Source: Verrucomicrobiota bacterium
Lineage (GTDB): Bacteria > Verrucomicrobiota > Verrucomicrobiia > Limisphaerales > VHDF01
NCBI GenBank assembly: GCA_016871495.1
Contig: VHDF01000048.1
Coordinates: 1 to 33,244, forward strand
DNA: 33,244 nucleotides
Reading direction: 5' to 3'
Shown here: positions 1-33,244 of the stretch, piece by piece
Layout of the letters: each line of letters starts with the position of its first letter
Position numbering within the stretch: the stretch's first letter is position 1
Notes under the pieces: generated by a model
Seen by the model: only the letters and a program-made list of their open reading frames with translations
What the model was told of the DNA's origin: nothing
Databases searched by the model: none
Position numbers and translations under genes: made by a program

Positions 1-532
1 CAAGCAACAGGTGCTCGACTTGCACGCCGATCGCATGAGCACTCATCATATGGCCAGCAATCAACTGCGGCTGTGGCTGTCGGCTTTCGCCTATTTGCTC
101 ATGGAACGAGTGCGCACCCTGGGCTTGGCTGGAACAGAACTGGCCCAAGCCACGGTCGGCACGATTGGGTTGCACCTCATGAAAGTGGCGGCCCAGGTGA
201 CCGTGAGCGTGCGCCGGGTCTACATTCAGATCAGCAGCGCCTTTGCGAGGCAGGAGCTTTTTCGACTCTGCCAGCAGCGGCTGATGGCCGCGGCCTTGTG
301 GAGTGATTAGCCGCCGACACCACAACCCGTAGGCGATTGGGATTCGGAAAATCTCCGAAGGCTGCGCCGTCGTCAAAAACGCCCGCAAAGTCGAGTTTTC
401 ACCCGCGATACCGCCGTTCCCCCTTGTCGTCACCCCCCCACCAGCCCTCCAACGCCCATTCCGCCGCGTCTCAGGAAAATCTTGCCCTCCAAATTCCTAA
501 AATCGATCGCGCCATGAAATATGCGGGCTAGG
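1..532 (+). mobile_element. Right end of an IS1380-family insertion sequence (left part outside window)
   Basis: The window opens inside a transposase frame that ends at 310. About 220 bases further on, at 513-532, lies a sequence whose reverse complement begins CCTAGCCCGCATATTTCATG, which resembles the terminal inverted repeats of IS1380-family elements. I place the element's right boundary at 532. The region 311-512 holds no convincing gene. The left inverted repeat and the target duplication cannot be checked because they lie outside the window. The next gene starts only about 60 bases beyond this boundary. Confidence 0.6.
2..310 (+). CDS. IS1380-family transposase, C-terminal fragment (5' end outside window)
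   Basis: The frame is open from the first bases of the window and stops with TGA at 308-310, so only about 102 C-terminal residues are present. The stretch with NQLRLWLSAFAYLLMERVR, followed by a QATVGTIGLHLMKVAAQV-like segment and then VSVRRV, is the characteristic C-terminus of IS1380 DDE transposases (Transposase DDE group 1), where NQLRLW precedes an alpha-helical tail that follows the catalytic core. The catalytic DDE residues themselves lie upstream and cannot be seen. The enzyme would catalyse cut-and-paste movement of the element. Whether the full gene is intact is unknown from this window. The ATG at 11 is internal to the gene, not its start. Confidence 0.8.
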   Translation, partial: KQQVLDLHADRMSTHHMASNQLRLWLSAFAYLLMERVRTLGLAGTELAQATVGTIGLHLMKVAAQVTVSVRRVYIQISSAFARQELFRLCQQRLMAAALWSD

Positions 533-592
533 ACATTCCGTTGACGCGAGGGCGCGCGCGCAGATAACGTCTCAGGCAACAAACACGCGCCC

Positions 593-1321
593 ATGCTCGA
601 AGTCATCGAAAAACTCCTCATCCTGCAGGATCGCGATCGGAAGTTGCACCGCTTGCGCCGGGAACTCGAGGAAGTGGCCATCGAACGGCAGTCCGCGCAA
701 ACCCGGAGCTCGTCCGCTCAAACCAAGGTCGATCAGGCCAAGCTCGCCGCCCGGCATCTTGAGTCCGAGCGCAAGAAGCTCGAGCTCGAAGTGGAGGCCA
801 AGAAGAGCCAGATCGAAAAGTACGCCTCCCAGCAGCTGCAAACCAAGAAGAACGAGGAGTACCGGGCGCTGGCGCACGAGATCGAGACCTGCAAACAGGC
901 GATCCTCAAATTGGACGACGCCCAGATTGAGTTCATGGAAAAGGCCGAAGTGGCCCAACACGCGCTCCACGCCGCCAACAAGGAACTCGCCGAGGCCAAG
1001 AGCCACGCCGACAAGTTGATGGCCGATCTCGGCGTTCGAGAATCCAATCTCAAGAAGGAGTTGGAAGGCTTGGCCTCAAGCCGGGAAGCATTGGCTGGAG
1101 CGGTGGAGGAAGGCACGCGTGGCCGTTACGAGCGCCTGCTCAAGCACAAAGGCGAGAACGCGGTGGTGGGCGTGGACCGGCGCGCTTGCGGCGGGTGCCA
1201 CATGAAGTTGCCTTTCCAGATCATCGTCAGCTGCCAGGGCCAGCAAGAAGTCATGACCTGCCCCAATTGCGGCCGCATCCTTTATTATACCCGCGAAATG
1301 TTGCTTGAGGCGGCCGATTAA
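593..1321 (+). CDS. Zinc-ribbon coiled-coil protein (zf-RING_7 / CdsZ-like)
   Basis: This 242-residue protein is almost entirely charged coiled coil from about residue 5 to 180 (heptad-rich segments such as LDDAQIEFMEKAEVAQHAL). It ends in a C4 zinc ribbon: CGGC at 199-202 and CPNC at 223-226, followed by GRILYY. This arrangement is the signature of the widespread family of putative nucleic-acid-binding zinc-ribbon proteins, with about 240 residues typical. Chlamydial CdsZ (CT398) is a characterised relative that binds RpoN and type III secretion parts; whether that applies here is unknown. No signal peptide is visible, so it should be cytoplasmic. The ATG at 593 is the only sensible start. 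It stands alone, 60 bases after the IS1380 right end, so its promoter must lie in that short gap or in the element. Confidence 0.85.
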   Translation: MLEVIEKLLILQDRDRKLHRLRRELEEVAIERQSAQTRSSSAQTKVDQAKLAARHLESERKKLELEVEAKKSQIEKYASQQLQTKKNEEYRALAHEIETCKQAILKLDDAQIEFMEKAEVAQHALHAANKELAEAKSHADKLMADLGVRESNLKKELEGLASSREALAGAVEEGTRGRYERLLKHKGENAVVGVDRRACGGCHMKLPFQIIVSCQGQQEVMTCPNCGRILYYTREMLLEAAD

Positions 1322-1377
1322 GGGACGTTCCAACGGCGAGGGTCTTCGAGCAGCAGCTCTCACTTTGACTGATCAAG

Positions 1378-1451
1378 GTAGGGCGCGCACTCCGCTGCGC
1401 GCCGAAACCGGGTGTTTCCCAAGGCGGCGCGCACGGAGTGACGCGCCCTAC
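1378..1451. repeat. Imperfect inverted repeat, probable dispersed intergenic palindrome
   Basis: The left arm at about 1378-1404 (GTAGGGCGCGCACTCCGCTG...) is matched by an inverted right arm at about 1425-1451 (...CGGAGTGACGCGCCCTAC), with a loop of roughly 20 bases. The arms differ at a few positions. The element sits alone in the 252-base gap between two plus-strand genes. It looks like one of the multicopy GGGCGCGTCACTCCG-type palindromes scattered between genes in verrucomicrobial genomes. Only this copy is in the window, so repetition elsewhere is inference. It could fold as a transcript end, but there is no T run. Confidence 0.65.
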
Positions 1452-1573
1452 CCACCAAAATGAGAACGAATGAGGGTTTGAGTCTGCCCCTTGCAATGTG
1501 GCGGTGCCTCGGCTAATCATGATCGTCCAGCGGCGCTCCGGGGAACTCCGGGGCCGTACGCTCGTGTTTGATC

Positions 1574-2938
1574 ATGAAAAGCCAGACCGAAACCATTGAT
1601 TTGAACCGCCGGGATTTTCTCCGCGATGGCTCCTTCGCCTCATTGATGGTGATGCTGGGCACCGTGGAGTTGCGAGCGCAGAACGTGCCGGACCCTAAAG
1701 TCGAGAAGACGTATGCGGGGGATCCCGTCAACGTCGCTCTCATCGGGTGCGGCCAGCACGGGCGGGAAATCCTGCGGCACCTGGCCTTGCTGGGAAACGC
1801 CTCGGTGGTCGCCACTTGCGACACCTACCCCGCGATGCTCCGCAGGACCAAGGATCTCGCGCCGAAGGCGGAGCCCACGGAGGACTACAAGCAGGTGCTT
1901 GGACGCAAAGACGTGGAAGCGGTCGTCATCGCCACACCGTCGCACCAACACAAACAGATCGTGCTGGACGCCCTGGCGGCGGGCAAACACGTCTATTGCG
2001 AGGCGCCGCTGGCCAACACGATTGAGGACGCGCGGGCCATTGCCAAAGCAGCCCAGGATCACCCTAGGTTCGTGTTTCAAAGCGGACTACAAATGCGGTC
2101 GGATCCGCAGCGGCGGTTCTTGCTGGATTTCGTGCGGGCCGGCGCCGCCGGGCGCAATGTCTATGCACGGGCTCAGTGGCAAAAGAAAACCAGCTGGCGG
2201 CAGGCCTCGCCGAATCCCGAGCGCGAGCTCGCGGTGAACTGGCGGCTCCGTTCCGAAACCTCGCTGGGGTTGGTGGGAGAAATCGGGATGCATCAGATCG
2301 ATGTGCTGGGTTGGTTCATGAATGCCCGTCCCGTGGCGGTGACCGGCCATGGCCACATCGTGCAGTGGAACGACGGCCGGGACGTGCCGGATACCGTGCA
2401 TGCGTCTTTTGAGTTTCCGGGCCATGTGATGCTCAATTACAGCGCCTCACTGGCGAACTCGTTTGACGCTGATTACGAGATGATTTACGGCACTGACGCG
2501 GCCGTCATGCTCCGGCAGAACAAGGCCTGGATGTTCAAGGAAGTGGACGCGCCCTTGCTCGGGTGGGAGGTGTACGCGCGCAAAGACACTTTTTACAAGG
2601 AAACGGGCATCGCCCTGGTGGCCAACGCCACCAAGCTCGTGGCTCAAGGCGACAAGCCCGTCGAGGAAGCGCCTTTTGCGGAGAACCCGCTCCATTTCGC
2701 GTTGGAATCGTTCTTGATCAACGTGAACGAGTTGAAGACCGGTGTGGAAGACTTCAACGCCACCTTCAACCCCAACGACACGCCCGCTTTGGTCAAATAT
2801 CTCGCCTCGATCAAGCGGCAGCCCGCCGCGGGCTATCGCGAAGGCTACGAGGCAGCCGTGACCGCCATCGTCGCCAATCAGGCCATCCAGAAAAGGACAC
2901 GCATTCCCTTCAGCAAGGAATGGTTCGACATCGGCTGA
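1574..2938 (+). CDS. Gfo/Idh/MocA-family oxidoreductase, Tat-type signal, variant active site
   Basis: A 454-residue NAD(P)-dependent oxidoreductase of the Gfo/Idh/MocA family, whose members usually oxidise or reduce sugars and cyclitols. The N-terminus carries a twin-arginine-like NRRDFLRDGSFASLMVML segment ending near LRAQ, so export or membrane attachment is likely. A Rossmann fold begins at VALIGCGQHG (about residues 55-64). The motif that normally reads EKP reads CEAPLA here, with Ala144 in the lysine position. The second domain has GEIGMHQID with His240 in place. I chose ATG 1574; a TTG two codons earlier is possible but weaker. It is monocistronic or loosely linked to the YceI gene 38 bases downstream. 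The missing lysine may mean altered chemistry or loss of dehydrogenase activity. Confidence 0.88.
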   Translation: MKSQTETIDLNRRDFLRDGSFASLMVMLGTVELRAQNVPDPKVEKTYAGDPVNVALIGCGQHGREILRHLALLGNASVVATCDTYPAMLRRTKDLAPKAEPTEDYKQVLGRKDVEAVVIATPSHQHKQIVLDALAAGKHVYCEAPLANTIEDARAIAKAAQDHPRFVFQSGLQMRSDPQRRFLLDFVRAGAAGRNVYARAQWQKKTSWRQASPNPERELAVNWRLRSETSLGLVGEIGMHQIDVLGWFMNARPVAVTGHGHIVQWNDGRDVPDTVHASFEFPGHVMLNYSASLANSFDADYEMIYGTDAAVMLRQNKAWMFKEVDAPLLGWEVYARKDTFYKETGIALVANATKLVAQGDKPVEEAPFAENPLHFALESFLINVNELKTGVEDFNATFNPNDTPALVKYLASIKRQPAAGYREGYEAAVTAIVANQAIQKRTRIPFSKEWFDIG

Positions 2939-2976
2939 AGAATTCGAGCGCCTGCCGCGTCTCACTGAAAAGAACT

Positions 2977-3621
2977 ATGCAATTCACCTCGCGCACCGCC
3001 ACCGCCCTCGCTGCCTGCTTGCTGGCCGCCGGCCTGTTCGTTTCCGCCCATGCCCAGGACAGGGTCAAGTACGAGTCCCAGCCGGGCAGCAAGGTGAAGC
3101 TGGACGGAACTTCGAACATCCACGACTGGACCGTGGAAAGCCAGATCATCGCGGGCTTCATGGAGTGGGAGTCGAGTTATCCGCTTGATCCCTCGCAAGC
3201 CACGCCGCCCGCGCTGAAGGTGGTGCCCAAAGTTGAGGTCTCCATCCCGGTGCGCACGCTCAAGAGCGGCAAAACGCTCATGGACAAGGTCATGTACGAG
3301 GCCATCAAGCAAACCGAGCACCCGAAGATCGAATATAAACTCAAGGAAATGACCCTGAGCAAGGAGGCCCGCAAGGCCGGGGATCCGATCAAGTTCGACA
3401 CGAAGGGCGAACTCACGGTTTCAGGCAAGACCAAGCCGATCTCGATGGTCGTGGCCATTGAGAAAGGTGACGGTGATGCCTTGAAGGCCAGGGGAGCGAC
3501 ACCGGTGAAGATGACCGACTTCGGCATCGCCCCGCCGGCCCCGAAAGTCGCCCTGGGCATGATCAAGACCAGCGAGGAAGTCAAAGTCACTTTCGAGTGG
3601 ATCACGAAGAAAGCTCCGTAA
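2977..3621 (+). CDS. YceI-family periplasmic lipid-binding-like protein
   Basis: This is a 214-residue secreted protein. Residues 1-25 form a clear Sec signal peptide (TALAACLLAAGLFVSAHAQ, cut after AHA). The mature part matches the YceI lipocalin-like beta barrel: GSKVKLDGTSNIHDWTVE near the start, an internal IPVRTLKSG...DKVMYEAIKQTEHPKIEYK segment, GELTVSGKTKPISM, and a closing MIKTSEEVKVTFEWI strand. Family members bind isoprenoid or other long-chain lipids in the periplasm and are linked to stress responses; the ligand here cannot be read from sequence. The start at ATG 2977 follows GAAAAGAAC. The open frame extends upstream to 2563, but that part is a shadow of the oxidoreductase gene. 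A hairpin terminator follows. Confidence 0.9.
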   Translation: MQFTSRTATALAACLLAAGLFVSAHAQDRVKYESQPGSKVKLDGTSNIHDWTVESQIIAGFMEWESSYPLDPSQATPPALKVVPKVEVSIPVRTLKSGKTLMDKVMYEAIKQTEHPKIEYKLKEMTLSKEARKAGDPIKFDTKGELTVSGKTKPISMVVAIEKGDGDALKARGATPVKMTDFGIAPPAPKVALGMIKTSEEVKVTFEWITKKAP

Positions 3622-3642
3622 GCGGGCTGATGCCTCTTTCTT

Positions 3643-3677
3643 GGCAAACGCCCGGCCCCGCGCGCCGGGCGTTTTGC
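3643..3677 (+). terminator. Rho-independent-type terminator after the YceI gene
   Basis: GCAAACGCCCGGC pairs with GCCGGGCGTTTTGC across a short GC-rich loop, with one bulged base. The right arm contains a short T run (GTTTTGCTT). It begins about 22 bases after the stop of the YceI gene and precedes mnmA. Confidence 0.65.
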
Positions 3678-3748
3678 TTGGGAGAGCACTCGGTCTTGCG
3701 CTTCGATCCCGAGCTTACTCCTGATCCGTCCCCACGAGGCATCGTCCC

Positions 3749-4849
3749 ATGCCGGAAACCCAAAAACCGCGAGTCGTCGTCGGATTAAGCGGAGGCGTTG
3801 ATTCCTCGGCGGCGGCGGCTTTGCTCCTTGAGCAAGGCTACGACGTGGTGGGCGTCACCCTCAAACTCTGGCCGCAGGATTGCATTTCACGGGCGGAAGA
3901 CAAGTGCTGCGGCCCGCAAGCGGTCATGGACGCCCGTTCCGTCGCGCTCAAGTTGGGCATCCCCTTTTACCTCATCGACGAGGCCGCGGATTTTCAGAAA
4001 GAAGTCATTGCGTATTTTGCGGAGGAATACCGGGCGGGCCGGACGCCGAATCCCTGCGTGATGTGCAATGAGAAACTGAAGTTCGGGACCTTGATTCGCC
4101 GGGCGGGGCAGTTGGGCGCCGATTACATCGCCACGGGGCATTACGCGCGCGTCGAGCATGCGGGGAACGGCGGGCGGGTGCTTTTGCGGCGCGGACGGGA
4201 TCCGCGCAAGGATCAAAGTTATTTTCTTTTTTCGCTGCGGCAGGATCAACTGGCGCGTGCGTTGTTTCCCTTGGGAGAACTGAACAAGACCGAAACCCGC
4301 GGCGTTGCTCGCGATCACTCGCTTCGCACGTCGGAAAAAGAGGAAAGCATGGAGATTTGCTTCGTGCCGGACAACGACTACGGGAAGTTTCTCGAGCAAT
4401 CCAAACTGGTGGAGAAGCACAAGGGAGAGATCGTCAACACCCGGGGCGAGGTGCTCGGACGTCATGACGGCATCGAGTTTTACACGATTGGCCAGCGCAA
4501 GGGGCTGGGGCTGTCGAGTCCGAAGCCCCTTTACGTTTTGGAGTTGGATCCGGCGCGCAATCGCGTGGTGGTGGGAGACGAATCCCAATTGGACAAAGCG
4601 GAGTTCCTGATCGAGCGTTGCAATTGGATTCCGTTTGAAACGCCGCAACCGAGCATCGAAGCCATGGCCAAGATTCGCTACAATCATCCCGGCACGCCGG
4701 CCACCATCCTCCCCATGGAGGCGGGCCGGGCAAGAGTCATCTTGCACGAGCCGCAACGAGCCATTACGCCCGGCCAGGCCTGCGTGCTTTATCAGGATGA
4801 CTTGGTCGTGGGGGGGGGCTGGATCGCCGGGGGCGGGCGGGCTGCTTGA
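3749..4849 (+). CDS. mnmA: tRNA-specific 2-thiouridylase MnmA
   Basis: This 366-residue cytoplasmic enzyme puts sulfur on C2 of the wobble uridine (U34) of tRNAs for Lys, Glu and Gln. It adenylates the base with ATP and takes sulfur from a persulfide relay. The PP-loop SGGVDSS is at residues 14-20. The first catalytic cysteine, Cys103, lies in TPNPCVMCN and the second, Cys204, in ESMEICFV. Both positions match the two cysteines of E. coli MnmA (102 and 199). GHYAR, KDQSYFL and GQRKGLG are also present, and the C-terminal beta-barrel domain ends at WIAGG. Length is normal for the family. ATG 3749 is the first start that keeps the PP-loop spacing. The gene stands between a terminator and an unrelated exported protein 25 bases downstream. 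Confidence 0.97.
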   Translation: MPETQKPRVVVGLSGGVDSSAAAALLLEQGYDVVGVTLKLWPQDCISRAEDKCCGPQAVMDARSVALKLGIPFYLIDEAADFQKEVIAYFAEEYRAGRTPNPCVMCNEKLKFGTLIRRAGQLGADYIATGHYARVEHAGNGGRVLLRRGRDPRKDQSYFLFSLRQDQLARALFPLGELNKTETRGVARDHSLRTSEKEESMEICFVPDNDYGKFLEQSKLVEKHKGEIVNTRGEVLGRHDGIEFYTIGQRKGLGLSSPKPLYVLELDPARNRVVVGDESQLDKAEFLIERCNWIPFETPQPSIEAMAKIRYNHPGTPATILPMEAGRARVILHEPQRAITPGQACVLYQDDLVVGGGWIAGGGRAA

Positions 4850-4874
4850 GGCTCGGAGGGGGTTGATCAGAACG

Positions 4875-5861
4875 ATGAGCTCGCCGCTCGGGTCAGCTTT
4901 GGGTTCGGACGCCCTTGCAAGAACTTGGCGGCGAGCCAGCACGTTCCGGTTGAGTCTGGCCGCCCTGCTTCTCGGATGGTTGAGCGGCGGAGCCCTCGGC
5001 GACGAGAAAGCAGCCGAACCGTTGAACTGCGTGGGGATTGAAAATGCATTTCGCGTCACGCCCAGGATCTATTCGGGAGGCCATCCGGAAGGCGAACCGG
5101 CGTTTGCTCAACTGCGCGATTGGGGGATCAAGACGATTATCTCTGTCGATGGAACGAAGCCGGACCCTGAGACGGCGGCCCGTTACGGCCTGCGTTACGT
5201 GCATTTGCCCCACGGATACGAAGGCATTCCGTCCAACATCGTGCTCCGTTTGATCAAGGCCGTCTCGACCGTGAACGGCCCGGTCTTCGTTCATTGCCAT
5301 CACGGACGCCATCGTGTCGCGGCGGCGGTGGGGGTCATTTGCCAGGGAACCGAAGGGTGGACGCCGGAACGTGCCCTGGCCTGGATGAAGCAAGCGGGCA
5401 CCTCGCCCGATTACCCAGGCCTCTTCCGTGTGAACGCCGAGTTCAAACCGCCTCGCCGCGAGGACTTGGAACGTGTGTCGCCCGATTTTCCGGCGGTGGC
5501 GATCGTTCCGCGGACCGTCGAAACCATGGCGGGCATTGATCAAGCTTGGGACCGGCTCAAGGCGTTTCAGAAACAAGGCTGGGTGGAGGAGAACCTGCGC
5601 ACGGAGGGTTCGCCGGCGGCGATGGCCCTGATCCTCGCCGAATCCTATCGGGAAATGTGGCGCCTGGGAGGAAGTGTGGTCGAAAGGGAAGGATTTCGCG
5701 ACGCGTTGCGGGCTGCGGAACAAGGCGCGAGGGAGCTCTATGAAACCTTGCGCCTGGACCTCCCTGCCCGAGGTCCGGATTGGAAGCGAACGCTGGGAGA
5801 GGTCATGAACAAGGCCGGGCGGCACTGCGCGGAATGTCACCAACGATTTCGGGATCGGTGA
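4875..5861 (+). CDS. Exported tyrosine-phosphatase-like protein with C-terminal cytochrome c'-like heme motif
   Basis: This 328-residue protein has an N-terminal signal peptide (hydrophobic FRLSLAALLLGWLSGGALG, about residues 22-41). Residues about 50-190 form a dual-specificity/tyrosine phosphatase-like domain with the P-loop VHCHHGRHRVAAAVG, fitting HCX5R with Cys141 and Arg147. The segment PHGYEGIP precedes it where such enzymes usually carry the general acid; here a Glu stands near that place. Residues about 205-328 are alpha-helical and end in HCAECHQRFR (Cys318, Cys321, His322). A CXXCH this close to the end, followed by FR, is typical of cytochrome c'/c556 four-helix bundles. Together this suggests a periplasmic phosphatase-like domain fused to a c-type heme domain. 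The substrate is unknown. ATG 4875 was chosen because it leaves a complete signal peptide. Confidence 0.8.
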   Translation: MSSPLGSALGSDALARTWRRASTFRLSLAALLLGWLSGGALGDEKAAEPLNCVGIENAFRVTPRIYSGGHPEGEPAFAQLRDWGIKTIISVDGTKPDPETAARYGLRYVHLPHGYEGIPSNIVLRLIKAVSTVNGPVFVHCHHGRHRVAAAVGVICQGTEGWTPERALAWMKQAGTSPDYPGLFRVNAEFKPPRREDLERVSPDFPAVAIVPRTVETMAGIDQAWDRLKAFQKQGWVEENLRTEGSPAAMALILAESYREMWRLGGSVVEREGFRDALRAAEQGARELYETLRLDLPARGPDWKRTLGEVMNKAGRHCAECHQRFRDR

Positions 5862-6224
5862 GACCCGCGCCATGCGGTGCCGGGGCACGGGGTCAGTCGG
5901 TGCTTCCCAAGGTTTTCTGTCGTGTGGTGCAGGCTGCCCAGCCTGCCGTATCGCCGACGGCCCGTCGGCCCGGCGGGTGAAGAACGAGGCCCTTCCAGGT
6001 TCTCCACGCGCCTGGTTTCCTTCGTCGCCCCGCAGGCTGGGCAGCCTGCGAAACAGCAGACAAGGCTGTCTGCGTTACCTCGACAACCCGGTCACCGACA
6101 AACTCTAGATGCACCGGGGGTCGGTCAGCAGAGCAAAACAGGATCGACGAGCGGGGGGGATTCCGGCATCCTCCCCAGGTCTCCACTACCCATGGTCCAT
6201 CGAGTTCAACCGATGCATGCGACG
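5862..6224. other. Repeat-rich intergenic spacer without a convincing gene
   Basis: The frame of the downstream PSD1 gene stays open back to 5877, but the translation upstream of about 6192 lacks family similarity. Most of the stretch is inverted-repeat DNA. I see no clear promoter or terminator. Confidence 0.6.
5929..6073. repeat. Inverted pair of near-palindromic repeats
   Basis: GCAGGCTGCCCAGCCTGC at 5929-5946 recurs as its exact reverse complement GCAGGCTGGGCAGCCTGC at 6032-6049. Each copy is itself nearly palindromic. A further hairpin, GCAGACA-AGGC-TGTCTGC, lies at about 6056-6073 right beside the second copy. The set could fold as one long stem about 85 bases apart or as three small hairpins. 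The pattern looks like dispersed intergenic repeats seen in verrucomicrobial genomes, but copy number cannot be checked here. Confidence 0.7.
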
Positions 6225-9200
6225 ATGCGAATCCGCTTCGTCATGGCCGGGGCGATCGCATGGAGCCTGGCTATGGCAGCACCAGCGACGGCGAACGAGC
6301 TGCCTCCGGCTCGAACCGAGCCGGTCCATTTCCTCGAGGACGTGCGCCCTCTCCTCTCGGCCCGCTGTTACGAGTGTCACGGTCCGGACAAACAGAAGGG
6401 CGGCTTGCGGCTCGACGACAAGCGCGCGGCGATGCGAGGCGGCGACAGTGGACCATCGATCGTGCCGGGCACGAGCGCCCAAAGCCTTTTGCTCCAGCGC
6501 GTGGCGGGGCTGAAGGCGGACGAGATCATGCCGCCCAAGGGCAAGCCCTTGTCGAAAGAGGAGGTGAGCCTGCTCAGAGGGTGGATCGAGCAAGGCGCTC
6601 CCTGGCCCGACGAAGCGGGGCGTCCTGCCGGGAGTTCCCATTGGGCGTTCCAGCCTCTGCACCCACCAAACCTCCCAGCCGTGGACAGTCCGGTGGAGGG
6701 CGCTCCCTTGAATCCCGTTGATCGTTTCGTGCGGGCGAAGTTGAAGGCCGCCGGACTTCGTCCGTCGCGTGCCGCCCGACGAGAAACCTTGATTCGCCGG
6801 TTGACGCTGGATTTGCACGGACTGCCACCGAGACCCGATGAAATCGACGCGTTCGTTCGTGATTCCTCGCCGCGGAGTTACGAGGCGCTGGTGGATCGTC
6901 TGTTGGCCTCGCCGCGATATGGCGAGCGGTGGGCGAGGCATTGGCTGGACGTGGCGCGGTACACGGAAAGCCAGGGCTTCGAATACGACAAATTGAGGGA
7001 CAACGCCTGGCACTATCGCGATTATCTCATCGAGAGCTTCAATCGGGACAAGCCTTACGACCAGTTCATGCGCGAGCAGATCGCGGGGGATGTTTTGGAC
7101 CCCCGCTCGAAAGACGCTCTCATCGCCACCAGCCTGCTGGTCTGCGGCCCGTGGGACGAAGCCGGCAACAGCCAGGCCAACGCCACGCAAAAGGCCATCA
7201 CCCGGGAGGAAGAAATGGAAGATTTGGTGGGTGTGGTCGGCCAGACCTTCCTCGGGCTGACGGTCAATTGCGCCCGCTGCCATTCCCATAAGTTCGATCC
7301 GATCCCGCAGGAGGAATACTATCGCGTGCGCGCGGTGTTCGACGGCATCAAGCATGGGGAACGGGTGATCGCCTCGGAAGAGGAGAAAAAGACCCGCGAG
7401 GAGCGCCTGGACCATTTACGACGACTCGGCGGGGAGGCGAGGGAGCGCCGAATGTCCTTCGAAAGTTTGGGCTGGAAACGATGGAGCGCGAGGGTCTCCG
7501 TCGAAGCGAGGTCGGCCGAGACCACACCGCCGCTTGTGCCCGTTTGGAAATTTGCGCATGCCGAGTCCGGCGGAGCGTTGCGAGGAGGCGCGGTGGTTGC
7601 GAGACAAAGCTTGGTCCTGGACCGTCCCGGGAGTTACTTCCAATCCGACCCATTGGATCGCGAGATTCGGGAAAAGACGCTGGAGGCTTGGGTGGCGCTG
7701 GACACCTTGGATCAACGGGGCGGCGGTGTGATTTCGATCGAGAAGGAAGAGGGGCGCGTCTTTGATGCCATCGTCTTTGGGGAGCGGCAGGAGCGCAAAT
7801 GGATTGCAGGCAGCAGTGGATTTGAGCGAACCCGGGATTTGGAAGCGCCCGAAGAAAGCACCGCGCCAGGGGGGGTGGTCCACATGGCGGCGGTGTACGG
7901 CGCCGACGGCACGATCGCTCTGTTCCGGAATGGCGAACCCTATGGCAAACCCTATAAGACGGCCTCGCCACTGCAATCGTATCCCGCGGGAACCTCCCGC
8001 ATCCTGCTGGGCATGCGGCACAGCGGGGGTGGGAATCCCTACATGACTGGAATCCTTCGCCACGCGGCGCTTTATGATCGCGCCTTAAGTGCGGAGGACG
8101 TTCGGCAACTGTTCCGAAGTTCGGCCAATGCGGTGTCGATGGATGAAATCCTGAGCCAGTTGTCCGAGGGGGAACGAGCCGGGCATCGCGCGGCGCTTGA
8201 GCGCGAGAAACGGCTGCGCCAGGAGATGGAAAGCGTGCGTCCGTCCCCGGTGAGTTATGTGGGCGCCCGAGTGCAGCCTGCGCCGGCCAGGTTCTTGAAG
8301 CGCGGCGATGTCAAATCGCCCGGAGACGTCGTTCGTCCCGGAGCCCTGTCCGTGTTGCTCGGTGCGAACGCTGACTTTGGGCTCGCGGCGGACGCGCCCG
8401 AGGGCGAACGCAGGCGGCGGTTTGCGGACTGGCTCGCGGACCCGGCAAATCCACTGCCCGCCCGGGTGATGGTCAATCGGGTATGGCAATGGCATTTCGG
8501 CCAAGCCTTGGTTTCGACGCCGAACGATTTCGGCTCCAGTGGAAGCAAGCCCACGCATCCCGAGTTGCTTGATTGGCTGGCGTGTTTTTTCAGGGATCAA
8601 GGATGGAGTCTCAAGGCACTGCACAGGGTCATTTTGCTCTCGGCCACCTATCGTCAAGATTCGCATTACGACCCCCATGCGGGCGAAGCCGACGCCGAGA
8701 ACGGGTTGCTCTGGCGTTTTGCGCCCCGGAGATTGGAAGCCGAAGTCATTCGCGACTCGATGCTGACGGCCTCCGGCGAAATGAACTGGGTCATGGGCGG
8801 TCCGAGTTTTCGTCCCTTCGAAGCCCTCAAGTTTCCCGCGAATGCGTATGTTCCGGTGGACAAGACCGGTGCGGATTATAACCGCCGGACGGTCTATCGA
8901 ATGAACGTGAACTCGGGCAAGGAGCCATTGCTGGACGCGTTGGATTGTCCGGATCCGTCCGTAAAAACCCCGCGAAGGGGATCCACCACCACTCCGTTGC
9001 AAGCCCTGGGATTGATGAACAATTCCTTCGTCCTGCGACAGGCCAGGCGTTTGGCCGAACGCTGCGAGGCGAGCGCGGACGGGCGGCCAGCCAGGGCGGT
9101 GGACGAGGCCTATCGCCTGGTGCTGGGCCGTCGGCCCACCGAGCATGAGGCTGGGGCCGCCCTCGTCGTGGCGCGGGAACGCGGCCTTGCCAGTGTCACG

Positions 9201-9242
9201 TGGGCCTTGTTCAATTCGACGGAGTTTGTTTATGCGCGTTGA
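6225..9242 (+). CDS. PSD1 (DUF1549/DUF1553) cytochrome c-type protein with LamG-like insert
   Basis: This large secreted protein (about 1005 residues from ATG 6225) starts with a signal peptide (MRIRFVMAGAIAWSLAMAA, cut after ATA). Domains in order: PSCyt1 heme motif CYECH at 48-52; DUF1549 (PSCyt2) with YGERWARHWLDVARY and a second CXXCH, CARCH, at 349-353; a concanavalin/LamG-like domain at about residues 430-630; DUF1553 (PSD1) with ARVMVNRVWQWHFG and LHRVILLSATYRQ. The architecture is typical of Planctomycetes and Verrucomicrobia, where these proteins are thought to be periplasmic or surface multiheme-associated proteins in polysaccharide use; the reaction is unproven. ATG 6192 and 6213 are alternative starts. 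The last 11 bases overlap the DUF1501 gene, so translation is probably coupled. Confidence 0.92.
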   Translation: MRIRFVMAGAIAWSLAMAAPATANELPPARTEPVHFLEDVRPLLSARCYECHGPDKQKGGLRLDDKRAAMRGGDSGPSIVPGTSAQSLLLQRVAGLKADEIMPPKGKPLSKEEVSLLRGWIEQGAPWPDEAGRPAGSSHWAFQPLHPPNLPAVDSPVEGAPLNPVDRFVRAKLKAAGLRPSRAARRETLIRRLTLDLHGLPPRPDEIDAFVRDSSPRSYEALVDRLLASPRYGERWARHWLDVARYTESQGFEYDKLRDNAWHYRDYLIESFNRDKPYDQFMREQIAGDVLDPRSKDALIATSLLVCGPWDEAGNSQANATQKAITREEEMEDLVGVVGQTFLGLTVNCARCHSHKFDPIPQEEYYRVRAVFDGIKHGERVIASEEEKKTREERLDHLRRLGGEARERRMSFESLGWKRWSARVSVEARSAETTPPLVPVWKFAHAESGGALRGGAVVARQSLVLDRPGSYFQSDPLDREIREKTLEAWVALDTLDQRGGGVISIEKEEGRVFDAIVFGERQERKWIAGSSGFERTRDLEAPEESTAPGGVVHMAAVYGADGTIALFRNGEPYGKPYKTASPLQSYPAGTSRILLGMRHSGGGNPYMTGILRHAALYDRALSAEDVRQLFRSSANAVSMDEILSQLSEGERAGHRAALEREKRLRQEMESVRPSPVSYVGARVQPAPARFLKRGDVKSPGDVVRPGALSVLLGANADFGLAADAPEGERRRRFADWLADPANPLPARVMVNRVWQWHFGQALVSTPNDFGSSGSKPTHPELLDWLACFFRDQGWSLKALHRVILLSATYRQDSHYDPHAGEADAENGLLWRFAPRRLEAEVIRDSMLTASGEMNWVMGGPSFRPFEALKFPANAYVPVDKTGADYNRRTVYRMNVNSGKEPLLDALDCPDPSVKTPRRGSTTTPLQALGLMNNSFVLRQARRLAERCEASADGRPARAVDEAYRLVLGRRPTEHEAGAALVVARERGLASVTWALFNSTEFVYAR

Positions 9243-10665
9243 GGATGCTTCGCCATTGTTGCCGCGCCGGCATTTTCTCTCGGCTTCTGCGGGAGGCCTG
9301 GGGGCGGCGGCTTTGAGCTGGCTTTTGCACCATGACGCGTGGGGCTCCGCCGGAGCGGGAGCCGTTCGGAAGCCCCATTTCAAGCCCAAGGCCACGCGCA
9401 TCGTGCAGATCTTCTGTTGTGGCGGGGTCAGCCATCTGGACACCTTCGACTTCAAACCCGAACTGGAAAAGTGGCACGGCAAGACGCTGGAGGGCAAAGG
9501 CGAGAACCTGGGATTCTTCGGTCAGCCGGGCAAGGTGATGAAGAGCCCGTATGCATTCGCGCGGCATGGTCAAAGCGGCGCCTGGGTTTCCAGCCTGCTC
9601 CCGAACCTTGGGCAGTGTGTGGACGAACTCGCGTTCGTGCATTCCATGGTCGCCAAGAGCAACAACCACACGCCGGCCACGTTCCAAATGAACAGCGGAT
9701 TTACCATGAACGGTTTTCCGTCCATGGGCGCATGGCTGAGCTACGGGCTGGGCACCGAAAACGAGAATCTCCCCGCGTTTGTGGTGCTGCCCGATCCACG
9801 GGGACTTATCGCGGGCGGGTCCATCAACTGGACCGCGGGGTTTTTGCCGGCCAACCATCAGGGCGTGCCTTTCCGCACCACCTCGAAGGAGCCGGTGGCG
9901 GACTTGCACACGCCGAGCTCGATTGAACCCGGCCGGCGCGAGGCCGATTTCCATTTTCTGCACGCGATGAATCGCCATTTTGCGGAGGCGCATCCGGGCG
10001 AGGGCGCCTTCGGGGCAAGATTGCGGTCGTATGAACTCGCCGCGCGCATGCAATCGAGCATTCCGGAATCGCTGAACCTCGATGCCGAGCCGGAGTCGGT
10101 GAGGCAGCTTTATGGTTTAGCGGAGGAATCGAATCAAGGGTTCGCCCGGAATTGTCTGATGGCCCGGCGTCTGATCGAACGCGGGGTTCGATTCGTGCAA
10201 GTGTTCAACGGAGGCGCCTTCGGCAGTCCCCGCATCAATTGGGACGGGCACGAGAACTTGAAGGAGAATCACGACAACCAGGCCCGCACCATGGACAAAC
10301 CGGTGGCGGCGCTGATCAAGGATCTCAAGCAGCGGGGATTGTTTGAAGACACGGTTTTCCTGTGGACCACCGAATTTGGCCGGGGCCCGGCGACCCAGGG
10401 ACTGAACGCCACCGGGCGCGACCATCATCCGACCGCCTTCACGTGTTTCCTGGCGGGTGCGGGATTGAAGAAAGGCCTCCGCTACGGCCAGACCGACGAG
10501 GTGGGTTACTTCGTTTCTGAAAATCCGGTTTCCATTCACGATCTGCACGCGACGCTGCTGCATTTGCTCGGCATCGATCACGAAAGGCTCACCTTCTATC
10601 ACAATGGGATCAACCGTCGCTTGACCGATGTTCACGGGAAGGTGCTGCACGGCCTGCTGGCTTGA
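9232..10665 (+). CDS. DUF1501 domain-containing protein (Tat-type signal, sulfatase-like fold)
   Basis: This 477-residue protein has an N-terminal PRRHFLSASAGGLGAAALSWLL segment, a twin-arginine-like export signal. The body matches DUF1501: IFCCGGVSHLDTFDFKPEL near residue 60, then the conserved FVHSMVAKSNNHTPATFQMNSG, and a C-terminal FLWTTEFGRGPATQG and GRDHHPTAFTCFLAGAG. The domain belongs to the alkaline phosphatase/sulfatase superfamily by fold, but catalytic activity has not been established for this family. It starts inside the end of the PSD1 gene (11-base overlap), the usual genomic partner, so the two products probably work together in the periplasm. The open frame upstream of ATG 9232 is a shadow of the PSD1 gene. 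An oxidoreductase gene follows after 11 bases. Confidence 0.93.
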   Translation: MRVEDASPLLPRRHFLSASAGGLGAAALSWLLHHDAWGSAGAGAVRKPHFKPKATRIVQIFCCGGVSHLDTFDFKPELEKWHGKTLEGKGENLGFFGQPGKVMKSPYAFARHGQSGAWVSSLLPNLGQCVDELAFVHSMVAKSNNHTPATFQMNSGFTMNGFPSMGAWLSYGLGTENENLPAFVVLPDPRGLIAGGSINWTAGFLPANHQGVPFRTTSKEPVADLHTPSSIEPGRREADFHFLHAMNRHFAEAHPGEGAFGARLRSYELAARMQSSIPESLNLDAEPESVRQLYGLAEESNQGFARNCLMARRLIERGVRFVQVFNGGAFGSPRINWDGHENLKENHDNQARTMDKPVAALIKDLKQRGLFEDTVFLWTTEFGRGPATQGLNATGRDHHPTAFTCFLAGAGLKKGLRYGQTDEVGYFVSENPVSIHDLHATLLHLLGIDHERLTFYHNGINRRLTDVHGKVLHGLLA

Positions 10666-10676
10666 ATTACAATCCT

Positions 10677-12062
10677 ATGAATCCTCCCTCGGACCCATCC
10701 CCCACCCAGACCCCCCGGACCAACCGCCGTGCTTTCCTGCGCCGATCCGCCGCCGCCGCCGCCGTCCTGGGATTTCCGGCCATCATCCCCGCTTCCGCCC
10801 TCGGACAGGCCGGGCGTCCCTCCGCCAACCAGCGCATTCAAATCGGCGTGATCGGGACCGGCAATCAGGGGTTCAATGACATCCGGTCGATGATCCGGGA
10901 CGAGCGTGTGCAAATCGTGGCGGTGTGCGATGTGAATCGCGAGAGCGGCGGATATTGGAACGGGGCCGTCGGCGGGCGCGAACCGGGACGGCGGTTGGTG
11001 GAGGAGCACTACGCCAAGGCCAGTCCCTCGGGGTCCTATCGTGGCTGCGACACGTATGTGGACTTTCGGGAATTACTGGCCCGGCGGGACATTGACGCGG
11101 TGCAGATTGTGACGCCGGACCACTGGCACGCGGTGCAAGCGATTGCCGCGTGCAAAGCGGGCAAGGACGTGTATTGCCAGAAGCCGCTGGCGCTGACCAT
11201 CGCCGAAGGGCGGGCCATGGCCAAGGCCGTCAAGAAGTACCAGCGCGTTTTCCAGACCGGCAGCCAGCAGCGTTCCGAGCGAAATTTCAGGCACGCCTGC
11301 GAGCTCGTTCGCAACGGAAGGCTTGGGACATTGAAAACCGTGAAGTGCGGCCTCCCTTCGGGGCACCCCGATTACGGAAAGACCGGCCAGCGCAAGGCAC
11401 CCGAACCTGTGCCGGAGGGGTTTCACTACGACCTCTGGCTGGGGCCGGCCCCGGCGGCACCCTACGCGCCCGCTCGGTGTCATGTGAATTTTCGATGGAA
11501 CCTCGATTACTCCGGTGGGCAGTTGACCGACTGGGGCGGGCATCATCCTGACATCGCGCAGTGGGGGATGGGGACGGAGCGGACCGGGCCGGTGGAGATC
11601 AAGAATGCGCACGGCAAGTTTCCGCCCCGGAGCGATCTCTGGAACACGGCCACCGAGTATAGCTTCGAGTGTGTTTACGCGAACGGGGTGCGGCTGTTGA
11701 TCTCGGACAAGTTCGAGATGGGAGTGACGTTCGAGGGCACGGAAGGAAAGGTTTACGTGTCGCGGGGCCGCCAGCGGACCGAGCCCGAGTCGTTGTGGAG
11801 TTCCACCATGGGAGAACGTGAAACGCGTTTATACGAAAGCCGGGATCATTTCCGAAACTTCATCGATTGCGTGCTCTCGCGAAAGGAGCCGGTCGCGCCG
11901 TGCGAAGTCGCGCACCGCTCGATCACGCTGGCTCACCTGGGAAATATCGCCATGCAATTGGGACGTGATTTGAAGTGGGATCCCAAGAAGGAGCGATTCG
12001 TGAAGGACGACGAGGCGAACCGCATGCTCAGCCGCCCGCATCGGGCGCCTTGGACGATTTGA
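10677..12062 (+). CDS. Gfo/Idh/MocA-family oxidoreductase with Tat signal
   Basis: This 461-residue NAD(P)-dependent sugar-type dehydrogenase has a strong twin-arginine signal, NRRAFLRRSAAAAAVLGFPAII, ending near ASALGQ. The Rossmann motif GVIGTGNQG follows at about residues 59-67. The catalytic lysine motif reads YCQKPLALTI with Lys169 present, and the C-terminal domain has TDWGGHHPDIAQW, the usual histidine-aspartate motif of the active site. It is therefore the catalytically complete counterpart of the variant oxidoreductase at 1574. Verrucomicrobial and planctomycete homologues are numerous and often sit with sugar isomerase-like genes, as here. ATG 10677 is preferred over TTG 10662. It lies 11 bases after DUF1501 and is likely part of the same transcript. 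The substrate is not known. Confidence 0.92.
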   Translation: MNPPSDPSPTQTPRTNRRAFLRRSAAAAAVLGFPAIIPASALGQAGRPSANQRIQIGVIGTGNQGFNDIRSMIRDERVQIVAVCDVNRESGGYWNGAVGGREPGRRLVEEHYAKASPSGSYRGCDTYVDFRELLARRDIDAVQIVTPDHWHAVQAIAACKAGKDVYCQKPLALTIAEGRAMAKAVKKYQRVFQTGSQQRSERNFRHACELVRNGRLGTLKTVKCGLPSGHPDYGKTGQRKAPEPVPEGFHYDLWLGPAPAAPYAPARCHVNFRWNLDYSGGQLTDWGGHHPDIAQWGMGTERTGPVEIKNAHGKFPPRSDLWNTATEYSFECVYANGVRLLISDKFEMGVTFEGTEGKVYVSRGRQRTEPESLWSSTMGERETRLYESRDHFRNFIDCVLSRKEPVAPCEVAHRSITLAHLGNIAMQLGRDLKWDPKKERFVKDDEANRMLSRPHRAPWTI

Positions 12063-12304
12063 TGAAGCTGGTGCGTTGGAGTGACGTTGCTGGAGCTGCC
12101 AGGACCGACCGTGCCGGGACTCACCGAAGTTCACGCCCCAGGTGGGCGAAGTAAAATCGCCGCCACCGCTCCGTCCCGTCCGGCCATGGGAGGATCCACC
12201 GCGTGCTTGGGCAAGGAGGCAAGGATTCCCGCCAAAGTCCGAGATTGCATCGTCCTTCAGCCTTCGTAAATATCGGCTCCCGCGTTTTGCATCCGCGTCT
12301 GACT

Positions 12305-13351
12305 ATGGCTCAATCGAATCCCTACCGGTTTTGTTTCGGACCTTGGAATATCAGCGAAGGCCAGGATCCTTACGGCCCGCCCACGCGGCCACCCCAGTCA
12401 TTCGACTGGAAACTGGCCGAACTGAAGAAGCATGGCTATGACGCCATGATGTTTCACGACGACGACGCGGTGCCGGATATCGACGGCAAATCCTCCGCAC
12501 AGGTCTTGAAGGAGGCGAAGGCGCTGAAGAAGCGGCTGGACGGAGAAGGGATCAAGGCCGAAATGGTGGCTCCCCGGCTGTGGTTCAGTCCGAAGACCAT
12601 CGACGGGGCTTACACCAGCAACGACAAGAAACACCGGCAGTACGCCATCGATCGATCCAAACAGTCCATCGACATCGCGCGGGCCATGGGAACCGATTTG
12701 CTCGTGTTGTGGCTGGCGCGGGAGGGAACCTATCTGCGCGAGGCGAAGAACGGGCGTCGCAGCGTGGATCTGCTGGTGGAAGCACTGGACGCGATGCTCA
12801 AACACGACTCGCGCATCCGGCTGGCGATTGAGCCCAAGCCGAACGAACCGATGGATCACGCCTACATTCCAACGATTGGCCACGCCCTCGCGCTGGCCCA
12901 ACTCGCGGTGGACCCGAAACGCGTCGGTTGTTTGATTGAATCCGCCCACGCGATTTTGGCGGGGCTTGATCCTGCCGACGAAATTGATTTCGCGATGTCT
13001 TTTGGAAAACTCTGGTCGCTGCACCTGAACGATCAGAATGGTTTGAAGTTCGACCAGGACAAGCCGTTTGGGAGCAACAATCTTCGCGTGGCTTTCAATC
13101 AGGTGCGAGCCCTGGAGCGCAATGGCTATGGGAAAAAGGGCGAATTCGTGTGTTTCGACGTGCATCCGTTTCGAACGACGCATCCGGAACATTGGCTCGA
13201 TCATTTGAACAACAGCCGGCGGACCTTTTTGAAGCTTCTTGAAAAAGCGCGGAGTTTCGACAATGCGGCGGCTTCAAGGCTGGTGGCGCAGCGCGATTAC
13301 CAGGCGCTGGATCAAATGGTGATTGAGCACTTGTTGGGCAAGTCAGGATGA
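12305..13351 (+). CDS. Xylose isomerase-like TIM-barrel protein (class I XylA homologue)
   Basis: The 348-residue protein aligns along its whole length with Streptomyces-type xylose isomerase as I remember that sequence: DPYGPPTRPP near the start, FHDDD (His51), YTSNDKKHRQYA, LWLAREG, IEPKPNEP (Glu176, Lys178), ESAH (Glu212, His215), KFDQDKPFG (Asp250, Asp252), FDVHP (Asp285) and a closing LDQMVIEHLLG. These are the active-site base and most metal ligands. The aspartate expected in HIDLNGQ (Asp245 in the Streptomyces enzymes) is His240 here, in SLHLNDQNG. The enzyme family interconverts aldoses and ketoses, but the change makes the substrate uncertain. ATG 12305 gives the family N-terminus. 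The 242-base gap upstream shows nothing recognisable. Confidence 0.88.
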   Translation: MAQSNPYRFCFGPWNISEGQDPYGPPTRPPQSFDWKLAELKKHGYDAMMFHDDDAVPDIDGKSSAQVLKEAKALKKRLDGEGIKAEMVAPRLWFSPKTIDGAYTSNDKKHRQYAIDRSKQSIDIARAMGTDLLVLWLAREGTYLREAKNGRRSVDLLVEALDAMLKHDSRIRLAIEPKPNEPMDHAYIPTIGHALALAQLAVDPKRVGCLIESAHAILAGLDPADEIDFAMSFGKLWSLHLNDQNGLKFDQDKPFGSNNLRVAFNQVRALERNGYGKKGEFVCFDVHPFRTTHPEHWLDHLNNSRRTFLKLLEKARSFDNAAASRLVAQRDYQALDQMVIEHLLGKSG

Positions 13352-13366
13352 TGCCGCGGGGCGTCG

Positions 13367-13941
13367 ATGGACGGCGGCGCCACGACTATGCCGGGCCGGA
13401 ATGATCGATTCTCGGGTTCGCTCAAGGGCAGTGTTGTTTTCTGCTTGGCCCTCGCGGTCCTGGAACTTCTGGATTTCCTTCGCCTTTATCCCCTCGATAC
13501 CTTGGGGATTATCCCGAGGGAATGGGTGGGCCTGCGTGGAATCCTCTTTGCTCCTGTCCTGCATGGGGGATTTGGACATTGGGCGGCCAACGCCCTTCCT
13601 CTGGTGGTCTTGCTGACACTCCTGGGGGCGGATCCCAAGTTACGTCCGGCAGCGGCGTTGCTTTGGATCTGGGTGTGGAGCGGATTGGGGACTTGGCTCA
13701 TTGGAAGGGGGGCACCATTCATTTGGGGGCGAGTTCCATCATTTTTGGCGTGGCGAGTTATTTGATCGTAGCGGGGTTCTTCGCGCAGACTTGGAGATCC
13801 ATTGGAGTTGCGCTGGTTGTCTTGGTGGGGTTTGGGGGCATTTTTTACGGAGTGCTTCCGCAGGAGGGCAGGATATCCTGGGAAGCTCATTTGAGCGGTG
13901 CTTTGGCGGGGGTTTGGACGGCCTGGCGGTTATTGAAGTAG
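13367..13941 (+). pseudogene. Rhomboid-like intramembrane protease gene split by a frameshift
   Basis: The first part (13367 to about 13712) encodes MPGRNDRFSGSL..., a hydrophobic helix (VVFCLALAVLELLDFL), the rhomboid L1-like region with VLHGGFGHWAANALPLVVL, and WVWSGLGTWLIGR. It then loses similarity. The sequel is in the frame one base back: TIHLGASSIIFGVASYLIVAGFF, with the GxS of the catalytic serine, and ISWEAHLSGALAG with the catalytic histidine, ending at TAG 13939-13941. Adding one G to the six-G run at 13707-13712 would join them into one rhomboid of about 190 residues. So this is either a recent pseudogene, a sequencing error in a homopolymer, or programmed slippage. It begins 15 bases after the isomerase gene. 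Confidence 0.8.
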
Positions 13942-14163
13942 GTCGAAGTCGTTCCGGACTGAACGCTGTTGTGGGCAAGGCGGAGAGGAATCTCCTTAAC
14001 TGTTGACGTGGGGCGGCTGGATTTCTGCGGGATGCAGCCAGGGGAGGTTCGACGCCGTTTCTTGAGGCGGGCGAGCTTTTCGGAAGAGGATTGGGGGAGG
14101 CGGAGGCCCAAGTAAGGGAGAAATTGGATTGCCTTTCGACGCGACCCTGTTTGATATGGCTTC

Positions 14164-15195
14164 ATGCATGCTTCAAATCGAATGATTGCCTCGTTACTGC
14201 TGGCCGGAAGTTTGTTGCTGGGAGGGTCGGGAAGCGCCGATGTGCCGGAGGAAATGGTTGCTTCCGCGACTCGATTTCTCGCCGCTCTGACTTCGGATCA
14301 ACGCAGCAAGGCTTTGTTTCCTAATTTCGGTGACGACGAGAGGAAGAACTGGGCTTTCATTCCGAAGGCGAGGAAAGGATTGCCCTTGAAGGAAATGACG
14401 CCCGCCCAACGAGCGCTGGCTTTAGGAATTGTTTCGACGGGATTGAGCCAGCACGGGTTTTTGAAGGCGATGACCGTGATCAGCTTGGAGGATATTCTCA
14501 ACGAATTGGAGCAGGGCAAAGGGCCTGTCCGCGACGCGGAACTTTATTTTGTCTCTGTGTTCGGGGAGCCAGCGCGGGGAAGGGCGTGGGGTTGGAGGTT
14601 CGAGGGGCATCACTTGGCTTTGAATTACACCGTGACGGCTGCTGGCAAGGTCAGCATGACCCCTTCCTTTTTTGGTTCCAATCCGGCGAAGGTTTTGGCT
14701 GGGATTCGAACTGGGTTGCGGACTTTGGATGGGGAGGAGGATGAGGGGAGGAAGTTGGTGAAGATGTTCAAGCCGCATCAGCTCAAAGTGGTGGTGATCG
14801 ACACGGCCGCTCCCAAGGACATCTTGAGCGAGTCGTTCAGAACGGCCAGCCGTTTGAGTCCGCCGGGCCTCGGCTGGGGCGAGATGAGCAAAGAACAACG
14901 AGATCAGCTCAAGAAGTTGGTTCGGGTTTATTTGTTTCGGAATCGGCCGGAAATTGCCGAGCGAGATTGGAAGCGACTGGAAGCGGCGGGTTGGCGGAGT
15001 GTGCATTTTGGCTGGGCGGGCGGATTCGAGCCCGGTCAGGCGCATTATTACCGAGTTCAAAGCGACACTTTCTTGTTGGAATACGACAATATCCAGAACA
15101 ACAACAACCACATCCATTCGGTGTGGCGTGACTTTTCGAATGATTTTGGATTGGACTTGCTGAAGGAACATTACGAGACTACCCCACATAAATGA
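14164..15195 (+). CDS. DUF3500 domain-containing secreted protein
   Basis: This 343-residue protein has a short signal peptide (IASLLLAGSLLLGGSGSA, residues about 8-25). The mature part matches DUF3500: TRFLAALTSDQRSKALFPNFGDDERKNWAFIP, then AELYFVSVFGEP, GWRFEGHHLALNYT in the middle, and a C-terminal FLLEYDNIQNNNNHIHSVWRD. The function of the family is not known; members are exported and occur in Planctomycetes, Verrucomicrobia and Bacteroidota. ATG 14164 gives a slightly long signal-peptide n-region; ATG 14182 would also work. The gene is apparently monocistronic, with 222 and 155 bases of non-coding DNA on its two sides. Confidence 0.88.
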   Translation: MHASNRMIASLLLAGSLLLGGSGSADVPEEMVASATRFLAALTSDQRSKALFPNFGDDERKNWAFIPKARKGLPLKEMTPAQRALALGIVSTGLSQHGFLKAMTVISLEDILNELEQGKGPVRDAELYFVSVFGEPARGRAWGWRFEGHHLALNYTVTAAGKVSMTPSFFGSNPAKVLAGIRTGLRTLDGEEDEGRKLVKMFKPHQLKVVVIDTAAPKDILSESFRTASRLSPPGLGWGEMSKEQRDQLKKLVRVYLFRNRPEIAERDWKRLEAAGWRSVHFGWAGGFEPGQAHYYRVQSDTFLLEYDNIQNNNNHIHSVWRDFSNDFGLDLLKEHYETTPHK

Positions 15196-15250
15196 TTGGT
15201 GGCCCAACGGTTAAGGTAACGCGAAGTCCTGAAAATACTCATTTTAGCCC

Positions 15251-15279
15251 TTGACGGTTGCTTGAAACTTCTTTAAAAA
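15251..15279 (+). promoter_or_regulatory. Candidate sigma-70 promoter of the PEP-CTERM gene
   Basis: TTGACG (15251-15256) and TAAAAA (15274-15279) are separated by 17 bases, a good -35/-10 spacing. They lie about 70 bases upstream of ATG 15351 in an AT-rich gap. This is a pattern match only. Confidence 0.35.
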
Positions 15280-15350
15280 TCCCCTCCGTAAAGACCAGAT
15301 TGTAGCGAAGCTCAGACCAAACTGCTCTTCCACAACAAGTTTAACGCAAT

Positions 15351-16016
15351 ATGACTACCGCAAAGCACGGCTTACTGAAAACAATCGTGGCAATCGCTGC
15401 GACCACAGCTGCGTGGACTGCTGCGAATGCGCAAGGCCAGCTTGAGATTGTTTACAACAATTCATCTGTACCCCTTAATGCGAGCTACGGCAGCGCCTTG
15501 GAGTTCGGCGATCAGGTTTCCCTTCAGGGATTGAACCGGGATCTTTATCGCTTTGAGTTTGAGTACAACGCGAGTCTGGCACCGGCTGCATCCAAGCAGG
15601 GCTTGGTGCGGATGTATGCGAATGATGGTCCGGGAGGCGCTCCGGGGACATTGCTCTTCGAGACTGATCCATTCGCGCTTCCTACGGGTCAAGGGACATT
15701 GGACTTTTCCCAGATTGGAGGGGTAAAGCTGCCGAATCAATTGACTTGGACCTTGGCCACCGCCGGTTTAAGCGGTAGTGAGAAATTCGAGGTCCAACTT
15801 TTCAGTCCTCCGTCGATCGGAAAGAGCGCCGATGATTTTTGGCAGAAGAATGCCTTCGGCGGTTGGACCTTGACGGTTCTGAGCAGTGCCGCTGGATCGG
15901 CTCCTGCGAATTTCAGCGCGAGGATTACAGCGGTTCCCGAACCCACAACGATGGCGTTTGTGTTGGGTGGACTCGCTCTGATGGGAGTAGCCGGTTATCG
16001 CCGCAAGAATTCCTAG
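15351..16016 (+). CDS. PEP-CTERM sorting-signal protein
   Basis: This 221-residue exported protein has an N-terminal signal peptide (KTIVAIAATTAAWTAANAQ) and ends in a PEP-CTERM tripartite tail. The tail is VPEPTT, then the hydrophobic segment MAFVLGGLALMGVAGY, then the basic RRKNS. Such tails are recognised by exosortase (EpsH/XrtA type), which cleaves near PEP and moves the protein to the surface or into extracellular polymer. No exosortase gene is in the window. The body is beta-rich and low in charge, with FEFEYNASLAPA and GGWTLTVLSS segments, and resembles choice-of-anchor-type domains, but I cannot name it. It stops with TAG, is preceded by a candidate promoter and followed by a clear terminator, so it is a single-gene unit. 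Confidence 0.9.
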   Translation: MTTAKHGLLKTIVAIAATTAAWTAANAQGQLEIVYNNSSVPLNASYGSALEFGDQVSLQGLNRDLYRFEFEYNASLAPAASKQGLVRMYANDGPGGAPGTLLFETDPFALPTGQGTLDFSQIGGVKLPNQLTWTLATAGLSGSEKFEVQLFSPPSIGKSADDFWQKNAFGGWTLTVLSSAAGSAPANFSARITAVPEPTTMAFVLGGLALMGVAGYRRKNS

Positions 16017-16041
16017 TTCAAAGCTTCGCCAGCCTTTCAAG

Positions 16042-16073
16042 CAGCGTGGACGCAAGTCCGCGCTGTTTTTTTT
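16042..16073 (+). terminator. Rho-independent terminator of the PEP-CTERM gene
   Basis: CAGCGTGGAC and GTCCGCGCTG form a 10-base-pair stem with one G-T pair around the tetraloop GCAA. Eight T residues (16066-16073) follow directly. It sits 25 bases after the stop codon. Confidence 0.9.
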
Positions 16074-16314
16074 GGGGGGGCGGGTCGAGATCTTGAGGAC
16101 GGACGGAGGAAGAATCTGAGGCAGTTCTTCTTGAGGCATGATCCTGGAAACGGCCATGGCCTTCATGAATCTGCGCGAGGACCCGGCGATCAGGCCGTTC
16201 TGCCCAACTCGACGGATCACCTCATCGGATAAGCCTCGTCGCGCATCGCGGATTTCTCGCTCAAGCCTTTGCGCACCTTCGACACGCTCCACAAGCTCCG
16301 TTTAGGTTAAGGAG

Positions 16315-16885
16315 TCACAGGAGGTTTTCGATCAGCATGAGCTCTTCCCGGCGGAGCCGGGAGATTGGAATTTCCTTGGCTCGCACCTGAGCTTCACTTC
16401 GATTGCCGGAGGCGGCGAGGACGGCGGCATGGACCGCACGCCATGCCGGAGGAGCTTTGGGCCAATCGATCTTTAGTCCGGCATAAACCTGCGCGGCCTT
16501 TTCGGGTTCAGAATGCCGAAGATAGGCAAGGGCCAAAGTGGTCCTGAAGGAGATCCAGTCGGGATTGGCCGACACGAGTTTTTCCGCGATGGCGGATGAA
16601 TGGATCAAGTCCTGGTTGGCGAGCAATTGGAGGTAGGCGAGATCGTTCTGAGGTTCCAGATCCGAGGGGAATTTCTGAGTCATTTCACGAACGAGCTCGA
16701 TCAGAGACGAGAGTTTCCCCTCCAATTCCAGGATGCGTAGGAGCGCGAGATAAACGGGTTTGGAAGAGGACTCGGTTTTTTTCAGCGCCAGCAAGGTTCG
16801 CTTGGCGTAGGCCGTCAACCCGAGCTTCTCGAGATATTGAAACTGGAACCACAGCTTCGCGGGATCTTGGCCGGCGGCTAGGTGG
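16315..16885 (-). pseudogene. TPR-repeat protein, 3' part only (5' end lost at a head-to-head junction)
   Basis: The minus-strand frame from about 16885 down to the TGA at 16317-16315 encodes about 185 residues of alpha-helical TPR-type repeats. It contains LWFQFQYLEKLGLTAYAKRTL, LRILELEGKLSSLIELVREM, DLAYLQLLANQDL and TLALAYLRHSEPEKAAQVYAGL, and ends in RAKEIPISRLRREELMLIENLL. This is the typical tail of verrucomicrobial tetratricopeptide proteins. The frame stays open further upstream to 17076, but there it lies opposite the O-antigen-ligase-like gene and the composition is that of an antisense shadow. No good start codon precedes the repeats, so the N-terminal part seems to have been removed. 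Confidence 0.65.
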
Positions 16886-16903
16886 CTGGCGGGGGGTGTT
16901 TTC

Positions 16904-18577
16904 GTGGTTGTGCTGGCGCTTTCTGTGTCGGGTTCCGCGGTGTTGGATCGGCTGGCGGCACTGGATTCGACGTATCCGAAACCTTGGATCTGGCGGGAGG
17001 CTTTGAATTTGTGGTCTCGCCACGCATGGGTGGGAATAGGAGTTGGGGCGTTTGAGTCGGGGGTAAACCCGGGCAAGACATACTTTGGGGAGGTGGCTTT
17101 GCGCCATGTGGAAAACGATTACCTGCAAGGGTTGTGTGAATCCGGCTTGTGGGGGATGGCGGGAGTGTGGGTGTGGATTGGCCTTTGGGGAGTGAACATT
17201 TTCCGCGGCGCTCGAACGGGATTATTTCGGGATGGAGTGGCGGAGGCGGGTCTGGTCGCGGCACTGGGGGCGTTGGCGTTTCACAGTTCACTCGATTTTC
17301 CGATTCAAATTCCCGCCCTGCTTTTTTTGGCTGCCGCGCTTGCTGGGCTGCTGCGGGGGAGCGCGGCTCGATTCCGAGGGGAAGACTTTCCCGCGTGCAC
17401 GTCGGGGAGGGTGGGGAAGCTTGTGATGCTGGGAGTTTCACTCTGGGTTGGGGCTGGCGCTGTGGGTCAGCTCGTTTCATTCGGGTACTGGCAGACTGCC
17501 TTGCGAGAGGCGGATCCTGGAAAGCGGCTGGGATTGATCGAAGCGTCTTTGGGGTGGTGGCCCTGGGAGTGGAAGCGTCAAGTGGGGGCGCTCAGGACGT
17601 CGGCAGAGGTTGTGCGCGCCGCTGAATTGGGAACGAGATCTGAGCTTTGGGAACCTCACCGACGGACCATGCAGAGGTATTTGGGGTGGCGTCGGCTGGA
17701 CTGGCAATCGCGACTCGAACTACTGGCCCATGACGCGGAGTTTCGCCGGGATGTGGAATCGCTTCGCGAGGCGGCTCAACTTGTGTTGCGGATCAATCCA
17801 CGGAACGCGCGGCTCCATCTGGAGGCAGGCCGGATCTTAGGGCTGAGGGATGCTCGGAGCGCGGCCGAGATTCTTCGGAGGGCGCCGAAGACGGCTGCGC
17901 TGCAGCAGGAGTTTTTGGACCTGGGATGGAAGCTGGAAGGGAACAGCGACCGGTTGTGGGAGTTGATCCTTCCCGGTGTGGAGGGATTGAAGGCACTCGC
18001 TGAGTTTGCCTTTGAACGCTCATTGCCTGGCTTGGCGTCCCTGGCCCTTGAAAGGATTCCCGACGGCGAGGTGGACTGGGAATGGAAATGCGCGGGGTGG
18101 CTGAGAGCTGGCCAGCCTGAGTTGGCGGCCCGGTCGGTGCCCAAAGATGGAGGCTTGCGCGGGGAGTATTGGCGAAGCCGAGCCTTGGTGGCGCAGCGCC
18201 GGGCGGTGGAGGCTTGGAAGGCGATGGATCGAGTTTTGAAGGAGACTTCACGAGCCGAGGGATTGGCAGGATCGGGATTCGAGGAACTCACCTTGCTGGA
18301 GCGGAGCGCTGACTGGTGGGAACGGTGGAAAAGAGGACCGCGGGACGTTACGCTGGCCAGGATTGTGGCGGGATGGCTCGTCGCGAATGCTTCCCGTGCA
18401 GAATCCGCCTCCCAAATTCGAGAAATCACCACCGCCTACCCGACTGACCTGGCAGTATTGAGGTCGGAATACGATTACTGGGTGAATCGGAACGATGGGG
18501 AGCGTGCCGTGGCGGCGAGTTTGAAGTGGGTTGAAATCTGGATGTCCAGACCGGATCCATCGGCTCGGAAACGCTGA
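16904..18577 (+). CDS. O-antigen ligase/polymerase (Wzy_C)-like membrane protein, N-terminally truncated
   Basis: The 557-residue product begins in what looks like a transmembrane helix (VVVLALSVSGSAVLDRLAAL). It continues with the Wzy_C landmark WREALNLWSRHAWVGIGVGAF and HVENDYLQGLCESGLWG. Hydrophobic helices follow (GMAGVWVWIGLWGVNIF, LVAALGALAFHSSLDF plus ALLFLAAALAGLL, and KLVMLGVSLWVGAGAVG), then a helical TPR-like region from about residue 190 to the end. Complete family members carry some 200-300 more residues of membrane helices upstream, which are missing. In-frame coding similarity seems to begin near 16870, where the minus-strand TPR fragment starts in the other direction. The protein may be a remnant; GTG 16904 is only the first usable start. 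Intact members add repeat units to lipid-linked glycans at the inner membrane. Confidence 0.7.
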   Translation: MVVLALSVSGSAVLDRLAALDSTYPKPWIWREALNLWSRHAWVGIGVGAFESGVNPGKTYFGEVALRHVENDYLQGLCESGLWGMAGVWVWIGLWGVNIFRGARTGLFRDGVAEAGLVAALGALAFHSSLDFPIQIPALLFLAAALAGLLRGSAARFRGEDFPACTSGRVGKLVMLGVSLWVGAGAVGQLVSFGYWQTALREADPGKRLGLIEASLGWWPWEWKRQVGALRTSAEVVRAAELGTRSELWEPHRRTMQRYLGWRRLDWQSRLELLAHDAEFRRDVESLREAAQLVLRINPRNARLHLEAGRILGLRDARSAAEILRRAPKTAALQQEFLDLGWKLEGNSDRLWELILPGVEGLKALAEFAFERSLPGLASLALERIPDGEVDWEWKCAGWLRAGQPELAARSVPKDGGLRGEYWRSRALVAQRRAVEAWKAMDRVLKETSRAEGLAGSGFEELTLLERSADWWERWKRGPRDVTLARIVAGWLVANASRAESASQIREITTAYPTDLAVLRSEYDYWVNRNDGERAVAASLKWVEIWMSRPDPSARKR

Positions 18578-18712
18578 GGAGCAAGTGATGCATTTCGCGC
18601 GCGAGTGCGAGGTTGCCCGACGCGGCTGAATGGCCGTTTCGAGGATCAAGCGCCGCGGGCCGGCGGTGGCAAACGAATGGATCTCGAGGCGCGAGTGTGG
18701 CCGCCATGCGCC

Positions 18713-19303
18713 TCAGGATTTCGTGGGATGGTCCGGTCCGCTGGACGGGCTTGCGCCGAGTTGGCGGATCCCATCGATGATGTAGAGCACACCTGAGGCT
18801 CCGGTGGTGAGGGCTGCCGCCAAGGACCAGGGGCGGATCCAGGCGGGGTTCCATTGGAGCAGGACCCAGAAAATGCAGCACATTTGGCAAACGGTCGCGA
18901 TTTTGCCCAGGAAATGGGGTTTGACGCGAACGTGGCCGCACGTGAAGTGGATGACGGCGAGTCCGATCAAGAGCAGGACGTCGCGGCTGAGCACGGTCAA
19001 GAGCAGCCACGTGGGCAGCGGCGCCAGATGGGGATGCTGCAAGGCGGTCAGTAAGGCGAGGCCCATGACGAGAAGCAGTTTGTCCGCCATGGGGTCCAGC
19101 ACGGATCCAAGTTTGCTGCGCTGGTTATAGCGCCGGGCAATGTATCCATCGACGGCGTCGGTGATGGCGGCGATGGCGAAGCAGGAGAGGGCGAGTTGAC
19201 GCTGCCATTCGGCGCCGGTCCGGCTGTATTCGAAGAGAACCGAGGCGAAAATCGGAACGAGCAGGACGCGGGCGATGGTGATCTTGTTGGCGGTTGTCAT
19301 CAT
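18713..19303 (-). CDS. pgsA: CDP-diacylglycerol-glycerol-3-phosphate 3-phosphatidyltransferase (PgsA-like)
   Basis: This 196-residue inner-membrane enzyme belongs to the CDP-alcohol phosphatidyltransferase family. The signature DGX2ARX8GX3DX3D is complete in DGYIARRYNQRSKLGSVLDP with MAD following, at about residues 52-76. The N-terminus MTTANKITIARVLLVPIF is typical of PgsA, and four to six hydrophobic helices follow (FWVLLQW and LAAALTTGASGVLYIIDGI near the end). PgsA makes phosphatidylglycerophosphate from CDP-diacylglycerol and glycerol-3-phosphate, the committed step to phosphatidylglycerol and cardiolipin. The assignment to PgsA rather than another family member is by N-terminal likeness. 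Two adjacent ATGs (19303, 19300) could start it. The 3' end of rnpB lies 29 bases upstream on the same strand. Confidence 0.88.
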   Translation of the reverse strand: MMTTANKITIARVLLVPIFASVLFEYSRTGAEWQRQLALSCFAIAAITDAVDGYIARRYNQRSKLGSVLDPMADKLLLVMGLALLTALQHPHLAPLPTWLLLTVLSRDVLLLIGLAVIHFTCGHVRVKPHFLGKIATVCQMCCIFWVLLQWNPAWIRPWSLAAALTTGASGVLYIIDGIRQLGASPSSGPDHPTKS

Positions 19304-19332
19304 GAGGCTGGTCCGGCCTGTTTGCGCGTCAA

Positions 19333-19730
19333 GATCCCGGCGCGGCTGTAAGCCGAATTCTGTTCCGGTCGCGATTCGTGAGAACCGCGAACAGCGAAGA
19401 TCATTCGTCTGAGCGGCCGGTACCCGAAACCCGGCGTGAGCCTGAAGCGGGCCGCTTCGAAGGTTTCCTATTTGGCCTTGCACCCCCGCGGGGTTTTCCG
19501 TGCCTTTCCGATTACTCGGAAAGCGGTGGGCTCTTACTCCGCCGTTTCACCCTTGCCAGCCCGAAAGCTGGCGGTTTTTTTTCTGTGGCACTTTCCGTGT
19601 TTGAAATCTTTCGATTCCAAGCCCCGCGCGTATCCGCGTGTTAGCGCGGTTGCGCGGCTGGGCGCCCTGCGGTGTTCGGACTTTCCTCCCCCGGCGCGAG
19701 CCGGAAGCGATCCTCCGCCGCGCCGGGATC
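19333..19730 (-). ncRNA. rnpB: RNase P RNA (bacterial class A)
   Basis: On the minus strand the universally conserved GAGGAAAGTCCG occurs near the 5' end (19688-19677). GCAAGGCCAAATAGG, identical to the E. coli RNA as I remember it, lies in the middle, and AGACGAATGATC and ACAGAATTCGGCTTAC lie near the 3' end. A motif AAGGGTGAAACGG...GTAAGAGCCCACCG fits the specificity domain. The ends pair perfectly: GATCCCGGCGCGGC at the 5' end (19730-19717) with its exact complement at the 3' end (19346-19333), a 14-base-pair P1 helix that sets the boundaries. The length of 398 nt is normal. The RNA is the catalytic part of RNase P, which trims the 5' leader of tRNA precursors. Short open frames over this interval are spurious. 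Confidence 0.95.
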
Positions 19731-19744
19731 ACAACGCGCAACTT

Positions 19745-19773
19745 ACAGTAACGTTTTCCACTCGAAGTCGCAA
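19745..19773 (-). promoter_or_regulatory. Candidate rnpB promoter
   Basis: On the minus strand TTGCGA (19773-19768) and TACTGT (19750-19745) are spaced by 17 bases just upstream of the rnpB 5' end. The match is weak and the distance to the mature 5' end (about 14 bases) is somewhat long. Confidence 0.25.
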
Positions 19774-19838
19774 GAGCGGGTTGGTTTTACAACTTGAATC
19801 CGGCGTGTGCTGATGGTTCGCTTCTTCATCATCATGGG

Positions 19839-20192
19839 ATGGAAGAGTTTAGGTTGGTTTCAAACGTGGTGAAATCCCGGTTTGGGCATGCGAATTGCTC
19901 TCAGACATTTCATGATGTGGTTACGGCATGGGCTGGGCGGGGGAGAGGGCGGGTCGCCTGGATGTTGGTTGCCTGGCTTTTGGCGCCGGGCTTCGAGGGG
20001 CATGGGGCGGTCGATTATGTCCATTTGGCATGGGACGCGAATACCGAGACCAACGTGGCCGGGTATCGACTTTATTACGGGGTTCGAGGGGAGGCAGTCA
20101 CCAACAGGGTCGACAACCGGAAAGCGACGACGAGGAGGCAGGATGGGTTGCGTGCCGGGGCCTCCTATTTCTTTTTTGTCACGGCCTATTAG
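19839..20192 (+). pseudogene. 5' part of the giant FN3/repeat protein gene, ended by an in-frame TAG
   Basis: Reading from ATG 19839 (or GTG 19917), the protein has an exportable hydrophobic segment, RVAWMLVAWLLAPGFEGHGA. It then has the start of a fibronectin type III domain: VHLAWDANTETNVAGYRLYYG and GLRAGASYFFFVTAY. A TAG at 20190-20192 stops it exactly where homologous domains continue with a residue such as Asn. The same frame goes on with DKDFESDPSNVVLW, the expected last strand of the FN3 domain, meets a second TAG at 20289-20291 and then stays open to 26462. So this is the signal-peptide-bearing beginning of the gene at 20319, separated from it by two amber codons. As written it would give a secreted fragment of about 117 residues. 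Confidence 0.75.
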
Positions 20193-20318
20193 GACAAGGA
20201 TTTCGAGAGTGATCCGTCGAATGTGGTGCTCTGGACCGCTCCCACGGCGGCGGAAGGGTTGGGGCACGGGGCAGGAGTGACGCTTTGGTAGCGGGGCGGA
20301 ACTGAGCCTTCGACCTAC

Positions 20319-23300
20319 GTGGTCAAACGGTCTGATCGGAAAGAAGGTGGATTTGAAGCTTTGGCGACCAACAATGTTCCCTCGTTTGAAGATGGCACGG
20401 CGGAATTGGGGCGAACGTATTTTTACCGGGTTCAAGTCAGGAACAGCGCGGGTGAGAGTCAAGATTCGGACGTGGTGGAGGTGCGGCCCCTGGCCGGGCC
20501 ATCGACGCTGTCAGCGGAAGGGAGCCAGGGGAGCATTCGATTGTCCTGGTCGCCGCTGGAGGGTGCTCGGGACTACACCCTTGTGCGTGCGGAGACGGCA
20601 GGAGGGCCGTTTACCGCGATTGCCACGGGCGTTTTAGGATTGGGGTACGAGGATCGCGCGGTGGAGATTGGGAAGCGATACTTTTACCGGGTTCAAGCTC
20701 AGAAGAGCCCCGGAGTTTATTCGGGGTTTTCGGGGCTGGTGATGGCGCAAACCGCGCCCCCTGCCCCGCATCCTCTCGAGGTGGAACTCTTCGCGGGCGG
20801 AACCGTGAGATTGCGCTGGACGGCTTTGTCAGGGGTTGCGGACGAGTTTGTGGTGGAGTCTTCCGCGGATGGTGTTGGGTATTCGGAATTGGCGCGAGTC
20901 GAGGGCACGCAACGATCCGCCGTCTTGGGCGGCTTGGGGAATGGAACGGTTCGATTCTTTCGGATGCATGCGGCCAATGCTTCGGGCCGATCGACAGATT
21001 CGGTGGTGCGGAGGATCGAGTTTCCCACTTGGGCAGCCAATGTGGTCTTTGCTCCCGAAGCGGGAGCGAAGTTGCTTCCGGGTTATGTTCTCGACTCGGG
21101 GAAACCCTTCGGAGCGACGGCGGAAGGTTCGAAATTGGGCTGGCGGGTGGATCAGAGTGAACGGGTGGCGAAGCGCTCTGCATTGTTTGCTCCGGATGTC
21201 CGGTATCAGGGTTCGATTTTGGTGGAAAAGAGCGCGGTTTGGGAACTGGAAGTGCCTTGGGGAAGCTATCGAGTGCGGTTGGTGGTGGGAGATGCGGAGA
21301 CGCCGCAAGCGACGCATCAGTTTCTCCTTGAGGGACTGCCGACTTCCGAAGTGGAGACCGGCATGGAAGCGCCATGGGCCGAGATTGAGATGAAGCTTTT
21401 TGTTCAAGACGGAAGGCTGACGCTGGCACCCGGACCTGCTTCGATTCATTCGCGCCTTTGCTTTATCGATGTTTTTGCGGAGGCACCCTCGCTGCCCTCT
21501 GTGGTTGAACAACCCGTCTCGCAGAAGTTGGTGGAGGAGGAGGCGCTGGTTTTGGAATCCTCGGTTTCGGGGGGGACGGAACCCATTTCCTGGCAATGGT
21601 TCTTCAATTTGAAGCCGCTCGCAGGAGCCCGCTCGGCCCGGCTTGAGCTGCCTTCCATCCAACCTTCGCAAAGTGGGGCTTATTTCGTGGTGGCGAGCAA
21701 CGATTTTGGAGCGGTGACGAGTCGAGTCGCAGTGGTAGAAGTCGAGGCCGTGGAAGATCCCCCCACCCTGGACATTGTTCCCAGTTTCCAGATCGTATCG
21801 GGTTTGTCCTCTTCCGTGGTCAAGTTGACGGGGATTTCGAGCGGTGCCGCGGACGAGCGTCAGACGCTGTCCTTAACCCTTTCGAATTGGAATCCGGGTC
21901 TTCTCAGCCGGGCAGATTTGAATTATCGCTCGCCCGAGACCATGGGAGAAGTTGAGCTGTCCGCAAACACAGGAGTGACCGGGACCGTGGTTTTGACGGT
22001 GATGGTTTCGGACGGGAAGGCGGAAGTGGCGAGGACATTCACGGTGTCGATTGCCCGGAAGGCGGAGGACGCTTTGCAAATCGAGGCGGAGTCCGGGGAA
22101 AGGAACGCCGTGTTCGAAGTGATCGGGGAAGCGGGCGCCTCCGGGGGAAGAATTGTCAGGCCGTCGGCCGACGGATTCGGACGTCTGGCTTTTCCATTCT
22201 TTTTGGATCGCGGAGGCGACTACTTTGTGTGGTGCCGGTTGATGAGCGAGGAATCGCTTGGGGTATCTTTTCGCGCGGCGGTGGATCGCGAGCCCGTGGA
22301 TACGGAGGAGACCGGTTTGGGAGCCGCGCGTCCGAATGTTTGGCGCTGGGTTAGGCTGAGCAAGCTGGTGAACGGAGATCCGAAGGTTCTTTCGCTTACG
22401 CGCGGCCCGCATCAATTGGTATTTCAGGCCCCGAAGGCCAAGGCCAGGCTCGATACGCTTTATGTGACCGACGATCCGCTCTTTCTGCCGCCCGGAGTGC
22501 AGGCCAACTTTCCACCCACCTTGAATCCGCTGGAGGATTTGGTGTTGGAGGAGGGCGCCCCTGCGCAGGTTGTGGCGCTTTCGGGCATTGGATCCGAGGG
22601 GGTGTCGGAGAGGCAGAACTTGATTGTGACCGCGGTTTCTGGAGATCCGCGTTCGATCCCCAACCCCAATATCAGTTACTCGAGCCCTTCGGCCAACGGA
22701 ACTCTCACATTCACACCGAGCCACACGGCCTTCGGATCCGTCCCCATCACCGTGACCGTGAATGACGGAGGCGGTGTGAACAATGTGGCGCGCCGAACTT
22801 TTCTGGTGACCCTCCAGCCTCGAAATCAACCTCCCAGACTCGGATCGATTCCGAATCAGACGGTGGTGAAGGGACGGGGCTTTCCGCCATTGACCTGGGT
22901 TATCGGCGATCGTGAATCAGCCGCCGACCAGCTCGCGGTGCGGGCGTTTTCGTCGAATCCCGCGCTGCTCCCGCAAGCGATGATCTCCGTGACCGGCTCC
23001 GGTTCCAATCGCGTGGTGCAGTTGGCGCCAATCCCGAACGTGGCGGGGAGCACGTCGGTGACGCTGGAAGTGACCGATGGAAATGGGAGCGTGTCCACGA
23101 CACGATTCAATGCCTCGGTGACGGAAAACCGTATGCCGCCCACGATCAGCCGGCTTCCGGACTTTGAATTGGAGGAGGACGCGGCCTTGGGGCCTTTGAC
23201 TTTCGTGGTGGCAGATCCTGACAGTCCTGTGGAGGGATTGGTGGTCACGGCGACGGCTGCCGACGCGCGGCTCCTTCCGGCCTCCGGCCTTATCCTGGGA

Positions 23301-26300
23301 GGGGAAGGAGTTGAGAGGACCTTGATGGTGATACCGGCGAAGGACGCGCTTGGGACGACCAAGGTGACTTTGGCGGTGAGGGACGACTCGGGGATGCAGG
23401 CGAGTTCGACATTCAGCGTGGTCGTGCTTCCCTTGAACGACCCTCCCCAAATGTCTGCGGTGGGCGATCGCACCCTCACTCTGCATTCCCCTTCGAACAC
23501 GGTGTTTTTGACGGGCGTATCGGCCGGGCCGGGGGAGGATCAACCCTTGATGATTCGGGCGGTTTCGGAACGTCCGGATTTGATCCCGAATCCGCGGATT
23601 GTCATGGCAGGCGGGGACGCGCGTTCAGCATCGTTGGTTTTGGGTCCGTTCTTGAGAGTGGCGGAACGGGTTCCCATTCGAGTGACTTTGGACGATGGCA
23701 AGCCGGTGCGGAATACCTTCACTCGAGTCTTTCATGTGACGGTTTCGGCTCCGAGCTCCGATGCGGCTCCGACCTTGTCGGCGATCCCGGATCAAACCGT
23801 GGTGGAAGACGGGACGCTGGCGGTGCCCTTCACGGTCAGTGACGAGACCTTGTCGGCCCATCAACTGAGGTTGACGTTGTCCTCTTCGCTGGCTTCGTTG
23901 CTTCCGGAGAGCACGGTTGAATTTCAAGGGGTCGGGACCAACCGGCTGCTCATCCTGAGGCCCCGGGCGCAACAGTCGGGTGTGGCCTTGCTGACGATCT
24001 TTGCGTCGGATGGCAGGCTGAGCGGAAGAACATCGTTCAAGTTGACGGTCACGCCGGTCAACGATCCGTCGGCCATGGATCCGATCGGGGACCTGGTTGT
24101 GGACGCGGCCGATCCCAGTTTGACGCACAGTGTGACGATCTCGGGCCTTTCATCGGGCCCCGTCAATGAATCCGGCACGTTGACGGTGAAGGTCGCCTCG
24201 AGCCGGACGGATCTCATTCCGCATCCGGAGGTGCGTTACGTTTCGGGATCGGAGTTTGCGAATGTGTTGTTGCGGCCTGCGGCGGGGAAGAGTGGATCGG
24301 CCAGGATTACGATGGAGGTTCGCGAGCTGGCGGATGCGGCATCTGTGACAGTGAGGGAATTCAAAGTTTACGTGCGTGCGGCGGGGAACAAGGACCCGGA
24401 AGTTTCGTTCCTGGAGGACGTGACCCTTCTGCAGAATTTTGAAAGCGGGATCATTCGATTTCGGGTCAATGACGCCGAAACCGCGTCCGCAAACTTGGAG
24501 ATCTCGGCCAGCACTTCGAATCCCGAGCTGCTTCCGGAGTCCGGGATTGTGCTGGGCGGCTCGGGAACGAATCGAACGTTGACCCTGAGACCCGCGAGGG
24601 ATCGAACGGGTTTCACGATGATAACCCTGAGTGTTGCGGATCAGCAGGGCGGGGTGGGGAGCAGCAGTTTCTTTGTCATCGTGGATCCGGCCAATCAGCC
24701 TCCGAGGATCGAGGGACTTTCTCCTCAGACGGTTCCGGCTCAGGATCCTCGATTCGAGCTGGAGTTTACCGCTTGGGATCTGGAGACGTCGCCGGAGATG
24801 ATCGAACTCAGTGTCACTTCCAGTGATGAAGCTTTGTTTCCTCCGGAGGGGCTTTCCTTGGCGAGTGTCGGGCGATTTCGTCTTTTGACCGCGCGCGGAA
24901 ACGCGGGGCGTTCCGGACGGGCCACCTTGAAGATTGTCGCGTCCGATGGTGCGCTGAAAACCGAGGGAACGGTCGAGGTTTCCGTCCACGCGAACCCCGG
25001 CCCGCCTTCGCTGGGTTTATTGTCCGACGTGATCTTGGAGGACGGCAAAGTTTTCGAAGAGATCCCCTTGGACCTGAGTGATCCCGACACTCCCCTGGGC
25101 CAACTCATCGTCACGGTGAAGACGTCGAATCCCGCCGTGGTTCCCGAAACCGGTTTGTCGGTTGCCCATGAGTTCTCGAAGTGGAAATTGCGCGTTTCGC
25201 CTGCCGCAGGTGTTTCGGGCCGTTCTGTGATTGGGGTCGAGGTGAGCGACGGAATTCACAAGGTCCAGCAATCGTTCGAGGTGCGTGTGATGGGGGAGAA
25301 CCGGCCTCCGACCCTGGACAAGATTGGCGATATCACGCTGGCTCAAGATGGGTTGCCGAGAACCATCGTGTTGACGGGAATCAGTCCCGGGAAGGGCGAG
25401 TCCGGGCAGCCTCTTTTGATTTCGGCAAGCTCCAGCGATCCGGCAGTGATTCCTCATCCGCTGGTGGGTGCGGTGGACGCCAGTGGAGCCGCCATGCTGA
25501 CCGTGGCTTCGGTGGCAGGATCGCGAGGTGTCGTGACGATCCGGGTGATTTTGAACGACCTGCAGCCGAAACAAGCGACCACGGTTCGCGAGTTCAAAGT
25601 GACGTTCAACGCGGCGCCTTCGATTTCGGCCCTGGACGCTGTCGCCGTGCCGGAGGGTGGTGTTTCGAAACCCATTGAATTTACGCTCAGCGATGAAGAT
25701 GACGAACTTGCCAAGGTGTCTCTCTCGGCCCGTTCCTCGCATCCGGGTGTGGTTGATCCGGCGGGCGTCCTGATGGAGGGGACGGGGGCGACGCGGAGCG
25801 TGCGCGTTCGTCCGGTGGCGGGTGCCTTCGGATCAAGCGTGGTGACTTTGGTGGCGCGGGATGCGGCGGGCAACGAAGCGACGTCCTCACTGGTGGTGGT
25901 GGTGGATCCGGTGGAAAACCCGCCCACGCTGGGTGCCCTTCCTGATTTGGAAATAGCGGCAGCGGACCGCTGGGTGCCGATCCGGATTGGAGGGATTTCG
26001 ACGGGTTCCCCATTCGAGAGGGGGGTGTTGGAGGTTGTGGCCGTCTCTTTGGCTCCGGGAATCATTCCTGATCCGCTCCTGGCCTATACCTCACCTGAGG
26101 CGGAGGGGATGCTTTATCTTGCTCCGTGGCCTGGACGGTTTGGGACGGCGGAGATTCGAGTGTCGGTGCTGGAGTATGGAAGCGGGGCGGGGAGGACCTC
26201 GAGGACGTTCCGGGTCACTCGGCTGGAGCCTGAGCGGATTCCAGAATTGCGAGCGGAATGGGCCGAGGAAGGATTGATTTTGACGTGGAGCTCGGATCGG

Positions 26301-26462
26301 ACGGCTGCCTATGTGTTGCAGCGTTCGGACGATTTGGGGAACCCCGGAAACTGGAAAGAGGTGGGTGTAGCGGCGGCGCTGCAGGACGGGCTTTATCGGG
26401 TGGTCATGCCGGTTGACGGAGCCCGGTTCTTTTTCAGACTCTGCAAGGAATGCAGCCGATGA
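20319..26462 (+). CDS. Giant multidomain repeat protein (FN3, CBM-like, Ig-like and tandem cadherin/Ig-like domains)
   Basis: The open part encodes 2047 residues. In order: the rest of an FN3 domain, then two more FN3-like domains (to about 235); a malectin/CBM-like domain (about 240-395, with VLDSGKPFGATAEGSKLGWRV); an Ig-like domain (395-480, ISWQWFFNLKPL...SGAYFVVASNDFG); one tandem repeat; a second CBM-like domain (585-730, IEAESGE...GGDYFVWCRL); twelve more tandem repeats of about 100 residues beginning PPTL/PPRL (730-1967); and a C-terminal LTWSSDRTAAYVLQRSDDLGNPGNW...FFFRL module common at the end of verrucomicrobial surface proteins. No catalytic domain, membrane anchor or PEP-CTERM tail is seen. 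A surface adhesion or glycan-binding role is inferred. GTG 20319 is an arbitrary start inside an FN3 strand (TYVVKRS); the natural start lies upstream of two TAG codons. Confidence 0.8.
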   Translation: MVKRSDRKEGGFEALATNNVPSFEDGTAELGRTYFYRVQVRNSAGESQDSDVVEVRPLAGPSTLSAEGSQGSIRLSWSPLEGARDYTLVRAETAGGPFTAIATGVLGLGYEDRAVEIGKRYFYRVQAQKSPGVYSGFSGLVMAQTAPPAPHPLEVELFAGGTVRLRWTALSGVADEFVVESSADGVGYSELARVEGTQRSAVLGGLGNGTVRFFRMHAANASGRSTDSVVRRIEFPTWAANVVFAPEAGAKLLPGYVLDSGKPFGATAEGSKLGWRVDQSERVAKRSALFAPDVRYQGSILVEKSAVWELEVPWGSYRVRLVVGDAETPQATHQFLLEGLPTSEVETGMEAPWAEIEMKLFVQDGRLTLAPGPASIHSRLCFIDVFAEAPSLPSVVEQPVSQKLVEEEALVLESSVSGGTEPISWQWFFNLKPLAGARSARLELPSIQPSQSGAYFVVASNDFGAVTSRVAVVEVEAVEDPPTLDIVPSFQIVSGLSSSVVKLTGISSGAADERQTLSLTLSNWNPGLLSRADLNYRSPETMGEVELSANTGVTGTVVLTVMVSDGKAEVARTFTVSIARKAEDALQIEAESGERNAVFEVIGEAGASGGRIVRPSADGFGRLAFPFFLDRGGDYFVWCRLMSEESLGVSFRAAVDREPVDTEETGLGAARPNVWRWVRLSKLVNGDPKVLSLTRGPHQLVFQAPKAKARLDTLYVTDDPLFLPPGVQANFPPTLNPLEDLVLEEGAPAQVVALSGIGSEGVSERQNLIVTAVSGDPRSIPNPNISYSSPSANGTLTFTPSHTAFGSVPITVTVNDGGGVNNVARRTFLVTLQPRNQPPRLGSIPNQTVVKGRGFPPLTWVIGDRESAADQLAVRAFSSNPALLPQAMISVTGSGSNRVVQLAPIPNVAGSTSVTLEVTDGNGSVSTTRFNASVTENRMPPTISRLPDFELEEDAALGPLTFVVADPDSPVEGLVVTATAADARLLPASGLILGGEGVERTLMVIPAKDALGTTKVTLAVRDDSGMQASSTFSVVVLPLNDPPQMSAVGDRTLTLHSPSNTVFLTGVSAGPGEDQPLMIRAVSERPDLIPNPRIVMAGGDARSASLVLGPFLRVAERVPIRVTLDDGKPVRNTFTRVFHVTVSAPSSDAAPTLSAIPDQTVVEDGTLAVPFTVSDETLSAHQLRLTLSSSLASLLPESTVEFQGVGTNRLLILRPRAQQSGVALLTIFASDGRLSGRTSFKLTVTPVNDPSAMDPIGDLVVDAADPSLTHSVTISGLSSGPVNESGTLTVKVASSRTDLIPHPEVRYVSGSEFANVLLRPAAGKSGSARITMEVRELADAASVTVREFKVYVRAAGNKDPEVSFLEDVTLLQNFESGIIRFRVNDAETASANLEISASTSNPELLPESGIVLGGSGTNRTLTLRPARDRTGFTMITLSVADQQGGVGSSSFFVIVDPANQPPRIEGLSPQTVPAQDPRFELEFTAWDLETSPEMIELSVTSSDEALFPPEGLSLASVGRFRLLTARGNAGRSGRATLKIVASDGALKTEGTVEVSVHANPGPPSLGLLSDVILEDGKVFEEIPLDLSDPDTPLGQLIVTVKTSNPAVVPETGLSVAHEFSKWKLRVSPAAGVSGRSVIGVEVSDGIHKVQQSFEVRVMGENRPPTLDKIGDITLAQDGLPRTIVLTGISPGKGESGQPLLISASSSDPAVIPHPLVGAVDASGAAMLTVASVAGSRGVVTIRVILNDLQPKQATTVREFKVTFNAAPSISALDAVAVPEGGVSKPIEFTLSDEDDELAKVSLSARSSHPGVVDPAGVLMEGTGATRSVRVRPVAGAFGSSVVTLVARDAAGNEATSSLVVVVDPVENPPTLGALPDLEIAAADRWVPIRIGGISTGSPFERGVLEVVAVSLAPGIIPDPLLAYTSPEAEGMLYLAPWPGRFGTAEIRVSVLEYGSGAGRTSRTFRVTRLEPERIPELRAEWAEEGLILTWSSDRTAAYVLQRSDDLGNPGNWKEVGVAAALQDGLYRVVMPVDGARFFFRLCKECSR

Positions 26463-28435
26463 AGCGACCCTCAGGGAATGCGACGATCCGACCGGTGCAT
26501 GCCTGGACGCGGGTGATGGCGGGGGCCTTGATGTGTGGGATGGCGGCGGGAATGATTTCTCGTGGCGCTACTCCGGCAGAGCAGTTCGAGAAAGTGATTC
26601 GTCCGATCCTGGAGCGAAAGTGTTCCGAATGTCACGGGACCGACCAAGCGAAGGGTGGTTTCAATATTGAGCTCTTTCGTGATTTTGCCTCGGTCACCAA
26701 TGATTTGGATCGTTGGAAGGTGGTTTTCGAGCGGGTGCAAGCCTTCGAGATGCCTCCGAAAAAAGCGGGGGAGTTGAAATTTGACGAACAGCGAAAGCTC
26801 GTGGAGTTTTTGCGTGGCTTACCCAAACCCGCGGCGTTGAATTGTGATGAACTGGCCTCGGATCGCACGGCCAACTTTTATCGGGGTTATGTGATGAGCC
26901 GCCGGCTCAATCGGGCCGAGTATGCGAACACCATTCGAGACACGCTGGGGGTGGAATTGGATTTGGAGGAACTGTTGCCGGCGGATGGAGGGGGTGGAGA
27001 AGGGTTTGATACGACGGGGAGCGCCTTGTTTCTGTCTCCGATTCATGTGGAGAAGTACATGGAGGCGGCGGAGAAGGTGATGGAGAAAGTGCTCCCGGAG
27101 TCGAGGGGGAGACTCAGCGCGAGGGCGACGGCGGCGCGGAAGCGGTTGGGCGCGAATGCTCCTTGGTGGAGAAATCCATCCCGAGCCGATGCCCGGCGTT
27201 TCCTGGACCGGCTTGCGCGTGAGGCTTGGCGCCGTCCCCTGAAGGAAGGGGAGGTGGATGGGTTGCTGGAGCTCTATGACCGGGGCCGGCGTCGTGGCGA
27301 CTCTCATTGGAGTTCGTTGAGACTGGCATCGAGGGGAGTCTTGGTCTCGCCTCATTTCTTGTTCTTGGCGGAGCCTGAGCCGGAGGAGGCGGGGGTTCGT
27401 CCACTGGCCTCGGTGCCACTTGCGAGCAAATTGAGTTATTTTTTATGGTCCTCGAAGCCGGACGAACGATTGATGCGGTTGGCTGAGAGCGGGAGTTTGC
27501 TCGAGACCAACGTTCTTCGGGCCGAGGTGAGGCGCATGCTGGCGGATCCCAGGGCGGAGGCTTTGGGCGAGCGGTTTGCCTTGCAATGGCTGGACTTGGA
27601 TCGGCTTGGGACGGAATCGCGGCCCGACGCAACACGGTTTCCTGAGTTCGACCGCGAGCTTGCGGCATCGATGCGGGGAGAAGTGGTTCGGTTTTTCAAC
27701 GATCTGGTCCGGGGCGACCGATCCCTTTTGGAGCTGATCGACAGTCGGCATACGTTTGTTGATGCCAGGCTGGCGATGCATTACGGATGGAGTTTCCGAA
27801 GCTCGGGTGACGGCTGGGAGCGGGTAACCTTGCCGACCCGGCAGCGAGGAGGCTTGGTGGGGATGGCGGCAGTTCACGTCATGAATTCGTACCCCACGAG
27901 AACGAGCCCTGTGCTGCGCGGCCGTTGGGTCTTGGAATCGTTGTTGGGAGAGAAGGTTCCGCCTCCTCCGGAGGGGACCCCCACGCTGGAAGAGAAGGAT
28001 GTTGAGACCACGCCCTTGTCTTTGCGGCAGCAACTGGAGAAGCATCGGACGAAGGCGGAATGCGCCGCCTGTCATGATCGGATGGATCCGCTGGGTTTTG
28101 GCCTGGAGCCTTTCGATGTCTTGGGGCGATGGCGGGAAGCGGAGAGAGGCATCAAGATTGACGCCCAGGGCATTTTACCCTCGGGCAAGCGATTCGAGGG
28201 GCCTGCCGGGTTGCGGGAAGTTTTGATGGAGCGGAAGGATGCCGTCATGAAGCATTTGGCAAGGAAGCTGGCGGGGTTTGCCTTCGGGAGGGAACTCAAC
28301 AAGTATGATGATTGCGTGATTGATCGGGCGATGGAAGCGATGCAGCATCACGGTTACAAACCCTCGGTGCTGGTGGAGACGCTGGTCACGAGTTTTCCAT
28401 TTCGACACCGGTTTTATCCCAAGCAGGAACCCTGA
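26459..28435 (+). CDS. DUF1592-family cytochrome c-like protein (DUF1587/1595/1592/1588/1585)
   Basis: This 658-residue exported protein has a signal-peptide-like segment (RVMAGALMCGMAAGMISRGA, residues about 18-37). It has a heme motif CSECH at 55-59; DUF1587 with RRLNRAEYANTIRDTLGV; DUF1595 with FLDRLAREAWRRPL; DUF1592 with SPHFLF and SKLSYFLWSSKPDERL; DUF1588 with MNSYPTRTSPVLRGRWVLE and a second motif CAACHDRMDPLGFGLE near residue 535; and DUF1585 with LARKLAGFAFGREL and LVTSFPFRHRF. This set is standard for planctomycete/verrucomicrobial proteins presumed to act in the periplasm; the reaction is unknown. ATG 26459 overlaps the stop of the giant gene as ATGA and has AAGGA nine bases upstream, so it is preferred to ATG 26450. 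Translation is likely coupled to the giant protein. Confidence 0.93.
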   Translation: MKRPSGNATIRPVHAWTRVMAGALMCGMAAGMISRGATPAEQFEKVIRPILERKCSECHGTDQAKGGFNIELFRDFASVTNDLDRWKVVFERVQAFEMPPKKAGELKFDEQRKLVEFLRGLPKPAALNCDELASDRTANFYRGYVMSRRLNRAEYANTIRDTLGVELDLEELLPADGGGGEGFDTTGSALFLSPIHVEKYMEAAEKVMEKVLPESRGRLSARATAARKRLGANAPWWRNPSRADARRFLDRLAREAWRRPLKEGEVDGLLELYDRGRRRGDSHWSSLRLASRGVLVSPHFLFLAEPEPEEAGVRPLASVPLASKLSYFLWSSKPDERLMRLAESGSLLETNVLRAEVRRMLADPRAEALGERFALQWLDLDRLGTESRPDATRFPEFDRELAASMRGEVVRFFNDLVRGDRSLLELIDSRHTFVDARLAMHYGWSFRSSGDGWERVTLPTRQRGGLVGMAAVHVMNSYPTRTSPVLRGRWVLESLLGEKVPPPPEGTPTLEEKDVETTPLSLRQQLEKHRTKAECAACHDRMDPLGFGLEPFDVLGRWREAERGIKIDAQGILPSGKRFEGPAGLREVLMERKDAVMKHLARKLAGFAFGRELNKYDDCVIDRAMEAMQHHGYKPSVLVETLVTSFPFRHRFYPKQEP

Positions 28436-28436
28436 T

Positions 28437-29834
28437 ATGAAGACGAGAGACTGGCGGATTCCGCGACGGACTTTCTTGCGCGGGGCAGGTGTCGTGCTGG
28501 GGCTGCCCTTGCTTGAGGCCATGGGGCGGTTGCTCCCACTTTCCTCGCCCTCCGCCTGGGCAGGGGGCACGACGGCAAGCACGGTACAGGCGCCGGTGCG
28601 CATGGCGTGCCTGTATTTTCCGAACGGCGTGTGGGAGAAGACGTGGTTTCCGATTCGGTCTGGGCGTGATTTTGATTTGCCGTTTGCCCTGGAGCCGCTG
28701 GCTCGGCACCAAGCGAGTTTGACGGTTTTCTCGGGCTTGGACAAGCGCCACAGCCATGGCGGGGATGGACACTACGCGAAGACGGCGAATTTCCTGACCG
28801 GGCTGCCGGTGCGCAAGACGGCTGGCAAGGATATCGACGTCGGGGGATTGTCCATCGACCAGCTCTGCGCTCAGAACATTGGGAGGCATACTCCACTGCC
28901 GTCGCTCGAACTCGGGATCGACCCGGTTATTTCAGGCATTGATTCCGTGGTGGGCTACACGCGGCTGTATGGTTGCTATATTTCCTGGCGGGCGCCGGGG
29001 CAGCCTGTCGCCCGCGAGATCCATCCGCGGCAGGCCTACGAGAGGCTTTTTGGCGTGTTGCGGGCGAGGAATCAGACGGGGAAGGAGCGAGGAAGGACCG
29101 CGGATGAGATCGCCTTGCTGGACCGGGTGATGGAGGATGCCAGCCGGTTGCGGGGCCGGCTGGGGAGGGATGACCGGCACAAACTTGACGAGTATTTGGA
29201 TTCCGTTCGAGATGTGGAGCGGCGGTTGGAGTTTTTTTCCAAGCCGGATGGGAGAGTGTGGCGTCCGCCGACTTCGCCCGGCGAGGATTTCGCGATTCCC
29301 CAAGGGGAGCCTGGCGATCATCAGGAACACGTTCGATTAATGCTCGATCTCATGGCCCTGGCTTTTTGGACGGATTCGACGCGCATTGCGACCTTCATGT
29401 TTGCCAACGATGTTTCCGGGAAAAATTTTGGCAAGCTGGTGCCCGGCACGAGTGGGTCTCATCACGAATTCAGCCATCACCAGAGCAAGGCGGAGAAGTA
29501 CGAACCTTATTCCAAAATCAATCGCTGGCATGCCGAGCAGCTTGCCTACTTCATGGACAAACTTTCTGCGGTGCGCGAAGGGGAGCGGAGTCTTTTGGAC
29601 AACAGCATGGTGTTGTGCGGATCGAGCATGTCGGACGGCAACCGGCACGATCCGGCCAATCTGCCGATTCTTTTGGGAGGCCGGGCGGGTGGCGGGATCA
29701 AGGCGGGGCGGCACATTGCGTCCCCCAAGGGCACTCCTCTTTGCAACCTCTACGTGTCGATGTTGGAACGCATGGGATCACCCGTGGAGAGGTTTGGGGA
29801 CAGCACAGGAGCCATGGATTTGGGAGAAGCCTGA
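28437..29834 (+). CDS. DUF1552 domain-containing protein (Tat-type signal)
   Basis: This 465-residue protein starts one base after the DUF1592 stop codon. The N-terminus IPRRTFLRGAGVVLGLPLLEAM is a twin-arginine-like signal. DUF1552 landmarks follow: RMACLYFPNGVWEKTWFP, a GLDKRHSHGGDGHYAKTANFLTG segment, SIDQLCAQNIG, LDEYLDSVRDVERRL, TDSTRIATFMFANDVSG and HHEFSHHQ, with SMVLCGSSMSDGNRHDPANLPILLGG near the end. Length is normal. DUF1552 genes nearly always follow DUF1592 genes in this group of bacteria, as here; the fold is related to DUF1501 and the sulfatase/phosphatase superfamily, but activity is unproven. The frame upstream of 28437 is a shadow. The next gene is convergent and ends 36 bases away. 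Confidence 0.93.
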   Translation: MKTRDWRIPRRTFLRGAGVVLGLPLLEAMGRLLPLSSPSAWAGGTTASTVQAPVRMACLYFPNGVWEKTWFPIRSGRDFDLPFALEPLARHQASLTVFSGLDKRHSHGGDGHYAKTANFLTGLPVRKTAGKDIDVGGLSIDQLCAQNIGRHTPLPSLELGIDPVISGIDSVVGYTRLYGCYISWRAPGQPVAREIHPRQAYERLFGVLRARNQTGKERGRTADEIALLDRVMEDASRLRGRLGRDDRHKLDEYLDSVRDVERRLEFFSKPDGRVWRPPTSPGEDFAIPQGEPGDHQEHVRLMLDLMALAFWTDSTRIATFMFANDVSGKNFGKLVPGTSGSHHEFSHHQSKAEKYEPYSKINRWHAEQLAYFMDKLSAVREGERSLLDNSMVLCGSSMSDGNRHDPANLPILLGGRAGGGIKAGRHIASPKGTPLCNLYVSMLERMGSPVERFGDSTGAMDLGEA

Positions 29835-29870
29835 AGGGTTCCTCGGTTCGGGTTCAGGCCGGGGTCCTGA

Positions 29871-31082
29871 TCAGGAGTGGGGAGCCAGGTTTTCGGAGAC
29901 ATCGGTGCGATACGCTTTGAAGGCCGGCGCCAGGCCGGCCAGGGCTCCCAGAAGCGTCATGCCGGCAGGAGCAGCCACCATGATCCAATGGGGGGTGAGT
30001 GGATTCAGGATGATGCCGACCTGAGCGCGGATGATGATGGCGGCGAGACCCGCGATGATCGCGTAGAGGATGAATCCGGCGAGAGCGCCCAGGGCGGCGA
30101 TGAGGGCGGATTCCGCGATGATGGCCCCAAAAAGTGTGGAGCGGCGTGCTCCGAGGGCGCGTAGAATGGCGATCTCGCGCCGACGCTCGTTCATGGAGTT
30201 GTAGAGGCTGGCGAGGATGGACGCAGATGCCACCAGGGCGACGAGGTAGGCGACCAGCGCCAGGACCCGGTCGAACCAGGCGATTTTGTCGAATAGTTGC
30301 GCCATGACCCGGCCGATTGGCCACGCGAAGGTTAGCCTGTTTCCCTGTTTATTATAAAGGAGGTCCAGGTGAAAACCGGTCGTGGCGGCGCCGGCTTTGA
30401 GGCGCACTAGCGCGCCGCTGACTTGGGTGGCGGATTCCGCGGAGTGTCCACCCATCAATTGAACGCCTTCCAGGGGGATCCAAATCACGCGATCGGCGGG
30501 GGTGTTGGAGGGTTCCAGAATGCCCACGACGAGATAGATCTCCTCGTGTTGAGATTTTTCGTCGAAGAGAAGTCCGTGATAGGGTTGGAACGTGTCCCCG
30601 ACGTGGAGTCCGACGCGCTGGGCCGCCACGCTGCCGACGACGGCCTCTCGAAGGGTGGGATCGAACCAGCGGCCGCCGGACTGGAGGCTGAGCTTTTTCC
30701 CAGGTCCGAGCATGGATTTATGGAAGAACTCCTCGCTGGTGCCAACGATGCGGTAGCCCCGGTAATTGTCGCCGAGAGCGAGTGGCACGGCGAGTTCGAC
30801 GTTGGGATGTTGCTTGATATCGAGGAAATCCTGCCAGGCCATGTTGCCGGGGGAGTCTTCCAGGTGAAAGATGGTGTTGAGGACCAATTGCAGCTTGGAG
30901 CCCCGGGCTCCCAGCACGGCGTCGAATCCTCCAGTGAATCCAGTGAAGGCGGCATGGGACTGATCCTTGACCACCCAGACCGCCATGAGCAGTCCTGTGG
31001 CGAGGGAGATGGAGAAGGTGGTGACGGCGGTGGACAGCGCATGCTGGCGCAGACTGTTTCGAACCATCCAGCCCAGAATCAC
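29871..31082 (-). CDS. FtsX-type ABC transporter permease (MacB/LolC-like)
   Basis: This 403-residue inner-membrane protein has the FtsX/MacB plan. There is one N-terminal helix (LSTAVTTFSISLATGLLMAVWVV), then a large periplasmic domain from about residue 40 to 275. Three C-terminal helices close it (VLALVAYLVALVASASILASLYN; FGAIIAESALIAALGALAGFILYAIIAGLAAII; WIMVAAPAGMTLLGALAGLAPAF), with the conserved cytoplasmic loop SMNERRREIAILRALGARRSTLFG that couples to the ATPase. Start is GTG 31082, overlapping the ATPase stop by four bases (GTGA), so the two genes are translationally coupled. Such pairs act as mechanotransmission systems that move lipoproteins, peptides or drugs through the envelope. 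The substrate cannot be told. No membrane fusion protein is adjacent. Confidence 0.92.
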   Translation of the reverse strand: MILGWMVRNSLRQHALSTAVTTFSISLATGLLMAVWVVKDQSHAAFTGFTGGFDAVLGARGSKLQLVLNTIFHLEDSPGNMAWQDFLDIKQHPNVELAVPLALGDNYRGYRIVGTSEEFFHKSMLGPGKKLSLQSGGRWFDPTLREAVVGSVAAQRVGLHVGDTFQPYHGLLFDEKSQHEEIYLVVGILEPSNTPADRVIWIPLEGVQLMGGHSAESATQVSGALVRLKAGAATTGFHLDLLYNKQGNRLTFAWPIGRVMAQLFDKIAWFDRVLALVAYLVALVASASILASLYNSMNERRREIAILRALGARRSTLFGAIIAESALIAALGALAGFILYAIIAGLAAIIIRAQVGIILNPLTPHWIMVAAPAGMTLLGALAGLAPAFKAYRTDVSENLAPHS

Positions 31083-31759
31083 GGAGCACCTCCCGGGCTG
31101 GCACGGTTGATGTTGCTCAGGTCTTGAACCTGGTCAAAGGCGGACAGCACCTTCGGGTCGTGGCTGACGAGGAGGAGGGCTGCGCCGGAGTCGGAGCATG
31201 TTTTCCGGATCAATTGCAATGCCGCGGCGGCGTTGGCGGGGTCGAGATTGCCCGTGGGCTCATCGGCCAGCACCAACTTAGGATCATTGGCCACCGCGCG
31301 GGCCACCGCGACGCGTTGTTGCTGTCCGACACTGAGTTGGCGAGGTCGATGGTGGGCCTTGTCGGCTAGGTTCATCGCATTCAGGAGATCGAGTGCCCGG
31401 GCCCGTTGGGCTCCGGGCCCGAACGCCATCCCGAGGAGGATGTTTTCGAGGCAGGTGTAGCCTTGCAAGAGATTGAAGGTTTGAAAGATGTAACCGACGT
31501 GCAGGGCTCGATGTCGGTCGCGTTGAGGTTCGGAGAGGGAGGCTAGATCTTTTCCGGCCAACAGGAGAGAGCCTTCGTCCGGGGTCAAGATGCCGGCGAT
31601 GAGGTTAAGGAAAGTGGTTTTTCCGGAACCGCTGGAACCTTGCAGCGCCAGGTGTTGTCCTGCCTCGAGCGCGAAGGAGGGCACGTCCATGATGGTGTGG
31701 CGGCCGCCATCGGGAAGCGTGAAGGACTTTCTGAGGTTGCGGATCTCGAGCAGTGGCAC
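31079..31759 (-). CDS. ABC transporter ATP-binding protein (LolD/MacB family)
   Basis: This 226-residue cytoplasmic ATPase is the partner of the FtsX-type permease. Walker A is GSSGSGKTT (41-49); a Q-loop glutamine is in YIFQTFNLLQGYT; the signature reads LSVGQQQRVAVARA, with Val in place of the usual first Gly of LSGGQ; Walker B is LVLADEPTGNLD; and the switch histidine is in LLVSHD. The DEPTGNLD form and the short length are typical of the LolD/MacB/FtsE group. ATG is at 31759-31757. It is divergent from waaA, with 139 bases between the starts that must hold both promoters, though I see no clear consensus there. The Val in the signature is tolerated in some members and need not impair activity. 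Confidence 0.94.
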   Translation of the reverse strand: MPLLEIRNLRKSFTLPDGGRHTIMDVPSFALEAGQHLALQGSSGSGKTTFLNLIAGILTPDEGSLLLAGKDLASLSEPQRDRHRALHVGYIFQTFNLLQGYTCLENILLGMAFGPGAQRARALDLLNAMNLADKAHHRPRQLSVGQQQRVAVARAVANDPKLVLADEPTGNLDPANAAAALQLIRKTCSDSGAALLLVSHDPKVLSAFDQVQDLSNINRASPGGAP

Positions 31760-31898
31760 GAGGGGATTTTGTCCTCGAATCGGGATTTAGGCAAGCGCGG
31801 GCCGCCGCAAGAAGCGGGTTGGGCGCACCTTTCGATTGCCAGGGCGACGAAATGGAGAGAAACTTTCCCTGTCTCGAGTTCGTCAAAGAGGCGCGTCC

Positions 31899-33244
31899 AT
31901 GCGTTGCATTTACAATTTGTTATTCACTGTCGCGTTTTGGGTTTCGGTGCCGTATTACTTTTGGAGAATGTGGCGCCGGGGGAACTGGCGCGAGGGCTTT
32001 GAGCAGCGGTTTGGGCAGTTTTCGGCAAAGACCAAGCAAGCGTTGACGAACCGGCATGTGGTTTGGATCCACGCCGTCAGCGTGGGCGAGGTCAATCTTT
32101 GCACGCAATTGATCCATGCGCTGGAGCCGCGACTTCCCAACGTCAAGCTGGTGGTTTCCACGACGACGGCGACGGGCATGGCAGAGTTGCAGAAGAAACT
32201 CCCCTCGCACATTGAGAGGATTTATTTTCCCATCGACCGTCGGCGCTACGTGGCGCGCGCGCTGAATGTGGTGCATCCGGAGGCGGTCATTTTGGTGGAG
32301 GCCGAGATATGGCCCAATTTCCTGTGGCGCATTCAAGACAAGGGCATTCCGTGTTTTTTGGTCAATGCGAGGCTTTCGGAGCGTTCCTTCCGGGGTTACC
32401 GGCGGTGGAGCAGTCTCTTCCGGCCATTGTTTGCCGCCTTTACCGCAGTCGGAGCTCAGAACGAGGCGGACGCGGGGCGGTTGCGGGAGTTGGGGTGTTT
32501 GCCGGAGAGGATTTGCGTGGTGGGGAGTCTGAAGTTTGACGCCGCCGTGTTGAGCGAGCGGCGTGTCCTCGATGTGCCCGGCCTGTTGAATCAATTGGGA
32601 GTTCCTGAGGGAGCGATCCTCCTGGTGGCGGGCAGCACCCACGCGGGGGAGGAAGTCATGCTCGCCTCGATGTTTTTGCGGCTTCGCCGCCGGTTTCCCA
32701 GCCTGTTTCTTATTTTGGTTCCGAGGCATCACGAGCGGAGCAAAGAAGTCGCTGCGGAGGTGGGCGGGCTTGGATTGAAGCTGGTGTATCGCACCAATCT
32801 TCAGCCTTCGACCCGCCACGCGCCGGGGGAGGTTGATTGTTTGCTCGTCAACACCACGGGGGAGCTTCGTCAGTTCTATGCCCAAGCCACGGTGGTTTAT
32901 GTCGGCAAGAGCCTTGGGGCCACCGGGGGACAGAATCCGATTGAGCCTGGCGCCTTGGGCAAGGCCATGGTCTTCGGCCCTCACATGGAGAATTTCGAAT
33001 CGATTGCCGCGGAATTTGTGAAGCGCGAAGCGGCCATGCAGGTGCGTGGCGAGGCGGAACTCGAAACGGCGCTGGAATTGTTGATTTCGGATCCAGGCCG
33101 GCGGCAGCGCATGGGGGAGCGGGCGGCGGAAGTGGTGCAAGAGAATCGAGGCGCGTTGGAGCGGACCCTCGAGATGATTTTGGAACCGTTGGAGCAGACC
33201 GAGTTGGCACCACTGCTGGCCACCAAACGAGTTTCGGCGTCGGC
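31899..33244 (+). CDS. waaA: 3-deoxy-D-manno-octulosonic acid (Kdo) transferase, 3' end beyond window
   Basis: The frame is open from ATG 31899 to the window edge, giving about 448 residues with no stop; complete WaaA proteins are about 420-450, so little should be missing. The enzyme (also called KdtA) adds Kdo from CMP-Kdo to lipid A precursor at the inner membrane. Seen: an N-terminal anchor helix (LLFTVAFWVSVPYYFW), HAVSVGEV with the glutamate expected as catalytic base, STTTATGM, AEIWPNFLW where ExWPN is conserved, NARLSERS, VVGSLKFD, LVAGSTHAGEE, LVPRHHERS, NTTGELRQFYAQA, and the C-terminal GGQNPIEPGALGKAMVFGPHMENF that binds the nucleotide sugar. It shows that the organism makes Kdo-containing LPS. 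Confidence 0.95.
   Translation, partial: MRCIYNLLFTVAFWVSVPYYFWRMWRRGNWREGFEQRFGQFSAKTKQALTNRHVVWIHAVSVGEVNLCTQLIHALEPRLPNVKLVVSTTTATGMAELQKKLPSHIERIYFPIDRRRYVARALNVVHPEAVILVEAEIWPNFLWRIQDKGIPCFLVNARLSERSFRGYRRWSSLFRPLFAAFTAVGAQNEADAGRLRELGCLPERICVVGSLKFDAAVLSERRVLDVPGLLNQLGVPEGAILLVAGSTHAGEEVMLASMFLRLRRRFPSLFLILVPRHHERSKEVAAEVGGLGLKLVYRTNLQPSTRHAPGEVDCLLVNTTGELRQFYAQATVVYVGKSLGATGGQNPIEPGALGKAMVFGPHMENFESIAAEFVKREAAMQVRGEAELETALELLISDPGRRQRMGERAAEVVQENRGALERTLEMILEPLEQTELAPLLATKRVSAS

Follow-up and report, generated by a model that had tools for sequence, protein, structure and literature searches.

Two in-frame TAG codons in a giant secreted repeat-protein gene of a Verrucomicrobiota bacterium probably act as ordinary stops in a recently broken gene

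In the draft genome of a Verrucomicrobiota bacterium (G000; 5.06 Mb, 201 contigs, 97% complete), the gene for a giant secreted repeat protein is interrupted near its 5' end by two in-frame TAG codons, and we consider it probable that both are ordinary nonsense codons acting as stops in a recently broken gene. The window analysed here is the whole of one contig of this draft (C48; 33,244 nucleotides), and its gene content, which includes DUF1501, DUF1549/1553, DUF1592, DUF1552 and PEP-CTERM, would fit the planctomycete-verrucomicrobial group. The relevant features of the window are as follows.

19839..26462, + strand: giant FN3/Ig/cadherin-like secreted protein, whole frame (ORF list, translation, Pfam)
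19917..20009, + strand: probable signal peptide VVTAWAGRGRGRVAWMLVAWLLAPGFEGHGA, start codon uncertain (by eye; upstream of both stops)
20016..20219, + strand: first FN3 domain, which holds the first TAG (Pfam fn3 at residues 60-127)
20190..20192, + strand: premature TAG no. 1 (translation; Asn or Asp in most of 23 aligned homologues)
20240..20490, + strand: second FN3 domain, which holds the second TAG (boundaries by eye; homologues L250, L251 and others)
20289..20291, + strand: premature TAG no. 2 (position of the core Trp that is conserved in the FN3 fold)
20319..26462, + strand: stop-free remainder of 2047 codons with FN3/Ig/Big_9/cadherin-like repeats (starts GTG, ends TGA)
26450..28435, + strand: next gene, PSCyt/PSD domains (DUF1592 family), with a 13-base overlap with the end of the broken frame
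28320..29834, + strand: DUF1552 (HXXSHH) gene, after the DUF1592-family gene

An earlier note on this DNA had placed both TAGs in one and the same frame, and translation of 19794-26465 agrees: the frame 19839..26462 (+) is single and is interrupted solely by TAG 20190-20192 (context FFVTAY-TAG-DKDFESDPSNVV) and TAG 20289-20291 (context VTLW-TAG-RGGTEPSTYVVKRS), and its next stop after the second TAG is the TGA at 26460-26462. The read-through protein gave Pfam matches to fn3, Ig_3, Big_9 and Cadherin_5. Across the first stop the first FN3 domain is up to 50% identical to its relatives, the second domain aligns with relatives across the second stop, and the FN3 consensus residues flanking both stops are well preserved. 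The FN3 sequence around the stops had been described as continuous, and homologues indeed span both sites as unbroken FN3; therefore, the frame is really coding on either side of the stops. In a coding-potential scan the signal was weak in 19839-20000 and positive from about 20001 on, and because of this weak signal the true start probably lies downstream of 19839, for example at GTG 19917. At the level of a crude hydropathy scan, it is plausible that the sole signal peptide lies upstream of both stops. No further lesion was found in the translation of the 2047 codons that follow the second TAG. The absence of a stop from these 6.1 kb had been held to argue against an old pseudogene, which is fair, but it suits a recent lesion equally with readthrough.

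Searches of the genome contigs with either the gene itself or its DUF1592 neighbour detected no sister-species orthologue. Two FN3/Ig-repeat secreted proteins from the same order, L250 (genome G038) and L251 (genome G082), are 33-34% identical to the window protein over residues 147-647 and 150-545 and share with it FN3 followed by a common domain; unlike the window gene, theirs are intact, shorter and have another N-terminal domain. Both proteins start with apparent signal peptides, which counts against an internal restart (for example at GTG 20319) in which a cytoplasmic protein of 2047 residues would be the selected product. Such a restart would account for the open remainder and for both stops lying upstream of it. 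However, no Shine-Dalgarno-like sequence is visible ahead of 20319, the start would lie within an FN3 domain, and a repeat protein of FN3/Ig/cadherin type that lacks a signal peptide would end up in the wrong place; we find this explanation scarcely credible.

At the first site the 23 aligned homologues carry Asn (12), Asp (5), Thr (3), Ser (2) or Gly (1), and at the second site Trp is found in the four clean alignments without gaps, as well as in L250. None of the aligned homologues has a stop at either site, and none of them is a close orthologue. Asn and Asp codons are two bases away from TAG, so the ancestral codon of the first site is uncertain; the Trp codon is one base away. Because the residues differ both in kind and in distance from TAG, it does not seem, from these alignments, that TAG encodes a single amino acid at the two sites. 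The residues in relatives are also mixed at other TAG-broken genes of the same genome (listed below), namely Ala in a Transketolase_N gene, Lys, Gln or Arg in a chemotaxis receptor and Glu in PilM, and a single suppressor would not yield such a mixture. At a TAA site in a transglutaminase gene relatives most often have Gln, and at a TGA site in a DUF3160 protein Trp is the most frequent residue among seven relatives; both sites fit transitions, from CAA and TGG respectively.

These other broken genes come from 1.6 Mb of the genome, a sample that was searched by a coding-potential scan and then by Pfam and comparison with relatives. At least six further genes are each interrupted by one stop (TAG in four, TAA in one and TGA in one), a count that is a lower bound as the scan detects only lesions with long flanks; a stricter scan setting missed the chemotaxis receptor (MCP) and DUF7305 genes.

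C8: Transketolase_N gene, TAG
C2:58156-59418 (L108:18156-19418): chemotaxis receptor gene, TAG
C3:34428-35744 (L111:14428-15744): PilM gene, TAG and frameshift
C10: DUF7305 protein gene, TAG
C2: transglutaminase gene, TAA
C3: DUF3160 protein gene, TGA

From the codon usage, random nonsense changes are expected to give TAG in 51%, TAA in 30% and TGA in 19% of cases. With both window TAGs included, the observed ratio of TAG:TAA:TGA is 6:1:1, and the binomial chance of at least 6 of 8 being TAG is ~0.16. Nothing singles out TAG, and its share matches random point mutation. A TAG-specific pattern, considered for the transketolase, MCP, PilM and DUF7305 genes, was accordingly dropped once the TAA and TGA lesions and an expected TAG share of 0.51 were considered. 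As about half of all random nonsense changes in this draft give TAG, a few TAG-broken genes are to be expected with the code unchanged. Other copies or homologues may ease the loss of two of the genes: a second receptor gene, 47% identical, lies just upstream of the chemotaxis receptor (C2:57127-58005), and a DUF3160 homologue is present in the same genome at C14:31045. PilM has, in addition to its TAG, a frameshift of one base at a run of A, and the pilus operon carries on downstream. Eight raw frameshift candidates were found, of which two read as real, in PilM and in one esterase-like gene; the latter, on C14 near 34812, is an apparent frameshift seen from the sequence alone. A control scan of 400 kb of a relative (G013) found no interrupted gene where ~1.25 would be expected at the rate of G000, a number too small to reveal a difference between the two genomes.

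Of the 2207 codons of the window gene, both stops fall within the first 151 (7%), the chance of which, computed after the fact, is ~0.004, and the chance of two stops lying no more than 33 codons apart, also computed after the fact, is ~0.03. This 5' clustering is mildly unusual; a local consensus error would be the best account of it, and selection acting on the downstream part would be another. Since the two stops are 99 bases apart, a distance that about one short read would cover, consensus error is the main rival to recent gene breakage. Draft-assembly errors of this kind (consensus error, strain mixing or low coverage), with the gene intact in the living cell, are a possibility to be taken seriously that we nonetheless judge unlikely. 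The fragmentation of the draft, the spacing of the stops amid intact FN3 residues and the several other conserved genes with single lesions, one of them with an additional homopolymer-linked frameshift, all fit such errors; however, the TAA, TGA and second-TAG sites look as though Gln and Trp codons had undergone real transitions, and frameshift candidates are few, so indels are not a general problem of the assembly.

The window gene shows the features of a gene broken by nonsense mutation: the sequence is coding on both sides of the stops, intact homologues have sense codons at these sites and similar lesions occur across the genome. We counted against this reading the 5' clustering, the 2047 clean codons, the Asn and Asp at the first site and the preserved FN3 consensus. 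Like recent bacterial pseudogenes, the window gene has a conserved frame broken by single stops, in a genome with lesions of all three codons; it differs from them in having two close 5' stops and 6.1 kb that are otherwise free of lesions. We infer that termination really happens and that the lesions exist in the organism itself and did not arise in the consensus. If both TAGs act as ordinary nonsense codons, translation would begin near 19839-19917 and yield a signal peptide followed by the larger part of one FN3 domain before RF1 ends it at 20190, which would leave a useless fragment. A ribosome leaking past 20190 would halt again at 20289, and the downstream 2047 codons would not be produced as an exported protein. 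The lesions would be recent, and the rest of the gene would hence be without visible decay. Early termination could also, by polarity, lower the expression of the overlapping DUF1592-family gene.

The earlier note had offered a recent double knock-out, an assembly error and readthrough of TAG as explanations; the first two are retained here, and the third is unlikely. TAG is an ordinary terminator in this organism: in the 1.6 Mb sample it ends 121 (~19%) of 638 called genes, the others ending in TGA (383) or TAA (134), and the TAG-ended frames of the coding-potential scan include apparent ribosomal-protein genes (read by sequence). In the window, the ORF list confirms that the PEP-CTERM gene ends in TAG, at 16014-16016, as had been reported. 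RF1 is present (478.6 bits against an NCBIfam cut-off of 423). Of the two search targets that had been proposed, PylRS did not emerge, nor did an amber suppressor among the tRNAs read. The tRNA search gave 56 matches genome-wide in the 97% complete draft, with anticodons assigned by ARAGORN or, where uncalled, by hand if a standard arm was visible, and no CUA anticodon was found among the tRNAs read in either way; one weak tRNA of an array on contig C16 (L084:16301-16381, below the Rfam cut-off) was not clearly readable. For PylS the only match was a sub-threshold cross-match (26 bits against a cut-off of 178). The window gene thus resembles cases of pyrrolysine decoding in its in-frame TAG, and its genome differs from them in having no PylS, no CUA tRNA among those read and inconsistent residues at the sites.

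Five TAG-bearing genes in 1.6 Mb might suggest that this organism has recoded TAG, in whole or in part, as an amino acid. However, the presence of RF1, the use of TAG as a terminator, the tRNAs read, the absence of PylS and the inconsistent residues at TAG sites led us to reject general and partial recoding, and Shulgina and Eddy 2021, who screened more than 250,000 genomes, state that every bacterial stop reassignment known so far affects UGA (PMC8629427); recoding of TAG is close to refuted. The same authors warn that stops in pseudogenes can mimic recoding to Trp (PMC8629427).

A leak confined to this gene is a different matter: near-cognate tRNAs could read through the two TAGs at low frequency, so that little full-length protein is exported and the stops serve as a brake on an expensive product. 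In-frame stops are reported to be widespread in bacterial genes, often with flanks under purifying selection, and frequent readthrough has been proposed for them (Belinky et al. 2021; PMC7918605), and the remainder of the window gene is open. As in the cases of Belinky et al., an in-frame TAG lies within an otherwise well-kept gene; their analysis used only stops common to two or more genomes, whereas the stops of the window gene were found in one genome only (PMC7918605). Moreover, two serial stops would multiply the loss, no suppressor is among the tRNAs read and no stimulatory structure is evident, the RNA after either TAG being in no way unusual (z +0.5 and +1.0). The residues in relatives differ by site, and comparable TAA and TGA lesions exist in the genome. 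We therefore regard leaky readthrough as improbable, and its more specific form, in which serial ambers limit a costly exported protein to small amounts while the gene stays under selection, as more doubtful still. If true, tandem amber readthrough despite RF1 and without a suppressor tRNA would be surprising.

The array on C16 mentioned above is a dense run, at ~44.2-52.7 kb (L084:8200-16700), of at least 16 tRNA or tRNA-like genes on one strand, which score 38-62 bits with the Rfam tRNA model. It also contains a Ro60/TROVE gene (L084:11564-13255) and a Y-RNA-like match to YrlA (L084:10007-10136; 40.5 bits, under the cut-off of 69). The outer genes on C16 (PSD1/PSCyt2 and CBM9) look chromosomal and not phage, and tRNA-Thr(UGU) and tRNA-Arg(GCG) were read in the draft only within this array.
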